This document shows, one piece after another, positions 1 to 64,000 of a stretch of DNA of 64,000 bases; the first letter of the stretch is position 1, and each line of letters begins with the position of its first letter. The notes below the pieces were generated by a model. The model made no database searches. It saw only the letters and a program-made list of their open reading frames with translations, and had not been told where the DNA came from. Location of the stretch: the NCBI RefSeq assembly GCF_900156475.1, contig NZ_FTNR01000006.1, positions 186,001 to 250,000 on the forward strand. Direction: 5' to 3'. The stretch is from Natronorubrum thiooxidans. GTDB taxonomy: Archaea; Halobacteriota; Halobacteria; Halobacteriales; Natrialbaceae. The position numbers and the translations under genes are program-made.

Positions 1-1
1 T

Positions 2-880
2 CCAGACGAAACGGCCGATGGGGGTGAGATTTCGATGGACAGTGCCGAACCGGCGAACGACGTGGTAATCCACACCGGGACCGGGATGGGAGGCGGACAG
101 CCGCTGAGTATCGCTACAGACGACGGCGACCGCGAACTGTCGACTGGCTCTGTCGGCGGTCCGGAACGCGGTGTCGGCCCGCTCGCCACGACGCTCGTCT
201 CGAACGGCCACGGCGTCGAGTTCTACGCCGACGAGTTCGAAGACGGACCGCTCCAGCAGACACTCGCCGACGCCGACGCGTTCGTGACGACCGCGCCGGA
301 ACAGCTCTCGAGCGCTGAGCGCGACCAGATCGACGAGTTCATCGACGCCGGCGGCCGCGTCGTGATCGCCGCGGATCCGGGCAGTTCCGAAGGTGTCATG
401 CAACTTGGCTCGTCAACCGGCATGTACACCGAAGCGGGGTATCTTTACAACCTCGCCGAGAACGACAACAACTACCTCAGTCTGTACGCCGAACCAGCGG
501 GCGATTCGCCGCTGACCACGGGTGTCGACGAGGTCGTTCTTCGGAGTGCAGCCGCAGTCGGGACCGCACAGGGAACAACCACGATGAAGACGAGCGCCGA
601 CACGCGGCTCTCGACCACCCGCGAGGCCGACAGCTACGCCGTCGGTGCCCACCACGGCGACCTCGCGGTGATCGGCGACTCGAGTTTCCTGACTCCGGAG
701 AACGCCTACCGAGCCGATAACAACGTCCTCATCGGCAACGTCGCCGAGTTCCTCGTAACCGGAGAGGAGACGGGCGAAATCGGACCTGACGACCCGGTCG
801 AAACCGATCTCGGAGCACAGCCACCGGGTGAGGAACCGATCGGAACGGAGCCGATAGACGAGCCGTCCCCGACACCGTAG
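2..880 (+). CDS. DUF4350-like domain protein, 5' truncated by window edge
   Basis: The reading frame is open from the first bases, so the N-terminus lies outside the window; an internal ATG at 35 is not a convincing start. The visible part resembles the Rossmann-like, glutamine-amidotransferase-type fold of DUF4350: a stretch on opening or closing an interval (LSSAERDQIDEFIDAGGRVV) is followed by AADPGS and, near the end, by LAVIGDSSFLTPENAY and a line of Asn residues. The C-terminal 30 residues are a Pro/Glu-rich low-complexity tail. Haloarchaeal DUF4350 proteins are often membrane-anchored and sit beside MoxR or ABC transporter genes, but nothing of that context can be seen here. Function unknown; the family assignment is by pattern only. 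Confidence 0.7.
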   Translation, partial: PDETADGGEISMDSAEPANDVVIHTGTGMGGGQPLSIATDDGDRELSTGSVGGPERGVGPLATTLVSNGHGVEFYADEFEDGPLQQTLADADAFVTTAPEQLSSAERDQIDEFIDAGGRVVIAADPGSSEGVMQLGSSTGMYTEAGYLYNLAENDNNYLSLYAEPAGDSPLTTGVDEVVLRSAAAVGTAQGTTTMKTSADTRLSTTREADSYAVGAHHGDLAVIGDSSFLTPENAYRADNNVLIGNVAEFLVTGEETGEIGPDDPVETDLGAQPPGEEPIGTEPIDEPSPTP

Positions 881-983
881 CCGACTCGAGTCCCATCATC
901 GGTCCGGACCGGTGTTGTGTCCACTTCCCTGAACGTTGTCTGAAAACGACAGGCAGCGACACTCGATTCTGTTTTGATCCGTT

Positions 984-1643
984 TCAGGGGAGTAATAAGC
1001 CGACCGCATAGAACGCGATGACGGCCAATCCAACAGCGTAGAGCACGTCGGCCCACAGCCACGAGAGCAGGTTTGCGACGTAGATGACGAGGACGACGGG
1101 GACCCCGACCAGAACGATCGGTGAGCGCCGCCACTCCGCTCGCGAACGGGCCCAAAGCGTGTTCGCATCGCCGGTACTTGGAAACGCCTGCATGCCGACG
1201 GCGATACCGAGCCACCCCAGCACGGCTGCAAGGACGAGCACGTCGCTCGAGACCGTCTCGAGGTCGGCGAGCAACTCGAACGAGACAGGACTCTCGGTGA
1301 CCGTGGTCACGAGGACGGCGAAGCCGAAAAAGACAGCAAGTGAAACGATCGTGTTGACCAGAAACGGCGCAACGCTGATGACGAACGACTGACGATAGCG
1401 TTCAGGCTGCACGTGGCGAACGTAGCCCGATGGGTCGCCGAATCTGAAGTATGCGACCTCGAGGACGGGGACGCCAACGAGATCACAGGCCCGCTTGTGG
1501 GCGAATTCGTGAACGACGATGCCCGGGAGCATGAGTAGTTGCACGCCGATCCACCACAGCGTTCCGAGCCCGATGACCGCGAGCGCGAGCGCCACGAGTA
1601 CGAGGGCAATCGCGACAGCCAGAACGACAGTGTCGGCGGGCAT
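984..1643 (-). CDS. Membrane zinc metalloprotease-like protein (M50/DUF3267 type)
   Basis: This protein of 219 residues has about five hydrophobic segments. After the first segment it carries VHEFAHKRACDLVGVP, an HExxH zinc-binding motif placed at a membrane helix as in site-2 protease-like families and DUF3267. The segment FRFGDPSGYVRH follows, as expected for the soluble insertion of that group. A second metal-binding aspartate of classical S2P (NxxPxxxxDG) is not obvious; GDAN near residue 157 could take that role. A GTG two codons upstream (1646) is an alternative start. It stands alone, convergent with the preceding gene. Likely an integral-membrane peptidase of unknown substrate. Confidence 0.75.
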   Translation of the reverse strand: MPADTVVLAVAIALVLVALALAVIGLGTLWWIGVQLLMLPGIVVHEFAHKRACDLVGVPVLEVAYFRFGDPSGYVRHVQPERYRQSFVISVAPFLVNTIVSLAVFFGFAVLVTTVTESPVSFELLADLETVSSDVLVLAAVLGWLGIAVGMQAFPSTGDANTLWARSRAEWRRSPIVLVGVPVVLVIYVANLLSWLWADVLYAVGLAVIAFYAVGLLLP

Positions 1644-1731
1644 CACTCACGTAACTGTCGTAGCCGGTCCTAATACCTTCGGCTCCTGATATGGGGGTGA
1701 GGCGTCGACTTCGAGTGACTGCGTGACCACG

Positions 1732-2139
1732 TTACCGATCCATCGCTCGAGCCACATACAGCGTCCCCGTCTCGATGGTCCGGCGTTCGACCGGCACCGT
1801 CGGCTGGTCGCCGCCGAGGGTCGTAAACAGGAAGTCGGCATCGGCCGCGCGGGCAGCCTCGAGTGTCGGGCGATGGAGTTCGGGCGGCAGGTTCAGGGCA
1901 TAAATCGCGTCCGTATCGGCGTAGACCGATGGGTCGGGATCGACGATATCGTCGCGGACGAATCGGACACCGTCGGGTACCTCGCGGTGGTGAACATCGG
2001 TTGCAGTGACGGAAAGGTCTCGTTCGGCGAGCGCCGCCGCCACGTCTGTTCGGCGGCCGATACCGACCTCGATGACTCGGTCGTAGGCAGACAGCACGTC
2101 GAGCAACGTCTCCGCGTTCCGGCGAGAGTGGGCCACGGC
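1732..2139 (-). CDS. UPF0146 family protein
   Basis: The product has 135 residues from a GTG start (VAHSRRNAETLLDVLSAYDR). It carries a Rossmann-type nucleotide-binding start, VIEVGIGRRTDVAAALAER, then TATDVHHREVP and a central DDIVDPDPSVYADTDAIYAL, the hallmark strings of UPF0146, a small archaeal family that looks like a shortened methyltransferase fold. The open frame runs on upstream to 2400, but that part is the antisense of the archaemetzincin gene and has no halophilic composition, so the GTG at 2139 is preferred. The start lies 36 nt from the divergent archaemetzincin start, so the two genes share a promoter region. Confidence 0.8.
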   Translation of the reverse strand, partial: AVAHSRRNAETLLDVLSAYDRVIEVGIGRRTDVAAALAERDLSVTATDVHHREVPDGVRFVRDDIVDPDPSVYADTDAIYALNLPPELHRPTLEAARAADADFLFTTLGGDQPTVPVERRTIETGTLYVARAMDR

Positions 2140-2175
2140 GGGACGTTTATGCCACCCGCGGCCATAGCAGTTGCC

Positions 2176-2697
2176 ATGCTCGTCGATATCGTGCCGGTCG
2201 GCAACGTTTCCGCGACTGTCAAGCGGTCGGCTTCTGCCGCGTTGCGATCGGTTTACGACTGCGACGTCACGGTCAACGACGCCCAGTCGGTCCCAAACGG
2301 CGCATACGATGCCGACCGGAACCAGTACACCGCCGAGACGTTCATTCAACTCGCCGAACGTGTCGGCCGGGGAGACAAAAACATCGCCATCACGCCACAC
2401 GACCTCTTCTATCGCCGTCGCAACTACGTTTTCGGGCTGGCCTACCTCGATGGCAGCGGCAGCGTCGTCTCAACCTACCGGCTCCAGACCTCGAGTGACG
2501 GCGGCTTCTCGAACCAGAGCGCCGCCGACATCTTCGAGGACCGCGTCCGCAAGGAGATCGTCCACGAGATCGGCCACACCTACGGCCTCGAACACTGTGA
2601 CAACAACCGCTGTGTGATGAACTTCTCGCCGACCGTCCGCGAAGTCGACATCAAAGAGGAGAACCTCTGTGGAAGCTGTCAGCGACTGATTGGCTGA
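2176..2697 (+). CDS. amzA: Archaemetzincin (zinc metallopeptidase)
   Basis: The product has 173 residues, the usual length of archaeal archaemetzincins. The catalytic signature is complete: HEIGHTYGLEHC at residues 130-141 (HExxHxxGxxHC), followed by Cys146 and CVMNF, then a CxxC pair at 165-168, which together form the active-site zinc and a second structural zinc site. The N-terminus MLVDIVPVGNV is the typical family start, which decides for ATG 2176 over upstream ATGs in frame. It is a cytosolic aminopeptidase-like metalloprotease; natural substrates are unknown. It is divergent from the UPF0146 gene with 36 nt between. Confidence 0.93.
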   Translation: MLVDIVPVGNVSATVKRSASAALRSVYDCDVTVNDAQSVPNGAYDADRNQYTAETFIQLAERVGRGDKNIAITPHDLFYRRRNYVFGLAYLDGSGSVVSTYRLQTSSDGGFSNQSAADIFEDRVRKEIVHEIGHTYGLEHCDNNRCVMNFSPTVREVDIKEENLCGSCQRLIG

Positions 2698-2734
2698 CAG
2701 CCGGTTTCATCCCTCCAGCTCGAGCGGTCGTCCG

Positions 2735-2740
2735 TTTTTT
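2735..2740 (+). terminator. Possible U-tract terminator after amzA
   Basis: A run of six T follows 37 nt after the amzA stop codon. Archaeal termination needs little more than such a U-tract. No strong hairpin is visible before it, so the call is weak. The 260 bases between amzA and the convergent ABCE1 gene hold no convincing gene. Confidence 0.35.
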
Positions 2741-2957
2741 ATTGTCGATCTATGAGATGCACAGGCCGACGCGTGCGATGTTCGATTCGAAATCGAGTGG
2801 GGACGTACGGTCGTGCCGGGACACAGGGACACAACCGATCGAGCAAGCGCTTTCTGACGACGAGACGCTGTACAGTTACTTCAGAGACGAGCGCGACGCT
2901 TCGCTGTGTGTCGAATGGCTCCGTCAGAAGAGGCGCGGCGTGTTCGAGTCGATCCCG

Positions 2958-4772
2958 TCAGGGCGCGTAATAATACTCGCCTTCGCTTTTCTGCTGGCGA
3001 TCCAGCTGCGAGTCGGGCTTGTTGATCCGCGGGCGTGACGTGCGCTCGTCGCGGCGGAACGTGACCTCGAGGTTCGCGAGGAACTCGTTCATCCCGTCGC
3101 GCATCGGCTGTGGCTGGCCAGCACGACCGGAAACGGCGGGTTCGCCGTCGAAGACCATCAGCCGGTCTGCAAGCAGGTCGATCGTGTAAATGTCGTGGTC
3201 GATAACCATCACAGTCGCGTCCTGCTGTTCGGCATACCGGCGGATCGCGCTCGTCGCCTGCACGCGCTGTTCAACGTCGAGGTGGGCGGACGGCTCGTCG
3301 AGCAGGTAGAGGTCGGCGGAGTCGGAGAGACAGGCCGCGATGGCGACCCGCTGGCGCTCCCCACCCGAGAGGTCCGAGAGGTTCTGCTCCATAATTCGCT
3401 CGAGTTGGAGCGGCTGGGCGATTTCTGTGTTCCAGTAGGAGGAGCCGAACTGATCGGTGATCGACGAGAGGAAGGCGTCGACCCGCATCGGCTGGTCGAT
3501 GGTGACATACTGGGGCTTGTAGGAGATGTCCAAATCGAGGTCGGTGTCGCCGGCATCCGACTCGAGGTTGCCTGTCAACAGCTTCGCGAACGTCGATTTC
3601 CCGATCCCGTTCGGGCCGACGATCCCGAGCACTTCGTTCTCGCGGATCTCGCCGCTTTCGACTTCGAGGGTGAACTCGCCGTCGCCGTAGCTCTTGGTGA
3701 GATCGGGGTACTCGACGAGCGTGTCGCCTCGAGATTCGCTCCGGGGGGCGTGTTCCTCGAACTCGATCGGGTTCGGCCGAATCCGCATGTTCTCGTTATC
3801 GAGATAGCCCGAGAGATACTCGTTGATCCCGTTGCGGACGGATTTCGGCGACGTGATGACACCGTAGGCTCCTGGCTCACCGTAGGCGACGTGGAGCGTG
3901 TCCGCAAGCAGGTCGAGAATCGCGAGGTCGTGTTCGACGACAAGCACCGACTTGTCTTCTTCCTCGGCGAGTTCGCGGATCAGCCGCGCTGCGGTGACCC
4001 GCTGGCTCATGTCGAGATACGGCGTGATCTCGTCCAGGAAGTAAAAGTCCGTGTCTCGAGCCAGCGTCGCCGCAAGTGCAACTCGCTGGAGTTCGCCGCC
4101 CGAGAGGTCGTCGATCGCCTGGTCCATGACCGGGCCGATCTCGAGGCGCTCGACGAGGTACTCCAGAGCGTCACGCTCGTTCGTGCGCTCGAGCAACTCG
4201 CGGGTGTTGCCGTCGAAGCTGTTTGGAATCTGGTCGACGTACTGGGGTTTCCGAGCGATCGTGACCTCGCCGTCCTGTACGGCCGCGATGTAGTCTTGTA
4301 GCTCCGTCCCGCGGTAGGCCTCGAGCACCTCGTCCCAGCCAGGTGACTCGTCGTGGCGACCCAGGTTGGGCTCGAGTTCGCCCTCGAGAATGCGGACGGC
4401 GGTCGTCTTCCCGATCCCGTTCGGGCCGAGAATCCCCGTGACCTGACCGTCCTGTGGGGCGGGTAGCCCGTACAGCGAGAAGGCGTTCTCGCCGTAGCGG
4501 TGGACTGGATCATCCTGGAGTTCCTTCGGGAGGTTGATGATCTCGATGGCGTCGAAGGGACATTTCTCGACACAGATCCCGCAGGTCTCGCCGAGACAGA
4601 TCTCCTCGGAGATGTGGATCTGTTCGGGCTGGCCCTCGTCGGCCTCCTCGCCACGAAGCGTGATACACTCCTTGCCGGTGCGGTTCGGCGGGCAATAGTT
4701 CTTACACTCGTAGCTACAGCGGTCGGGCTGGCACCGATCCAGATCCACGACGGCGATACTATCGTCGGCCAT
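2958..4772 (-). CDS. rli: ABCE1/RLI ribosome-recycling ATPase
   Basis: The product of 604 residues is a full-length ABCE1. The N-terminal ferredoxin-like domain has two cysteine clusters (CQPDRCSYECKNYC and CLGETCGICVEKCP) for two 4Fe-4S centres. Two ABC ATPase domains follow: Walker A GPNGIGKTT and GPNGIGKST, signatures LSGGELQRV and LSGGERQRV, each with a Walker B LLDE or FLDE. The enzyme splits post-termination ribosomes together with aPelota and aRF1. The ATG at 4772 (MADDSIAVVDLDRC) is chosen because the frame upstream reads through the neighbouring EMC6-like gene. It lies 2 nt after that gene, so both are probably cotranscribed. Confidence 0.96.
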   Translation of the reverse strand: MADDSIAVVDLDRCQPDRCSYECKNYCPPNRTGKECITLRGEEADEGQPEQIHISEEICLGETCGICVEKCPFDAIEIINLPKELQDDPVHRYGENAFSLYGLPAPQDGQVTGILGPNGIGKTTAVRILEGELEPNLGRHDESPGWDEVLEAYRGTELQDYIAAVQDGEVTIARKPQYVDQIPNSFDGNTRELLERTNERDALEYLVERLEIGPVMDQAIDDLSGGELQRVALAATLARDTDFYFLDEITPYLDMSQRVTAARLIRELAEEEDKSVLVVEHDLAILDLLADTLHVAYGEPGAYGVITSPKSVRNGINEYLSGYLDNENMRIRPNPIEFEEHAPRSESRGDTLVEYPDLTKSYGDGEFTLEVESGEIRENEVLGIVGPNGIGKSTFAKLLTGNLESDAGDTDLDLDISYKPQYVTIDQPMRVDAFLSSITDQFGSSYWNTEIAQPLQLERIMEQNLSDLSGGERQRVAIAACLSDSADLYLLDEPSAHLDVEQRVQATSAIRRYAEQQDATVMVIDHDIYTIDLLADRLMVFDGEPAVSGRAGQPQPMRDGMNEFLANLEVTFRRDERTSRPRINKPDSQLDRQQKSEGEYYYAP

Positions 4773-4774
4773 CG

Positions 4775-5098
4775 TTAGATCGTGACCTCTGCGGTGAGCA
4801 AGATCCCCCACGTCACGAACCACAGCGAGAACGTCATGAACGTGATGAACAGGTAGTGTTTCACGCCAAACTCGTCCTCACCGTAGATCCCCGTGAAATC
4901 GTAAAGGAGAAACTGCGCGAGGATCGCCCCTGCGACGAACATGAGCGCTCGCGTATCCCCTGCGGCGTCCGCCGGGCCGACATCGCCCGTAATGGACATC
5001 GAGGCGAATGCCGCGGCGACGCCGAGCAGCGCGGACAGCGCCGTCACGCTGATCGAGCGAATATGCTCGCGTCGGTCGCTGATCGATTCGGTCGACAT
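4775..5098 (-). CDS. EMC6-like membrane protein
   Basis: The product has 107 residues with three hydrophobic segments (about residues 16-36, 47-67 and 80-102) and a charged N-terminus (ISDRREHIRS). Size, topology and the central ILAQFLLYDFTG region fit the archaeal relatives of EMC6, a subunit of the ER membrane protein complex that helps insert membrane proteins. The gene ends 2 nt before the ABCE1 start codon on the same strand, which suggests a bicistronic unit. A short gene of this kind could also be an unrelated three-helix protein; the EMC6 assignment rests on recognised family resemblance only. Confidence 0.7.
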   Translation of the reverse strand: MSTESISDRREHIRSISVTALSALLGVAAAFASMSITGDVGPADAAGDTRALMFVAGAILAQFLLYDFTGIYGEDEFGVKHYLFITFMTFSLWFVTWGILLTAEVTI

Positions 5099-5200
5099 GG
5101 CTCGATGTCCGCGTTCGGGCCTAAAAAGGCGTTCGGGTTGGTCTCGAGAGCGTGCGGACCGTTACTTAGACATAAGCCGCCGCCGGCCGAAACCGGCAAC

Positions 5201-8200
5201 TCAACCGACCACAACGTGATCGGAGCCGATGTCGATACCGGTATTGTCGACCACTTGACTTTCGGGTGCACCACCCTGATCGGAGTCACCGGGCCCGACG
5301 TCGGGCGAATCACCGGAATCGGCGTCCCCGCCAAGCTTGAGGTCGAAATCGTCCGGCGTGCCGGCCTCGCCGCCCTCGCCTGAACCGACGTCTGCCTCCT
5401 CGCCGCTTCCGGGACTGATAGTGATGCTTGGCTTCCCGGGGTCGACGCCTGCCTGTTCGACCTCAACGTAGACGATCAGGTCGTTGAAGTTCGGGTCGTA
5501 GGTCTCGTTGGGCTCGTCTTCGTAGGCGTCTATCGCCTCGTCCCAGAGTGCGTCGATGCCGTCTTTGTCCGTTGACTCAGTATTCTCGAAGAGGAACACG
5601 AACTCCCCTGGGCCGATATCGAGTTCGTCGCCACTGTTTTCGATCAAATCGTGTTGCTCAAGCACCTCCGTGGCACTCAGCTGATGATCGGTCCCTGAAG
5701 GAAGTGCCGGGATCGTGTTGTTCTCGTTACTTCGAACGCGGACGTTCTGAAGGTTGGCGTCCTCTGAAGCGTCGATCGGTCCGAACTCCACTTGATCTAC
5801 CCAATACCAGCCCTGGATCTGGTTCCAAGACCAGTCTCCCTCCGGGACGTCCTCACACCAGCTGAACCAGATCGACTCACCCGAGTAATGCGGTAAATCA
5901 CTGCTGTGAGTATACTTATCACTACAAGTCGAGTACCTCGTATTTCGCAAGGTGAGATCGGTTTCTTCGTCTACGGTGAATTCGTGAGTATAGCTATTAT
6001 CACTCTTATCCTGCCAAGTTGGGCCGATGTTGATGTTGTTGCCGCCATCTGGATTCTGGAACGAGTGTTCTGTCTCACCGTTCGTCACGACGTCCAACGT
6101 CATCGGAGCGATGTGTCCCTGGGTGCTAGAAACCTGTGACCCCAGCACCTCGACAGTCACGTTCGCGTCCTCGACGCCACCGAGTTCGACATCCCCAGGA
6201 TCGATACCGGCGTCGACATCGAACGTCATCTCGAGTTCGTCGTCCTCGGTCTTGATCGTCGCGTCGTAGGTGCCGGTGACCAGGACGCTCCGGTTGATCG
6301 GCAGTTCGATGGTGGCGTTCTCACCGACGACTCGTTCGGCAGTACCGGCATCGATCGTCTCCGCGTATGGATCGTCGTCGAATTCGTCGTCGTCTTTCAG
6401 GTCGAGATCGAGGGTCACGTCCTGTTCGCCGTCGTCGACGCCCGTGTTGTGGAGGTCGGCCGTGATCGTGACTGCCTCGTCGTTGGTCGTCGCGTTGCCG
6501 TTTGCCAGTTCGAATTTGGTCCCGGGATGGCCGAAGTAGAACGATCCGTTCGGATTCAGTCCATCGCCTTCGGCCTGAATGTCGTACTCGTAGACTTCAC
6601 CGTGATCGAAGTCGTGATTGTCGGGGTCGACCTCGAAGTCGACTGTGTCGGTCATCCCATTCTCGAGTTCTTTCGGTTCGGAGACGTTGACGTTCGCGTC
6701 CGGGATCGAAAGCGTCACGTCCCGCTCGACGGTGGTCGGATACGTATTCGCAACTTCGGCACTGACGGTAAATGACTCACCATCGTCGGTAACGAACTGA
6801 TCGTCACCGGCACCCTTGTCGTCGACGACCACGAAGGCCATTCCGTCGCCACCGGTTGCGTCGCCTTCGATCGTGCCGTTGACTTCGCTGCCATTTTCAT
6901 CTGTTGTGATTGTGAATTCGTGTTCTCCAACTGGGATCGCACTCTTGTTTATTTCCCACTCAACGGTTCCCTCGGCTCCGTAGTTTAGGTCGATCTTCTG
7001 GGTATTCGTTTCGCCGAGGAACTCGAGCGTGACGTCTTGATCACCGTCTTCGATCCCGAGATTCATGACTGGCACAGTGATCGTCACGTTGTCGCCATCA
7101 ACTGACGTCTCGACGTTGTCCAACAGCTCGAAGTATGGATCCGCTTTACCATAATAAAACGAACCACGATCATCGGGCTGGTGATCTTCCGTCTCGATGG
7201 AATACTCATAGATGTTGCCGACCTCGAGCGTGCCGCCGAAATCTTCCCCGTACTTAAAACTCAGCTCGTCCTGGCCACCGAGAGTTGTGTTTTGACCAGG
7301 TCCGAGTTTACCTGAGTTCTCGCTCGTGTTAAAAAGGGCCCCGCTTTCGTTGAAGACGGTTACCGTGACGTTTTGCCCGACTCGTTTGGTGCCCTCATTC
7401 TTGATTACCGTTTCAATATAGAACACACGATTATCGGCGTTGTCGAGCCGGTCGTCGTACGACGGCTGCGCTTTCCCTTGTTCGCCAGCAATTCCAATCC
7501 CTTTATCCTCTTTAACCATGAATGTCGGCATTTCGACCGGTTTCCTAACGTCTTCGATGACCGCCTCAACGGTTTCATGGTCCTCGTGGTGGATGACGTC
7601 GACTTTGGGGTTTTCGTCCTCTCCAAGCGCATCCTCGAGGAACGTCGCCCAGCCTTCGTGGTACGAACTTTCGATCCTGAACGCGACATTACTGCCGTCA
7701 CAGTCGCTTGCTGTCGCCTGAATCTCATTCGTCAGGGCCATTGACTTGCTGTGATCTGCCGTCGCTGCCAGTCCAGAGCCATCGACGACACTCTCGCTGA
7801 TCTGCATGAGTTGGAGTTGTAGCGACTCACCGTCGTAGCCGATTTGTGGATCCGAGACGACCGTCGTATCGTCGCCGTCGTGCTCCCAGACCCCACCACC
7901 CTGATGGACGATCGTTCGGTCGTCGAGTTCGTACTCAAGCGCACCAAGCGTCCCTGACTCATTGGTAGGTGCAGTACACGCTTGGCCGCTCCACGGATCC
8001 GCTGACTCGTTGTACCATGAGACTTCGATCGAACCGTCGTCGACAACCGACATATCAGCATCAGGTGGCACCTCGAGCGGTTGTGGCCCATCCGAAATCG
8101 TCGCCGTCGCGAGCGCTTGATCGGTCTGTCCCATATAGGTGATCGCCCGCTCCCGATCGCTCTGGCTCTCTAGCGCATCAAACAGCGGCCCCGCAGCAAT

Positions 8201-8320
8201 GATGACCAGCATTGCACCCGCCAGTACCATTCCAAAGAGCAGGACGATGCCGATGATCGGTGCACCGCCCCGATCAGCGGACGATTCTGATCGAGTGGCG
8301 GCGCGTGTCGAGGAAGTCAT
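5201..8320 (-). CDS. Giant pilin-like surface protein with tandem CARDB-type domains
   Basis: This protein of 1039 residues starts with a type IV pilin-like N-terminus: a charged segment, then RGGAPIIGIVLLFGMVLAGA and a single membrane helix (about 20-45). The rest is extracellular and very acidic. Residues 267-485 and 496-704 are two copies of one unit: each opens with F(M/V)V(K/V)(E/D)DKG, passes through (I/V)YEY(S/D)I, then GSFY(Y/F)G, (F/Y)FEL and a second beta domain with GxxDGxQDVTL. These look like Ig-like CARDB folds. The tail (about 710-1039) has several Cys and Trp residues and a Gly/Asp/Ser-rich end. It is probably a membrane-anchored adhesin or pilus-related protein. It has a strong TATA box and stands first in the surface locus. 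Confidence 0.75.
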   Translation of the reverse strand: MTSSTRAATRSESSADRGGAPIIGIVLLFGMVLAGAMLVIIAAGPLFDALESQSDRERAITYMGQTDQALATATISDGPQPLEVPPDADMSVVDDGSIEVSWYNESADPWSGQACTAPTNESGTLGALEYELDDRTIVHQGGGVWEHDGDDTTVVSDPQIGYDGESLQLQLMQISESVVDGSGLAATADHSKSMALTNEIQATASDCDGSNVAFRIESSYHEGWATFLEDALGEDENPKVDVIHHEDHETVEAVIEDVRKPVEMPTFMVKEDKGIGIAGEQGKAQPSYDDRLDNADNRVFYIETVIKNEGTKRVGQNVTVTVFNESGALFNTSENSGKLGPGQNTTLGGQDELSFKYGEDFGGTLEVGNIYEYSIETEDHQPDDRGSFYYGKADPYFELLDNVETSVDGDNVTITVPVMNLGIEDGDQDVTLEFLGETNTQKIDLNYGAEGTVEWEINKSAIPVGEHEFTITTDENGSEVNGTIEGDATGGDGMAFVVVDDKGAGDDQFVTDDGESFTVSAEVANTYPTTVERDVTLSIPDANVNVSEPKELENGMTDTVDFEVDPDNHDFDHGEVYEYDIQAEGDGLNPNGSFYFGHPGTKFELANGNATTNDEAVTITADLHNTGVDDGEQDVTLDLDLKDDDEFDDDPYAETIDAGTAERVVGENATIELPINRSVLVTGTYDATIKTEDDELEMTFDVDAGIDPGDVELGGVEDANVTVEVLGSQVSSTQGHIAPMTLDVVTNGETEHSFQNPDGGNNINIGPTWQDKSDNSYTHEFTVDEETDLTLRNTRYSTCSDKYTHSSDLPHYSGESIWFSWCEDVPEGDWSWNQIQGWYWVDQVEFGPIDASEDANLQNVRVRSNENNTIPALPSGTDHQLSATEVLEQHDLIENSGDELDIGPGEFVFLFENTESTDKDGIDALWDEAIDAYEDEPNETYDPNFNDLIVYVEVEQAGVDPGKPSITISPGSGEEADVGSGEGGEAGTPDDFDLKLGGDADSGDSPDVGPGDSDQGGAPESQVVDNTGIDIGSDHVVVG

Positions 8321-8338
8321 TTACTATGCTATCAGAGT

Positions 8339-8355
8339 GATATATTATATATCCC
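8339..8355 (-). promoter_or_regulatory. TATA box region of the giant surface-protein gene
   Basis: Read on the minus strand, gggatatataatatatc lies about 20-35 nt upstream of the ATG at 8320. This spacing and the long run of alternating A/T fit an archaeal TATA box for a leaderless or nearly leaderless transcript. Confidence 0.6.
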
Positions 8356-8532
8356 ACGTACGTTAAAGTATAGAAGAATGTCTGTCTACGTATCAGGAAC
8401 GCCTTGAAACGGAACGGAACTCCCACAGCGGCTGCTTGATTATCACTTATGAAAGTGATGGCCACTCGTATCGCCGGCGGGAGTGGCTCGAGACGGGCAT
8501 GCGACGGAAACGATTAGCAGGACTGATCCGGT

Positions 8533-9075
8533 TTATCGTGGTTTCTCCATCCCACCAAGTCGCATCCGTCGGCTCTGTACAGCGTGGACGACTGCCGAGA
8601 CCGCAAACAGCGCGAACACCAGCGTTGCCCAGCCCAGTTCGGAGACCGTCTCCGTTGGCACGACCTCGAGCCACAGTCCAGCCATCACGACCGACCCCAG
8701 CACAGTCAACCCGAGATAGTACAGCCCCCACGGGATCGAGTTCCCCGGGACGATATCCAGGTAGACGTCCAACTCCGAGGCGTGGTCGGTCAGCGCGATC
8801 GTTCGATCGTCGAACTCGATCATGTCGGCGCGCTCGAGCGTCGGCAGGTGCGTCTGCTGGAGTGACGTGTAGACGCGCTTGCGTTCGGCCGAGGTCAGCT
8901 CGTCGATCTCCTTGTCGAGTTCCCAGGCGGCGACGTGTTCGGCGAGGTCCCCGAGTTCGACCGGTTCGCCCTCGCGCTTGCAGTAATGGATCGTGTAGCG
9001 ACGGCGCTGATTGCTCAGCAGGTCGAAGATTTCTCCCTGACCTGGATCTGACCGTGTCTCAGCCTGTGTCGCCAT
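8533..9075 (-). CDS. Winged-helix regulator with two membrane helices (DUF7344 type)
   Basis: The product of 180 residues has an N-terminal helix-turn-helix domain (GEIFDLLSNQRRRYTIHYC, then LGDLAEHVAAWE, KRVYTSLQQTHLPTLERADM), the pattern of the haloarchaeal DUF7344 winged helix. It ends with two membrane segments (about residues 118-137 and 144-164) and a basic tail. The DNA-binding domain would face the cytosol and be tethered to the membrane. Such proteins are common in haloarchaea, often near surface-protein genes. ATG 9075 is used because the upstream extension to 9150 is A/T-rich and non-coding in look. It lies between two surface-protein genes and may regulate them (inference). Confidence 0.8.
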   Translation of the reverse strand: MATQAETRSDPGQGEIFDLLSNQRRRYTIHYCKREGEPVELGDLAEHVAAWELDKEIDELTSAERKRVYTSLQQTHLPTLERADMIEFDDRTIALTDHASELDVYLDIVPGNSIPWGLYYLGLTVLGSVVMAGLWLEVVPTETVSELGWATLVFALFAVSAVVHAVQSRRMRLGGMEKPR

Positions 9076-9207
9076 TCGGTGTCTGTCTAGAGCTGAGATG
9101 CTCACAACCAATAAGTATACTGTACTATCACGAAGTCGTGGGAATCGCATCCGATCGTGGATCGAACTCGGTCCCCGCGACCGGTATCGTACCGCCGGCT
9201 GTCGATC

Positions 9208-10101
9208 TTAACACTGGACGCCAGCGAGGTCGGTCTGGTTCTCCAGAATCGTGCCGGTGACGACCGCATTGTTGCCCACAGTGACCGATCCACAGGCCGA
9301 GACGTTGCCGTCGATCTCGGCGTTGTTGCCAATGGTGACGTCCCCGCCGGCGATGATATCACCGCTGACGAGATTGTTCGCGATGACGATATCGCCCTGA
9401 GCGACGATACTGCCGACGTTCGCGTTGTTGCCGACGGTCACTGAGCCCCCACTGGAGATGGTCTCGGAGACACCGACGTTGTTCGCGATCGTGACATCGC
9501 CACCGCTGGTGATCTGCCCGCCGACAGCGACGTTGTTGTCGACCGTCACGTCACCGCCGGTCGTGACGTCACCATCCTCGTCCACGGAGACCACGACCGG
9601 CTCGTCCGAAAGGGTCGTACAGTCAATGGGGACGAACGCGGCTGTCGTCCGTGTCGCATCGACACTCGAGCCAGCAGCCGAGGCGACGAGCCGCAGTTCG
9701 ACGCGGTAGCTCCCATCGAGCGCCTCCCCGTCCCCACACGCGAGGACGACATCGAACGTGTCGGCGTCGCTTCCCGGCTGGACCGTCGCCTCGAGAGCGG
9801 TCGTCGACACGGCTGCGTTGTACTCGTCAGTAATCCCAACCACTGAGGCGTCGACACTGCTCTGGCTGTGCCCGTCGAGAGTGTCCGTCACTGCGTAGAC
9901 GGTCGTCGTCCCATCCGGCGCGTCGATCGCCGCCGACGCTGAACGGTCCTCGAGGCCGAGATAGGCACTCGAGTCGTCGGCGGTCCCGACACTCACGCCG
10001 CGCTCGGCGGCGATGGTGGCAAACCCGAATGTCGGGCCGGCCATCGCCATCGCTCCGACGAGGATGAGCGCGAGCGCGATGACTGTGAGTGATCGTATCA
10101 T
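9208..10101 (-). CDS. Secreted Asn-ladder repeat protein with fibre-type N-terminus
   Basis: The product of 297 residues has a signal peptide (about 1-25), then FATIAAERGVSV and SAYLGL, a module also found in the three secreted proteins at 10589, 11627 and 13001. A middle beta-rich domain with Cys122/Cys161 follows. Residues 182-282 hold six repeats of about 18 residues of the type GGDVT(V/I)xNNxxV; the NN pairs fall at 189, 207, 225, 242, 259 and 277. This spacing suggests a beta-helix resembling bactofilin-type polymer-forming proteins, but exported. The short tail contains a Cys at the end. It could be a scaffold or cap of a surface structure; function unknown. Confidence 0.75.
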   Translation of the reverse strand: MIRSLTVIALALILVGAMAMAGPTFGFATIAAERGVSVGTADDSSAYLGLEDRSASAAIDAPDGTTTVYAVTDTLDGHSQSSVDASVVGITDEYNAAVSTTALEATVQPGSDADTFDVVLACGDGEALDGSYRVELRLVASAAGSSVDATRTTAAFVPIDCTTLSDEPVVVSVDEDGDVTTGGDVTVDNNVAVGGQITSGGDVTIANNVGVSETISSGGSVTVGNNANVGSIVAQGDIVIANNLVSGDIIAGGDVTIGNNAEIDGNVSACGSVTVGNNAVVTGTILENQTDLAGVQC

Positions 10102-10418
10102 GGATGCAGTGGGATCGAAGTGGCTGCGTGTGGCACAGATCAGCTTAGCTACGGCCTGGTTCCTGTGCCCGTACTAGAACTACGGGTGGCACAAATATAA
10201 GCCCGCCGAACAGTCACGACATCACATAGCTTGCTCGCGCTTGGCGTGCCGTGGTAGTGCGTGAAGCCGCCGAGTCGTCGCCTCAAGTATATCGTGAACT
10301 GCGGATTCGGCAGTCGTATCATTAGTGGTGAATTCTGCGGGGTGACTCGAGCAACCACGATAGTGAGACGTATGAGTGTCGGTGACTCGCCGAATCTGTG
10401 GGAAAGGCGATTTCGAGA
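10102..10418. other. Intergenic DNA, no gene seen
   Basis: About 320 bases between the divergent genes at 10101 (minus) and 10589 (plus). Short open frames on both strands lack halophilic composition and family resemblance. The region must carry the promoter of the repeat-protein gene on the minus strand; a T/A-rich patch (cacaaatataag, 10190-10201) is a candidate TATA element. Confidence 0.5.
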
Positions 10419-10588
10419 GTTCAAGCCGGTCTTGAAGCTGATATTGGGGTTGCTGGAACGGGTATTATCAATCCTGAATATAGTCTCGATACACAATACA
10501 AAGTAGGTAGGGTCCTAAGAGAGGAGTAAGAACCGCGTTCCGTCCCCATCGGCAGGGATCGAGGCACGGTTACATGGAGAGTACAATC
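10419..10588 (+). repeat. Duplicated block, copy 1: ORF tail plus spacer before DUF1102 gene
   Basis: This stretch is alignable with 12828-13000. The first 37 codons (10419-10529) read as the end of a protein: VQAGLEADIGV ... SLDTQYKVGRVLREE then TAA. The second copy encodes the same length with VQAGLE, ESLESQYKVGGLLAGE and TAA at the same place. Differences fall partly in third codon positions (caa/cag, ggt/ggg, gta/gtg). A spacer of 59 nt with weak hairpin potential follows, then a GGAG ribosome-binding site shared by both copies. Upstream, a TGA (10383-10385) interrupts the frame, so only the 3' end of a lost gene seems to remain. Confidence 0.7.
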
Positions 10589-11140
10589 ATGAGCATGAAC
10601 CGACGCAATGTGTTAGTTGGACTGGGAACGATCGTCGCGGGCGGCGGCGCAGCGCTGGGGACAGGTGCGTTTAGTAGTGTAGAAGCAAACCGATCTGTCA
10701 ATGTTTCTACCACTGGTGACGCGGGGGCATTAATTGGACTAAGCATTGAAGCTGGAAGCGCTCTTGAAGGGACAGGAGGTACCGACGATGAAATAATCGC
10801 CTTCGACCTCGAGAACGATATCAATCTTGACGCAGTGACAACATTTGATGATGTATTTACCGTTACAAACACCGGGGGGACAGCTTCGGAAATAACTCTC
10901 GAAATTGAAGATGCAAGTGATAATACATCTCTTCTCACTAGCGACGTGGGCAGCGAATCTGATGCGGGGATGTACCTTGAGAATTCATCGGTAAGTGGTG
11001 GCCAGATCACTCTAGGCAGCGCTCAAAGCGATGATCTGGTCTTCAGCGTCGTGTTCGATATGTCCGACGAAACAGATACAACCAGTGCGGACGGCACGAT
11101 CCCGGACAACATCATTATTAGAGCCACCCAACAAAGTTAA
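10589..11140 (+). CDS. DUF1102-type secreted protein 1 (putative fibre subunit)
   Basis: The product has 183 residues. It opens with a twin-arginine signal (MNRRNVLVGLGT, then GGGAALGTGAFSSVEANRSV) and continues as a small acidic beta-rich domain with the DUF1102-like FDDVFTVTNTGGTASEITLE and a closing DLVFSVVFDMSD. The start is set by comparison: the paralogue at 13001 has ATG at the position of 10589, but ACG where this gene has the ATG at 10574. A GGAG lies upstream in both. The N-terminus resembles SipW-dependent signal peptides of TasA-like proteins. Codon use is more A/T-rich than that of the genes beyond 13.6 kb. It is probably exported and processed by the peptidase at 14944. Confidence 0.8.
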   Translation: MSMNRRNVLVGLGTIVAGGGAALGTGAFSSVEANRSVNVSTTGDAGALIGLSIEAGSALEGTGGTDDEIIAFDLENDINLDAVTTFDDVFTVTNTGGTASEITLEIEDASDNTSLLTSDVGSESDAGMYLENSSVSGGQITLGSAQSDDLVFSVVFDMSDETDTTSADGTIPDNIIIRATQQS

Positions 11141-11626
11141 ATTTAAATTACAGTAGGGAACCGCTGACACTATCAAATAGTATTTATTGACTTAGTGTAT
11201 TTATCAGCTGATTAGTTACTGAGTGGCTGATAACTGTGGTGATTTCTATGGATCAGTACAGTTGCCGCATCCCTAATACCAAGCTCATTATCTTGCTTGA
11301 TTGATACTTAACTCGGAAAACTATTGCTGCATCCTGAAAGAAAGGTTAACGCTGCATGAAGTACACACGACAACCCGACTGATCAGACTGACATGCACTT
11401 CTTGTCGCAAAAATAGTGTGATCAAGAGAGATAGATTGCGATCGAACAGGGATACTGAAATACTGTCGAAAGTGCGCCTGTTTAATTCTGGATTCTACAC
11501 GAGGGCGTTGAGCCACCGAAACGGCGTCTGACTGCAGAGAGGCCAGTCGGTGTGTCTGTGTAAGTATGCGCTTTGGTGACAGTCGAGCCAGCGAACTTAT
11601 AATGATGGATAACATGTTAACTAGTA
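11141..11626. other. A/T-rich intergenic region, no gene seen
   Basis: About 490 bases, visibly richer in A and T than the rest of the window. Short frames on both strands end quickly and resemble nothing. An inverted repeat (atcagctgattagttactgagtggctgat) lies near 11203-11231. The motif cttataatgatgg (11597-11609) is a likely promoter element for the gene starting at 11627. The base composition and lack of genes suggest imported or eroded DNA. Confidence 0.5.
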
Positions 11627-12433
11627 ATGAAACGCCGGGTGTTCATGGGGCTGGGGGTGGCGTCAATCGGTGCCGGTGCACTGCATAGCACCGGCGCATT
11701 TTCAGCCGTCAATGCAGCACGCGGGGTCTCTGTGAGTGCCGCACCACTGGGCGACGGGCTAATTGGAATCGTCGATCAGGGACCGGTCAAGCGGAACAAC
11801 AAGGAACCGATGGTCGAGATCTCGAACAACACGACTGGATCGGTTTCCTACGAGATTACCCTCGATACGTGTAGTGACGGGACGCTCTACGACAACGATG
11901 GCGGATCCGGTTGTTCGGTCACGTTTACCCTGAACGCTGGCAATTCGCAGTTCGTCAGTATCGAAGCAGCGGTGACGGGAACGGTCAGTTATACGATTAG
12001 TACGTCTGGAAGCGTTTCGCTCGAAGCGACTCGAACCGTCGAGTCAGAAAGTGGAAACACAAATCCGAACGTGCGCATTCAAGCACCGAACAAAGATCAA
12101 GACTTTACTGCGGCTCTCCCACAAGGCAATTCGGGGAATATCTTTGAAATCAAGTCTGTTGACATCCGAGATGAAACCAACAACGTCGGACTTGCTGAAA
12201 TAAAATACGAAGTAAGAGAGGGGAGTGCCAATGGTAGACTCGTCGCTGAAAAGACTGTTATCCCCCCAGATCCCGATCGATACAAGCCAAATGGAAACCC
12301 AGCGGAAACGATTGAGCCAAACTCCGGTGAGATTGTCAAGAGTGACCAGTTGTATACTCTGCGGATCAGGGGCGAGAACAATAACGGTGATTTCAATACG
12401 ACAACCCTCTCGACGACAACTCCTAGTGCATAA
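11627..12433 (+). CDS. Secreted twin-arginine protein related to the DUF1102 group
   Basis: The product has 268 residues. The N-terminus MKRRVFMGLGVASIGAGAL followed by STGAFSAVNAARGVSVSAAP matches the shared module of its neighbours. A first beta domain (about 35-140) contains two Cys (TCSDGTLY and GSGCSVTF) that could form a disulfide. A second part (about 145-268) is Asn-rich (SGNTNPNVRIQAPNKD) and may be another Ig-like fold; it is less acidic than usual for the organism. No membrane anchor is present, so the mature protein would be released or assembled into a surface structure. Position between two DUF1102 genes supports a shared role. Exact family unknown. Confidence 0.75.
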   Translation: MKRRVFMGLGVASIGAGALHSTGAFSAVNAARGVSVSAAPLGDGLIGIVDQGPVKRNNKEPMVEISNNTTGSVSYEITLDTCSDGTLYDNDGGSGCSVTFTLNAGNSQFVSIEAAVTGTVSYTISTSGSVSLEATRTVESESGNTNPNVRIQAPNKDQDFTAALPQGNSGNIFEIKSVDIRDETNNVGLAEIKYEVREGSANGRLVAEKTVIPPDPDRYKPNGNPAETIEPNSGEIVKSDQLYTLRIRGENNNGDFNTTTLSTTTPSA

Positions 12434-12827
12434 TAAACGGATTTGGAGTCGGAGATGGCGTTGATCGACTAATTATCTCCTGTCGAGATCGGCGACAGTC
12501 ATCCTTGGTGTCCATGGCGACAGCCACCTCGAAAGTTCGGTCGATGGAGTTCACTCAATCAATCAATGGTGGACGTTTCGATCGTCAACATAATATTCAG
12601 GAACCCTTCAATATCGCTGATTGAGCTACTGCCACTGGGATTGAGCCTGACGCCCCCAATTGAACCGGTCTCCCGACTTCAGGATGTATGTGAGCCGCGG
12701 TCGTCCTCGTCAGTTCCAATCCCATCGGTCAGCAAATTAGAGTTGCGATCGGCATGACTAACACCCTCACTCATGGTATTTGTCAATTCGTTACACTTCA
12801 AATCCAGCGAATACTACTGATTTCGCT
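12434..12827. other. Intergenic DNA, no gene seen
   Basis: About 390 bases with only short frames; a 63-codon frame at 12566 has no family resemblance and no halophilic composition. The duplicated block follows directly. The frame of the block's ORF tail extends back here to a TAA at 12759, but this extension does not match copy 1. Confidence 0.45.
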
Positions 12828-13000
12828 GTTCAGGCCGGGCTTGAAGTAGGTCTCGCTGTCCCTTCACGGAGTGCGATCAATCTTGAAGAAAGTCTCGAGA
12901 GTCAATACAAAGTGGGTGGCCTCCTAGCGGGAGAGTAAGAGCCGCGTTCGACACCGGACTGCGAGTCGGGTTCGAACGCGGTTACACGGAGATTACAAAC
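12828..13000 (+). repeat. Duplicated block, copy 2: ORF tail plus hairpin spacer
   Basis: This is the partner of 10419-10588. It reads as a 36-residue protein tail plus stop (12828-12938; VQAGLEVGLAV ... QYKVGGLLAGE, TAA), then a 62-nt spacer with a strong hairpin and a GGAG before the ATG at 13001. The block therefore joins the end of one gene to the start of a DUF1102 gene in both places, which implies duplication of a two-gene unit rather than of DUF1102 alone. Confidence 0.7.
12942..12981 (+). promoter_or_regulatory. Perfect 10-bp hairpin in the leader of the second DUF1102 gene
   Basis: ccgcgttcga (12942-12951) pairs perfectly with tcgaacgcgg (12972-12981); the 20-nt loop contains a further near-palindrome (ccggact gcg agtcggg). 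It stands 4 nt after the preceding stop codon and 19 nt before the start codon. It could end the upstream transcript or structure the mRNA leader. Copy 1 keeps the position but has only a weaker stem. Confidence 0.6.
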
Positions 13001-13609
13001 ATGAGAATGAACCGACGAAGTGTGATGGTTGGATTGGGAACGGCAATCGTGGGCGGCGGCGCTGCGCTCGGTTCGGGTGCGTTCAGTACGGTCACAGCGG
13101 AGCGATCAGTTGAAGTTAATGTTATTAATAATGCAGGAGAGATCGCCGAGGAGTTCGTAGACGTTGTAGTTGATCCGACTAGCATCGGCAGTGTTGGAGT
13201 TGACGGTGGCACCGTCGTCAGTGATACGACCTACGACCAAACCCCAAGTCTGGGTAGTGATGCGGTCAGTCTAGTTGCTGATGCTGCTGACTTGACAATC
13301 GGATTTGGACAATCTGATGGTGGAGATTTTGATTCCCTTGACCCAATCCCAGCAAACGCTACGGTCGCATATGAAGATCTATTTGTAATAATTAATGACA
13401 ATAGCCAAACTAATGATACTTTCACCGTCACGTTCGACTTCGATGATGAAGACGGAACGGCCAACTACGATCTCTCGTTTGATGATGATGGTAATAACGA
13501 AGTTACTGTGACCGAGGGAACTTCTGAAACCATGGGCCTGACGGAACTCACTACAGGAGACGCAGGTAATTCTAATGGCCTACTGACTATCACGATCGAA
13601 AACGCTTAA
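13001..13609 (+). CDS. DUF1102-type secreted protein 2 (putative fibre subunit)
   Basis: The product has 202 residues with a twin-arginine signal MRMNRRSVMVGLGT and then GGGAALGSGAFSTVTAERSV, very close to the protein at 10589. The mature part is acidic, beta-rich and Asp/Asn-heavy, with YEDLFVIINDNSQTNDTFTV in the place of the DUF1102 core FDDVFTVTN and a closing LLTITIENA. It has no membrane anchor. The upstream spacer is also homologous to that of 10589. It is the gene nearest to the CARDB-signal peptidase-DUF5305 group (64 nt), so it is probably the main substrate of the dedicated peptidase (inference). Confidence 0.8.
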   Translation: MRMNRRSVMVGLGTAIVGGGAALGSGAFSTVTAERSVEVNVINNAGEIAEEFVDVVVDPTSIGSVGVDGGTVVSDTTYDQTPSLGSDAVSLVADAADLTIGFGQSDGGDFDSLDPIPANATVAYEDLFVIINDNSQTNDTFTVTFDFDDEDGTANYDLSFDDDGNNEVTVTEGTSETMGLTELTTGDAGNSNGLLTITIENA

Positions 13610-13672
13610 TTACGATTCACTCGCCTACGTTCGGCCGTCTGATCGAACCGACACGACCGATAACTGTATTCG

Positions 13673-14845
13673 ATGCCATCCACCAAGACCCTATTCGCAG
13701 CTGCAGCCGCTTGTTTTCTCGTGGCATTCGCAGTTCCAACTGTAGCAATCACGGTCGGTGAGGACCCGGCGAGCGACGACGTCGTCCTCGAGCCGGTCGA
13801 CCAGCGGTATGCGACAGTCGTAGATGGGGAACTCGAGCTTGATCTCACTGTCCTCGACAACACGGTAACGGAGTTCATCGAGGTGTTTACGATTTCGGTG
13901 GGTTCGGGCGCCGATGATATCGAGTCGATCTGGATCAGTAACGACGTCGACGGCCTCGAGTTCTACGCGGGAACTAATGCAGCAGCCGAACTCACAGAGT
14001 CGAACCCCCTCGAGCCAACGGCCGGCCAAACGACGAGCATCGGCGTGGCGGTCGATACGCACTTCGCCCAGAGCGGTACGGAGACGTTCACGGTTCACGT
14101 CCGCTACGAGGACGAGGATGACGACGACGAAGACGACGAGGACGATGATCCGGTCGAGATCCCGCGCATGATCGACCTCGAGTCCGTCGACTCCGATGTG
14201 ACGGCCGCCGAGACGGGCGACTCGGTGACGGTGACCGCGACCTACCGGAACAACGGCCCGAGGACGGAGACGGTGATGGCCGCGTTCACCGTCAACGGCG
14301 TCGTCGTCGAGACGAAAACGCTCGAGCTCGCCCCCGGGGAGACGGCCTCGGTGGGCTTCGAACGCCAGTTGCAGTGGCCCGGCACGTACGAAATCGGCGT
14401 CGACGGCGTCAGCAAGTCGGTGACCGTCGAGGGGCCACCGATCAACGTGCTCTCGGCCTCGGTCACTGACGCCGAACTCACCGCGGGCGAGACGACGACG
14501 ATCGAGGCGACGGTGACGAACCCCACAGAGATGCAGGTCGACCGCACCCTCGAGCTCGCCGTCGACGGGATCGTCGTCGACACGCGAACGGTGACGCTCG
14601 AGCCGAACTCGGAGCGGACGGTGACGTTTGACCGGCAGTTCACTGAGCCGGGAACGTACGCGATCGCGGTCAGTGGCGTCGAGGCGGGGTCGATCACGGT
14701 CGATGAACCGGAGCCGACCGTGCTTCGGAACCGCGACCTCTCGGCGGCGACGACGGCGGCGCTCGCCCCGCCGATGGCAGCCGGGTTCCTGTTTCTGGCA
14801 GCCGCGGCGAACCGTCGCTGGGCGTTCGTCTCGAGGGAAGCGTGA
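13673..14845 (+). CDS. Membrane-anchored surface protein with DUF1102-like and CARDB-like domains
   Basis: The product has 390 residues. A Sec-type signal (about 1-25) precedes a domain with DQRYATVVDGELELDL and NTVTEFIEVFTIS, which resembles the DUF1102 core. A run of Asp/Glu (about 144-158) forms a hinge. Two Ig-like CARDB-type repeats follow (about 165-250 and 255-345), each with a TxGxxxTVxAT opening and a (W/E)PGTY(E/A)I end. A single C-terminal membrane helix with a short basic tail anchors it. It lies 63 nt after the second DUF1102 gene and 98 nt before the signal peptidase. It may anchor a fibre to the cell (inference). Confidence 0.78.
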   Translation: MPSTKTLFAAAAACFLVAFAVPTVAITVGEDPASDDVVLEPVDQRYATVVDGELELDLTVLDNTVTEFIEVFTISVGSGADDIESIWISNDVDGLEFYAGTNAAAELTESNPLEPTAGQTTSIGVAVDTHFAQSGTETFTVHVRYEDEDDDDEDDEDDDPVEIPRMIDLESVDSDVTAAETGDSVTVTATYRNNGPRTETVMAAFTVNGVVVETKTLELAPGETASVGFERQLQWPGTYEIGVDGVSKSVTVEGPPINVLSASVTDAELTAGETTTIEATVTNPTEMQVDRTLELAVDGIVVDTRTVTLEPNSERTVTFDRQFTEPGTYAIAVSGVEAGSITVDEPEPTVLRNRDLSAATTAALAPPMAAGFLFLAAAANRRWAFVSREA

Positions 14846-14943
14846 CGACTCGAGGCCACTCCACGAGGCGTTTAAGATGGTCGATCCCGAACGACAATCT
14901 AGTTGAATAGTCAGGTATTCATGAACGTCCACAGGACGAGGCA

Positions 14944-16113
14944 ATGACGTCAGCGACGCTCCTCAAGCGAGCGGTCGGTGTCGTCGTCGCACTCGCGATC
15001 GTGTTGCTGTTAGTCGGCCAGCTACTGGGACAGCCGATTCTGCTGGGCTACGTCGCGACGGGCAGTATGGAGCCGACGATGGACGCCGGCGACGGCTTCG
15101 TCGCGATTCCAAGCGCGGTCTCGGGGTCGGTCGAGGAGGGCGACGTGGTCGTCTTCGACGCGCGCGAACTCCACGGCGGCGGGCTGACGACCCATCGCGT
15201 CGTCGGCGAGACCAGTGAGGGGTACGTCACGAAAGGCGACGCTAACCCGTTTACCGACCAGGACGGCGGCGAACCCCACGTCACGGACGGCCAGATCGTC
15301 GCCAAAGCGTGGCAGGTACAGGGCGAAGTCGTCACGGTCCCCAAGCTCGGGACGGCGATCATGGGCGTCCAGAACGCTGCGGCAGCGGCCGCCGGGACGG
15401 TCGGTCCGATTCTCGGCCTGACGACGTCGCCCGACTCGGAGGGGATCGGCTCGCTGCTGGTCGCCGTTGGCGTCGCCCTGCTCGGCTTCGGGGCGCTGGT
15501 TGATCGACTCGGCCCCGCACGACGCGAGAAAAAGCGCTCGCGCTCTCGAGAGAACGTCCTCGCGTTCTGGACGACGCTCGGGCTGGTCTTGCTCGTGTTC
15601 GTGACGTTTGCGACCGCAGCGATGGTGGTTCCAGCAGGCACCACCGAGTACGAAATCATCAGCACCGAGACGCCCGAAGACGATCCACAGATTCTCGCCC
15701 CCGGGGAGACGGGCGAACTCACCCGAACCGTCGACAACGCGGGCTATCTCCCGATCGTCGCGATTCACGAGGCCAAAAGTAACAACGTCGAGACGGACCC
15801 GCCCTGGCAGACGGTCGGGCTTCGCTCGAGCGCGGAGACGACGGTCTCGCTGACGGCCCCCGAGACGACCGGGCAGTACACCCGCCACGTCGGCGAGTAC
15901 CGCTATCTCGCGGTGCTCCCGCCGTCGGTACTGGTCTGGCTTCACGGCCTCCACCCTCTCGTTGCGATCGCCGCCGTCAACGGCGTTATTGTCGGCGTCG
16001 CCGTCACGATCGTCCTCGTGGTGTTCGGCCGCGGCGATTTACGCCTTCGCTCCGCTGGCACGCACGTTCCACTGTCGACGCGTCTCAAGCGGAAACTTCG
16101 GAAATGGCTGTAA
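14944..16113 (+). CDS. SipW-like signal peptidase I (S26B) with extra surface domain
   Basis: The product has 389 residues, far longer than the roughly 180 of a plain SipW peptidase. Residues 1-140 form the catalytic part: a membrane helix, then TGSMEPTM with the catalytic Ser41, THRVV with His84 (the S26B replacement for the bacterial lysine) and GDANPFTDQD with Asp99/Asp105. A second membrane segment (about 162-180), a basic stretch (RREKKRSRSRE), a third membrane helix (about 200-220), an extracellular Ig-like domain (about 225-320) and a last helix with a basic cytosolic tail follow. The gene stands right after the putative fibre subunits, as SipW does beside TasA. It probably cleaves their signal peptides. 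Confidence 0.85.
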   Translation: MTSATLLKRAVGVVVALAIVLLLVGQLLGQPILLGYVATGSMEPTMDAGDGFVAIPSAVSGSVEEGDVVVFDARELHGGGLTTHRVVGETSEGYVTKGDANPFTDQDGGEPHVTDGQIVAKAWQVQGEVVTVPKLGTAIMGVQNAAAAAAGTVGPILGLTTSPDSEGIGSLLVAVGVALLGFGALVDRLGPARREKKRSRSRENVLAFWTTLGLVLLVFVTFATAAMVVPAGTTEYEIISTETPEDDPQILAPGETGELTRTVDNAGYLPIVAIHEAKSNNVETDPPWQTVGLRSSAETTVSLTAPETTGQYTRHVGEYRYLAVLPPSVLVWLHGLHPLVAIAAVNGVIVGVAVTIVLVVFGRGDLRLRSAGTHVPLSTRLKRKLRKWL

Positions 16114-16257
16114 CCATCGATCCAGCGGAAAGGGCCGATATCGTTATAATGGTCGCAAAAAGTGAATGTGTATATGCGCGTCCTCCAGCCGACCCATTGG
16201 GACGGGCCGGGAACAGTGGAGAGACGGAGCCAATATGTCTAGCAGGGTGTTCGAATT

Positions 16258-17436
16258 GTGATCGATAATCCGCGCCTCGAGTTAGTACTCGCCCAGTACG
16301 GTCGTGTGATCACAATCGCCCTGATCGTCGTCGGCGCACTCGCCCTCCTCGCGACGGGGTGGGCCGTCGCCAATCCCACGACGGAAACGACCACCCAGTA
16401 CGGCGACGAACGCGTCGAGAGCGACGTCCAGACGAGTGCCGTCGTCGTTCGGGACGGCGAGCTCTGGAGCGAGGGCGACCGCCTCGAGAACAGCGGGGTG
16501 TACGTCCTGAACGCCTCGCCGGAGCTGGTCCTCGAGCCCGAGACCAGGCTGGTCGACGAGGGCGACAGGACGTCGATCGATGACGCCGACGTAACCCACG
16601 AACTGACGCTTCGCTTCGAGGCAACCAGGGATGGGGAGTCGTTCTGGAACGAGACCCACACGGTGATCGACGAGTCGCCGTCGGTCGAAGACGGCACCGC
16701 GACGTCGACGACGACGATCGATGTCGAGTCCTACCGGGACCGACAGCGCCAGTTAGAGCGCGAACTCTCCGGTATCGGCTCGGTCGAGCTCGAACTGGAA
16801 CTCCGTGTCGAGTACGACACCGGGAGAACTCAGGGGACACAACAGGCGTCGACGGCGGTTCAGGTGACTGACGACGCATACTGGCTGTCGGAGTCGCTGT
16901 CTGCCTCCGACAGCCATACCTACCAGATGGCGACGGAACAGACGACTGAGTCACGGAGTCTGGGGACCATCGGCGGGCTCTCCGTGCTCGGCACGCTCGC
17001 ACTCGTGGGTGCCGCGTTCGTCGCTCGGCGGGCACCGGTTGACGAGGACGCCGCCCGCCGTGCAGTCCACGAGCAGCGCTACGCCGAGTGGATCTCGCGT
17101 GGCTCGATCCCGATGTGGGTCGGCGACTACCACATCTCGCTTGATACGTTAGAGGACGTCGTCGACGTCGCGATCGATACGAACGAGCGCGTCGTTCACG
17201 ACCGCCAGCGCGGGCTGTTTGCCGTCGTCAACGACGATGTCGTCTACTACTACAGCGAGCGCGGCCTCTGGGAGGAGACCGCCTGGCCGGAAATGAACCT
17301 CACGAAGCAGTCGCCAACGCAGGACGACGAACCGGCGTTCTCGCCCGAAGAACTCGAACTCGAGGGCAACAACGAATTCGAAGCACCCGATGAGGGTGGG
17401 TTCGACGATGACGAGGACGTCTGGAAGCAGTTGTGA
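16258..17436 (+). CDS. DUF5305 domain membrane protein
   Basis: The product has 392 residues from a GTG start, with no better ATG nearby. A membrane helix (about 16-37) is followed by a long extracellular beta domain (about 40-235) with repeated TxTxxV strands, a second helix (about 240-258) and a cytosolic part with WISRGSIP, DTLEDVVDVAIDTNERV and VVYYYSERG. This is the pattern of DUF5305, regularly found beside SipW-like peptidases in haloarchaea. The C-terminal 40 residues are acidic and disordered, ending DVWKQL. It may act as an assembly or anchoring factor for the fibre subunits; no biochemical function is known to me. Confidence 0.85.
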   Translation: MIDNPRLELVLAQYGRVITIALIVVGALALLATGWAVANPTTETTTQYGDERVESDVQTSAVVVRDGELWSEGDRLENSGVYVLNASPELVLEPETRLVDEGDRTSIDDADVTHELTLRFEATRDGESFWNETHTVIDESPSVEDGTATSTTTIDVESYRDRQRQLERELSGIGSVELELELRVEYDTGRTQGTQQASTAVQVTDDAYWLSESLSASDSHTYQMATEQTTESRSLGTIGGLSVLGTLALVGAAFVARRAPVDEDAARRAVHEQRYAEWISRGSIPMWVGDYHISLDTLEDVVDVAIDTNERVVHDRQRGLFAVVNDDVVYYYSERGLWEETAWPEMNLTKQSPTQDDEPAFSPEELELEGNNEFEAPDEGGFDDDEDVWKQL

Positions 17437-17757
17437 GGCACACAAAGCGACCGGGGCACGCACATTGCCGTCACCGACCGGTTGAGCGTCGCCTCTCGCC
17501 AGCGACCTTTCGAGTTCTGTGACCGAACTCCGAATTGCAGGCTACGATCATTCTCGTATCGGGCGCAGAGACCCCGACAATGTTCCTCTCGGTTGCTGCA
17601 GAATCTACCAGTATCTGACTACCGAGTCAGCTTTCGATATACCGCAATACACACGATCTGACCCCACTTTACCATCCTGATTATCTCGGAATTTATCATG
17701 TCAACGACGCCTCGTAAGGCTCAACTTTTATGCCGCTGGGACCGTTCGATTTGTAGT
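17437..17757. other. Intergenic DNA with promoter of the winged-helix gene
   Basis: About 320 bases without a gene. The motif caacttttatgcc (17722-17734) lies about 25-35 nt before the ATG at 17758 and is a likely TATA box. A GTTGAGC/GCTCAAC pair (17481 and 17720) is too far apart to form a useful hairpin. Confidence 0.5.
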
Positions 17758-18051
17758 ATGGCAGAGACCGACGGGGAGGACATCGAAGACTTGCCACCGA
17801 GCGCTAAACTCGTCTTCAAGGTCCTCGAGTACGATGGGCCGTTGACCCAGAAACAGATCGTCGAAGAATCGATGCTGTCAGCCCGGACCGTCCGGTATGC
17901 ACTAGAACGCCTGGAAGGAATCGGGATGGTCGACGAGGATATCTACTTTGCGGACGCCCGACAGAGTCTCTATCGACTCGAAAACCCGGTCGCCGCCGAC
18001 GGAAACGGCGTCGACGAGTCCGCGAAAAAGGACGCCTGCTGCGCGGAGTGA
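17758..18051 (+). CDS. MarR-like winged-helix transcription regulator
   Basis: The product has 97 residues. Residues 12-75 form a winged helix (SAKLVFKVLEYDGPLTQKQI, SARTVRYALERLEGIGMV), with the wing DEDIYFADARQSLYRLE. The protein ends with a lysine pair and a CC pair (DACCAE), which might sense redox state or bind metal. ATG 17758 is used rather than the in-frame ATG at 17698, since the TATA box lies between them. It is followed after 47 nt by a membrane protein gene on the same strand. The target is unknown. Confidence 0.8.
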   Translation: MAETDGEDIEDLPPSAKLVFKVLEYDGPLTQKQIVEESMLSARTVRYALERLEGIGMVDEDIYFADARQSLYRLENPVAADGNGVDESAKKDACCAE

Positions 18052-18098
18052 CCAGTCGCAAACGGCAGATTATTCCGGAACGGTGACTGTCCCCCAGC

Positions 18099-18512
18099 AT
18101 GGACAAAGAGACGCTTCCACGGTGGGGATGGCTGTTGGTCGGCCTATTCGCGATGGCACTCGTCGCGAACACGCTCAACATCGCCGTACTCGGGCCAGCG
18201 GGACTGCCCGCAGAGTATCAGGTCATTACTGTGATCACGTCGATGGCACCGGTGTTGATCTACATCGGTGTCTGGTACGACGAGGACCGGCAGGAGTACT
18301 GGGACCACAGCCGGGAGCACATCGCCGGTGATCTGGTGTTCGTCGTCGTGGGTGCAGCGGTCGGGTCGGCGATGGCACTCGTCGCGATCGTCGGCCTAGG
18401 GCTCCCACAGATCCTCCGAGATATCGCCGCGATGGCTGCCGGCTTCATGCTGTCATGGGGACTGTTCTGGTGGCGGAATCCGAATCTGTACCGTAACGAG
18501 GCCAGCCGCTAG
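18099..18512 (+). CDS. Four-helix membrane protein, unknown function
   Basis: The product has 137 residues with four hydrophobic segments (about 10-30, 43-61, 76-97, 105-125) and a loop WYDEDRQEYWDHSREHIAGD between the second and third. No catalytic or transport motif is visible. It reads in the same direction as the winged-helix regulator and ends directly at the convergent nadE stop (adjacent stop codons). Confidence 0.7.
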   Translation: MDKETLPRWGWLLVGLFAMALVANTLNIAVLGPAGLPAEYQVITVITSMAPVLIYIGVWYDEDRQEYWDHSREHIAGDLVFVVVGAAVGSAMALVAIVGLGLPQILRDIAAMAAGFMLSWGLFWWRNPNLYRNEASR

Positions 18513-19415
18513 CTACCGGCCAGTGTCGCCATCTCGGCCACCGATACCCGGTGTCGGCGGCATAGTACGCTTGTGTCGGGTTTCAGTAGACAGCCACGCG
18601 ATCGAGCGAGCCGTCTCAGGATCGATATCGAGCATATCCGCAGCCTCACGGATCGACTCGCCGTCATCGATGAGGCGCTGTAACAGCGGATCGATAACGT
18701 CGTAGGACGCGCCGAGTTCGTCGGCGTCGGTCTGGTCGGCCCAGAACCCCGCCGTCGGCTCCTTGCTGACGATCCGTCGTGGGATGCCGATCTGTGTTGC
18801 AAGTGCCCAGACCTCCGTTTTATAGAGATCGCCGAGCGGATACGTATCGGCGGCACCGTCACCGTACTTCGTGAAGTAGCCGAGCAGCCACTCCGAGCGG
18901 TTTGCCGTTCCAAGCACGAGGCGGTGCTGACGGTTCGCCGTGTAGTACGCACAGCACATCCGCAGTCGCGCGATCACGTTGCCAATCGCATGGTTGCGCT
19001 CGTGTGGACGACCGCTTGCGTCCCGGTCGGCCGCTGACTCGAGTTCGCTCGCGACCGTCTCCTCGAACGCCTCGAGCAACGGTCGAAGCTGGATCTCCGT
19101 GAACTCGATGCCCAGTCCCTCCGCGATGGTCCGGGCCTCACTCACGCTGGGATGTTCGGTCTTGTGACAGGGCAGGCCGAGCCCAAGCACGCGGTCACTG
19201 CCGAGTGCTTCGACGGCCAACGCTGCCGTGACGGTGGAGTCAATACCACCACTCATCGCGACCACGGCTCCCTGTGCGCCCGCGTTGTCCACCGTAGCTC
19301 GGATATCGTCGACGATGCGCGAGCGCGCTTGCTCGAGGCTGTCGGGGTCCGTAATGAACGACCCTCTCGTTGTTCCGGTATCTGAGCACCTGATTGTCTT
19401 CCTATTTGCGCCCAT
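18513..19415 (-). CDS. nadE: NH3-dependent NAD synthetase
   Basis: The product has 300 residues from ATG 19415; a GTG three codons upstream is an alternative. The PP-loop VAMSGGIDSTVTAAL binds ATP, GTANRSEWLLGYFTKYGDGA is the family's NAD-site signature, and LYKTEVWALATQIGIPRRI follows as usual. There is no N-terminal nitrilase domain, so the enzyme uses free ammonia to convert nicotinic acid adenine dinucleotide to NAD. The C-terminal 25 residues are an extra Gly/Asp/Arg tail. Upstream lies the IS remnant region. Confidence 0.93.
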   Translation of the reverse strand: MGANRKTIRCSDTGTTRGSFITDPDSLEQARSRIVDDIRATVDNAGAQGAVVAMSGGIDSTVTAALAVEALGSDRVLGLGLPCHKTEHPSVSEARTIAEGLGIEFTEIQLRPLLEAFEETVASELESAADRDASGRPHERNHAIGNVIARLRMCCAYYTANRQHRLVLGTANRSEWLLGYFTKYGDGAADTYPLGDLYKTEVWALATQIGIPRRIVSKEPTAGFWADQTDADELGASYDVIDPLLQRLIDDGESIREAADMLDIDPETARSIAWLSTETRHKRTMPPTPGIGGRDGDTGR

Positions 19416-19951
19416 AGCGATCACATCCCATATTATCTACGTTCTGTCTGAACATTCGTCTTGTATAAATGCCTGATCCTTAAACAGCTAGTAGATCGGT
19501 GTGACATTGATGAACAAGCAGGCAACAGATGAGAGTTTCGCAAATTAAATTTCAGAGTCTACGGAGAATAGTGCCACAAATGTATTCTTGAATAGTAAAA
19601 AGATAGCTATTTGTTCAAAGGGTCTGTTACGCCGGATCGTTCGCAGTTCTCTCCCCGATTCGCTCGGTGGAACGATTTGCGATCGACCCGAATCGTCCAC
19701 GCTCGAGGGTGGCGAGTGATCGATCGACTTCGACTGTTTCAGTCCGGTTTTAGCTGATTGAGGCGCCAAGCCCCCTTCCTCAGCGAGCGCCGACCGAAGG
19801 GAAGGCGCGAGCAGGGAGGAGATACAGCGTCCCCAGAAATCGGAGATTTCTGGTGTGCGAACGAGACGCTTGAGTGATCGGGGTTTGGTTTGAATACTCG
19901 TTTCGGAAGCGTTCGCTCGAGTCATCGGATTCGAATAGCGTCCCGGCGTAG
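19416..19951. other. Gene-poor region with eroded repeats
   Basis: About 540 bases before the TnpB remnant. A/T-rich around 19420-19620 with no gene. Around 19755-19830 a run rich in short inverted repeats (cccccttcc ... gggaagg, agcgagcgc ... gcgcg) looks like the end of another eroded insertion element, but no protein remnant is recognisable. Open frames on the minus strand here have no halophilic composition and are not called. Confidence 0.4.
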
Positions 19952-20137
19952 CCACGATTCAGAAGTGACGCAGACCACTCCTGCGATTCTGATGGGCTGC
20001 GAAAATCGTTGAACGATTTTCGAACGCCTGTGGAGACTGCGCTCCCTACGGACACTCATTCAGTGTCTGCAAAGCGCGTCGTGGAAGCAGGAAGCCCTAC
20101 CCTCAAGGAGCGAACGGCGTCAGCCGTGAGCGAGTAG
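19952..20137 (+). pseudogene. tnpB: Remnant of IS1341-type tnpB (C-terminus only)
   Basis: The frame encodes the last 61 residues of a haloarchaeal IS200/IS605-family OrfB (TnpB): RTPVETALPTDTHSVSAKRV followed by VEAGSPTLKERTASAVSE and TAG. This tail is characteristic of the haloarchaeal IS1341-type group. A TAG stop at 19949 closes the frame upstream, and the RuvC and zinc-finger parts are missing, so the gene is dead. The element's right-end hairpin is intact. It stops 12 nt short of the end of the next gene on the minus strand. Confidence 0.75.
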
Positions 20138-20144
20138 GGTAGGG
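20095..20144 (+). other. Right-end stem-loop of the IS1341 remnant (sotRNA/omega-RNA 3' part)
   Basis: CCCTACCCT (20095-20103) pairs with AGGGTAGGG (20136-20144); inside, ggagcgaacggc and gccgtgagcg form a second stem. In intact haloarchaeal IS1341 elements this region belongs to a sense-overlapping RNA transcribed with tnpB. Here it survives next to a truncated gene. Whether it is still transcribed cannot be seen. Confidence 0.5.
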
Positions 20145-20148
20145 TAGT

Positions 20149-20757
20149 TCACGCGGACTTCGACCGGAGATACAGGCTGCAGAGGTAGACGACGGCGGAA
20201 CCGATCGCCGCTGCCGTACCGACTGCGATCACGGGGACCGAGACGGCAGTCTGCTTGTACGGGTTTTGCGGTGCAGCAGTGATGACAGACTGAAACGTTT
20301 CTCCGCCCGCGTGGCCGAGCAAAAAGAATCCGACCGTGAGCAGAATGGCGAACCCACCAGTCGCCAGTCCGAACATCGACGCGACGTCCTCGACGTTCAG
20401 CAACGTGTGTGCCGTTGCCTCCGATAACTGCGGTTCACGGCTGCGACGCACGACCGATACCGCGACGAGACACGACGCAGTTGCAAGCTGAATCCCGCCG
20501 GCGCACACGCCGACCCAGAGGACGAGCGGCGACGCCCACAGGGGTTCGCCGCCCGGGAAGGCTGCTCGGACCGAGGACGGGTAGGTGGCTGCGATCGGCA
20601 CGACGAGCGCGAGCACGAGCAACAGTCCGCTCTGGTAGACGAGTTTCTGGGGAATACGTCGTTTGATCAGCGCGTACCGCTTTACTCGAAGTCGTTCGTA
20701 CGTCGACTCACCAAGAAGGGCGTCCGCAATCGGATCGTTCGGGTCAGTTGAAGTCAT
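20149..20757 (-). CDS. Membrane protein of unknown function, four helices
   Basis: The product has 202 residues from ATG 20757 (MTSTDPNDPIADALLGESTY); the frame continues upstream to 20859, but that part is poor in acidic residues and overlaps the bop upstream region. Four hydrophobic segments lie at about 42-62, 78-100, 125-147 and 175-197. The loop between the second and third carries RRSREPQLSEATAHTLLN. No motif is recognised. It is divergent from bop, so both genes share the 20758-20923 control region; a role linked to bop would be speculation. Confidence 0.68.
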   Translation of the reverse strand: MTSTDPNDPIADALLGESTYERLRVKRYALIKRRIPQKLVYQSGLLLVLALVVPIAATYPSSVRAAFPGGEPLWASPLVLWVGVCAGGIQLATASCLVAVSVVRRSREPQLSEATAHTLLNVEDVASMFGLATGGFAILLTVGFFLLGHAGGETFQSVITAAPQNPYKQTAVSVPVIAVGTAAAIGSAVVYLCSLYLRSKSA

Positions 20758-20868
20758 CAGTTCGAGGGGGTCAGTGGCCGTCGGTTCAGATGGGCGAACA
20801 CAGAGCGTCAAAATATACACTCCGGTTTCGAATTCGACGTCAGAATTCCGGACATACACTCGTAGCTA

Positions 20869-20903
20869 GGGGTTATCTACGTTAGGGATTATCGGTATAT
20901 TTT
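20869..20903 (+). promoter_or_regulatory. bop promoter with upstream direct repeat and TATA box
   Basis: tatatttt (20896-20903) lies 20-28 nt before the bop start. Just upstream, ggggttatc (20869-20877) and gggattatc (20885-20893) form an imperfect direct repeat spaced 16 nt apart. In Halobacterium the activator Bat binds directly upstream of the bop TATA box, so this repeat is a candidate activator site; the bases do not match the Halobacterium UAS closely. Confidence 0.5.
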
Positions 20904-20923
20904 GTAAACGGCTACATGGAAGT

Positions 20924-21649
20924 ATGACCACACTAGTTGGTCCAGAATCCCTGTGGCTGTGGATCGGAACGATCGGAATGACCCTCGGAACGCTCTACTT
21001 CGTCGGTCGTGGGCGCAGCGTCCGAGACCCGAAGATGCAAGAGTTCTACATCATCACGATCTTCATCACGTCGATCGCGGCGGTCATGTACTTCGCGATG
21101 GCGACGGGCTTTGGTGTCACCGAGGTGGTGGTCGGCGACGAAGCGCTTACGATCTACTGGGCGCGATACGCCGACTGGATCTTCACGACGCCGCTGCTGT
21201 TGCTCGACCTCGCGCTGCTCGCCGGCGCGAACCGCAACACGATCGCGACGCTGATCGGACTCGACGTCCTCATGATCGGAACCGGTACGGTCGCGGCGTT
21301 CGCGGCGACTCCCGGCACCCGGATCGCGTGGTGGGGCATCAGCACCGCCGCCCTGCTCGTGTTGCTGTACGTCCTTGTCGGGACCCTCTCGAAGAACGCA
21401 CGGAACCAGTCTCCGGAGGTCGCGTCGCTGTTCGGCACCCTCCGCAACCTGGTCATCGTGCTCTGGTTGCTCTACCCCGTCGTCTGGATCCTCGGAACCG
21501 AGGGCACGTTCGGCATCCTCCCGCTGTACTGGGAGACGGCCGCGTTCATGGTCCTCGACCTCTCGGCGAAAGTCGGCTTCGGGTTCATCCTGCTCCGAAG
21601 CCGCTCCGTCCTCGAACGGGCCGCTGCACCATCCGCCGCGGCTGCGTGA
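20924..21649 (+). CDS. bop: Bacteriorhodopsin (light-driven proton pump)
   Basis: This is a seven-helix retinal protein of 241 residues. Helix C reads [20 protein letters not shown] with Arg81, Asp84 (proton acceptor), Thr88 and Asp95 (proton donor), the DTD motif of proton pumps. Helix G has [10 protein letters not shown] with Asp212 and the retinal-binding Lys216. Glu193 and Glu204, the proton release pair, are in place (GTEGTFG, YWETAAF). The Halobacterium-type N-terminal leader is short or absent. Lycopene cyclase and Brp/Blh genes downstream supply the chromophore. Upstream lies a candidate activator repeat. Confidence 0.96.
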
Positions 21650-22056
21650 GGAATCGGGGTTACTCGCTCGAGTCCAACGGGGTGTGACACCGCGTGCCGT
21701 TCGGTTCTCGTTTTCGCCCCGGTTCTCACCGTGCTGTGACCGTTAACTACCTGTAAATATCCGCATTGGAGCGGATATCCGTTTATGTTTCGTGACGCTG
21801 AAGTAACCTGTACGTCTGCAGTCACGAGCCGTGTTCGCACTCGCGTTCGACGGACAACATCGTGTCCTCGAGAACGGTCCGACCGACATGGAGCTGTTCG
21901 AGTACGTCAGCGGTGGCGACAACACGCGACTGGCGCTGTCGCACGCCTCGATCAGGCCTAACCAGTTTGGATTCAGGGATTTGCCGACGCCGGCCGTAGC
22001 TTGACTACGGAACCACGACCCCGCACGGGGAACCTGCGACAGACGCCAACACGCCC
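21650..22056. other. Intergenic DNA between bop and crtY
   Basis: About 400 bases. On the plus strand a frame of about 56 codons from a GTG near 21829 to the TGA at 22002-22004 (FALAFDGQHRVLENGP, DMELFEYVSGGDNTRL) has an acidic, protein-like look but no family resemblance; it may be a remnant. No bat or brz gene is seen. The palindromic atccgcattggagcggat (21758-21775) lies downstream of bop and could be part of a terminator. Confidence 0.45.
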
Positions 22057-22839
22057 ATGACCGTCCCACTCACGTACTTCGGTATTCATCTAGCGTTTAT
22101 CCTCCCGCCACTCGTGGCTCTGGGCTGGCTCGCGTTTCGGCGCGACCGGGCCTGGTGGGGCGTTCGACCGCTCTCCGGACTCGGAATCATGATCTGCCTC
22201 GCCGTCGTCTACACGACGCCGTTTACGAATCATCTCATCCCCGAGACGGTCTGGTGGTACGGCGAGGGCGCGGTCGTCGCAACCGTCTGGCACACACCGG
22301 TCGAAGAATACCTCTTTTTCGTCCTCCAACCGATACTGACCGCGTTCTGGTTGTTCCAGGTGCCGGCGACCGCCAATCGGTCGCTCGCAATCCCGCTCAC
22401 ACACCGGGTGATCGGCGTCGGGGGCGGCCTATCGATCGCCGCCATCGGCTGGCTCCTGACCAGTGGCACCTCGACGTACTATCTCGGCTGGTTGTTGCTC
22501 TGGGCCGGGCCGATCCTCGCTATCCAGTGGGGGTTCGGCCTTACGTACCTCTGGGCCGTCCGTCGGCCGGTACTGGTTGCGATCGCCGTCCCGACGATCT
22601 ATCTCTGGATCGTCGATCGACTCGCGATCGAACTCGGCATCTGGGTCATCTCGGATACGTACACAACTGGGTACACGCTGCTGGGACTCCCCATCGAGGA
22701 AGCGCTGTTCTTTCTCGTGACCAACGTCTTCATCGTTCAGGGGATCGTCATGTATCTGTGGCTGCTCGATCGCATCCACGAAGTCCCGACACTCTCCCGA
22801 GTGCTGACTCGAGTCGGGACGAGTTCCAATGAGCCGTGA
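22057..22839 (+). CDS. crtY: Lycopene beta-cyclase (CrtYcd-fused type)
   Basis: The product has 260 residues and about seven membrane helices. It is a tandem of two lycopene cyclase domains, as in archaea and fungi: the first has HTPVEEYLFFVLQP, the second GLPIEEALFFLVTN, the PxEExLFF motifs typical of each half. The enzyme closes both ends of lycopene to beta-carotene, the precursor of retinal. The gene overlaps the downstream brp/blh gene by 11 nt, which shows a common transcript and probably translational coupling. Confidence 0.93.
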   Translation: MTVPLTYFGIHLAFILPPLVALGWLAFRRDRAWWGVRPLSGLGIMICLAVVYTTPFTNHLIPETVWWYGEGAVVATVWHTPVEEYLFFVLQPILTAFWLFQVPATANRSLAIPLTHRVIGVGGGLSIAAIGWLLTSGTSTYYLGWLLLWAGPILAIQWGFGLTYLWAVRRPVLVAIAVPTIYLWIVDRLAIELGIWVISDTYTTGYTLLGLPIEEALFFLVTNVFIVQGIVMYLWLLDRIHEVPTLSRVLTRVGTSSNEP

Positions 22840-23890
22840 GATGTCCCGTCGTTGCGTCGTCTCAGGAAGTGACAGGAGTCGGCGGCGGGTGGCCCGCCTG
22901 AGTCTCGGCGTCGGCCTGCTGTCTCTCGCTGTCGCCGTCTCGGTAACGGCCCTCGTCGGCTCGCCACCGCTCCCATATCAGTACGTTCCGTTGGCGCTCA
23001 GCGTCGTCGTCCTCGGGCTCCCCCACGGGGCCGTCGACCACCTCGTGTTGCCGCGGGCTCGAGGAGAGCCCGTCACCCGCCGCTCGCTGGCGCTCGTCGG
23101 CCTGCTGTACCTGTTCGTCGGCACTGCCTACGCTGTCCTGTGGCTTCTCGCCCCCGTCCCTGCGTTCGTCCTGTTTATTCTCATCACGCTCGTCCACTGG
23201 GGCCAGGGTGACGTCTACGCCCTGCTCGAGTTCGTCCGCGCCGACTATCTCGAGACGCGACCCAGCCGATTGCTTGCCCTCGTCGTCCGGGGCGGCCTTC
23301 CGATGCTCGTTCCGCTGGTCGCGTTCCCAGCGCAGTACGCCTTCGTCGCCGAGACGATCGTTGGGTTGTTCAACCCCGATGCGGCGGCCGCGCTCGAGCC
23401 GGTGTTCTCGCCGGCGGCCCGGACAGCCATCGCACTCGGTTTCGGTGCGCTGGTCGCGTTCGCGTTGCTCCGTGGCTTTCTCCGGACGGAACCTGGCGGT
23501 CGCGGTCCGTGGCTGGTCGACGTGACCGAGACGCTCGGCCTCGTCGTCTACTTCACGGTCGTCCCACCAATCCTCGCGATCGGCCTCTACTTCTGTTTCT
23601 GGCATTCGCTCCGGCATATCCTTCGGACGATGCTCGTCGACGCCGTCGCCAGCACAGCGCTCGAGCGAGGGGCGATCGGGACCGCGTGGCGGCGGTTCGC
23701 CCGTGATTCGGCCCCGCTGACCGTGGGCGGACTGATCGTCCTCGTGGGTATCTGGTTTATCGTCCCGCAGACGCCCGCGTCCGTCGCCGACGTCCTCGCG
23801 GTCTATCTGGTGACGATCGCGGTGCTGACGCTCCCACATGTCGTCGTCGTTACCTTGCTCGATCGAGAACAGCGAGTCTGGTCGCCATAG
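22829..23890 (+). CDS. blh: Brp/Blh beta-carotene 15,15'-dioxygenase
   Basis: The product has 353 residues with about nine membrane helices. The four conserved histidine regions of the Brp/Blh family are present: GLPHGAVDHLVLPR, LVHWGQGD, YFCFWHSLRHI and LTLPHVVVV; these bind the iron that cleaves beta-carotene into two retinal molecules. The N-terminal 20 residues are basic (DRSRRRVARLS). It overlaps crtY by 11 nt. With bop and crtY it forms a compact unit that makes opsin and chromophore. Confidence 0.92.
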   Translation: MSREMSRRCVVSGSDRSRRRVARLSLGVGLLSLAVAVSVTALVGSPPLPYQYVPLALSVVVLGLPHGAVDHLVLPRARGEPVTRRSLALVGLLYLFVGTAYAVLWLLAPVPAFVLFILITLVHWGQGDVYALLEFVRADYLETRPSRLLALVVRGGLPMLVPLVAFPAQYAFVAETIVGLFNPDAAAALEPVFSPAARTAIALGFGALVAFALLRGFLRTEPGGRGPWLVDVTETLGLVVYFTVVPPILAIGLYFCFWHSLRHILRTMLVDAVASTALERGAIGTAWRRFARDSAPLTVGGLIVLVGIWFIVPQTPASVADVLAVYLVTIAVLTLPHVVVVTLLDREQRVWSP

Positions 23891-23916
23891 GGGTCGGCTC
23901 GCTCTCTCGAGACCTG

Positions 23917-23997
23917 ATACGGTCTGCTGTACCGAGTTACCGCCGATCACCAGAGACGGGTTTGTAATCGGCGGTAGTTGACTACAGCAGTCCGTAT
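23917..23997. repeat. Palindromic element A1
   Basis: The outer arms atacggtctgctgta (23917-23931) and tacagcagtccgtat (23983-23997) pair with one mismatch; the inner arms taccgccgat (23938-23947) and atcggcggta (23967-23976) pair perfectly. The whole 81-bp unit can fold into one long hairpin. It lies 26 nt after the brp/blh stop. The right arm (acagcagtccgtatga) recurs at 32474-32490. It looks like a small non-autonomous element rather than a simple terminator. The following 150 bases hold only short inverted repeats. Confidence 0.6.
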
Positions 23998-24160
23998 GAC
24001 TCTCGCACACGTACTTTTTCCGCGGGTTCGTTCGCGGTGCTCACTCACCGCTCCTCGAAAAACCGCCATCAAAAACACCGCAAAACCTCCGTTCTTCCGA
24101 GCCCTCGTTCACATCGGTTACGAGGGCGATCGTTCACACCGGTCACTCGCGGTGTGGTCC

Positions 24161-26038
24161 CTACGACGGCACGATCGTGATCGGCTCTTTTCGGTCGATC
24201 GCCTGCTCTAGCTCGTCGGCGATCGCACTTCCTCGAGAGACCTGAATCTCGCCGCCGCGGCTGACCGTCGCGGTGAACAAGTACTCGCCGCCGGCTTGCA
24301 CTTCGACGGTTTCGCCGTGGTTGCCGTCGACGGGAACGACGACGTGTCGCGAGGTGATCTCGGGGGTGACCATCTGGCCTGCTGCCTGGCCGCCACCGCG
24401 TTGTCCGCCATCGGAACCAGCGCCGGCACCGCCGCCAGCGCCGTAGTTGGGGTTCTCGTCGTGGGTGCGGACGTCGATATCGATCCCCAGCCGGTTCTCG
24501 ACGTCCGTGATCCGTCCACCGCCTTTGCCGATCACGCTCGAGATGTCGTCTTCTTCGACGTAGACGACGGCTTTGTTCTGACTCTTGAGTTCGACGTCGA
24601 CGTAGCCGCGGGCGATCGAGCGGATCTCCCGTTCGATCTCGCTTTTGGCGATCCGATCGACGCCGGACTCATTGCCGGGGCCGCCTTCTTCGTCTTTGAG
24701 CGGAACGGTAACGACCTGTCGGTTGAACGTGTAGATTTCGTACTCGGGCTCGTCCGTCTCGAAGTTCGTCACCTGAATTACGGGTCGGGCGAGGTCCTCC
24801 TCGGTGAGCCCGGCAGGGACCTTGACCGTCGTCTGGACGTCGTAGACGGTGTTGACCTCACCGGCTTCGATGTAGACGACGGTGTCGACGACCTGGGGGA
24901 TCATCCCGAGTTCGACCCGGCCGACGAGTCGCTGGAGGGCGTCGATCGGCCGCGTCGCGTGGACGACGCCGATCATACCGACGCCCGCCAGTCGCATGTC
25001 CGCAAAGACCTCGAAGTCGTTGGTCTTGCGGACCTCGTCGTAGATGGTGTAGTCGGGTCGGACCATCAGGAGTGCGTCCGCCGTTTTGGCCATCTCGCCG
25101 CCCAGTTCGGTGTACTGGGTGATTTCGGGGCCGACCTGCAGGTCTCGTGGCTTCTCCATCGTCTTGACGGCGTAGTCGTTCTCCGAGATGAATCGGGCGA
25201 CCGCCTGTGCGAACGTCGACTTCCCGGCCCCCGGGGCCCCCGAGATGAGGACGCCACGCTGGCGCTCGAGCAGCCGATCTTTCAGTTCGTCGGCCTTCTC
25301 GTAGTCCTCGATGTCGGTCTGGGCGATCGGTCGGACGGCCGTGATCTCGATCCCGTCGGCAAACGGCGGGCGGCCGATGGCGATGCGGTAATCTCGGAAC
25401 TGGACGATCTTCATTCCCGGTTCGGAGAGTTCGATGAAGCCATCGGACGACTCCTTCGCGCCGTCGATAATCTCGCGGGCGTACTCGTCCATCGTCGCCT
25501 CGTCGGTCCGCTCGTCGGCGATTTGTTCATAGCGCATCTCGCCGAGTTCGCCCCGCTTGGCCATCGGAATCGTATCCGTCTTGAGGTGGACGCTCATCGT
25601 CTGATCGTCAAAGTAGTTCTCGACGGTCAGCGTCCCTACTTCACGAACCTCCGGCGAGACGTGCTCGACGTCGAGGCCTTTCGCTTTCGCGACTTCGGCC
25701 TGAACGACATCGCTCGTCAGGAACGTCGCCTCGAGGTCCTCGGCAAGATCACGGATCAGCGCGTCGATCTCGCCCTCTGCGGCGTGGCCCCGTTCGATGG
25801 CGTCTGGCCGCTCACCGATGTACTCGAGGGCGATCACGCCCTCGTCAGCGAGATCGGCGAGTCGCTGGAGTTCCTCGAGGCCGTCCCAGCCACTGTCGAT
25901 CCCGTCGTTTGCCTGCGCCTCGAGTTCTGCGACGACGGCTTCCGGCACCGAAATCGTCGCTCCCTCGAACTGCCCATCATCGATCGTCGCCGAAACGCGG
26001 CCATCGATGACCACGCTCGTATCCGGCACGACGTGCAT
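24161..26038 (-). CDS. PIN-ATPase-KH protein (PINA type)
   Basis: The product has 625 residues. The N-terminal PIN domain (1-125) has PDTSVVIDGRV and further acids (ELEAQ, EGEIDALI, LTSDVVQAEV) of a metal-dependent nuclease. A VirB11/PilT-like ATPase follows, with Walker A ISGAPGAGKSTFAQAV near residue 265 and a Walker B-like YTIYDEVRKTNDFEVF. A KH domain with VIGKGGGRITDVENRLGIDI (about 490) and a Gly-rich linker come before a C-terminal beta domain. Crenarchaeal homologues (PINA) act on Holliday junctions. ATG 26038 (MHVVPDTSV) is the family start. Single gene, minus strand. Confidence 0.9.
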   Translation of the reverse strand: MHVVPDTSVVIDGRVSATIDDGQFEGATISVPEAVVAELEAQANDGIDSGWDGLEELQRLADLADEGVIALEYIGERPDAIERGHAAEGEIDALIRDLAEDLEATFLTSDVVQAEVAKAKGLDVEHVSPEVREVGTLTVENYFDDQTMSVHLKTDTIPMAKRGELGEMRYEQIADERTDEATMDEYAREIIDGAKESSDGFIELSEPGMKIVQFRDYRIAIGRPPFADGIEITAVRPIAQTDIEDYEKADELKDRLLERQRGVLISGAPGAGKSTFAQAVARFISENDYAVKTMEKPRDLQVGPEITQYTELGGEMAKTADALLMVRPDYTIYDEVRKTNDFEVFADMRLAGVGMIGVVHATRPIDALQRLVGRVELGMIPQVVDTVVYIEAGEVNTVYDVQTTVKVPAGLTEEDLARPVIQVTNFETDEPEYEIYTFNRQVVTVPLKDEEGGPGNESGVDRIAKSEIEREIRSIARGYVDVELKSQNKAVVYVEEDDISSVIGKGGGRITDVENRLGIDIDVRTHDENPNYGAGGGAGAGSDGGQRGGGQAAGQMVTPEITSRHVVVPVDGNHGETVEVQAGGEYLFTATVSRGGEIQVSRGSAIADELEQAIDRKEPITIVPS

Positions 26039-26206
26039 ACCGTAACTGGTCGACGGATACCTATAAGGATGTTCCACCGACGGGGACCCTAGACCACGGC
26101 AAACAGTGCGAGTGGAGCGCTATCGTCTCACATCACGGGACGCTGAATTCCTATTCGGAGAGAACATTCGTTGGATATTACAATACACACCGAACACGTT
26201 CAGATA

Positions 26207-27838
26207 ATGGATCCGAAGCAGACGTTTGGACAGGGTGGACTCAATCAGTTCCTCGCGGCCGATGAGCTCGTCGACCGTATCGGTCTCGACGACGACGAGA
26301 TCGCGTGGCGAAAGGAGTTCGTCGGCTTCGACGAAGAAGACGAGCGGCGACTAGCAAATCTCGAGGCGCTGTTGCGCGAGAACCAAAACGAGATCGCGGA
26401 CGACTTCTACGACAAGATTCTGCAGTACAAACAGACCAGGGACGTTATCGACCGCTCGCCGAAAGGCGTCGAATCACTCAAACAAACCCAGCGGGCGTAT
26501 CTCGTCTCGCTGTCGACGGGCGACTACGACCAGTCGTTCTTTGCAAATCGTGCTCGAGTCGGGAAGCTCCACGAGATGCTCGACATGCCGCTGAAACACT
26601 ACGTGGGCCAGTACGGCGTCTACTACACGCTGTTGCTCCACCAGTTGAACGAGCGTGCCCAGGAGCAGGTCGTCGACGCAATCGAGGAGTGGGTCGACGA
26701 ACAGGACTCGGATGGGAGTGGACTTAGCGGGTTCGTCAACGCACTCGGATTCGGTGGCGACGAGGATGAAGGACTCGAGGAATCCTTCGAGGAAACCGTC
26801 AGAGACGCGGTCGACGGCGGGATGATGGACGTGCTCTCGCTGTTGCGGATCATCAACCTCGACATGCAGATCGCGACCGACACGTACGTCGACTCCTACG
26901 CCCAGCGCCTCGAGGACTCGATCGAGCGTCGCCAGCGGCTCGCACGTGAGGTCGAAGAAGACGTGCAGGGACCGATCGAAGAACTCCACAAAGCGGGTGG
27001 CGTGATCGCCAGCCGTGCCCAGACGATCAGCAGTCACACGAACGCGCAGGCGAAACACACGAATCAGGCTGCGACCGAACTCGGCGAGTTGAGCGCCGCG
27101 GTCGAGGAAATCGCAAGCGTCGCCGACGACGTCCGATCGGAAAGCGAACGGGCCGAACAGCTCACCGCCGAGGGCGTCGACGCGGCCGACGACGCCTTGG
27201 ACGAACTCGAGGCCATCGAGGACGCAACGGACGACGTGACCAAATCCGCCGCCGACCTCGAGACGAGAACGGAAGAGATCGACGCGGTGCTCGAGCGACT
27301 CGACGACGTCGCGGAGCGAACGACCGTACTGGCGAAAAACGCCAAAATCGAAGCCTCTCGATCGGGTGGCTCCAACTCGGGGACGATGGGTGTCATCGCA
27401 AACGAAGTCGAGTCGTTCGCCGAACAGACCAAACGCGACCTCGCAGCGATCGAGGATGCCGTCGAGGGCGTCCGTGAAGACGCGATCGAAACGGTCGAAA
27501 CGACCGAAGAGACGGCCAGTCGCATCGACGACGGCACGGACCGGGTCCGCGAGACGATGGACTCGCTCGAGGAGATCCACGACGCCGTCGGCCAGACGGC
27601 CACGAAGATGGAAGACATCGCCGCGGCGACCGACCAGCAGGCACGGAACGTCGAGTCGGCGGCGACGACCGTCGAAGAGATTTCCCAGACGGCCAATCAG
27701 GTCGCCGACGCCACGGAGTCGGTCGCCGCGGCGAGCGAAGAACAGACCGCGAGCCTCCAGAGCGTCGGCGAGACGGTCTCGAGGCTGACCAACGAGGACG
27801 ACGAGGACGACCAGCCGGTGTACGAGCAAGTACAGTAA
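26207..27838 (+). CDS. hemAT: HemAT globin-coupled methyl-accepting transducer
   Basis: The product has 543 residues without membrane helices. Residues 30-180 form a globin sensor domain; RARVGKLHEMLDMPLKHYVG contains the proximal haem ligand His122. After a linker with an acidic insertion (about 165-180) comes the coiled-coil methyl-accepting domain with the hairpin tip VLAKNAKIEASRSG and the nearby IANEVESFAEQTK that contacts CheA/CheW. In Halobacterium, HemAT mediates an aerophobic response to oxygen. ATG 26207 is used; a TTG at 26171 is in frame but lies in A/T-rich DNA. No other chemotaxis gene is in the window. Confidence 0.93.
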   Translation: MDPKQTFGQGGLNQFLAADELVDRIGLDDDEIAWRKEFVGFDEEDERRLANLEALLRENQNEIADDFYDKILQYKQTRDVIDRSPKGVESLKQTQRAYLVSLSTGDYDQSFFANRARVGKLHEMLDMPLKHYVGQYGVYYTLLLHQLNERAQEQVVDAIEEWVDEQDSDGSGLSGFVNALGFGGDEDEGLEESFEETVRDAVDGGMMDVLSLLRIINLDMQIATDTYVDSYAQRLEDSIERRQRLAREVEEDVQGPIEELHKAGGVIASRAQTISSHTNAQAKHTNQAATELGELSAAVEEIASVADDVRSESERAEQLTAEGVDAADDALDELEAIEDATDDVTKSAADLETRTEEIDAVLERLDDVAERTTVLAKNAKIEASRSGGSNSGTMGVIANEVESFAEQTKRDLAAIEDAVEGVREDAIETVETTEETASRIDDGTDRVRETMDSLEEIHDAVGQTATKMEDIAAATDQQARNVESAATTVEEISQTANQVADATESVAAASEEQTASLQSVGETVSRLTNEDDEDDQPVYEQVQ

Positions 27839-27898
27839 CCCGTCGGCCGGACGTGCTCGCTCGATGGACACAACACCCACCGCGTTGTAGTGGACGCC

Positions 27899-28999
27899 AT
27901 GACCGTCCGCGAGTTGACGCGCGAGCTGGTGTCGATTCCAAGTCACGACGACGAGACGGCCGCAGGAGACTACATCGAGGCGTGGCTACAACATGAGACC
28001 GACGCCGCCGTCACCCGCGATGCGGCCGGGAACGTGATCGCACGGAAGGGAACGGGCGACCGGACGCTGGCACTCGTCGGCCACCACGACGTCGTCGAGC
28101 CGGCGGCATCACAGATCGAACGCGCTTCGGAGACGGCCGACAGCGACCTCGAGTACGTCGTCGAGCAGCGAGACGGCCGCCTCTACGGTCGCGGCACGGC
28201 GGACATGAAAGGGGCAGTCGCAGCCGCGATGCTCGCGTTTCGCGACAGCGACCCGTCGCCAGCCGGGGAACTCGTTTTCGCCAGTTTCGTCGGCGAGGAA
28301 ATTGGCGGTGTCGGTGCACAACACGCCATCGAGCACGGCTTCGCTCCCGACTACGCCATCGTTGGCGAAGGGTCAACGGGGTACTCGAGCCCCGGCGTGA
28401 CGGACGTCGCCGTCGCCCACAAGGGCCGGCGCGGGAGTACGATCACCGCTCGCGGGACGGCCGCCCACGCCAGCGAAGTCGACGCCGGCGAGAACGCCAT
28501 CTACCGCGCGACCGCGGCCGTCGACCTCGTCCGTGGCCTCGAGGCACCAGCAATCGAGGTGGCAGGCGAAACGCTGGCGGGCAGTCTCGTCGTCACCGAA
28601 ATCGAGGGCGGGTCGGCGATGAACGTCGTCCCCGACCGCTGTACGCTGACCGTCGACGAGCGGACGGTCCCGGGCGAGCGGGCACCACTCGAGCGCCTCG
28701 GGGACCTCGAGGGCATCACGTGGACCGTCGACCAGGATCTCCCGCCGATGCGCTGTGCGGACGAGATGTTCGCCGAGGCGGTCCGCGAGGCAGCCGACGC
28801 CGCCCAGTCGGGGACGCCGGAACTCGTGACGAAACCCCACGCGACCGACGCGGGGTGGCTCGCACAGACCGGGACCGAGTGCGTGATCTACGGACCGTCC
28901 GAGCCCGGCGAGGCCCACACCGAAGACGAAAGCGTCTCACTTGCGGTGCTCGAGCGGTGCCGGGAGACCTACCAGCGGGTCGCGGCGTCGTGGCTGTAG
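27899..28999 (+). CDS. M20-family zinc peptidase/deacylase (ArgE/DapE type)
   Basis: The product has 366 residues. Zinc ligands of the M20 family appear in order: GHHDVVE, GRGTADMKGAVAA, the catalytic pair GEEIGG, GEGSTGYSSPG and, near the end, GPSEPGEAHTEDE with the last His. A lid domain between about 175 and 275 starts at KGRRGSTITARGTAAHASEV. Members include acetylornithine and succinyl-diaminopimelate deacylases and carboxypeptidases; the exact substrate cannot be read from the sequence. ATG 27899 is preferred over GTG 27890. A palindromic element follows the stop. Confidence 0.85.
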   Translation: MTVRELTRELVSIPSHDDETAAGDYIEAWLQHETDAAVTRDAAGNVIARKGTGDRTLALVGHHDVVEPAASQIERASETADSDLEYVVEQRDGRLYGRGTADMKGAVAAAMLAFRDSDPSPAGELVFASFVGEEIGGVGAQHAIEHGFAPDYAIVGEGSTGYSSPGVTDVAVAHKGRRGSTITARGTAAHASEVDAGENAIYRATAAVDLVRGLEAPAIEVAGETLAGSLVVTEIEGGSAMNVVPDRCTLTVDERTVPGERAPLERLGDLEGITWTVDQDLPPMRCADEMFAEAVREAADAAQSGTPELVTKPHATDAGWLAQTGTECVIYGPSEPGEAHTEDESVSLAVLERCRETYQRVAASWL

Positions 29000-29008
29000 T
29001 TGCGGGAG

Positions 29009-29092
29009 TTATAGTAACAACTGAAACGGTTTACACACCGATCGCACAGCCGTCGCGCGATCGGGTGTACACTGACTTTCAGTGGCTACTAT
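29009..29092. repeat. Palindromic element C
   Basis: The left arm atagtaacaactgaaa (29011-29026) matches the complement of the right arm tttcagtggctactat (29077-29092) with two mismatches. Inside, acacaccgatcgc (29034-29046) faces gcgatcgggtgt (29057-29068). The unit of about 84 bp begins 9 nt after the peptidase stop codon and ends 17 nt before the stop of the next, convergent gene. Size and symmetry fit a REP- or MITE-like element. Confidence 0.6.
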
Positions 29093-29109
29093 AGAGCGGC
29101 CAGCGACTC

Positions 29110-29466
29110 TCAGACGCCGGGGACGCCGACCGCGCCGAAATCAGTGACACCGAGCGCGGCGAGCGCGTACAGGACGATCAGAACGGTCACCCACGCGAGG
29201 ATGCCGATCATCGCCGCGGCGGTCCACTCGCCGGGATATCGGAAGTTGATCACCGCGATGTACGCGAGCAGGGCCAGCAGCGGCCCCAAGAGGGGTATCC
29301 AGCCGACGAAGAAACCGACGACGGCCCAGACCACCGCCCCGATTATCGCGGTGACGATTGCGTGGTCGAAGTCGCCAGCGCCGACGATGACGCGTGCGCC
29401 GACGTAGATTCCCAGGGCACCGATCAACAGGCTCGCGATGAACACGATTATCGAAGCGACTACCAT
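29110..29466 (-). CDS. Small membrane protein, four helices
   Basis: The product has 118 residues, with hydrophobic segments at about 2-22, 37-55, 57-75 and 88-110. The loops carry GAGDFDHAI and NFRYPGEW. It resembles many small haloarchaeal membrane proteins of no known function. It lies alone between a convergent peptidase gene and a divergent carboxypeptidase gene. Confidence 0.7.
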   Translation of the reverse strand: MVVASIIVFIASLLIGALGIYVGARVIVGAGDFDHAIVTAIIGAVVWAVVGFFVGWIPLLGPLLALLAYIAVINFRYPGEWTAAAMIGILAWVTVLIVLYALAALGVTDFGAVGVPGV

Positions 29467-29676
29467 TGTATCAAAAGACTCGTCAGGGAGCCCGAACAGT
29501 CACGTGCTTGCGTGTTCTACACCGGTTTCAGAGAGCCTGCATACGTCTCGAGTCGCCGCCGACGAGTCGCGTGCTGCCGCGCTGTTTTTATTCACCGTTC
29601 CGACGGGATGGCTGGACGAAACGGCACACTCGAGAGTGCCGGAACCACGACGTTGATACCGTGTCTTCGCTAAAAT

Positions 29677-31212
29677 ATGCCCATGGCGACCGACCAGCCC
29701 CAGAGCGACGGGGCTCCATCCGAGACCTACAGCGAGTTCGCAACGCGTGTCAAACGAATCGCAAACGTATCGAACGCGGCCGGCATCCTGCAGTGGGATC
29801 AAGAAGTCGTGATGCCCGACGAAGGAACGCCCGCCCGTGCCCAACAGCTCTCGACGCTGTCCTCGATCAGCCACGAACTGCTGACGGCCGACGAGACCGG
29901 GGAGCTACTCGAGGAGCTCGAATCAGCGGCCCTCACCGACGAGCAGGCCGCGGTCGTCCGAGAGGTCCGCCGGCGCTACGACCGCGAGACCAGCGTTCCA
30001 CAGGAACTCGTCGAGGAGATCTCCGAGACGACCGCCAACGCTCATCCGACGTGGAAACAGGCCAAAGCGGAAGACGACTTCGAGACGTTTGCGCCCACTC
30101 TCGAGAAACTGGTCGAACTCAAACGGGAGTACGCCCACCACATCGACCCCGACGCCGATCCCTACGAGGTGCTGTTTTCGGACTACGAGCCGTACATCGA
30201 CCTCGAGACCGCAGAGGGGGTACTCGAGCGCCTGCGCGACGAACTCGTCCCGCTGATCGACGCGATCGACGAGAGCGACGCGGAACTGACCACGGACGCC
30301 TTTGCAGGCGAGTTCGATGACGACGATCAAGAAACCCTCGCGCGAGATGTCCTCGACTCGCTGGGCTACGACTGGAGTCGTGGCCGACTCGACACCGCGC
30401 CACACCCGTTCTCCTCGGGGACGCAGTTCGACGCCCGCGTGACGACTCGTTTCGAGGAGGACGACCTGCTCGGCTCGATCACCTCGACGATCCACGAGTT
30501 CGGGCACGCAAATTACACGCTCGGCCTGCCCGACGAGGGGTACGGTACACCGCTAGGTGAGGCTCGAGACCTCTCGGTTCACGAATCCCAGTCGCGGCTC
30601 TGGGAGAACCACATCGGCCGCTCCCGACCGTTCTGGGAGCAGTTCCTGCCGACCGCCCGCGGCCGGTTCCCGGGCCTCGAAGACGTCACGTCCGAAGACG
30701 CCTACGAAGCCGCAAACCAGGTCCACGACGACAACCTCATCCGGGTCGAAGCGGACGAACTCACCTATCACCTCCACATCGTGATCCGCTTCGAGATCGA
30801 GCGCGACCTGATCGCGGGCGACCTCGCCGTCAAAGACGTCCCCGAGGTCTGGAACGACAAGTACGAGGAGTACCTCGGCGTCCGACCAGAGACCGACGCG
30901 GAGGGCTGTCTGCAGGACATCCACTGGTCACACGGCTCCTTTGGCTACTTCCCGACGTACTCGCTCGGCTCTGTGCTCGCGGCCCAACTGTACGCGGCCG
31001 CTGAGGACGAGCTCGGGGGTCTCGACGCCCGCATTCGCGAGGGCGAGTTCGACGACCTCAATGGCTGGCTTCGCGAGAACGTCCACCAGCACGGCAAGCA
31101 GTACACGACCCAGGAGCTGATCGAGCGCGCAACTGGCGAGGAACTGACCGCGGACCACTTCCTCGAGTATGTCACGGCAAAGTACGGCGAACTGTACGAC
31201 CTCGAAGTGTAA
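29677..31212 (+). CDS. Metallocarboxypeptidase M32
   Basis: The product has 511 residues, the usual length of M32 enzymes. The motif TIHEFGHANYTLGLP carries the HExxH zinc site, followed at the expected distance by HESQSRLWENHIGRS with the third ligand glutamate. Further conserved strings are QWDQEVVMPDEG near the N-terminus, VRVEADELTYHLHI and IHWSHGSFGYFPTYSLGS. The enzyme removes C-terminal residues from peptides, with broad specificity and usually needing cobalt or zinc. Two in-frame ATGs lie at 29677 and 29683. It is a single gene with a TATA-like ctaaaatatg close to the start. Confidence 0.95.
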   Translation: MPMATDQPQSDGAPSETYSEFATRVKRIANVSNAAGILQWDQEVVMPDEGTPARAQQLSTLSSISHELLTADETGELLEELESAALTDEQAAVVREVRRRYDRETSVPQELVEEISETTANAHPTWKQAKAEDDFETFAPTLEKLVELKREYAHHIDPDADPYEVLFSDYEPYIDLETAEGVLERLRDELVPLIDAIDESDAELTTDAFAGEFDDDDQETLARDVLDSLGYDWSRGRLDTAPHPFSSGTQFDARVTTRFEEDDLLGSITSTIHEFGHANYTLGLPDEGYGTPLGEARDLSVHESQSRLWENHIGRSRPFWEQFLPTARGRFPGLEDVTSEDAYEAANQVHDDNLIRVEADELTYHLHIVIRFEIERDLIAGDLAVKDVPEVWNDKYEEYLGVRPETDAEGCLQDIHWSHGSFGYFPTYSLGSVLAAQLYAAAEDELGGLDARIREGEFDDLNGWLRENVHQHGKQYTTQELIERATGEELTADHFLEYVTAKYGELYDLEV

Positions 31213-31234
31213 GCGGGGACCACCCCGACACCGA

Positions 31235-31423
31235 TTATCGCCAGAACGCGGCGTTGCCCAGACAGTACAGGAAAGCGACCCAGCCGATGAACAGGCCAGC
31301 GATGATCACCAGAAAGTCGGCTAGTTTCGTCCCAACGAGGAAGTCATAGCCGATCCCGACAGTCAGCAAGACTAACGAGATGCCGATCAGCAGATGACAC
31401 CGGTGCTCGGCCTCCGGATTCAT
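31235..31423 (-). CDS. Small two-helix membrane protein
   Basis: The product has 62 residues from ATG 31423; a GTG at 31438 would add five. Two hydrophobic segments (about 13-31 and 36-57) are linked by GTKLAD, and the protein begins with MNPEAEHRCHLL. It is convergent with the M32 gene. Function unknown; short length lowers the confidence. Confidence 0.6.
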   Translation of the reverse strand: MNPEAEHRCHLLIGISLVLLTVGIGYDFLVGTKLADFLVIIAGLFIGWVAFLYCLGNAAFWR

Positions 31424-31569
31424 GAATCGGGATAGCACGATCTGGGGTAAATAGCTATGTCAAGAACCGATGATTTCCACTGACGATGGAGTGTTCATGG
31501 AGACAGTCGTGGTCCGTCACAGGTTTCGAAAACCGTGATTTTTAGGGCTCAATGCCTATGGTGGCGGAT

Positions 31570-31755
31570 ATGACAGCCAGTCCACTCGAGAGACGGACGG
31601 CGATCGTCACAGGCGCAAGCACGGGTATCGGCGCGGCGACCTGCCGGGGGCTCGCGGCCGAAGGCGCAACCGTCGTCCTCGCTGCCACGCGCGAGGGCTC
31701 GAGCGTCAGCGAGATCGACGTCAACCGCCGCGACAAGTTCGCAGACACGTTCTGA
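31570..31755 (+). pseudogene. Short-chain dehydrogenase with large internal deletion
   Basis: The frame of 61 codons begins like a classical SDR (RTAIVTGASTGIGAATCRGL and AAEGATVVLAATRE, the TGxxxGIG nucleotide motif) and jumps directly to a tail SEIDVNRRDKFADTF, which resembles SDR C-termini. About 180 residues with the catalytic Ser-Tyr-Lys are missing. The frame is kept across the joint, so a 61-residue peptide could be made, but it cannot be an enzyme. A precise in-frame deletion is the simplest explanation. Confidence 0.7.
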
Positions 31756-31870
31756 GGCAGTCGACACAGCAGGCAGACGGCGACCTTCCGGCTCCGGGAC
31801 GTACGTATTATAAAACGAGCGTGGATGTGCCGGGTGTGCACTCACCCGTGGCGGGCGTTATCGCTCGAGT

Positions 31871-32395
31871 ATGCGGCTCTCCATTCCAGGCATCCCCGGC
31901 GTCTACTACGATACCGATTCGGGAACGACAGCGATCGGCGTCGCGCTGACAGCTGCCGGCCAAAGGGCACCGAAACCGAACGGATATGCCATCCAGCTTC
32001 TCCCATATCTCTGGTCGTTCGACGTCGACCTCCGAGAGGTGCCGACCGATCATCCGATCCAGTATCTCCACCCCGAGGGTGCCCAGAGCCTCGGCGAACG
32101 CTCGCCCGAACGCGGCGTTCGGCAGGCCGGTACCGAACTCGAGGCCGTCCTCCGGTTCGTCTGGGAAGTCAATCGAGAAGTCGAGTCGGCGACGAACCAG
32201 CTGCTCGGCCGCGCGACGGAGCGCGACGGGGTCGTCATCGAAATTCAAGATGGGAGCGTCGGCGTCGACGGGCAGGAACTCGAGACCGATGAGTTCGATA
32301 TCGATTCGGAGCCCGCGACCGAAACGTTCGGTGCCAGCGAGGAGCCATCGGCCGACGAGTTCGACGCTGACGATCTCGATCCGGATGAGCCGTAA
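31871..32395 (+). CDS. Conserved haloarchaeal protein of unknown function
   Basis: The product has 174 residues. The first 115 form a compact domain (MRLSIPGIPGVYYDTDSGTT, LPYLWSFDVDLREVPTDHPI, LEAVLRFVWEVNREVE), then comes GVVIEIQDGSVGVDGQELE and a disordered acidic tail of about 45 residues rich in Asp, Glu and Ser. No signal peptide, membrane helix or known motif is seen. The acidic composition marks it as the true frame over the opposite-strand frames. Upstream lies the SDR remnant, downstream a palindromic stretch. Confidence 0.72.
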   Translation: MRLSIPGIPGVYYDTDSGTTAIGVALTAAGQRAPKPNGYAIQLLPYLWSFDVDLREVPTDHPIQYLHPEGAQSLGERSPERGVRQAGTELEAVLRFVWEVNREVESATNQLLGRATERDGVVIEIQDGSVGVDGQELETDEFDIDSEPATETFGASEEPSADEFDADDLDPDEP

Positions 32396-32414
32396 CTGCG
32401 GTCACTGAGACGCC

Positions 32415-32490
32415 TTGCTGTACCGATATCTCGGTGCAACCGCGACTCGTTGGCAGTTGCGTCGGCACTGACTGACAGCAGTCCGTATGA
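32415..32490. repeat. Possible palindromic element A2 (degenerate)
   Basis: The right part tgacagcagtccgtatga (32473-32490) shares acagcagtccgtatga with element A1. Left-side ttgctgta (32415-32422) pairs with the tacagcag-like right arm only in part. Between them are two small palindromes, accgatatctcggt (32422-32435) and gcaac ... gttgc (32436-32460). The element looks like a worn copy of A1; the call depends mainly on the shared right arm. Confidence 0.4.
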
Positions 32491-32574
32491 AAGGGTGTCA
32501 GTTCTGAGAATGCCGTTGCTCACCAGCCTTGGGACAGCATAAAAACGACACCGACTCGAGTGTCCGTTCGTCGC

Positions 32575-32844
32575 TTACGCGCCAGCCGACTCGAGGGCGT
32601 CCTCGATGTCGTTGCGCTGGGTGACACCAACGAATCGCTCGACGATGCCGTCGTCGTTTTCGATGACGAGTGTTGGCAGCGAGCGTACCTGATACTCGTT
32701 AGCGATATCCTGTTGTTCATCGACGTTTACTTTCTCGACCTCGAATCGGCCCTCCCAGTCGTCCTCGAGCTCCTCGAGGATCGGGTCCTGGGTCTTGCAG
32801 GGGCCACACCAGTCAGCGTAGAAGTCCTTAAGTGTGACAGTCAT
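32575..32844 (-). CDS. Thioredoxin-fold protein
   Basis: The product has 89 residues. The active site reads FYADWCGPCKTQDP with the classical WCGPC, and the cis-proline loop RSLPTLVIE follows. It ends with an acidic helix. It is a compact thioredoxin for reducing disulfides of cytosolic proteins; the reductase is not in the window. ATG 32844 (MTVTLKDFYAD) is the family start; the frame runs 11 codons further upstream but without thioredoxin character. Confidence 0.92.
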   Translation of the reverse strand: MTVTLKDFYADWCGPCKTQDPILEELEDDWEGRFEVEKVNVDEQQDIANEYQVRSLPTLVIENDDGIVERFVGVTQRNDIEDALESAGA

Positions 32845-33061
32845 ACGGTCCAGTGATAGTTCCAACGCAGCGCGCATAAGGGTTTCCCACCTGTGATCGC
32901 TTTGCCGCGAGCGACGAGATCAATGGCGAGACCGGCATAGTGGCAGTGGATAGGGTGTCTTTGACCGGGAAACAGTGTCAGCTACCCGACGTGGACACAG
33001 CAACCACGTGTCGAACGGGCAGGGACGAAAGCTTTAGTTTGACCCGGGCGTAGTACCGAGC

Positions 33062-33223
33062 ATGGACAAAGGACAAAACTCCGGTGGGCTGATGTCCAGT
33101 GCCGGGCTCGTCCGGTACTTCGACTCGGAGGACTCAAAAGCGATCCAGATCGATCCGAAAACGGTCATCGCGACCGGCGTCATGATCGGCGTCCTCGTAC
33201 AGCTCCTGACGTTCGTCTCGTAG
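33062..33223 (+). CDS. Preprotein translocase subunit Sec61-beta
   Basis: The product has only 53 residues: [20 protein letters not shown], then [16 protein letters not shown] and a single C-terminal membrane helix. The sequence is that of haloarchaeal Sec61-beta (SecG in some annotations), the small tail-anchored subunit of the SecYE-beta channel. A TATA-like gctttagttt lies about 25-30 nt upstream, which fits a leaderless transcript. pdxT follows 121 nt downstream. Confidence 0.92.
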
Positions 33224-33344
33224 ACGGCGTTTCCACCGTTATAGCGATCAGTACACCACCAGCGGTGGCGCTGTCGACTCGAGGGCGTCCGTCCGACGAC
33301 GTTCGGACGCGACCTTTTTGACCCCATCTTGCCTACCCGCGGGC

Positions 33345-33962
33345 ATGTCACTGACCGCTGGCGTCATCGCCGTTCAGGGCGACGTTGAGGAACACACGGC
33401 CGCCATCGAACGGGCAGCGCGGGCCCACGACCGCGAGGTTACCGTCCACGAGATTCGCAACGCGGGGCTCGTCCCCGACTGTGACCTGCTCGCGATGCCC
33501 GGTGGCGAGTCGACGACCATCTCGCGACTGCTCCACAGCGAGGGGATCGCCGCCGAAATTCGGGCCCACGTCGACGCCGGAAAACCGCTGCTCGCGACGT
33601 GTGCCGGCCTGATCGTCGCCTCGAGCGACGCGGCTGACGACCGGGTCGAGGAACTCGGACTGCTCGACGTCACCGTCGAGCGAAACGCTTTCGGCCGGCA
33701 GAAAGACAGCTTCGAGGCCCCACTCGACGTGGCGGGGCTCGACGAGCCGTATCCGGCGGTGTTCATCCGCGCGCCAGCGATCGACGACGTGGGCGACGCG
33801 ACGGTGCTCGCCTCGTGGGACGGCCGCCCCGTCGCAGTGAAACAGGGGTCGGTCGTCGGCACCGCGTTCCATCCCGAACTGACCCCCGACAGCCGCATCC
33901 ACGGGCTGGCCTTTTTCGAAAACGACGACGCGACGCTGCCGGCGCTCGAGGAAACGGCATAG
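33345..33962 (+). CDS. pdxT: Pyridoxal 5'-phosphate synthase glutaminase subunit PdxT
   Basis: The product has 205 residues. It is a class I glutamine amidotransferase: GVIAVQGDVEEH at the start, MPGGESTTISRL, the nucleophile region LLATCAGLIVAS and the His-Glu pair in GTAFHPELTPD. PdxT delivers ammonia to PdxS, which makes PLP from ribose 5-phosphate and glyceraldehyde 3-phosphate; pdxS is not in the window. A T-rich gacctttttgacc about 30 nt before ATG 33345 serves as TATA box. DUF151 and hisE follow on the same strand. Confidence 0.95.
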   Translation: MSLTAGVIAVQGDVEEHTAAIERAARAHDREVTVHEIRNAGLVPDCDLLAMPGGESTTISRLLHSEGIAAEIRAHVDAGKPLLATCAGLIVASSDAADDRVEELGLLDVTVERNAFGRQKDSFEAPLDVAGLDEPYPAVFIRAPAIDDVGDATVLASWDGRPVAVKQGSVVGTAFHPELTPDSRIHGLAFFENDDATLPALEETA

Positions 33963-34043
33963 AACGGGACCGGCGACTGCTCGGCGAGGATGCATGCATT
34001 CGCGACCGGACGTGTTTTCTCCGTGGCACGCGATGAGAGGGAT

Positions 34044-34511
34044 ATGCAGGCTTCTATCGACGCGGTCCGCGTCGCGGGGACGCCACAGGGTCCGGTACCG
34101 GTGGTCGTCCTGAACGTCGACGGCGAAGACGACGTGGTCCCGATCTTCATCGGGTTCAACGAGGCGAGGAGCATCGCCCGCGGCTTAGCGGCCGAGGATA
34201 TCGGCCGGCCGCTGACACACGATCTATTGCTCGACGTCATGGAGGAACTGGGGAGTCGGATCGACCGCATCGTCGTCACCGAGATCGAGGAGCGTGACGA
34301 CGGCCAGGGCGGCACCTATATCGCCGATCTCCACCTCGAGACGCCTCGCGGCGAGACCGTTGTCGACGCTCGGCCGAGCGACTCGCTCGCGCTTGCGGCC
34401 CGGACGAACGCCCCGATCGAGATCACTGAAGACGTCTTCGAGGACGGCCGAGACGATACCGAAAAGTTCGAGCAACTCGAAGATATTCGTACCATGTCTG
34501 GTGAAATGTAG
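34044..34511 (+). CDS. DUF151 bifunctional nuclease-family protein
   Basis: The product has 155 residues. The DUF151 core is clear: VVVLNVDGEDDVVPIFIGFN, then EARSIARGL, RPLTHDLLLDVMEELG, TYIADLHLETP and VDARPSDSLALAARTNAPI. Plant and bacterial relatives have been described as bifunctional nucleases, but archaeal members have no proven role. ATG 34044 is chosen because the family begins MxASIxxVRV. The stop is directly followed by the hisE start, so the two are translated in tandem. Confidence 0.9.
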   Translation: MQASIDAVRVAGTPQGPVPVVVLNVDGEDDVVPIFIGFNEARSIARGLAAEDIGRPLTHDLLLDVMEELGSRIDRIVVTEIEERDDGQGGTYIADLHLETPRGETVVDARPSDSLALAARTNAPIEITEDVFEDGRDDTEKFEQLEDIRTMSGEM

Positions 34512-34796
34512 ATGGAGGAGACACTCGAGGAACTGTTCGCTGTCATCGAAGATCGCAAGGAAACGCTGCCCGAAGATTCCTACACCGCCTCGCTGTTTAC
34601 CCACGAGAAAGGCGAGAACGCAGTGCTCGAGAAACTCGGCGAGGAGTCGACCGAACTCGTTCTCGCGGCCAAAGACGACGACCACGACGAGATCGCCTAT
34701 GAAGCCGCTGACATCGTCTACCACCTGCTCGTCTTACTCTCGATGAAAGAGATGCGCCTCGAGGACCTCGAGGCGGAACTCGAGGCCCGGCGCTGA
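34512..34796 (+). CDS. hisE: Phosphoribosyl-ATP pyrophosphatase
   Basis: The product has 94 residues, all alpha. Conserved features of HisE are SYTASLFTHEKGENAVLEKL, GEESTELVLAAKD and EAADIVYHLLVLLS, whose acidic residues bind magnesium. The enzyme catalyses the second step of histidine synthesis, hydrolysing phosphoribosyl-ATP to phosphoribosyl-AMP. The start codon follows immediately on the stop of the DUF151 gene. A palindromic element lies just downstream. Confidence 0.95.
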   Translation: MEETLEELFAVIEDRKETLPEDSYTASLFTHEKGENAVLEKLGEESTELVLAAKDDDHDEIAYEAADIVYHLLVLLSMKEMRLEDLEAELEARR

Positions 34797-34815
34797 CACG
34801 GATCGGCTGGTTTTC

Positions 34816-34892
34816 ATACTGTCGGACAGCAGTCAGTGAGACGTCGGTCGCGAATTCGTGACCGATCTTCGAATCGTGCTGTCCGACAGTAT
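34816..34892. repeat. Palindromic element B1 (77 bp)
   Basis: Perfect 16-bp terminal inverted repeats atactgtcggacagca (34816-34831) and tgctgtccgacagtat (34877-34892) flank an inner near-perfect palindrome cggtcgcgaattcgtgaccg (34845-34864). The unit can fold into one hairpin. Its last base is the first complement base of the stop codon of the minus-strand gene 34892-35296. The segment gacagcagtcagt-gacgtcggtcgcgaa-tcgtg is repeated, inverted, in element B2 at 59493-59602. Confidence 0.7.
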
Positions 34893-35296
34893 CAGTACGG
34901 ATCGCGTCGGCTGTAGTCCGGCCGGTCGGGGTTGAGGATACCGCCGACCGCGCCAGCGATCGCGCTCTCGAGTGCCATCACGAGCGCGACGAGCACTGCT
35001 ATGGCGAAGATCCCCAGCCCTGCAATGCCAGTAATCATGCCGCCAGCGGGGCCGGCCACCCAGCCGGTGAGCCCCACGAAGACGGCGATGAGGAGCCCGG
35101 CGATGATCCCACCGAGCGCGCCCGCGAGCAGTCCGTGCCAGAAGCCACGTCCGAGGCCGCCGCCGGCCATGTAGCCGGCGACGAAGCCGCCAAGCAGACC
35201 CGCCGCGAGCTGGCCGACGCCTGGTAAGACGAGTCCGAACAGTCCGAGCACGGTCGCCACGAGAAAGCCGATGATCACAGCACGCCAATTCGTCAT
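34892..35296 (-). CDS. DUF5518-type membrane protein
   Basis: The product has 134 residues with four Gly/Ala-rich helices (about 5-25, 27-50, 56-80, 88-115) and a polar tail DRPDYSRRDPY. The Gly-rich pattern GGFVAGYMAGGGLGRGFWHG is typical of the haloarchaeal DUF5518 family. Function unknown. The stop codon touches the right end of palindrome B1, so the element has inserted exactly at the end of the gene. Confidence 0.82.
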   Translation of the reverse strand: MTNWRAVIIGFLVATVLGLFGLVLPGVGQLAAGLLGGFVAGYMAGGGLGRGFWHGLLAGALGGIIAGLLIAVFVGLTGWVAGPAGGMITGIAGLGIFAIAVLVALVMALESAIAGAVGGILNPDRPDYSRRDPY

Positions 35297-35377
35297 AGGA
35301 TGTGTAGGTGCTGGGCGGAAATAAGCTCTCGCCGCATAACGAACGACCTTTTAAGACCGAGGGTCTTACGTCAGTGT

Positions 35378-36373
35378 ATGATTTTCGAAGACCTTCCGAC
35401 GACGCCCACGTCGGAAGAGCTGATCGACAAGGCGTTTTCGCGGGCAGCGCGGGCCGGCAAGGCCAAAGGCGGCCTCGAGGCCCAGCAGTCGATGCTCCAG
35501 ACCGCGGCGAACATCATCTCGGACAATTTGGAGAACGTGGTCACCGCGTGGCCGGACTTCGGCTACGAAGACGACGTCCATCCGTTCTACTACGAACTCG
35601 CGGACGCGATCGTCGACGTCGACAAGCTCCGCCAGAGCCTCTCGGAGGTGATGTGGGCCAGTCGAAAAGCCCGCGAGATCCACGAGGAGTACCAGCCAAA
35701 GCTCCGCAAAACCGACGTCGATACGGCCCGAAAGTTCCGGAAACAGGCCTTTGCACGCCTCGCGGACATCGTCGAGCAGATCGACGACGAACTGCTCTAC
35801 ATTAACAAGTCCCGGAACGATCTGCGGGACCTCCCCGAGATCAACCCCGACGAGCCGACGATCGTCGTCGCCGGCTACCCCAACGTCGGCAAATCCTCGT
35901 TCGTCAACGACATCACCAACGCCCGCGGTGAGACGGCATCGTACCCCTTTACGACCAGAGGGATTGGCCTCGGACATTTCGAGCGCGACCACATCCGCTA
36001 CCAGATCGTCGACACACCCGGGCTGCTCGACCGACCCCCGGCAGAGCGCAACGAGATCGAATCCCAGGCCGTCAGCGCCATCGAACATCTCGCCGACTGC
36101 ATGCTCGTCATGATCGACCCGAGCGCCGAGTGTGGCTACCCGCTCGCGTCCCAACTCGAGCTTCGCGACTCGATCGCTGCCCAGTTCGAGGAAGTTCCCG
36201 TCCTCACGATCGCGAACAAGGTCGATCGGAAAGACGTCTGGGACGACCGGCATCTCGAGGCGATGAACGCCGATTACACCATGAGCGTCGAAACCGGCGA
36301 AGACGTCGAGACGGTGCTCGACGCAGCCGTCGAGGCAGTCGACTACGAGCCCAAGCTCCCGTTCGAGGGATAA
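35378..36373 (+). CDS. NOG1-family GTPase
   Basis: The product has 331 residues. An N-terminal helical domain (1-165) is followed by the GTPase domain with G1 GYPNVGKSSFV, G3 DTPGLLDRP and G4 ANKVDRKD, in the arrangement of NOG1, a factor of large ribosomal subunit assembly. ATG 35378 is used because the promoter-like ccttttaagacc lies 25-30 nt upstream. The palindrome aagaccgagggtctt (35353-35367) covers that element and may be an operator. Confidence 0.93.
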   Translation: MIFEDLPTTPTSEELIDKAFSRAARAGKAKGGLEAQQSMLQTAANIISDNLENVVTAWPDFGYEDDVHPFYYELADAIVDVDKLRQSLSEVMWASRKAREIHEEYQPKLRKTDVDTARKFRKQAFARLADIVEQIDDELLYINKSRNDLRDLPEINPDEPTIVVAGYPNVGKSSFVNDITNARGETASYPFTTRGIGLGHFERDHIRYQIVDTPGLLDRPPAERNEIESQAVSAIEHLADCMLVMIDPSAECGYPLASQLELRDSIAAQFEEVPVLTIANKVDRKDVWDDRHLEAMNADYTMSVETGEDVETVLDAAVEAVDYEPKLPFEG

Positions 36374-36425
36374 CCGTGCCAGCGACCGACTGCGGTCGAG
36401 TTCGGCAACCGACGCCAGATCGAGG

Positions 36426-36743
36426 ATGAAAGGACCTGGAATCCTCTGGATGCTGCAGACTGCCGCCGGCCTCTCGATGGCCGGGCCGATGTTCGTCGTC
36501 GGCGTCGAGTTTCTCCGAACCGGCCAGTTCGCCGCCGGCGTTGGATTCCTTGCGCTCGGTACGATCGCGCTGTACTTTCCCACCTACATCATCAACCGGA
36601 TCGGCGGGCCGCGAACGTGGCTTCGTCGACGGCTCGGGCGCGAGCGATCGACGACTGACGGCGATTCCGAGCCGACGAGCGAGACCGACGACACTGCTGG
36701 AATAGACGGCGAGGCGACGCTTTTTGAGCGGTTACGCCGGTGA
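36426..36743 (+). CDS. Small membrane protein with acidic tail
   Basis: The product has 105 residues: two helices (about 8-27 and 34-55), a basic stretch RTWLRRRLGRER, then a disordered acidic tail rich in Ser, Thr and Asp. It follows the NOG1 gene after 52 nt on the same strand. Function unknown; similar short proteins accompany NOG1 in haloarchaea, to my recollection, but this is not certain. Confidence 0.7.
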   Translation: MKGPGILWMLQTAAGLSMAGPMFVVGVEFLRTGQFAAGVGFLALGTIALYFPTYIINRIGGPRTWLRRRLGRERSTTDGDSEPTSETDDTAGIDGEATLFERLRR

Positions 36744-36814
36744 CGGTCTACGACCGCGGTTGACCGACTCGAAACCGAACGGGTGGCGAGTACTCAACGG
36801 GACACCAGGCCCTC

Positions 36815-38107
36815 TCAGCGTTCGACGAGCCCGACGGATCTGATCTCGACGCTGACCGGGTCGGTCGTGTGTTGACTGATTCGGTCGTGTAACTGATCGG
36901 CCAACTCCGGTGGCACGTCTCCCTGTGGCCCCCCGACCGTGACGACGACACGCTCCGGGCTGACGAACGGGTAGTCATCGTCCATGACGACTTCGAACTC
37001 GAGGAGCTGGTACTGGGCGAACTCCTCCTCAGAGAGCGTCGTCTCGACCTCGCCGCGAGCGTTTTCTTCGAAGGTCGAAACGGCGTACGAGGAGTAGGTA
37101 ATGGCCCCCAGAAACACCGCGAAGACGAGGACGATCACGGCCAGGCCGAGCACACGCCGCCGGACACGCTGTTGGGTCTCACCGAGCGAGAAGAGGTTCT
37201 CCGGCCGGTAGCCGACGTACCACAGCGTCAGAAGCCCAGCGAGGTTCACCGAGAGCACGTTGACCAACACGAGCGCGGTCGCACCGATCGCGGCCGACGG
37301 CTGTCCCCACGCGAGCGCGATCCCGGCCGCCGCAGCGGGTGGGATCAACGCCGCCGCGATCATGACACCGACGAGGGCGACAGAGGTTCCCGTCGCGATA
37401 CTGATGATCCCTGCAACGCCCGCACCGAGCGCGATCGCAAGCGACAGCAAATCGGGTGCGAGGCGCTCGGAGATTTCGCCGACGCTGGCGATATTGAGTC
37501 CGGGCGGGACGATATTTATCGTCCTGACTGTCCATGCGAAGATGGCCGCTGCCACAATGGCGAGCACGACGCCTATCACCTGATAGCCAACGCTGTGTTT
37601 GAACAGTTCTTCGTCGTCGATCACCGAGCCGACGCTCGCGCCGAGTGCCGGCCCGATCAGCGGCGCGATCACCATCGAGCCGACGACGACGGCGGGCGAA
37701 TCGAGCAACAGTCCCGCCGTCGCGACGACGGCGCTGATGATCGTCATCACCGAGTAGACGCTAAACGTCGGCGTGAGCGAGTCGGCTTCGGCCTGGAGCT
37801 CCTGTCTCGAGATCCGATCCGTCCCGACGTCGCCGTCCTCGTATTTTTCGCGTAACGCCTCGAAGCGACGGGAGACGACCGTCTCGGCGTCGACGACGAC
37901 CGTGTAGGCATCGTCGTCGATTCCCGTCTCCTGGAGCTCGTCGAGGACGGGCTCGACCGCGGACGCCGGGAGGGGAAAGTAGACGACTGCCGTGAACTCC
38001 CGGCTGCTGTCCTCGTCGGTGAGGACGTAATCAATCTCGCGCTCGTCGAGCGTCTCGAGGATCGTCTGGCGCTTGCCCGTCGGAATCGTCAGCTGTACGA
38101 GCCGCAC
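36815..38107 (-). CDS. DUF389/TIGR00341 membrane protein
   Basis: The product has 430 residues. An N-terminal soluble ACT-like part (1-110; MRLVQLTIPTGKRQTILETL) precedes about six to seven helices with PAVVVGSMVIAPLIGPALG and IAAALIPPAAAAGIALAWG, the signatures of the DUF389 family. The C-terminal 90 residues are extracellular or cytosolic and acidic. The family is widespread, and its function is not established; the twin proline-containing membrane motifs suggest transport. Confidence 0.88.
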   Translation of the reverse strand: MRLVQLTIPTGKRQTILETLDEREIDYVLTDEDSSREFTAVVYFPLPASAVEPVLDELQETGIDDDAYTVVVDAETVVSRRFEALREKYEDGDVGTDRISRQELQAEADSLTPTFSVYSVMTIISAVVATAGLLLDSPAVVVGSMVIAPLIGPALGASVGSVIDDEELFKHSVGYQVIGVVLAIVAAAIFAWTVRTINIVPPGLNIASVGEISERLAPDLLSLAIALGAGVAGIISIATGTSVALVGVMIAAALIPPAAAAGIALAWGQPSAAIGATALVLVNVLSVNLAGLLTLWYVGYRPENLFSLGETQQRVRRRVLGLAVIVLVFAVFLGAITYSSYAVSTFEENARGEVETTLSEEEFAQYQLLEFEVVMDDDYPFVSPERVVVTVGGPQGDVPPELADQLHDRISQHTTDPVSVEIRSVGLVER

Positions 38108-38235
38108 GTGTGCCGATGAGAACCCCCGGGGTCATAACTTGGGTCGCTTTCGTCGTGTCATCGATCGGTTCTCGACTCGAGGACAGTCGTCACTGACGCG
38201 GTGCGTATAAACCCGTGACGTCCCTACGACGGTGT

Positions 38236-38853
38236 ATGTTCGAAACACGTCCCGACCGCGAGGCCGAAGTCGCTCTCGTCGGTCGCTCGAACGTCGGCAA
38301 ATCGACGCTAATGCGCGAGTTGACCGGTCACAGCTTCGATACCGGGGGCAGTCCCGGCGTCACCCGCGAGCCGAACCACTACGACTGGGCACCCGAGGAC
38401 TTCGTTATCAGCGATCTGCCCGGCTTCGGCTTTATGAGTGGCGTCCACGAAGACCACCGCGAACAGATCAAGACCGATATCGTCCACTATCTCGAGGAGT
38501 ACGCCGACAATATCCTCGTCGCGGTCCTCGTTGTCGACGGCAAGAGCGTCATCGACATCATCGACCGCCACTCGGGCCCCGACGAGATTCCTTACGACGT
38601 CGAGATGTTCCACTTCCTGCGGGAACTCGACATTCCGACCGTCGTCGCGGTCAACAAGATGGACAAAGTCGACGACGAAGACGAGCGGCTCGACGACCTC
38701 TGTGATCGACTCGGCCTGCTCCCGCCGTGGAAACAGTGGCAGGAAGTCATCGCGCCGATCACGGCCAAACGCGGCCAGATCGACCCACTGAACGAGGCCG
38801 TTCGCGAGCACCTCCACGACCAAAACCGGGACGACTTGTTCAAATTCTTCTAG
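38236..38853 (+). CDS. engB: GTP-binding protein EngB
   Basis: The product has 205 residues and is close to a bare G domain: G1 [14 protein letters not shown], switch region [10 protein letters not shown]3 [12 protein letters not shown]4 [10 protein letters not shown] and G5-like PITAKRG. The DxPGFGF form of G3 identifies the EngB/YsxC branch, which takes part in large ribosomal subunit assembly in bacteria. ATG 38236 ([16 protein letters not shown]) is the usual start; a short leader precedes it. Confidence 0.93.
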
Positions 38854-38866
38854 ATCGAGGACCGCC

Positions 38867-39796
38867 TCACACCACCCGGTTGTGGAACGCCTCGCCAGCC
38901 TCGAGTCGCTGGACGTTCTCGCGGACGATCCCGCCGACATCGCGGAAGTAATCCCGCGTGAAGGCCCCGCAGTGGGGCGTGACGATGACGTCCTCGAGAT
39001 CCCACAGCAGGGACGCCTCTGGCAGCGGTTCCTCCTCGAAGACGTCCAGTGCCGCACCTGCGATTGAGTCCGACTCGAGGGCGTCGATCAACGCCGGTTC
39101 GTCGACGACAGCCCCGCGGGCGACGTTGACGAAGTAGGCATCTTCGCGCATGGCGTCGAACGTCGCGGCGTCGAACAGTCCCTCGGTGTCATCGGTCAAC
39201 GGCACGGTGGCAATAACGAAGTCGGCGTCGCTGATCGCCTCGAGCAGGTGGGTGTTCGCGTACACTTCCTCGAAGCCGGGGACGGCCTCACCCGAGCGCC
39301 GAACGCCGGTCATGCACACACCAAGCGCGCCAAGCGTCTCGGCGACGCCACGGCCGAGCGTACCGGTGCCGACGACACAGGCCGTGGTTCCGGGGAGCGT
39401 AAACGCTTCATCCCACTCGGGTCGGTCCCACCGGCGGTCTTGCTGGGCGGCAACGAAGGTGTGCAGCCGTCGAGAGAACGAAAGCAGGTAGCCCGCAACC
39501 GTCTCGCCGATCGTCCGGTCGTGGATCCCCGTACTGTTGGTCAGGATGACGTCGTTGGCCTCGAGGTCGTCGAACGGAAACCGGTCGACGCCCGCCTGAA
39601 TCGAGTGAATCCACGCACACTCGAGCAGCGCCTCGTGATAGTCGAGAGTGACGACGGCATCGTACCCCTCGATCTCGTCGTCCCCAATAACGTCGACGGG
39701 AGCTGGAAGATCGGCGAAGAAATCAGCGAGTTCCGACGGCGGAAACACCGCGTCGACCGAGTCGTGAACACCGAGTCGCTCGAGAGCAAATTGCAT
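38867..39796 (-). CDS. D-2-hydroxyacid dehydrogenase
   Basis: The product has 309 residues. The NAD-binding fold contains VVGTGTLGRGVAETLGALG, followed by the family strings TVPLTDDTEGLFD, FVNVARGAVVDEPALIDAL and LDVFEEEPLPEASLLWDLED, with the catalytic His in VTPHCGAFT. The arginine lies in the RS-ND region before the NAD fold, as in the family. It reduces or oxidises a 2-hydroxy acid; the substrate (lactate, glycerate, phosphoglycerate type) cannot be decided. It is convergent with engB (13 nt between stops). Confidence 0.92.
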   Translation of the reverse strand: MQFALERLGVHDSVDAVFPPSELADFFADLPAPVDVIGDDEIEGYDAVVTLDYHEALLECAWIHSIQAGVDRFPFDDLEANDVILTNSTGIHDRTIGETVAGYLLSFSRRLHTFVAAQQDRRWDRPEWDEAFTLPGTTACVVGTGTLGRGVAETLGALGVCMTGVRRSGEAVPGFEEVYANTHLLEAISDADFVIATVPLTDDTEGLFDAATFDAMREDAYFVNVARGAVVDEPALIDALESDSIAGAALDVFEEEPLPEASLLWDLEDVIVTPHCGAFTRDYFRDVGGIVRENVQRLEAGEAFHNRVV

Positions 39797-39979
39797 AGCC
39801 GCCAGTACGGACGAGCCGACGTTCAAGCTTTGCACCGACGATGCAGGCGCTGTGGGATGTCAGTATCGAAAGGCGGCTCGGGAAAAAGCCTCGTCACAAG
39901 GGGCTCGGAGGGGGTAACAGTTCGTCACGGCCGCCAGCCGAGTGTAGTCCCCGGAGGGGTTTCGGTCTGTCGCTTCTCG

Positions 39980-41320
39980 CTACCGGTCGTGCCAGACCTC
40001 GAGCTCCCGAAGTTCCGCGGCTACATCCCCGATGGCATCAGGCTCGAGCACGCCACGCTCGGTCACGTATTCGTCGACACAGTCAGCAGGCGTTATGTCG
40101 AACGTCGGATTGAGAATGTCAAGCGACGCGTCCCCATCGTACACCGCTGATCGGTCGCCGGACTCGAGGTTCACGTCCTCGCGCGTCGAGACCTTGTCCG
40201 TAGCGGCGACGACCGAGACCGGAATCCCCTCGCGGGCAGCGGCGAGCGCCAGCACTCGTGTGCCGGTCTTGTTCACCACCGAGCCGTCGGGGCAGATCGT
40301 ATCTGCGCCGACGACGATCCGGTCGATCGCCTCACTCGAGAGGACGTGGGCCGCGGCCGCGTCGGTGTGGACCGTCATGGGACAGTCGAGGTCGTCGGCT
40401 GCGGCCAGGTCCTCGGCGACGGCGATCCCTTCCCGTGCCGGCCGGGATTCGGCCACGAACACCCGCGATGGATCACCGCTACGAAGCGCCTCGAGGACGG
40501 TCGCCGACCGCGAGAGGGTCCCAACGGCACCGTTGATGCGATCGCTCGCGTTCGCTGCGGCGTCGTCGTCAGCCGCGAGCGCACGGTCGATGCCGGCGAG
40601 GGTTGTCTCGAGAACGGCCGGCGCACCGTCTGGTGATTCCGAGTCGGCGGCAGCCGTTGCATCGGCCATCGCCCGGTTGACCCGATTGCGAAGGACGGCC
40701 ATCGAGGGCCGGGCCTCGAGCAGTTGCCGGGCGAGTTCGGCGAGTTCGTCCCATTCGCCGTCGGGATCGGCACCGAATTCGGCTCGCTCGGCTGTCGCAA
40801 TCGCCGCTCGATCGCGAAGCACCTCGAGCGCCCGGATCGAGAGCGACGCCGCGCCGTGCTCGCTGTCGGCCGCGATCGATCGGACCGACGGGGCCACGCG
40901 TTCGTAGGCCGTCCACAGCTCCGGCACCGGCTCACGGTCGGCGTCGGGATCGAGAACCACCGTCGGCGACAGCCACTCGAAGGCATCGTGTTCCTCGCTC
41001 AGTTCGATGTCGCGGGTTTCACAATCGAACAGATACGGATGGACGGCCCACTCGCGCTCGAGGTCCGCGTCCTCGAATCGGACGGGCTGTCCGCTCCGGA
41101 TGAGCGAGACGTCCTCGCCGACCTCGAGGCCTGTTTCCTCGCGGATCTCGACACGGACCTGCGTGTCTGGATCACCCTCGGCAAAGCCGGAGACGCCGCC
41201 CCACTGGCCGGTATAGGTGCCGACAGCATCGCTACGGCGGAGCAAGAGGACCTCGCCACGGTTGCGAAGAAATGCGGTCACGACGTGTGTCACAGCCGCG
41301 TCATCCGTCGAATCAGTCAT
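39980..41320 (-). CDS. NUDIX-eIF2B fusion protein
   Basis: The product has 446 residues in two parts. Residues 1-140 are a NUDIX domain: the box is degenerate in its first half (GFAEGDPDTQVRVEIREETG), but the catalytic EIREE is kept. Residues 165-446 match eIF2B-alpha/ribose-1,5-bisphosphate isomerase-like proteins: RPSMAVLRNRVNRAM, VFVAESRPAREG, VHTDAAAAHVLSSEAIDRI, VGADTICPDGSVVNKTGT and NPTFDITPADCVDEYVTERG. The fusion would join a nucleotide-cleaving domain to a sugar-phosphate-binding one, suggesting a role in nucleotide salvage rather than translation (inference). Confidence 0.88.
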   Translation of the reverse strand: MTDSTDDAAVTHVVTAFLRNRGEVLLLRRSDAVGTYTGQWGGVSGFAEGDPDTQVRVEIREETGLEVGEDVSLIRSGQPVRFEDADLEREWAVHPYLFDCETRDIELSEEHDAFEWLSPTVVLDPDADREPVPELWTAYERVAPSVRSIAADSEHGAASLSIRALEVLRDRAAIATAERAEFGADPDGEWDELAELARQLLEARPSMAVLRNRVNRAMADATAAADSESPDGAPAVLETTLAGIDRALAADDDAAANASDRINGAVGTLSRSATVLEALRSGDPSRVFVAESRPAREGIAVAEDLAAADDLDCPMTVHTDAAAAHVLSSEAIDRIVVGADTICPDGSVVNKTGTRVLALAAAREGIPVSVVAATDKVSTREDVNLESGDRSAVYDGDASLDILNPTFDITPADCVDEYVTERGVLEPDAIGDVAAELRELEVWHDR

Positions 41321-41547
41321 ATAGCTGTGGACACGTCGTCCTCGAGGGAGTGAGTTTCGGGATCATCGCAGCACACATCGTGGCAGCCATCGGTCGGTCG
41401 TCACGCCGGAACACTCACCACCGTCGCTGTCACTGACGAGCGCGATCGGTCGCTGAATGCGTTTCTCGAGTGTTTTTCCGGCCGTAACTGGGCGATCGTC
41501 CACTGAAGGTGCGTGAACTATACCCGTCTCGAGTTCAAGATAGAGGC

Positions 41548-42105
41548 ATGACACAGCGCGTCACTGTATCGCTCGACGATGACTCGAGCGCAGCGCTCGA
41601 GCGGCTGCTCGCCGAGACGGGCAACGGCCAAAGCGAAATCGTTCGGCAGGCACTCGCCTTCTACGCAGCAAATTTCGAGGCCGCGACCGGACAGCCGAGT
41701 GATAACTTAGAACAGTACTACCAGATGCTCACGTCTGGCGAGCACGTGCTCCTCGACGTCGATTTTCTGCATGCCTTTCTCGAGCACTGTCATGCAGGTG
41801 GCGACCCCGATCCAGCGTTCGTCGAGGCAGCCGATCGTGTTTCTGACTACCACGCACGTGAGTACGCGGCTCGATTCGAGGAAGTCGGCGAACTGCTCGA
41901 GTGGCTTTCGTTCTGTGGCTTTCTCGAGGTGCGCTGTGAGGAAGATGGCGTCTACCACATCGTCTTTCCGTCGGAGGCGATCCGCTGGTTTATGACGCGG
42001 TTCATCGAGCGTAGTACCGTCGATCTCCCGACCGAGATCGAAATCGATCAGGGCGTCTCGAAAGTAATCGTTACTGAGAGAGAACCCAACGAAGAGACGC
42101 AATAG
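41548..42105 (+). CDS. CopG-type ribbon-helix-helix regulator with C-terminal sensor domain
   Basis: The product has 185 residues. The first 45 form a ribbon-helix-helix: MTQRVTVSLDDDSSAALERL then GNGQSEIVRQALAFYA. The remaining 140 are a helical domain with LLDVDFLHAFLEHCHAG, AREYAARFEEVGELLEWLSF and three Cys plus His residues (FLEHCHAGG, CGFLEVRC) that might bind a metal or ligand. The gene lies just before three copies of ttcatacg and an NRAMP-like transporter gene on the same strand, so it is the likely regulator of that operon (inference). Confidence 0.82.
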   Translation: MTQRVTVSLDDDSSAALERLLAETGNGQSEIVRQALAFYAANFEAATGQPSDNLEQYYQMLTSGEHVLLDVDFLHAFLEHCHAGGDPDPAFVEAADRVSDYHAREYAARFEEVGELLEWLSFCGFLEVRCEEDGVYHIVFPSEAIRWFMTRFIERSTVDLPTEIEIDQGVSKVIVTEREPNEETQ

Positions 42106-42121
42106 GCGGACAATCCCGAAG

Positions 42122-42149
42122 TTCATACGGATTCATACGTGTTCATACG
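42122..42149 (+). promoter_or_regulatory. Triple direct repeat ttcatacg, candidate operator
   Basis: Three perfect copies of ttcatacg stand at 42122-42129, 42132-42139 and 42142-42149, exactly one helical turn (10 bp) apart. They lie 16 nt after the CopG-type gene and 96 nt before the NRAMP-like start. Ribbon-helix-helix proteins often bind arrays of short repeats on one DNA face, so this is a good operator candidate. Confidence 0.65.
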
Positions 42150-42245
42150 ACAAGCGTACCGAATCCGCGTTTGATGCGTGTGGTATGTACACCGCTTAAC
42201 AACCCTTTTGCGTCTCTCGGAAAGGGGTTCATGTGGACATACAAC

Positions 42246-43451
42246 ATGGGAGTTATTGACCGGCTCAAAGCGATCGGACCGGGCGCACTGATTGCAGCTG
42301 CGTTCATTGGTCCAGGGACAGTAACGACGGCAAGCGTGATCGGGGCGGAGTACGCGTACCTGCTCGTGTGGACGATCGCGTTCTCAATTCTGGCGACGAT
42401 CGTGCTGCAGGAGATGAGTGCGCGACTCGGCTTGATCTCGAAGGAAGGACTCGGCGAAGCGTTCCGAAACGAGTTCTCGAACCCGCTGGCGAGGGGTATC
42501 ACCGTTGCACTCGTCGTGAGCGCGATCGGGGTCGGAACGGCGGCGTTCCAGACGGGGAACATCGTCGGTGGCGCAGCCGGCCTGTCGACGATTACGGGCA
42601 TCAGCGAGAACATCTGGGGGCCAGTGATCGGCCTGATCGCCGCCGGCCTGCTGTGGACTGGCAACTACAAACTGATCGAACGCGTCTTCATCGGGCTCGT
42701 GGTCGTCATGGGCCTCGCGTTCCTGATCAACGCGGCGGTCGTCCGACCGGATATCGGCGCGCTCGGCGGCGGGCTCGTACCGACGGTTCCCGAGGGCTCG
42801 GCGTACCTGATCGCCGGCCTCATCGGGACGACCGTCGTCGGCTACAACCTGTTCCTGCACGCGAGCACCGTCCAGGAGCGCTGGGACGGCGCGAGCGATC
42901 TTGCAGAATGTCGGACGGACACGGTCGCGATGATCATCGTCGGCGGCCTCATCACGACGTCGATCGTCGTTACGGCCGCATCGGTGTTCCCCGAGGGGAC
43001 CCAGATCGCTGACGTCGGCGCGATGGCCGACCAACTCGAGCCCGTCTTCGGCGGCTACGCGCTCACGTTCTTCGCGATCGGCCTCTTCGCGGCTGGCTTT
43101 ACCAGCGCGATGAGCGCCCCGCTTGCGGGGGCCTACGCCACCGCGGGTGCACTCGGCTGGGAGCGCGACCTGACGTCGACGCGCTTCCGTGCGATCTGGA
43201 TGACGATCCTCGGTACCGGGATCGTCTTCTCGGGGCTGGATTACAACCCCGTCCAGGTGATCGTCTTCGCACAGGTCGCAAACGGACTCCTCTTGCCGAT
43301 CCTCGCCGTCTTCCTCATCTACGCGATGAACAACGACGACCTGCTGGGTGAGCACACCAACACGACGCTCCAGAACGTCCTCGGCGGCATCGTAACGCTG
43401 GTCGTCGTCGGTATCGGCCTCCGAACGCTCTACGACGTTTTGATTCTCTAA
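42246..43451 (+). CDS. NRAMP-superfamily transporter lacking the metal-binding motifs
   Basis: The product has 401 residues and about eleven helices. The superfamily fold is clear (LKAIGPGALIAAAFIGPGTV; NLFLHASTVQERW). However, the TM1 metal motif DPGN reads GPGT here, and the TM6 MPH before NLFLH reads VGY. Canonical NRAMPs need these residues for Mn/Fe binding, so this protein should carry another substrate. It is followed after 4 nt by hyuA, hyuB and a racemase-superfamily gene; Bacillus YcsG, also NRAMP-like, sits in a 5-oxoproline operon. A hydantoin or oxoproline uptake role is my inference. Confidence 0.88.
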   Translation: MGVIDRLKAIGPGALIAAAFIGPGTVTTASVIGAEYAYLLVWTIAFSILATIVLQEMSARLGLISKEGLGEAFRNEFSNPLARGITVALVVSAIGVGTAAFQTGNIVGGAAGLSTITGISENIWGPVIGLIAAGLLWTGNYKLIERVFIGLVVVMGLAFLINAAVVRPDIGALGGGLVPTVPEGSAYLIAGLIGTTVVGYNLFLHASTVQERWDGASDLAECRTDTVAMIIVGGLITTSIVVTAASVFPEGTQIADVGAMADQLEPVFGGYALTFFAIGLFAAGFTSAMSAPLAGAYATAGALGWERDLTSTRFRAIWMTILGTGIVFSGLDYNPVQVIVFAQVANGLLLPILAVFLIYAMNNDDLLGEHTNTTLQNVLGGIVTLVVVGIGLRTLYDVLIL

Positions 43452-43455
43452 GGAC

Positions 43456-45543
43456 ATGGCAGATTCAGAGACACACGACACGCACGCAGATACGACGGAA
43501 TCGATCAACGACTCGACCGCATCCACCGGCGACGAGGCCACGCGCATCGGCGTCGACGTCGGCGGGACGTTCACCGACGTCGCGCTCTCGGTCGACGACC
43601 GACTCGTCACCGCGAAGGTACCCTCGACCGACCCCCAGCATCTGGGCGTCCTCGAGGGCCTGTACAAAGCCTGTGACCGCGCGAACATCGATCCCAGCGA
43701 GATCGACGAGTTCGCCCACGCGATGACCGTCTCGGTCAACGCCCTCCTCGAGCGCGGCGGCGCGAAGACCGCCCTCGTGACGACCGAGGGATTCCGCGAC
43801 GTGCTCGAAATCGGCCGTCAGGATCGGCCGGATCTGTACGATCTCGAGGCCGAGAAACCCGAACCCGTCGTCCCACGCGAACGGCGCTTCGAGATCGACG
43901 AGCGGACGACGCCGGAGGGCGTCGAGACCCCGGTCGATCCCGACGACGTCCGTGACCTCGCGACGACGCTGCGCGAACGCGACGTCGAGGCGGTCGCGAT
44001 CTGTCTGCTCCATGCCTACGCCGACCCCGAGAACGAACGCATCGTCGCGGAGACGCTGCGCGAGGAACTCGAGGTCCCGGTGTCGGCCTCGAACGAAGTA
44101 CTCGCGGAGTTCCGTGAGTTCGAGCGCACATCGACGACGGCGGTCGACGCCTACGTCCGGCCCGCGATCGACACCTACGTCGGTCGGCTGGTCGAGGAAG
44201 CCGAAGACGCCGGGGTGCCGGCACCGCAGATCATGCAGGCAAACGGTGGGATCGCTGACCCCGAAACGGTGCGCGAACACGCCGTCACGACGACGATGTC
44301 CGGCCCCGCAGCGGGTGTCGTCGGCGCTGCAGCGACCGTCGACGACGCTGACACCGAAGGGCTCGTCACCTTCGACATGGGCGGCACCTCAAGTGACGTC
44401 AGCCTCGTTCGGGACGGGCAGGCAGCCCGGACCACCGACGCCGAGATCGCCGGCCTCCCGATCCGAACGCCGATGGTCGACGTCAACACCGTCGGCGCGG
44501 GCGGCGGCTCGATCGCGTGGGTCGACGCTGGCGGCGCGCTTCGCGTCGGCCCGCAGTCGTCGGGTGCCGACCCCGGCCCCGCCTGCTACGGCCGCGGCGG
44601 AACCGACCCAACCGTCACGGACGCTAACGTCGTCCTGGGCTACATCGGCCCGGAGACAGCACTCGGCGGCGAGATGACCCTCGATGTCGAGGCAGCCCAC
44701 GACGCCCTCGAGGGACTGGCCGAGGAGGCCGGCCTCGAGAGCGCACTCGAGGCGGCCCGCGGCGTCTACCGCGTGGCCAACGCGACAATGACCCGGACGA
44801 TCCGGTCGGTGACGGTCGAACGCGGCCACGACCCCCGCGAGTTCGCACTCGTCGCCTTCGGCGGCGCGGGTCCGATGCACGCGACGGCGCTCGCCGACGC
44901 ACTCGAGGTCGATCGCGTCGTCGTCCCACGACCGGGTGGGGTGCTCTCGGCGTTCGGCCTACTGGCGGCTGACGAGAGCTACGACGCCGTACGGACGGTC
45001 GGTGTCGGCCTCGACGACGCGGAAAAAAGCCGACTCGAGGACGTCTACGACGACCTCGTTGGGGACGTGCTCGCGGACGCCTCCGACCGCGAGGCGGCAC
45101 GCGTCGAGCGCGCGGCCGACTGTCGGTACGCGGGCCAGAGCTTCGAGCTGACCGTCCCCGTCGACGAGTCGTTCGACCCGCAAGCAGTCGCGACGCGGTT
45201 CCACGAAGCCCACGAACAGGCCTACGGATACGCGATGTCGGAATCGATCGAGATCGTCAATCTCCGGGCGACGGCGACCGTCCCCGGCACCGACCCCGTC
45301 GTCCGCCACGACGGCGCGGGCGACGCGCTCGTCGGCACCCGGGAGGCGCACTTCCCCGGAATCGGCACCGAACCGCGAAAGGCGACCGTCTACGCGCGCG
45401 ACCGCCTCGAGGCCGGCGCGACGATTTCCGGACCAGCGGTTCTCGAACAGGCCGAAAGTACGACCGTCGTCCCGCCGACGTGGGCGGGCGAAATCCTCGC
45501 TGATGGAACCCTCGTGCTGACTCGAGAGGGGGTGGACAACTGA
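43456..45543 (+). CDS. hyuA: Hydantoinase/oxoprolinase subunit A
   Basis: The product has 695 residues. After an acidic 28-residue extension comes the actin/ASKHA fold with IGVDVGGTFTDVALS, then TMSGPAAGVVGAA, VTFDMGGTSSDVSLV and VDVNTVGAGGGSIAWVD with the ATP-binding glycines, and a C-terminal part with FGGAGPMHATALAD. This is the ATP-binding subunit of N-methylhydantoinase or 5-oxoprolinase-type enzymes that open a cyclic amide at the cost of ATP. Its stop overlaps the start of hyuB by one base (TGATG), so the subunits are translated together. Confidence 0.94.
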   Translation: MADSETHDTHADTTESINDSTASTGDEATRIGVDVGGTFTDVALSVDDRLVTAKVPSTDPQHLGVLEGLYKACDRANIDPSEIDEFAHAMTVSVNALLERGGAKTALVTTEGFRDVLEIGRQDRPDLYDLEAEKPEPVVPRERRFEIDERTTPEGVETPVDPDDVRDLATTLRERDVEAVAICLLHAYADPENERIVAETLREELEVPVSASNEVLAEFREFERTSTTAVDAYVRPAIDTYVGRLVEEAEDAGVPAPQIMQANGGIADPETVREHAVTTTMSGPAAGVVGAAATVDDADTEGLVTFDMGGTSSDVSLVRDGQAARTTDAEIAGLPIRTPMVDVNTVGAGGGSIAWVDAGGALRVGPQSSGADPGPACYGRGGTDPTVTDANVVLGYIGPETALGGEMTLDVEAAHDALEGLAEEAGLESALEAARGVYRVANATMTRTIRSVTVERGHDPREFALVAFGGAGPMHATALADALEVDRVVVPRPGGVLSAFGLLAADESYDAVRTVGVGLDDAEKSRLEDVYDDLVGDVLADASDREAARVERAADCRYAGQSFELTVPVDESFDPQAVATRFHEAHEQAYGYAMSESIEIVNLRATATVPGTDPVVRHDGAGDALVGTREAHFPGIGTEPRKATVYARDRLEAGATISGPAVLEQAESTTVVPPTWAGEILADGTLVLTREGVDN

Positions 45544-47195
45544 TGACGACGAATCAACCGCAACAGACCGCCGACAGTATCGATCCCGTGACCCTCGAGG
45601 TCTTGCGCAACCAGCTCGAGAGCGTCGCCGAGGAGATGGGCCAGACCCTGATCCGCGGCGCGTACTCGCCGAACATCAAGGAACGCCGGGACTGCTCGAC
45701 GGCGCTGTTCGACGCCGAGGGGCGGATGATCGCCCAGGCCGAACACATCCCGGTCCACCTCGGCGCGATGCCCGCGTCCGTCGACGCCGTGCGCGAGTAC
45801 GACCCGAAGCCGGGCGACGTCTTCGTGCTCAACGACCCCTTCAGAGGCGGGACACACCTCCCTGACGTGACGATGGTCTCGCCGCTTGCGCCGCCCAACG
45901 GCGACGACGAGGACGAAATCGTCGGCTACGCCGTCTCTCGAGCCCACCACGCCGACGTCGGCGGGATGACGCCCGGGAGCATGCCCGCGGGCGCACGGGA
46001 GATCTATCAGGAGGGGCTTCGACTTCCACCGACGCGGCTCGTCGACGGCGGCGAACCCCGTGAGGACGTCCGTGCGCTGATCCTCGCGAACGTCCGCAAC
46101 GCCACCGAGCGCCGCGCCGACCTCCGCGCCCAGCTCGCGGCCAACGAACGCGCCGAGGAACGACTCGCCGCGCTATTCAACGAACACGGCCGCGAGACCG
46201 TCCTCGCCGGCTTCGACGCCGTCATCGACTACTCCCACGAGCGGATCGCCGACGAGATCGATGCCCTGCCCGACGGCAGCTATCAGGCGAGCGACGTCCT
46301 CGAGGGCGACGGCATCTCCGACGACGACATCGAGATCTGCGTGACGGTGACCGTCGACGGCGAGTCGATCGACGTCGACTTCTCGGGGACCGACGACCAA
46401 CTCGAGGGGAACCTGAACGCGCCGCTGGCGGTCGCCAAGAGCGCGACCTACTTCGTCGTCCGCTGTGTGACCGACCCGGAGATTCCGCCGAACCACGGCT
46501 GTTACGAACCCGTGAGCGTCCACGCACCCGAAGGCTCGCTGCTGAACCCGGAGGTCCCCGCGGCGGTCGTCGGCGGAAACGTCGAAACGAGCCAGCGAGT
46601 CACGGACGTCGTCTTCACCGCACTCGCCGAGGCCACGCCCGAGCGTGTCCCCGCCCAGAGTCAGGGGACGATGAACAACCTGACCATCGGCGGCCGGGAT
46701 AGCTCCTTTACCTACTACGAGACGATCGCCGGCGGCTTCGGCGCACGGGCCGACCGCGACGGGATGGACGGCGTGCAGGTCGGGATGACGAACACGCTCA
46801 ACACGCCCATCGAGTCACTCGAGACCGAGTATCCACTGCGAGTCGACCGCTACGCGTTCCGAGCCGACAGCGGCGGTCGTGGCAAATTCCGCGGCGGCCT
46901 CGGCCTCGAGCGAACAGTCACCGTCGAGACGGACGCGACGGTCTCGCTGCTGACCGAGCGCCGTCGCCACGCGCCACGGGGTGTCGCCGGCGGCGAGAAC
47001 GGTGCCACCGGCGAGAACCTGATCGACGGTGAGCCCGTCGCGGCGAAGACGACCGTCGACGTCGACGCCGGGACGACGGTGACAGTGCGAACGCCCGGCG
47101 GCGGCGGCCACGGCGATCCCAACGAGCGCGATTCCGAGACGCTCGAGGCCGACCGCGCTGCCGGCAAGCGAACCGAGCCCGACGAGGAGGCGTGA
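45543..47195 (+). CDS. hyuB: Hydantoinase/oxoprolinase subunit B
   Basis: The product has 550 residues. Family strings are DPVTLEVLRNQLESVAEEMG, SPNIKERRDCSTALFDAEG, VLNDPFRGGTHLPDVTMV, YAVSRAHHADVGGMTPGSMP and, near the end, the Gly-rich TPGGGGHGDP. It is the metal-binding partner of HyuA. The start overlaps the hyuA stop by one base, and the stop overlaps the alternative GTG start of the next gene. The actual cyclic amide (hydantoin, oxoproline or other) is not fixed by the sequence. Confidence 0.94.
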   Translation: MTTNQPQQTADSIDPVTLEVLRNQLESVAEEMGQTLIRGAYSPNIKERRDCSTALFDAEGRMIAQAEHIPVHLGAMPASVDAVREYDPKPGDVFVLNDPFRGGTHLPDVTMVSPLAPPNGDDEDEIVGYAVSRAHHADVGGMTPGSMPAGAREIYQEGLRLPPTRLVDGGEPREDVRALILANVRNATERRADLRAQLAANERAEERLAALFNEHGRETVLAGFDAVIDYSHERIADEIDALPDGSYQASDVLEGDGISDDDIEICVTVTVDGESIDVDFSGTDDQLEGNLNAPLAVAKSATYFVVRCVTDPEIPPNHGCYEPVSVHAPEGSLLNPEVPAAVVGGNVETSQRVTDVVFTALAEATPERVPAQSQGTMNNLTIGGRDSSFTYYETIAGGFGARADRDGMDGVQVGMTNTLNTPIESLETEYPLRVDRYAFRADSGGRGKFRGGLGLERTVTVETDATVSLLTERRRHAPRGVAGGENGATGENLIDGEPVAAKTTVDVDAGTTVTVRTPGGGGHGDPNERDSETLEADRAAGKRTEPDEEA

Positions 47196-47938
47196 CCGCG
47201 ATGGACCCCGACGCCGACGCGAGCGGCCGACTGGGACTGGTCGTCCCCTCCTCGAACACGACAGCCGAGCCGGAGTTTCGCCATGCCCTCCCCGACGACG
47301 TCACTGTCCACGGCGCGCGCATGGCACTCGAGTCCGTGACCGTCGACGCACTCGATGCGATGAGCGACGACGCGGCGCGGGCGGCAGAACTACTGGGTCA
47401 CGCCGACGTCGACGCGGTCGCCTACGCCTGTACCACCGGCAGCCTGCTCCACGGACCCGGGTTCGACGCCGAACTCGAGGCCCGACTGCAAGAGGCGGCC
47501 GGCGTGCCCGCGGTCGCGACGGCTCGCTCCGTCGTCCGCGCCCTCGAGGCACTCGACGCCGACCGGATCGCGGTCCTGACGCCGTACACCACCGACCTCG
47601 ACGAGAAAGAACGCGCGTTCCTCGAGGCCGCAGGATTCGAAGTGGCGACGATCGAGGGTCGTGGAATCGCCGCGAACACCGAGATCGGGGCGCTGACGCC
47701 GGCGGACGCGACCCGACAAGTGGAAACGAGCCTCGGAGACGCGGCCATCGGCGACGACGTCGACGCCGTCTTCATTTCCTGTACGAACTACCGCTCGCTG
47801 GCCGCCGTCGCAGGCCTCGAGTCGACGCTCGAGGTCCCGGTGATTACGAGCAACGGGGCGACGCTGTGGGACGTCTGTGGGGTCGCCGGCTTTGCCTGCG
47901 ACGGGCCGGGAACGCTGTTCGACCGCGATAGCCGGTAA
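47192..47938 (+). CDS. Asp/Glu racemase-superfamily enzyme (maleate isomerase-like)
   Basis: The product has 248 residues from GTG 47192, which overlaps the hyuB stop; ATG 47201 is an alternative. LGLVVPSSNTTAEPEF, VAYACTTGSLLHG and VFISCTNYRSL are typical of maleate cis-trans isomerases and arylmalonate decarboxylases within the Asp/Glu/hydantoin racemase superfamily. The two cysteines (in ACTTGS and SCTNYR) are the expected catalytic pair. As the last gene of the hyu operon it may racemise or isomerise the operon's substrate, such as a 5-substituted hydantoin (inference). Confidence 0.85.
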   Translation: MTAMDPDADASGRLGLVVPSSNTTAEPEFRHALPDDVTVHGARMALESVTVDALDAMSDDAARAAELLGHADVDAVAYACTTGSLLHGPGFDAELEARLQEAAGVPAVATARSVVRALEALDADRIAVLTPYTTDLDEKERAFLEAAGFEVATIEGRGIAANTEIGALTPADATRQVETSLGDAAIGDDVDAVFISCTNYRSLAAVAGLESTLEVPVITSNGATLWDVCGVAGFACDGPGTLFDRDSR

Positions 47939-48002
47939 CTGTCGACCGCCTCGGCCGACACACTCGAGGATGGCGCGCGCATACCGACGAACCGATTCGG
48001 TA

Positions 48003-48770
48003 CTATTCTGAAACCGCTTCGTCAGCGACGAACGCCTCGAGTATGTGGTCGGTCTCGCCGCTACGGGACAGCACCGTCACGATGTCGTCCGGCTGGATAC
48101 TGGTCGTGCCATGGGGTGTCAATACGCGGTCGCCCCGTTCGATGGCGATGACCAGCGAGTCGTCATCGAGGAGTTCGGTTTGAACCGCTTCCTCAAGCGT
48201 GTGACCGACGATCGGGGCATCGGCCTGTACAGTCACGTCGACGACGTTCGCATCACCAGTGAGGCTAATGAAGTCCGTCGCCTTGCTCGCCGAAATCTCC
48301 TCGTCGGGCCCGAATTCGGAATAGGGGCTATGGGTTTCAGACTCAACGAGCGTTTCATCCTCGATCTCGATACCCAGCCGTGAGAGGGCTCGAGTGATCC
48401 GTCTGAGATGTTCTGTATCCTCTCCAACTGCCATAATATGGAGGTTTCGGCGACCGGTCATCAACTGACGGACGTTGATAACACCGGGGACAGCACTCGC
48501 CTCTTGTGCGAGGGCGCTGCGTTCGGAGACCGGTGCGTTGCAGATATAGAGGTTCGTCAAATGGCCCTCCGCTTGTTCGAAGTCGATCTCAGCGGTATAA
48601 TTGCGGATAATATCGTACTCCTCGAGTTGTGCGATTCGATTTCGGATGGTTCCTGGAGAGACGTTCACCTGTTCTGCGATGGCCGGTGCGGATGTGTTCC
48701 GGGCATCGCGCATCAGTTCGTAGATGATGCGTCGGTCGATCTCGTCGAGCCGATAGTCCATGACATTCAT
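48003..48770 (-). CDS. Lrp/AsnC regulator with C-terminal RCK domain
   Basis: The product has 255 residues. It has an AsnC-type helix-turn-helix (LDEIDRRIIYELMRDARNTS, IAEQVNVSPGTIRNRIAQLE), the ligand-binding RAM domain (to about 150) and a C-terminal TrkA-C (RCK) domain (about 175-250; VTVQADAPIVGHTLEEAVQ, RVLTPHGTTSIQPDDIVTVL). The combination is known from haloarchaeal regulators of transporters. It is divergent from the APC permease gene with 130 nt between, so it most likely controls that gene. Two in-frame ATGs (48770, 48761) are possible starts. Confidence 0.9.
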   Translation of the reverse strand: MNVMDYRLDEIDRRIIYELMRDARNTSAPAIAEQVNVSPGTIRNRIAQLEEYDIIRNYTAEIDFEQAEGHLTNLYICNAPVSERSALAQEASAVPGVINVRQLMTGRRNLHIMAVGEDTEHLRRITRALSRLGIEIEDETLVESETHSPYSEFGPDEEISASKATDFISLTGDANVVDVTVQADAPIVGHTLEEAVQTELLDDDSLVIAIERGDRVLTPHGTTSIQPDDIVTVLSRSGETDHILEAFVADEAVSE

Positions 48771-48900
48771 TTAGTCGCGTGGTATTTGATATCGATGTTT
48801 TGGAGGACTGATTACTTAATGAGTAATTATAACCCTCTTTGATTTCGGATTGCGTAATCCTACCGGTGTTCTTATGTGTGTAGTATCCGATCGTCCGAGT

Positions 48901-51174
48901 ATGAGCCACAGCGAGAGTGACGAGGAACTCGCAAAGGACCTCGGCCTCATCTCCGCGATGACGATCGGTATCGGGACGATGATCGGTGCCGGGATTTTCG
49001 TCTTGCCCGGCGTCGCCGCCAACGCAGCAGGGCCGATCGTTGTCGTGTCGTTTATTTTAGGTGGGGTGATCGCAATGGTGAACGCGCTATCCGTCTCCGA
49101 ACTCGGTACTGCGATGCCGAAAGCCGGCGGCGGCTACTATTACATCAACAAGTCACTCGGACCGATGTTTGGATCGATCGCTGGCATGGGTGACTGGATG
49201 GGGCTTGCCTTTGCCTCCGCGTTTTACTGCATCGGGTTCGGCCAGTATCTCGTCGTCTTCGTCTCATTACCGGAGGTTGCGTTCCTCAGTCCAATCCAGT
49301 TCGGAGCACTCCTTGCCGGTGGTATTTTTGTTGGCGTCAACTACATCGGTGCCAAGGAGACCGGTGGTATCCAGACGATTATCGTGTTCATTTTGCTCGC
49401 AATCCTCACCGCGTTCGCACTCGCGGGCTTTTCGTCCTTTGATTACGCGACGCTGGCCGATGAGGGTGGCCTTGCGCCGTTCGGGACAGGGGCGATTCTG
49501 CCGGCGACGGCACTCGTGTTCGTGTCGTTTCTGGGCTACGCAAAGATTGCAACTGTCGCCGAGGAACTGAAAAACCCGGGACGAAATCTCCCCATTGCCA
49601 TCATCGGGAGTGTCGGAATCGTGACCGTCATCTATGCGATCCTCGTGACGACCATGCTCGGAATTATTCCGTGGCCCGAACTCAGTCAGGATGCGCCGAT
49701 TGCACAGGCTGCCGAGGTCGCGTTTCCGGCCTCGCTCGGCCCCGTTGGGGGGATCGCTGCTGCTGCTGCTGCGTTGATGAGCATTGGTGCGCTGTTGGCG
49801 ACTGCGTCGTCGGCAAACGCCTCGATTCTCGCTTCGGCGCGCATCAACTTCGCGATGGGCCGTGATAAGATCGTCACCGACTGGCTCAACGAGATTCATC
49901 CGAGCTTTGCGACGCCCTACCGGTCGATTCTCGTCACCGGGGCACTCATTATCGCGTTCATCGCGTTTCTGGGGAGGGATATCGAGGTGCTTGCGAAAGC
50001 GGCGAGCGTCCTCCATCTCATCGTCTACGCGTTGATGAACGTCGGGCTCATCGTGTTCCGGGAAGCGGACATCCCGGAATACGATCCCGATTTCCGGGTC
50101 CCGTTCTACCCCATCACACCGATCCTTGGCGCGGTATTATCGCTCGGACTCGTCGCGTTTATGGACGGGCTAGAGATTGCGCTGTCCGCAGCGTTTGTCG
50201 TCGTTGCTGTTCTCTGGTACTTCCTCTATGCCCGCGATAACACAGCACAACAGGGTGTTCTCTCTGACTACATTCGGAACCGCGAGGAGAAGATGCCGGA
50301 TCGAGTTGTCGAGGCTGCTGATGCCGTTGCACCGAGTGGGACGGACGGACCGACGATCATGGTCGCACTGGCCAACCCTCGAACGGAGAGTGCACTGATA
50401 ACGCTTGCCAGTGCACTCGCCGAACATGAAGGCGGTCGAGTCCTTGCCACACACATCGTTACCGTCCCCGACCAGACAACGCTTACCGCTGCTGCCGAGA
50501 ACGGAGAGATCGACACCGCTTCGAAGACCCTTCTCGAAGACGCCAAACAGGACGCGGCGGCGTTCGATGTGCCGATCGAGACGAAGACGATCCTCTCCCA
50601 TCGGGGGCTCGACGAAGTGTACGATGCAGCGCGATCGAACGATGCCGACACGGTCGTGATGGGCTACGGCGGCACGCGGTTTGCGGGCGGACGTGCCGAA
50701 AGTACTCTCGACGAACTGACACACGACTTGCCGTGTGATTTCCTCGTCCTGGACGCAACGGAGTTCGATCCGACCGACGTTGTCGTCCCCACAGCCGGAG
50801 GGTCGTCATCTGACCTCTCCGCAGAGGTCGCCCTCGCACTGCACGAGACGATCGATGCCGAGGTGTCGTTGTTACACGTCGTCGATGAGGGGGCGGAAGC
50901 CGAGGGCCGTGAATTCCTGCGTGAGTGGGCCGACAGCCATCAGTTATCGGATGCTGCGTTACACGTCGAGACGGGAGACATCGAAACCGTGATCGAACGC
51001 TTCAGTGCCGACCACGGTCTCGTCATAATCGGCGCGACAGAGCGTGGACTCCTGTCGCGTATCGTTCGGGGCTCGCTCGTGTTCGACGTTATCGAGGAAG
51101 TCGACACGCCGGTCCTGTTGACCGAACGCCAGTCGTCGCGTTCGCTCCGCGATCGGCTCTTTGGCCGCCGCTGA
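48901..51174 (+). CDS. APC amino-acid permease fused to two universal-stress domains
   Basis: The product has 757 residues. Residues 15-450 form a twelve-helix APC permease (MTIGIGTMIGAGIFVLPGVA with the TM1 glycines; ELGTAMPKAGGGYYYI). After a linker, two USP domains follow: one at about 480-615, with TDGPTIMVALANPRTESALI and VVMGYGGTRFAGG, and a second at about 620-740, with DVVVPTAGGS and VIIGATERGLLSRIVRGS, the latter with a full ATP-binding GxxxxGxxxxxxxGS-like loop. The stress domains may gate transport by nucleotide. It faces the Lrp-RCK regulator gene. Substrate unknown. Confidence 0.92.
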   Translation: MSHSESDEELAKDLGLISAMTIGIGTMIGAGIFVLPGVAANAAGPIVVVSFILGGVIAMVNALSVSELGTAMPKAGGGYYYINKSLGPMFGSIAGMGDWMGLAFASAFYCIGFGQYLVVFVSLPEVAFLSPIQFGALLAGGIFVGVNYIGAKETGGIQTIIVFILLAILTAFALAGFSSFDYATLADEGGLAPFGTGAILPATALVFVSFLGYAKIATVAEELKNPGRNLPIAIIGSVGIVTVIYAILVTTMLGIIPWPELSQDAPIAQAAEVAFPASLGPVGGIAAAAAALMSIGALLATASSANASILASARINFAMGRDKIVTDWLNEIHPSFATPYRSILVTGALIIAFIAFLGRDIEVLAKAASVLHLIVYALMNVGLIVFREADIPEYDPDFRVPFYPITPILGAVLSLGLVAFMDGLEIALSAAFVVVAVLWYFLYARDNTAQQGVLSDYIRNREEKMPDRVVEAADAVAPSGTDGPTIMVALANPRTESALITLASALAEHEGGRVLATHIVTVPDQTTLTAAAENGEIDTASKTLLEDAKQDAAAFDVPIETKTILSHRGLDEVYDAARSNDADTVVMGYGGTRFAGGRAESTLDELTHDLPCDFLVLDATEFDPTDVVVPTAGGSSSDLSAEVALALHETIDAEVSLLHVVDEGAEAEGREFLREWADSHQLSDAALHVETGDIETVIERFSADHGLVIIGATERGLLSRIVRGSLVFDVIEEVDTPVLLTERQSSRSLRDRLFGRR

Positions 51175-51431
51175 GACAACTGGCGTGGTCGATCGCTCGG
51201 CTTACGCGCCCCGCTCCGGCTTCGGCAGTGCAATAACCCGGCTCGAGTAAGCGGATTGAGAACGATCGATCTCGACCGCTGGACTCGTTTTGTGACCGAT
51301 TCTGTCGTCCCCGCTCGTGATTCCGACTGGGTCATCGACGCGTTTGCCAGTCGAACTCGAGTTGGAATGGATCGGTGGCTCCATTCTCCGGTGACGGTGC
51401 GCTTTTAGCGACGCTGTGCCACTCATCCAGT

Positions 51432-52202
51432 ATGGAACTCACCCCAGTGACGGATCTGCCCGAGATCCGTCCCGGCGACGACATCGCGGCTCTCGTCGCG
51501 GATCGGGCCGATCTCGAGGCCGGTGACGTCCTCACGGTCGCGAGCACGATTGTCTCGAAAGCCGAGGGGCGGATGGCGAATCTCGAGGACTACCCCGTCA
51601 GCGGTCGGGCCGAGGAGATCGCTGCTCGGATCGAAGCGATCGCTGGCGAAGAGAAAGACCCGCGATTTGCACAGGCGGTCTTGGAGGAGAGCACGGAGTT
51701 ACTGATCGACGCCCCCTTCCTGCTGACCGAGACTCGGTTCGGACACATCAACGTCAACGCGGGCATTGATCGCTCGAACGTGCCGGACCACGATCTCTTG
51801 CTCCTGCCGAAGAAACCCACCGAGAGCGCCGAGCGGATTCGGTCGGGACTCGAGGCCCGGGGAATCGAGGATGTCGCCGTGATCGTCACCGACACCTGCG
51901 GCCGTCCCTTCCGCCACGGCCAACGTGGCGTTGCACTCGGCTGGGCGGGCATGCCCGCGAGCCGAGACTGGCGCGGCGAACTCGACCGCGACGGCCACGA
52001 ACTCGGCGTCACCGTCCAGTCCGTGGTCGACGAACTCGCCTCGGCGGCGAACCTCGTCACTGGGGAGGGGGCTGGCGGAACGCCCGCCGTCGTCGTCCGC
52101 GACTGGGCGTTCGGTGACCACGCGGGCAGCGACGAACTGTTCCGCGCAGTTGAGGACGACCTCGTCCGACAGGCGCTGCGAGAGTGGAGTATCGACGACT
52201 GA
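51432..52202 (+). CDS. cofE: Coenzyme F420-0:L-glutamate ligase
   Basis: The product has 256 residues. CofE motifs are plain: IRPGDDIAALV, VLTVASTIVSKAEGR, ETRFGHINVNAGIDRSNV, LPKKPTESAERIR, VIVTDTCGRPFRHGQRGVAL and GWAGMPASRDWRGELDRDG. The enzyme adds glutamate residues to F420-0 with GTP. ATG 51432 is chosen since the family start MELxPVxDLPEI fits; the frame upstream lacks coding character. It is followed by an F420-dependent reductase gene after 20 nt. Confidence 0.95.
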   Translation: MELTPVTDLPEIRPGDDIAALVADRADLEAGDVLTVASTIVSKAEGRMANLEDYPVSGRAEEIAARIEAIAGEEKDPRFAQAVLEESTELLIDAPFLLTETRFGHINVNAGIDRSNVPDHDLLLLPKKPTESAERIRSGLEARGIEDVAVIVTDTCGRPFRHGQRGVALGWAGMPASRDWRGELDRDGHELGVTVQSVVDELASAANLVTGEGAGGTPAVVVRDWAFGDHAGSDELFRAVEDDLVRQALREWSIDD

Positions 52203-52222
52203 GCACGATTGTGACTGTACTT

Positions 52223-53242
52223 ATGACAGACAACACGACGACCGACGAGCCGACCTGGGGTATCGAACTAACGCCGGAACATCCGCCGGAGCGAATCGCC
52301 GAGCTGGCGGCGCTCGCCGAGGACGAAGGCTACGATATCGCCTTCACGAGCAGCCATTACTTCAACCGCGACCCGTTCGTGACGCTCTCACGGATGGTCG
52401 AGGCCACCGACGAGATTCAACTCGGGCCAGGGATCGTCAACCCCTACGAGACACACCCTGTCCGACTGGCCGCCCAGACGGCGACGATCGACGAGATCAG
52501 CGACGGGCGCGCCGTCTTCGGCGTCGGTGCCGGCGACCGCTCTTCACTTTCGAATCTCGGCATCGAGCGCGACAGCCCGCTGCGGCGCGTCCTCGAGACG
52601 TTCGACGTCGCCCGCGACCTCTGGGCGGGTGAGACTGTCACCCACGAGGGGACGTTCACCGCCCGCGACGCCTCGCTCAACCTCGAGCCCTGCGAGATTC
52701 CAACCTACGTCGGCGCACAGGGGCCACACATGCTCCGGATGAGCGCGAAACACGCCGACGGCGTCCTGATCAACGCCGCCCATCCGAAGGACCTCGAGTG
52801 GTCGGCCGGCCAGCTCGAGCAGGGCCGTGCAGACCGACCCGACGAGTATGGTGAGTTCGAGGCGCTCGCGTTCGCGAGCGTCAGCGTCGCTGCAGACGAA
52901 ACGGAAGCGCGCGAGGCGGCCCGCCCACCCGTAGCGTTCATCGTCGGCGGTGCGGCCGACCCCGTGTTAGCTCGCCATGATATCGACCGCGAAGCCGCCG
53001 GCGACGTCAGTGCGGCCTTAGAACGGGGCGATCTGACCGAGGCCTTCGGGCACGTCACCGACGACATGATCGACGCCTTCTGTATCGCCGGGACGACCGA
53101 GACCGTCGCCGACCGCTTCGAGGCCGTCCTCGAGCACGTCGACGGCATCGTCGTCGGCTCGCCGCTGGGGCCGGATCTCGAGGACGCCGTCGTCCGCGCG
53201 AGCGAGGCGCTGGCACAGGCGACGGCGCGCGACAGGACGTAA
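52223..53242 (+). CDS. mer: F420-dependent reductase of the methylene-H4MPT reductase type
   Basis: The product has 339 residues and belongs to the luciferase-like F420 family: WGIELTPEHPPERIAELAAL, DIAFTSSHYFNRDPFVTLSR, LGPGIVNPYETHPVRLAAQT, GRAVFGVGAGDR and PTYVGAQGPHMLRMS. This matches the haloarchaeal Mer group, thought to act in one-carbon (folate-like) metabolism with F420 as hydride carrier. Proof of pterin specificity cannot be drawn from sequence. It lies right after cofE, which makes the cofactor. Confidence 0.9.
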   Translation: MTDNTTTDEPTWGIELTPEHPPERIAELAALAEDEGYDIAFTSSHYFNRDPFVTLSRMVEATDEIQLGPGIVNPYETHPVRLAAQTATIDEISDGRAVFGVGAGDRSSLSNLGIERDSPLRRVLETFDVARDLWAGETVTHEGTFTARDASLNLEPCEIPTYVGAQGPHMLRMSAKHADGVLINAAHPKDLEWSAGQLEQGRADRPDEYGEFEALAFASVSVAADETEAREAARPPVAFIVGGAADPVLARHDIDREAAGDVSAALERGDLTEAFGHVTDDMIDAFCIAGTTETVADRFEAVLEHVDGIVVGSPLGPDLEDAVVRASEALAQATARDRT

Positions 53243-53263
53243 GTCCGACTCGGACGAGTCGGC

Positions 53264-53464
53264 TTAACTCGAACTCGAGGAGAAGAGGCTGCCGATCGCA
53301 CCAAGGGTCAACAGGCCGAAGACGCCGAGCGTGAAGGCGACCAGAATCGTGCCGATCAGGACGAGCAGAGGTGCGAACAACTCGCCAGCGGCGACGTCAG
53401 CGAAATACTCGTTCATCTCGATGATGTTGTCCACGATCACGTTCATTGGTGTGACGGTATCCAT
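53264..53464 (-). CDS. Small single-helix membrane protein
   Basis: The product has 66 residues: an N-terminal polar part (MDTVTPMNVIVDNIIEMNEY), a long hydrophobic stretch (about 29-60, possibly two short helices) and a Ser-rich end. ATG at 53464 or at 53446 may be the start. It is convergent with mer. Function unknown. Confidence 0.55.
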   Translation of the reverse strand: MDTVTPMNVIVDNIIEMNEYFADVAAGELFAPLLVLIGTILVAFTLGVFGLLTLGAIGSLFSSSSS

Positions 53465-53557
53465 GTGCGGGGGTTGTCACCGATGCTACTTGGCGATGCC
53501 GGTCCAGCGTCGGCCCGACAGCCAACACATAAGCCAGCACCGGCCGTAGCCGCCACC

Positions 53558-53773
53558 GTGACCGACGACGTGACTCGTTCCGAGTTCGGTTCGGCCGCGG
53601 AGACGGACGAATACGACACGGATGAGCAGGACGCGGGGGCAACTGACAACGACGACAGTGGACTCTCGACGTACGCGTGGGGGACGTATCGCTGTCGTCG
53701 GTGTGATACCGAAACCGAACGCGTCTGGCGTGCGGATGGGGAACTGGTCTGTCCGGCGTGTAAGCACTGGTAA
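53558..53773 (+). CDS. Small zinc-ribbon protein with acidic N-terminus (DUF7573-like)
   Basis: The product has 71 residues from a GTG start. The first 40 are acidic and disordered; the end is a zinc ribbon YAWGTYRCRRCDTETERVWR then DGELVCPACKHW, with two CxxC pairs 20 residues apart. This pattern is conserved in haloarchaea. A role in binding nucleic acid or protein is possible but not shown. The cold-shock gene follows after 98 nt. Confidence 0.7.
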   Translation: MTDDVTRSEFGSAAETDEYDTDEQDAGATDNDDSGLSTYAWGTYRCRRCDTETERVWRADGELVCPACKHW

Positions 53774-53835
53774 GTTCGTGTTCGACGCCAACACGCCACG
53801 TTTTGGGTCGCTCCGTGGCGTGGATCGATCCCCAA

Positions 53836-53845
53836 AGGTTTATCT
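53836..53845 (+). promoter_or_regulatory. TATA box of cspA
   Basis: aggtttatct lies 27-36 nt upstream of the cspA ATG and fits the haloarchaeal TTTAWA-type box. Confidence 0.55.
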
Positions 53846-53871
53846 TTCAGTCGGGGGTTTGGTAACCTGTA

Positions 53872-54066
53872 ATGGCGAAAGGTACGGTCGACTTCTTCAA
53901 CGACACTGGCGGTTACGGCTTCATCGAAACTGACGACGCAGACGACGACGTGTTCTTCCACATGGAAGACATCGGCGGTCCTGATCTCGAGGAGGGACAG
54001 GAAGTCGAGTTCGATATCGAGCAGGCCGACAAAGGCCCACGCGCGACGAACCTCGAGCGCCTGTAA
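53872..54066 (+). CDS. cspA: Cold-shock protein
   Basis: The product has 64 residues: MAKGTVDFFNDTGGYGFIET with the RNP1-like GYGFIET motif and DVFFHMEDIG with RNP2 (VFFH), the two RNA-binding strands of the five-stranded cold-shock barrel. The fold binds single-stranded RNA and DNA and melts RNA structure. Compared with bacterial CspA the surface is strongly acidic, as expected in a halophile. Own TATA box upstream. Confidence 0.95.
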   Translation: MAKGTVDFFNDTGGYGFIETDDADDDVFFHMEDIGGPDLEEGQEVEFDIEQADKGPRATNLERL

Positions 54067-54219
54067 GACGTCCAGCTGTAGTGGTATCGTTTTCAGACAA
54101 TTACCCGAGCAGCGACGGCGATCGCGACACTGTTCGACACAAAACATATGTCTCCAAGTCACATCTGACGTAGCAATGAGCGGTCTGACCGGTTCTCCAC
54201 CGCGGTATGTATTCGAGCT

Positions 54220-55194
54220 ATGACCGAGCCTACGCCGCCAACCCAGACCGGGAGTCGGACCACGACCGAGACGCTCGAGGTCTCACAGGTCGCCGACCTC
54301 TGTACCGAGATTGAGATGAACGTCGCCGACGTGATCGTCGGCCACGAGGAGGCGATCGAACACGTCGTCACCGCGATGCTCGGACGCGGCCACGTCCTCC
54401 TCGAGGACGTCCCCGGCGTCGGCAAGACGATGCTCGCCCGGTCGATCGCGACGTCCGTCGACTGTACGTTCCGCCGCGTTCAGTTCACCCCCGATCTCCT
54501 GCCTGCCGACGTCACCGGCGTGAACGTCTTCAATCAACAGACGCGAGAGTTCGAGTTCCAGCCCGGCCCCGTCTTCGGCAACATTGTGCTGGGCGACGAG
54601 ATCAACCGCGCACCGCCGAAGACACAGTCGGCGCTGCTCGAGGCGATGGAAGAGAGACAGGTGACCGTCGACGGCGAGACACGCGAACTGCCCGACCCGT
54701 TTACCGTCATCGCGACCCAAAACGCCATCGAGCCCAACCGCACCTACGAGCTTCCGTTTGCCGAACTCGACCGCTTCATGAAGAAACTCGAGCTCGGCTA
54801 TCCCGACCCCGAAGAGGAAGCCGAGTTGCTGGAGCGGACGGTCGGCCACCACCCGATCGACGCCCTCGAGCCGGTGACCGACCGCGAGACGCTCGTCGCC
54901 GCCCGCGAGACTGTCGCCAACGTGGCCGTCGAGTCGCCGGTCCGGGAGTACGCCACCCGACTGGTCGGCGATACCCGCGACCACGCTCGAATCGGTGTCA
55001 GCCCCCGCGGAACGATCGCCCTCCTGCGTGCCGCTCAGGCACGGGCCGTCGTCAACGGCCGCGAGTACGTCCTCCCCGACGACGTCCAGACCGAAGCACC
55101 CGTCGTCCTCCCTCACCGGATCAAGACGACCGACCGCGATCGTAACGGAGCGACGATCGTCGCAAACGCCCTCGAGCGCGTCCCCGTCGAGTAA
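54220..55194 (+). CDS. MoxR-type AAA+ ATPase
   Basis: The product has 324 residues. Walker A is EDVPGVGKTMLARSIA; Walker B is NIVLGDEINRAPPKTQSALL; sensor 1 is VIATQNAIEPNRTY and the arginine finger region PFAELDRFMKKLEL. This is the MoxR class, which acts as a chaperone-like ATPase with a von Willebrand or DUF58 partner. The DUF58 and transglutaminase genes follow at 2 nt and with a 4-nt overlap, so the three form an operon. Confidence 0.94.
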   Translation: MTEPTPPTQTGSRTTTETLEVSQVADLCTEIEMNVADVIVGHEEAIEHVVTAMLGRGHVLLEDVPGVGKTMLARSIATSVDCTFRRVQFTPDLLPADVTGVNVFNQQTREFEFQPGPVFGNIVLGDEINRAPPKTQSALLEAMEERQVTVDGETRELPDPFTVIATQNAIEPNRTYELPFAELDRFMKKLELGYPDPEEEAELLERTVGHHPIDALEPVTDRETLVAARETVANVAVESPVREYATRLVGDTRDHARIGVSPRGTIALLRAAQARAVVNGREYVLPDDVQTEAPVVLPHRIKTTDRDRNGATIVANALERVPVE

Positions 55195-55196
55195 CG

Positions 55197-56288
55197 ATGA
55201 GACTGACGATCCGCGGCTGGACTGTCGTCGCCGTCTTGGCGGCTTCGGTTGCGATGGCGTGGCAGTACGGCCCACGAGCGTTGAACGCCGTCGTCACGCC
55301 GCTGCTGGTCGTTCTGGTCGCTGGCCTGATCACGACCTACCGAGTCGACCGGCCCGAGATCACGCGTGCTCCCGTTCCGGACGGGAGCGTCGGCGACCAC
55401 CGGACGGTCGAAATAGCACTCGAGAGCGACACAACTGTCTCGGCGACCGTTCGTGAGACCGTCGGCGACGGCCTCTCGGTATCAAACGGCCTCGACACCG
55501 CAACTGCCGACGGTGACGACACCGACCATGATCTCGTCCTCGAGACGATACTCGAGGGCGACGATCAGTTCAGCTACGAGCTCCAACTCACAGAGCGAGG
55601 CGAGGCGCGAGTCGGCCCACTGTCGATCACCGTCAGCGACGTCTTCGGGCTAGTCGAGCGACGGTTCACCGACGACCAGGAGACGTCCGTGCTCGTCTAC
55701 CCGCGCGTTCACGAGCTACAGGGCGCTGCCGGCACCGATCTCAGGGCGTTTGTCGAGACGATCGACGGACGGGACCGCACGGAGTTCGACCACCTGCGAG
55801 AGTACCAGCACGGAGACGACCTGCGGGACGTCAACTGGAACGTCGCCGCCAAACGACCCGACGCCGACCTCGTCGTCACGGAGTATGCCACGGCCGAGGA
55901 ACACGGCTCCGTAACCGTCGCCGCCGACTGTCCGTCCGGCTGGGCCGACGACCTGGCGACGGCCGTCGCAAGCGTCACGACCCACCTGCTTGAGACCGAT
56001 GTCAGCGTCGGCGTCAGCGTGCCCGGCAGCGACTACGCACCGGGAACGGGACGGCAACATCGCCGCGACCTTCTGGCAGCGTTCGCCGTCCTCGAGGCCG
56101 GTGAACTCGAGGCCGAGCAGCGACAGGCGGCGGATATACTGGTCCGGGCCGATGCCGAGGGGACGCGAATCGTCGTCGACGGCCGGACGGTCCCGTTCGA
56201 CCGGCTCACGGGCGACGTCGCAAGTGGACGACTCGCTGAATCGACTCGAGGCCGACCCGACGGCGACGAGCCGGGGGTAGCCACATGA
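55197..56288 (+). CDS. DUF58 family membrane protein
   Basis: The product has 363 residues. Two hydrophobic segments at 9-45 are followed by a beta-rich part and the DUF58 core GRDRTEFDHLREYQHGDDLR then DVNWNVAAKRPDADLVV, whose acidic and basic residues resemble a von Willebrand-like metal site. The C-terminal part is acidic. It lies 2 nt after the MoxR gene and overlaps the transglutaminase gene by 4 nt (ATGA). Such trios are thought to build or mature cell-surface proteins. Confidence 0.9.
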   Translation: MRLTIRGWTVVAVLAASVAMAWQYGPRALNAVVTPLLVVLVAGLITTYRVDRPEITRAPVPDGSVGDHRTVEIALESDTTVSATVRETVGDGLSVSNGLDTATADGDDTDHDLVLETILEGDDQFSYELQLTERGEARVGPLSITVSDVFGLVERRFTDDQETSVLVYPRVHELQGAAGTDLRAFVETIDGRDRTEFDHLREYQHGDDLRDVNWNVAAKRPDADLVVTEYATAEEHGSVTVAADCPSGWADDLATAVASVTTHLLETDVSVGVSVPGSDYAPGTGRQHRRDLLAAFAVLEAGELEAEQRQAADILVRADAEGTRIVVDGRTVPFDRLTGDVASGRLAESTRGRPDGDEPGVAT

Positions 56289-58567
56289 GCACGAAATCGG
56301 ACGCTCACGCCGGCGATCGAACGGCTCGTCTCGACCTCGAGGAACCGATCGGTTCGAAGGCGTTCCGGCTGCTTGCGTGTGGCTGTATCCTGGTCCTGAC
56401 GGCGTCGTACGTGAGCGTGCTCCACGACGTTACGCAGGTCGTCGGTGGGACACGGGCCCTGGTGGCCCTCGTCGGCGCGATGCTCGTGGCGGCGACGGTG
56501 CTCGCGTGGCTAATCCGGCCCCGTACCGCGACGGTCGGCGCAGTCGCTGCCGGAATCATCGGTTTTGCCTACTACCTCGAGCGCAGCGGCGTCGGCATCG
56601 GTATCGTCCGCACGGCAGGCGACACAGTGCTCTCCGATACAGCCGCACTCGCGGCTGGGCTCCCGCTGCTCCGGATGGTCGAAGCAGGTATCTGGACGCT
56701 CGCGTTCGTCCCCGCACCCGTCTTCCTCTCGTGGTATCTCGCTGTTCGGGGCCGGTACGCACTCAGTGTTCTTCCTGGCGGCTTCGCGCTCGTCTTTCTC
56801 GTGTTGACCGGTGACGCGGGGACGATCGTTACCCTGGTCGGGACGCTCGCTGCTGTCGGCGCGATCGGCTTTGGCGAACTCGAGCGGCGAGGCGGCTCGA
56901 TCGCGCAGGCAGACTTGCTTGCGGTGCTCTTCGCGCTGATCGTCGTCCTCTCGCTGTCGGTCACGTTCGTCCCCAGCGGCTCCGGACCGTCGGGGCAGGT
57001 CGCCGGGAGCGATTCCGGGACGCTCGAGGGAACGATGGATTTCGCCTCCGAGCAGTCCGGAATCGGCGGCCCGGTCGACCTCTCGCCGGAAGTGCGCTTT
57101 ACCGTCGAAGCCGACCAGGCGTCCTACTGGCGAACGGGAGTCTACGATCGCTTCACCGGCGATGGATGGATCCGTACCGGTGAGAACAGGGCGTACGACG
57201 GCCGTATTCAGGAGCCCCCCGGGCAGTACGAGCGGTCTTCACAGATCATCACCGCCGAGACCGATCTGGGCGTGATGCCGACAGCAGCCCAGCCACTTGC
57301 GATCGAGGGCGATCTCACCCAGCACGCCGAGGTTTCCCGACACGGACAGGTCCACCCCGAATCACCGATTCTCGAAGGAGATCAGTACGCCGTCGAGAGC
57401 GCGATCGTCGATCCCGACCCGGAACAACTTCGCGCCGCGGGCACTGACTACCCCGAGCCGATCACCGAGGACTTCGACTATCTCCAGACGCCCGAGGGGG
57501 CCTCGAGCGAGTTCGAAGCGCGAGCCGACGTGATCACTGCCGACGCCGAGACGCCGTACGACAAGGCGGTCGCCATCGAACGCCACCTCCGTTCGTCGAA
57601 GGGGTACTCCCTCGACGTCGAGCGCCCCGACGGCAACGTCGCCGAGGCGTTCCTCTTCGAGATGAACGAGGGCTACTGTGTCTACTTCGCGACGACGATG
57701 GTCCAACTGCTGCGGGCAGAGGAGATTCCGGCTCGCTACGTCACTGGCTACACGAGCGGCCAACCGGTCGGCGACGACGAGTACGTCGTCCGCGGCACGG
57801 ACGCCCACGCCTGGGTCGAGGTCTACTTCCCCGACCACGGCTGGGTCGCCTTCGAGCCGACACCCGGCGAATCCCGCGATTCGGTCCACACCGAACGCGT
57901 CGAGCAAGCTCGCGAGGCGGGGGCCGAAAACGTCGACACCGACACGAGCGCGGACGATCCCATCTCGGACACCGAAGACGACGATGTGACCGAGCGGCCA
58001 GACGAGAATGTCGAGACACCCGAGGACAGCCAGCCCGACTCCGAGCCCGAAAACGAAACGGAGTCGACCGAGCCCGAATCGGAGGATGCCGACCCTGAGA
58101 CGGTCTCCGACTCGAGTAACGACGGAAACGGTCTCTGGCACAGTCTCGTATCGTTGTTAACCGTGTCGCGTGAGACGGCTGCGATCGGGCTCATCGCCCT
58201 CATCGGACTAGTCGCCGGCGGCCACCGAACTGGGGTGACCACCGCCGTGCGCCGGGAACTCGACCTCTACTGGCAACGCTCTCGAGGCGATCCTGACCGA
58301 GACGCCGAACGCGCGTACCGACGGCTCGAGCGCGTACTCGCCCGCGAGTACAGACCGCGCAAGCAGTCGGAGTCCGCCCGCCAGTATCTGAACGCACTCG
58401 CGTCGGATCCGGAGCACGCAATCGATCCACGCGAAAAAACGGTCGTCGAAGGATACGAACGGGCCGTATACGGTGGCGGCGTCAGTCAGGCAGCCGCCGA
58501 CGAGTCGGTCGCAATCGTCGACGAGCTCACTCGAGCGCGGCTGCCAGTGATCGGCCAGCGGCACTGA
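56285..58567 (+). CDS. TgpA-like transglutaminase membrane protein
   Basis: The product has 760 residues. Residues 1-230 hold about seven membrane helices (DUF3488). The extracellular part (about 235-545) contains a transglutaminase core with Cys in MNEGYCVYFATTMVQLL, His in TDAHAWVEVYFPDHGW and the acid just after. A long acidic disordered linker (about 545-615), another helix (about 620-640) and a C-terminal DUF4129-like cytosolic domain (YRRLERVLAREYRPR, SARQYLNALASDPEHAI) end it. It may crosslink or cleave surface proteins. Confidence 0.92.
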   Translation: MSTKSDAHAGDRTARLDLEEPIGSKAFRLLACGCILVLTASYVSVLHDVTQVVGGTRALVALVGAMLVAATVLAWLIRPRTATVGAVAAGIIGFAYYLERSGVGIGIVRTAGDTVLSDTAALAAGLPLLRMVEAGIWTLAFVPAPVFLSWYLAVRGRYALSVLPGGFALVFLVLTGDAGTIVTLVGTLAAVGAIGFGELERRGGSIAQADLLAVLFALIVVLSLSVTFVPSGSGPSGQVAGSDSGTLEGTMDFASEQSGIGGPVDLSPEVRFTVEADQASYWRTGVYDRFTGDGWIRTGENRAYDGRIQEPPGQYERSSQIITAETDLGVMPTAAQPLAIEGDLTQHAEVSRHGQVHPESPILEGDQYAVESAIVDPDPEQLRAAGTDYPEPITEDFDYLQTPEGASSEFEARADVITADAETPYDKAVAIERHLRSSKGYSLDVERPDGNVAEAFLFEMNEGYCVYFATTMVQLLRAEEIPARYVTGYTSGQPVGDDEYVVRGTDAHAWVEVYFPDHGWVAFEPTPGESRDSVHTERVEQAREAGAENVDTDTSADDPISDTEDDDVTERPDENVETPEDSQPDSEPENETESTEPESEDADPETVSDSSNDGNGLWHSLVSLLTVSRETAAIGLIALIGLVAGGHRTGVTTAVRRELDLYWQRSRGDPDRDAERAYRRLERVLAREYRPRKQSESARQYLNALASDPEHAIDPREKTVVEGYERAVYGGGVSQAAADESVAIVDELTRARLPVIGQRH

Positions 58568-58654
58568 CAATTCAGCACACACTCAAAAAGAACCACGAGA
58601 CGGGATACGGGTCCCGATAGTGTTTAATATGGCCGTTTCGTAGCACCGAACGTA

Positions 58655-58948
58655 ATGTCGGAAGTCTGCTCGACGTGCGGGCTGCCCGAGGAACTCTGCG
58701 TCTGTGAAGACGTGGCCAAGGGACAACAGCAACTCAATATCCGCATTGACGAGCGCAGATACGGAAAAGAGGTAACGATCGTCGAAGGATTCGATCCGAA
58801 GGACGTCGACTTAGATAGTCTCTCGTCGGATCTCAAGTCCAAGTTCGCCTGTGGCGGGACTGTCGAAGACGACCACATCGAACTCCAGGGAAACCACACC
58901 GGCCGCATCGAGGATTTCCTTCGGGACCGCGGCTTCAACGTCGCCTGA
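58655..58948 (+). CDS. Translation initiation factor aIF1 (SUI1)
   Basis: The product has 97 residues. A zinc-ribbon-like N-terminus [16 protein letters not shown] precedes the SUI1 fold ([49 protein letters not shown]). aIF1 sits near the P site of the small subunit and checks start-codon choice. A TATA-like tgtttaatatgg lies about 25-35 nt upstream. Confidence 0.95.
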
Positions 58949-59065
58949 TGCCCGCGATGATCTGAGACGACTTCCGAATCCACGGCCGTCTCGCGTATCG
59001 CTTTTTCAGTGACTGCGTTTTTTTATACGACACAGACATCCGGACAACCAGTAGCGACAGCCCAC

Positions 59066-59440
59066 TCAGAACGGCGATTCAGCGTTCGCGGATTCGTCGG
59101 GATCGTCAGTACCATCCGTCTCACTGACGAGTCCGAACTTCATGCCGTATTTATCGAGCCCGCCTTCCATGCTCTCGACACGAGCGTCCGCGGTGCCCTC
59201 GTAGGTACTAATGAGTTGGGCCGCCTGGATGCTTGATTCGCCGTGTGGGCAGACGGTCACGATATGGTCTTCGCCCTCGAGTTCCGTGATTCGCCTCGAG
59301 AGTTCGTGAAACGGAACGTTCTGGCTATCCGGAATCCGGCTGTGTGCAAAGCTCCGTGCATCCCGAATGTCCACGATACATACGTCTGCATCGTCCTCGA
59401 GAAGCTCATTGACCTCGCCGGGAGAGATTTCGCCGTCCAT
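59066..59440 (-). CDS. Rhodanese-domain protein
   Basis: The product has 124 residues. It is a single rhodanese domain: MDGEISPGEVNELLEDD, VCIVDIRDARSFAHSRIPD, VPFHELSRRI and the active-site loop TVCPHGESSIQAAQLI with the catalytic Cys. The last 20 residues are acidic. It could carry sulfane sulfur for thiolation. ATG 59440 is used because the frame upstream runs into palindromic element B2. Confidence 0.9.
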   Translation of the reverse strand: MDGEISPGEVNELLEDDADVCIVDIRDARSFAHSRIPDSQNVPFHELSRRITELEGEDHIVTVCPHGESSIQAAQLISTYEGTADARVESMEGGLDKYGMKFGLVSETDGTDDPDESANAESPF

Positions 59441-59492
59441 CACACCCGGATTGGGACGCCGGCAGAATAAGACCACGGGTCGACGCCGACTC

Positions 59493-59602
59493 ATACTGTC
59501 AGACAGAACTAGTCGAGGATCGGTCGCACTACTGCGGCCGTCGCCCCCGGAGACGGCCACGAGTTCGCGACCGACGTCGTACTGACTGCTGTCCAACAGT
59601 AT
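59493..59602. repeat. Palindromic element B2 (110 bp)
   Basis: Terminal repeats atactgtcagacagaa (59493-59508) and tgctgtccaacagtat (59587-59602) pair with three mismatches. The right half, read as complement (gacagcagtcagtacgacgt then cggtcgcgaactcgtgg), is nearly identical to element B1 at 34816-34892. B2 carries about 33 extra bases in its centre (around ggccgtcgcccccggagacggcc, itself a hairpin). The 316-base gap around it (59441-59756) holds no gene. Confidence 0.7.
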
Positions 59603-59756
59603 CACGAACCCGCTTCCGCTCGCGGATCAACTGGTATGTCACTCGAGAGTGTCACCGTAACGACGGAACCAATGGACGCCGGAAAGCATCCAGCGATACG
59701 GACAGTCCTGTGGGTCGTGTATCTCGGTTATCTACGTGCGTGTCGTTTAGAACCAC

Positions 59757-60002
59757 ATGAACAGTAACTCACTGGCCTTCGAAGCCCTGTTCGTCGGCCA
59801 ACTCCTCGGAACGGTCGTGCTCATCGCTGGGCTGTTCCTGGGCGGTCTGACCACACTGACGTTCGTCGGCGGCGCAATCATCCTGTGTTGTATTGCGGGG
59901 TTGGCCCTCATGGCGACACTCGACGATACGCACGATCGAACGGTTGATGCACCCGGATACAGTAACCGGCTCCGATCGCTTCTGAGTCGCAGTTCGAAGT
60001 AG
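59757..60002 (+). CDS. Small two-helix membrane protein
   Basis: The product has 81 residues: two hydrophobic segments (about 8-32 and 34-55) with GLFLGGLTTLTFVGGAIIL between them and a polar tail (DDTHDRTVDAPGYSNRLRS). It is convergent with the NUDIX gene. Function unknown. Confidence 0.62.
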   Translation: MNSNSLAFEALFVGQLLGTVVLIAGLFLGGLTTLTFVGGAIILCCIAGLALMATLDDTHDRTVDAPGYSNRLRSLLSRSSK

Positions 60003-60026
60003 CCGACGCCCCCGAATCGCGACCGC

Positions 60027-60617
60027 TCAGATCAAGTCATCTTCGCTAGCCAACAGCAGCGACGTCAACGTCGAGTCGTTCGCCGGCTGCTCGCGCGCAC
60101 GCTCGAGTGCCGACTCGATCGGGACCGTTGTCACCTCGAGAAACTCGTTGTTGTCGAGTTCGCGCTCGCCAGGTTCGAGGCCCTCGGCGTAGACGACGCC
60201 CCGATCGTGCCGGAGGACCCCGGTCGCGACCGCATACTCCTGTACCAACACGGTGCTTGATGGTTTGAACCCGGTCTCTTCCTCGAGTTCGCGGGCCGCA
60301 GCGTGCGTGTAGGACTCTCCGTCTTCGACGATGCCGGCAGGGAGTTCGAGATGGGTCTCACGGATCGTTGGCCGATACTGCTCGACGAACAGCAGGTGAT
60401 CGCCGTCGGTCCCGTCACCGTCGTCGACGCCGTCATCTGAGTCGAGCACACTGGCATCAATCCGGGCGACCACGACGACCGCCGGTGGCAGGTCCGCCCA
60501 GTAGTAGCGCTTTTCGGTGCCATCGGGTTGCTCGAGCAGGTCGTAGCCGCCGTCGTACCACGGCGTCTCGTACTCGGTGACAGCCTCCTGAAGGTCCCAC
60601 TCGTCGGGTATCGTCAT
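60027..60617 (-). CDS. NUDIX hydrolase (ADP-ribose pyrophosphatase-like)
   Basis: The product has 196 residues. The NUDIX box is canonical: GIVEDGESYTHAAARELEEE then TGF (GX5EX7REUXEEXGU). It is preceded by VEQYRPTIRETHLELPAG, as in ADP-ribose pyrophosphatases. An acidic insertion DSDDGVDDGDGTDGD is typical of halophiles. ATG 60617 (MTIPDEWDLQEAVTEYETPW) is chosen; upstream the frame is Arg-rich and not coding. The likely reaction is cleavage of ADP-ribose or similar nucleoside diphosphates. Confidence 0.9.
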   Translation of the reverse strand: MTIPDEWDLQEAVTEYETPWYDGGYDLLEQPDGTEKRYYWADLPPAVVVVARIDASVLDSDDGVDDGDGTDGDHLLFVEQYRPTIRETHLELPAGIVEDGESYTHAAARELEEETGFKPSSTVLVQEYAVATGVLRHDRGVVYAEGLEPGERELDNNEFLEVTTVPIESALERAREQPANDSTLTSLLLASEDDLI

Positions 60618-60676
60618 TAGCAACGAGTGTCGGTCTCGAGACCATAATAGCTGCCGCTTTTCCGATGTTCGCCGCG

Positions 60677-61087
60677 TTAGACGAGTTCTCGGTACAGTCG
60701 TCCGAACGCCTGTCGACGGAGGGTTGCGACCGCCGCATCCTCCTCGTTTTGGAAGGTGGCGGCGACGGCCTCGTCGTCGGGCCCGGCATGCCAGACGACA
60801 CAATCAACGTTCTCGTGGCCGAGTACCGTGACGTCGCCGTCGTAGGACGCTCGCCAGTCATCGAACGCCTCACGGCTGCCAACGTGAACCTCGAGGAGGC
60901 TCGCAAAGAGCGCCTCTCGAGCGGTTTCGACGACCTCGCCCGTGACGCGGTCGTTGTACTCCTCGCGGTCGAACGCCATGGCTTTGGCGACCTCCCGAAC
61001 AACGGTCTGTGCCGCGGGGCCGATAGCTGCATAGCGGTCACGTGCCTCCTCGACCGACGCCGGCGAAACCGTCCCGACAGTGTGCAT
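60677..61087 (-). CDS. DUF5809 family protein
   Basis: The product has 136 residues: MHTVGTVSPASVEEARDRYA, AQTVVREVAKAMAFDREEY, VHVGSREAFDDWRASYDGDV and VDCVVWHAGPDDEAVAATFQ. It matches the haloarchaeal family DUF5809, always found next to DUF5810, as here (45 nt apart, same strand). It has no membrane or metal motif. Function unknown. Confidence 0.85.
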   Translation of the reverse strand: MHTVGTVSPASVEEARDRYAAIGPAAQTVVREVAKAMAFDREEYNDRVTGEVVETAREALFASLLEVHVGSREAFDDWRASYDGDVTVLGHENVDCVVWHAGPDDEAVAATFQNEEDAAVATLRRQAFGRLYRELV

Positions 61088-61132
61088 ACTTCGACGTGCT
61101 GTGGGCATCCAGTTACCAGTTACGCGTTCAGT

Positions 61133-61552
61133 CTACGCACTCGAGTCGTCAATCGATTCCTCGTCAGCCGTGGCTCCGTCGTCAGCGTCGCGTTCGCCCT
61201 CCATCCGTCGGGACATCACCCTGGCCTCTTGGATGACGCTCTCGGCGTCGGCAGACAGGGTCCCACGACCAGGCTGGCGACTCTGCCGGGCGAGTCCCTC
61301 CTCGAGCGATCCCGGACGGCCGTGGTCATGGTCGTGCCTCGAGTCCTCGAACCCCGGTGTTTCGATTTCGCGAGCATACTGACTCACGATCTCGCCTAAT
61401 TCTTCAGGTGAGCAGTCGCTCCAGTCAGGGGCGTACTCAGCAAGCCACTCGCTGTGGTCTTGTCGGCCAAGCGAAGCGGTGACCGCGAGGTGATTCGCGA
61501 GATGGACGGCATCTGCCTGTTCGGTATCACAAACCGGGCAAGCGTATCCCAT
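61133..61552 (-). CDS. DUF5810 zinc-finger protein
   Basis: The product has 139 residues. A C2H2-like finger opens it (MGYACPVCDTEQADAVHLAN then HLAVTASLG), followed by EWLAEYAPDWSDCSPEELGE and a charged, His-rich tail (DSRHDHDHGRPG). This is the pattern of DUF5810, the partner of DUF5809 downstream. The two are probably cotranscribed. A DNA- or RNA-binding role is suggested only by the finger. Confidence 0.87.
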   Translation of the reverse strand: MGYACPVCDTEQADAVHLANHLAVTASLGRQDHSEWLAEYAPDWSDCSPEELGEIVSQYAREIETPGFEDSRHDHDHGRPGSLEEGLARQSRQPGRGTLSADAESVIQEARVMSRRMEGERDADDGATADEESIDDSSA

Positions 61553-61632
61553 AGTCGCGGCTAGGAGTGCCGACAGTAAAACGTCCACGTCCGACAGCGC
61601 TCGACTGTCCACACCGCATCCGGGTTGCACGC

Positions 61633-62115
61633 TCAGTCGAGTTTCCGGAGCATCACGATCGCGTCCTCACCGTCCTCATAATAGCCAGGGGCGAGCCGAA
61701 GCGGTTCGAATCCAAACTCCCGATAGAGTCGTTTAGCAGTGTCGTTCGAGGTTCGAACCTCGAGTTTGACCGTCTCTGCGCCGTGGGCCGCAAGCACGGC
61801 AAGCGCCTGTGTGAGCAACGCGGTGCCGACACCCGTCCCGCGGCGGTCGGGATGGACAGCGATATCCTTGACATGGCCGAGTTTGCGTCCGAAGTTCTTC
61901 ACGACATCGGCGACAATGTAGCCAACGACCGCGTCTGGTCCCTCGAATGCGACGAGAAAGCCTGGCTCACCGAGAAAGCGTTCAAAGGCGTCGTAGGGCC
62001 ATGGCTGGGCGAACGACTCGTTCTCAATGCGGACAACTGCGAGCAGATCAGCCCGCTCGGCGGCTCGAATCGAGCGGCCGCCACCATCACCGATTCCGGG
62101 AGCCTGTGTTGTCAC
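61633..62115 (-). CDS. rimI: RimI-like N-terminal acetyltransferase (GNAT)
   Basis: The product has 160 residues from a GTG start (VTTQAPGIGDGG). The GNAT fold shows VVRIENESFAQPWPYDAFER, the acetyl-CoA loop HPDRRGTGVGTALL and LEVRTSNDTAKRLYREFGFE, with a final YYEDGEDAIVM characteristic of RimI/Ard1. Archaeal members acetylate protein N-termini. The open frame extends far upstream to 62721 but with Cys/Arg-rich, non-halophilic composition, so the GTG is preferred. Confidence 0.87.
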   Translation of the reverse strand: MTTQAPGIGDGGGRSIRAAERADLLAVVRIENESFAQPWPYDAFERFLGEPGFLVAFEGPDAVVGYIVADVVKNFGRKLGHVKDIAVHPDRRGTGVGTALLTQALAVLAAHGAETVKLEVRTSNDTAKRLYREFGFEPLRLAPGYYEDGEDAIVMLRKLD

Positions 62116-62439
62116 GTTCAAAGATAGCGCCTCGAGTACTAAAAGTAGTAGCGGCGTCTGATCCCCATACTCGACTCGCTCACCCTCGGGTGGTGCCCCA
62201 TTTGTCGGCGAATGTTGCCAGTGGTATCGACCGCCACGACAGCGCAACTCGACCCGATCCGTGACGACACCGCTTCGTGAGACGATCGTCCACCGGCCCA
62301 GCCGACAGCACGAAATCCCGCCGCTGAGTGGGCAACACAGCGTGTCCGGGATAGCGGCATCACTGACCGATAGACCCAAGCACGGGTATTGCTTGCAGCC
62401 GAAGCCGTGCTTATACACTCCCCGTTCGAAGGGGGTTCC
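62116..62439. other. Intergenic DNA between rimI and a small acidic gene
   Basis: About 320 bases, divergent promoters at both ends: tactttt (complement side near 62140) for rimI and gcttatacactcc (62409-62421) for the small gene at 62440. The minus-strand frame in between (with CCPLSGG and RCRGGRYHW) runs on into rimI without a stop and is probably spurious. Confidence 0.5.
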
Positions 62440-62583
62440 ATGACAGATGCGGCCGAATGTAAATCGAAGCCGATCGACCACGACCACAACGACGAGCGCG
62501 ACGATGCTCATCTCGACGACATCGAAGAAGGTGCTGGATGTACGGAGATCTGGGAGCACCTCGCCGAGAAACGCGGTGAGTAA
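62440..62583 (+). CDS. Small acidic conserved protein (47 residues)
   Basis: The product begins MTDAAECKSKPIDHDHNDER and ends GAGCTEIWEHLAEKRGE. It is rich in Asp, Glu and His, with a helix-like GCTEIWEHLAE at the end that I recall from short haloarchaeal proteins. A TATA-like cttataca lies 24-31 nt upstream. The two Cys and the His run might bind a metal. It lies 53 nt before a larger gene on the same strand. Confidence 0.7.
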   Translation: MTDAAECKSKPIDHDHNDERDDAHLDDIEEGAGCTEIWEHLAEKRGE

Positions 62584-62636
62584 GCCGTTGGCCCAGGTAG
62601 CGACACTTTTGCCCTCGAGGCCCATACTGACTGCCA

Positions 62637-63326
62637 ATGACCGATAATCGACCCGATAACTACCGCCGTCGTGACGACGACCGCTCGATCCCGACGGATC
62701 GTGAATCGCCCGTCGGTGCACCAGTTATCCGGGGCGACGAATCGGTCACCGGGACTCGTGCCCGCAAAGCCGTTCAGTTCGACCCCGACGATCCCGACAG
62801 TCTCGCCGACGCCGCCGAAACCGTCCGGCAGTTCGCCGCCGGCACAATCAACGACGATCACCTCTATATGCTCCGCGGAGCCGCGGCCTGTGCAGCGCTT
62901 GTTCGCGGTGAGGGGTCGTACAAGGCTGCGGCCGAACGCGCCGGTGGCGACACGACCGTCTCGTTCATTCGAAAATGGGCCCGCGTCCACGATCTTCCCC
63001 GATCCGTCCGCAAGCAGGTCGCACTCGGCCGCATCGCACCGACGGCCGCCAAACACATCGCCCGCGTCGGTGGCGAAGCGCGACTCCTCCTCGCGTGGGC
63101 CGCCCTCGACGGCTCGCTTACCGTCCGTGAGGTCCGCAGCATCGCCAGTGCCATCAACAACGACGTCCCCATCGAACAGGCACTCGGCGACCACGGCGTC
63201 ACGCTTGGCCGCCTCGAGCTGACGCTCTCACCGACGACCTACCGCGACCTCCGGCGGCGGGCCTCGATCGACGGCGTCGAACCCGGGACGATCGTCAGCG
63301 ACGCACTCGAGGAGTACCTCGAGTAG
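62637..63326 (+). CDS. DUF7119-like helix-turn-helix protein
   Basis: The product has 229 residues. After an acidic/basic disordered start (1-60) comes a helical region resembling ParB-type or homeodomain-like HTH: YKAAAERAGGDTTVSFIRKW and VALGRIAPTAAKHIARVGGE. The C-terminus LSPTTYRDLRRRASIDGVEP then IVSDALEEYLE looks like a ribbon-helix-helix. Together these suggest a DNA-binding protein. Its target is unknown. It is the last protein gene before the RNA genes at the right edge. Confidence 0.78.
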   Translation: MTDNRPDNYRRRDDDRSIPTDRESPVGAPVIRGDESVTGTRARKAVQFDPDDPDSLADAAETVRQFAAGTINDDHLYMLRGAAACAALVRGEGSYKAAAERAGGDTTVSFIRKWARVHDLPRSVRKQVALGRIAPTAAKHIARVGGEARLLLAWAALDGSLTVREVRSIASAINNDVPIEQALGDHGVTLGRLELTLSPTTYRDLRRRASIDGVEPGTIVSDALEEYLE

Positions 63327-63437
63327 CAGTCAAACGTAACATCTGACACCGACCCGTTATGGGTCACCCTCGCTCCCGTCGGCTGGTCGACGAAGAAAGA
63401 AACGTTTAACCACATAACCCCAAAAGTAGGATGTACA

Positions 63438-63511
<74 letters not shown>

Positions 63512-63739
63512 CTTTTCCTCCGAGCACCTACCCGAGGAGCAAAGCGACTCCGCGATTTGAACGCAAGGAAAGCACAGCCTCACGAGGTCAACATATCGAG
63601 AGTCCCGTTACTGAAAGTCATCGACGAGCCAAGCTGTGTACATTCCTGCTTTCTGTCTGTGCAGTCTAACCAGATAAGTTGAGAAGATCTGCTACAGCAG
63701 ACACGTGTGTTTCAGTCTGTTTTGAAACATCGCAATAAA

Positions 63740-63815
63740 AGCCAAGGGCCGGATTTGAACCGGCGGTGGGCGGCTCTGCAGGCCGCTGCGTTCGGCCGGA
63801 CTCTGCCACCTTGGC
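63740..63815 (-). tRNA. tRNA-Cys (GCA), distal gene of the rrn operon
   Basis: Read on the minus strand: acceptor gccaagg/ccttggc, a long variable D arm (tggcagagtccggccgaacg), anticodon stem gcggc/gccgc with loop ctgcaga (GCA), T arm ccggttcaaatccgg, discriminator T. It lies 136 nt after the 5S rRNA end, the position of tRNA-Cys in haloarchaeal rRNA operons. The stretch ttttattg directly downstream is a probable terminator. Confidence 0.95.
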
Positions 63816-63951
63816 GCATCTCAGCATTGTTGTTGCGTTCGTTTAAGCATAGCGGTACGGCACGAACGGTGTTACGATGTGCCGTACATAAATACGAAAA
63901 CCCCCAGACAGCCACAGCCATGGCTCTCTGAGGGTGATAAGTATGAATGAA

Positions 63952-64000
63952 GGCGGCGAAACGAGTTTCCCAGAGGGTCGCCCACTCCAGTACTCACCGT
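63952..64000 (-). rRNA. 5S rRNA, 3' end (continues beyond window)
   Basis: Read on the minus strand, the edge gives gtgagtactggagtgggcga, then cctctgggaaactc and a final cgccgcc, which is the 3' half of haloarchaeal 5S rRNA (loop with GTACTGGAGTG, terminal stem cgccgcc). The 5' part lies outside. It marks the end of an rRNA operon transcribed leftward into the window. Confidence 0.88.

Follow-up and report, generated by a model that had tools for sequence, protein, structure and literature searches.

A gene cluster of Natronorubrum thiooxidans that very likely encodes a Tat-exported pilus of the Tat-fimbriae type

Haloarchaeal Tat-fimbriae (“tafi”) are thin filaments built on the Tat-exported protein TafA (Galeva et al., iScience 28:111793, 2025, as cited in PMC12687288). 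NCBIfam holds TafA, TafC and TafE as named fimbrial proteins, with equivalog cut-offs of 190, 410 and 155 bits, respectively, as the threshold for naming. A canonical locus, L040, exceeds all three (TafA 250.6, TafC 567.6 and TafE 224.6 bits), and also contains SipW-like, DUF5305 and DUF7344 genes together with a gene coding for a pilin-domain anchor. A further point of reference is PDB entry 9P0A, deposited as “Pilin”, which is 100% identical over the 166 residues compared (the part of the sequence shown) to a protein of Natrinema gari JCM 14663. Two further beta-rich filaments of archaea that are assembled without the type IV pathway are the Pyrobaculum bundling pili (AbpA, 7UEG) and the Sulfolobus threads, for both of which donor-strand complementation has been reported (PMC9715654). 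In Bacillus, the TasA/TapA/SipW fibre combines secreted beta-sandwich fibre subunits with an adjoining dedicated S26 peptidase.

The locus described here lies in a window of 64,000 nucleotides, which is the whole stretch of DNA that was analysed. All open reading frames of the initial annotation are present where it had placed them in the ORF listing of the window, and together with the domain matches they confirm its arrangement, with three secreted twin-arginine proteins (10589, 11627 and 13001), an anchor, a peptidase and a DUF5305 protein encoded in one direction and gene 9208 divergent from this + strand set. The set comprises a TafE-like pilin (10574-11140), a two-domain pilin-like/TafC-like protein with a twin-arginine signal, taken as an accessory subunit (11627-12433), a TafA-like pilin that is the candidate main subunit (13001-13609), a membrane-anchored pilin-like subunit (13673-14845), an archaeal S26-type, SipW-like signal peptidase (14944-16113) and a DUF5305 membrane protein (16258-17436; PF17231, 5.7e-50). 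The region from 13001 to 17436 is operon-like, its genes sharing one direction with intergenic gaps of 63, 98 and 144 bases, and larger gaps lie downstream of 10574 (486 bases) and of 11627 (567 bases). The 10574 frame contains an internal ATG at 10589, which corresponds to the start of 9P0A and is likely the true start. The local G + C content dips to about 0.51 at window positions 10001-14000, over the three pilin-like genes, against 0.60-0.67 around them.

On the - strand, a TafC-type protein with a C-terminal beta-solenoid, a candidate tip or accessory subunit (9208-10101), lies beside two genes on which the initial annotation had not remarked and which recur at related loci. One codes for a winged-helix-type DUF7344 protein, a probable local regulator (8533-9150; Pfam DUF7344, 1.4e-29), in which two hydrophobic C-terminal segments form a predicted membrane end. 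The other codes for a large secreted or anchored DUF7289 protein (5201-8320; PF23960, 2.9e-17), a recurrent but not universal neighbour. This protein of 1039 aa has a pilin-like N-terminus and CARDB-like repeats, and its gene adjoins pilin loci in Natrinema and Natronorubrum relatives.

The TafA match of protein 13001 extends from end to end (2.1e-32, residues 1-201 of 201, 112.8 bits) and persists with the mature part alone (2.4e-18), while 10574 matches TafE (3.3e-25, 88.8 bits) and 9208 matches TafC (6.9e-7, residues 9-150, 28.7 bits). As none of the three reaches the NCBIfam equivalog cut-off of its family, the window genes are relatives of tafA, tafE and tafC and not equivalogs. Protein 11627 has a TafE match in the signal region (7.8e-7) and is found by the TafE mature profile at 2e-4 (Z=1000); its homologue at L048:4809-5606 matches both TafC (3.9e-9) and TafE (5.8e-9). 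Tandem TafE-like pilin genes, two or three in number, are present in L072, L084 (Halorubrum) and L078, which suggests expansion of a pilin cassette.

The only notable PDB matches of 10574 and 13001 in single-sequence searches are to 9P0A, at 3.8e-17 and 8.6e-8, respectively. A profile search of the PDB that gave 1.5e-39 to the same entry was set aside as circular, the alignment having contained the N. gari protein. To exclude a match by the shared signal peptide alone, a profile of the TafE mature part was made without the N. gari clade, and with this profile the mature pilin of N. gari scores 9.3e-19 (Z=1000). Downstream of the N. gari pilin gene, homologues of 13673 (352 bits), 14944 (629 bits) and 16258 (550 bits) keep the order that these genes have in the window, and DUF7289 and DUF7344 lie on the other side of the pilin, as they do here. 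Since the same genes occur in the same order, the window represents the orthologous locus in another genome, although the N. gari locus has one pilin gene in the part covered, whereas the window has the TafE-like, 11627 and TafA-like genes.

The gene set is also conserved more widely. Among nineteen 16-kb loci of other genomes, picked by their TafA matches, a SipW-like gene and an anchor are present in all (19/19 each), and DUF5305 and DUF7344 in 18 of the 19 each; because these components recur, the layout is not due to chance. As canonical L040 carries the same accessory set, tafi clusters ordinarily include a SipW-like peptidase and DUF5305. The window thus shares with tafi the clustering of TafA- and TafE-type twin-arginine pilins, a TafC-type protein, a SipW-like peptidase, DUF5305, DUF7344 and a pilin-domain anchor. 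It differs in gene order, in its scores below the equivalog cut-offs, in the stalk of the anchor (CARDB instead of low-complexity) and in the TafC-type protein (solenoid instead of LamG). In the genome of the window, DUF5305 is single copy and TafA/TafE-like genes are found only at the present locus. Of 292 genomes sampled from the class, 219 have a TafA-profile match, often to the signal region only, and 239 have DUF5305.

The locus very likely makes a haloarchaeal Tat-exported pilus of the tafi/9P0A type. The extracellular fibre with its own peptidase put forward in the initial annotation is well supported by the TafA and TafE matches, the 9P0A homologue at the orthologous locus and the dedicated SipW-type gene. 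Its statement that no characterised haloarchaeal example was known is incorrect, since the tafi system has been described and the pilin of a relative, 9P0A, has been solved, and the locus adds to this known kind of pilus instead of defining a new system. Our explanation rests on the homology, gene content, gene order and conservation found here; the TafA filaments, as described in the cited literature, and the solved pilin come from elsewhere.

The signals and the peptidase fit together. An RR pair is invariant in 45 of 45 pilin relatives with an aligned signal, and both the TafE-like and the TafA-like pilins of the window carry a twin-arginine signal. A G-A pair (columns 63-64), A70 and R72 are likewise invariant in the 45 aligned relatives, so that cleavage would be expected at GA^F or at the invariant A before xR. 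The cleavage of TasA provides a parallel to the GA^F site. Protein 14944 matches archaeal signal peptidase I above the cut-off (TIGR02228, 2.2e-15) and SipW below it (NF046067, 3.1e-8), in agreement with its earlier identification as a SipW-like S26B peptidase. It contains the catalytic set of the S26 archaeal/ER (S26B) type, a Ser and His pair with Asp, and Ser41, His84, Asp99 and Asp105 are invariant in an alignment of 7 homologues, as in the archaeal Ser-His type. It also has a C-terminal extension with further TM helices. The genome of the window has only one other S26 match, a 222-aa frame elsewhere.

The similarity of the peptidase to SipW is one reason for considering a true TasA/SipW-type biofilm fibre system, related by common descent to Bacillus TasA and crenarchaeal AbpA. 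The association of secreted beta-sandwich subunits with an adjoining dedicated peptidase, shared by the window and Bacillus, also favours this explanation, as does the inclusion of AbpA in the fold list of 13001, but we consider it unlikely. The AlphaFold2 model of mature 13001 (pLDDT 84, pTM 0.82) is mostly beta, and its best PDB fold matches are self-complemented FimA monomers (4.5e-4, probability 0.99), weak ones with a TM of about 0.4. AbpA (7UEG) ranks 49th among the 50 listed fold matches (E=0.27, TM 0.28, probability 0.13), and neither a TasA entry nor 9P0A is among these 50. In sequence searches with a limit of E = 1, none of 46 pilins matches the TasA/camelysin family. The similarity to AbpA is a marginal structural one with no sequence match, although AbpA and the Sulfolobus threads resemble the presumed window product in forming archaeal filaments that are rich in beta structure and independent of the type IV pathway. 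Unlike the Bacillus system, moreover, the window has Tat signals on its pilins and a membrane-tethered pilin-domain anchor. Comparison with chaperone-usher pili is limited in a similar way, as FimA provides the best folds for the TafA-like model but no usher or chaperone homologue is present among the genes examined at the window locus. The structure prediction proposed as a check gave a mostly beta fold for mature 13001, with a weak resemblance to FimA-type pilins. The product of the locus probably works like a TasA-type fibre, but a specific kinship with TasA is not supported by these matches.

The secreted proteins could instead remain unpolymerised at the surface, either soluble or associated with the S-layer, and small acidic secreted beta-sandwich proteins are indeed common in haloarchaea. 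This explanation is very improbable, given that the homologue from the orthologous locus was deposited as a pilin (9P0A) and that PMC12687288 describes surface filaments with TafA-type proteins as their core. Marginally less probable still is a type IV pilus-like system with DUF7289 (5201) and others as pilins and the TafA/E-like proteins as decorations: DUF7289 proteins do have a pilin-like hydrophobic N-terminus and adjoin several loci, but many taf loci are without DUF7289, the genes examined at the locus include neither a type IV pilus ATPase nor a prepilin peptidase, and TafA/E proteins carry Tat and not class III signals.

In the Tat-exported pilus that we favour, protein 13673 would provide the attachment to the cell. 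It consists of a signal, a TafE-like domain (about residues 34-145), two CARDB domains (2.9e-13) and a C-terminal TM helix (361-379), which agrees with its initial description as a membrane-anchored protein with CARDB-like and pilin-similar domains. Its N-terminal domain aligns with TafE at an hhalign probability of 96.6%, and, despite stalks of no evident relationship, with the anchor of Haloarcula-type loci at 98.9%; the match to TafA is weak (9%), and none of the controls (reversed alignments, the SipW C-terminal domain and the CARDB domains) reaches 1%. In L040, the gene at 6200-7414 (- strand), between tafE and the DUF5305 gene, encodes a pilin-like domain, a low-complexity P/S/G-rich stalk and hydrophobic C-terminal segments, and is the canonical tafi counterpart of the CARDB anchor. 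A fold search with a model of 13673 was left out of consideration, as its matches, RbmA and transglutaminase barrels among them, were only of a generic Ig/FnIII kind with TM no higher than about 0.3. The presence of a TafE-like outer domain on a TM-tethered protein is the best evidence for the proposed role of 13673 as a surface anchor. As this N-terminal domain is TafE-like, sequence comparison suggests that the tethered domain forms a pilin-like base for the fibre.

The TafC-type protein 9208 has an N-terminal signal, a pilin-like N-domain and a C-terminal beta-solenoid. It is found by the TafE mature profile at 1.6e-6 (Z=1000), and has solenoid-like matches to FapA (3.8e-7) and bactofilin (4e-4), both below cut-off. 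TafC-type proteins have the pilin-like N-domain in common and are variable in the C-terminal remainder, which is LamG in L040 and L041 and bactofilin/solenoid in L044, L081 and the window, while the protein of L069 has a weak sub-threshold CARDB match. Because these C-terminal domains vary, a tip or adhesive role is suggested for TafC-type proteins, and 9208 is probably such a subunit. A second gene with a TafC-like N-domain is present in the same genome (G000:C62:4339-4791, L034), on a 7.4-kb contig away from the locus.

The genes of the locus appear to have different histories. In its mature part, the TafA-like protein of the window shares 69% identity with that of G141 (L047), a genome of another haloarchaeal family, whereas the corresponding sequence (13082-13609) has no match at 1e-8 in five genus-mates, which seem to have one TafE-like pilin and no detectable TafA. 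Anchor 13673, in contrast, is 34% identical to that of G141 and 57-71% identical to those of genus-mates, and at the DNA level the window resembles G141 for the most part only within the coding region of tafA. These patterns make a lateral exchange of the tafA gene probable, with the assembly genes being native.

How the pilus is made is our inference as regards the sequence of steps, the donation of a strand and what the anchor, the TafC-type protein and DUF5305 do. Folded precursors of TafE-like 10574, TafA-like 13001 and accessory 11627 would exit via the Tat pathway, and the dedicated S26-type peptidase 14944 would cut off the pilin signals within the conserved GAF...AxR stretch. Once mature, the beta-sandwich subunits would polymerise outside, probably by terminal strand swap or donation. 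Protein 13673 would tie the base of the pilus to the membrane, its outer TafE-like domain joining the same subunit contacts on a CARDB stalk, with 9208 probably placed at the tip or acting in adhesion and DUF5305 (16258) putatively helping assembly. We tentatively extend this, at somewhat less than even confidence, to tafi-type pili in general: they may be built on a pilin-like protein tethered to the membrane (13673 or a Haloarcula-type counterpart), which as the base subunit would seed the polymerisation of folded Tat-exported subunits cleaved by a peptidase dedicated to Tat substrates, with pilin genes exchanged between distant haloarchaea and the anchor, peptidase and DUF5305 genes native.

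What is new here is the TafE-like outer domain of the anchor, as in canonical tafi loci, the make-up of TafC-type proteins, in which variable C-terminal domains follow a pilin-like head, and the apparent exchange of tafA. Independent exchange of pilin genes might, as a guess, reflect pressure from viruses or partners. A tethered pilin-like base, together with a dedicated peptidase, would account for the formation of a cell-attached fibre from subunits that are exported by Tat in folded form. Loci of the tafi type are very common, and they probably represent a main surface-fibre system of haloarchaea.
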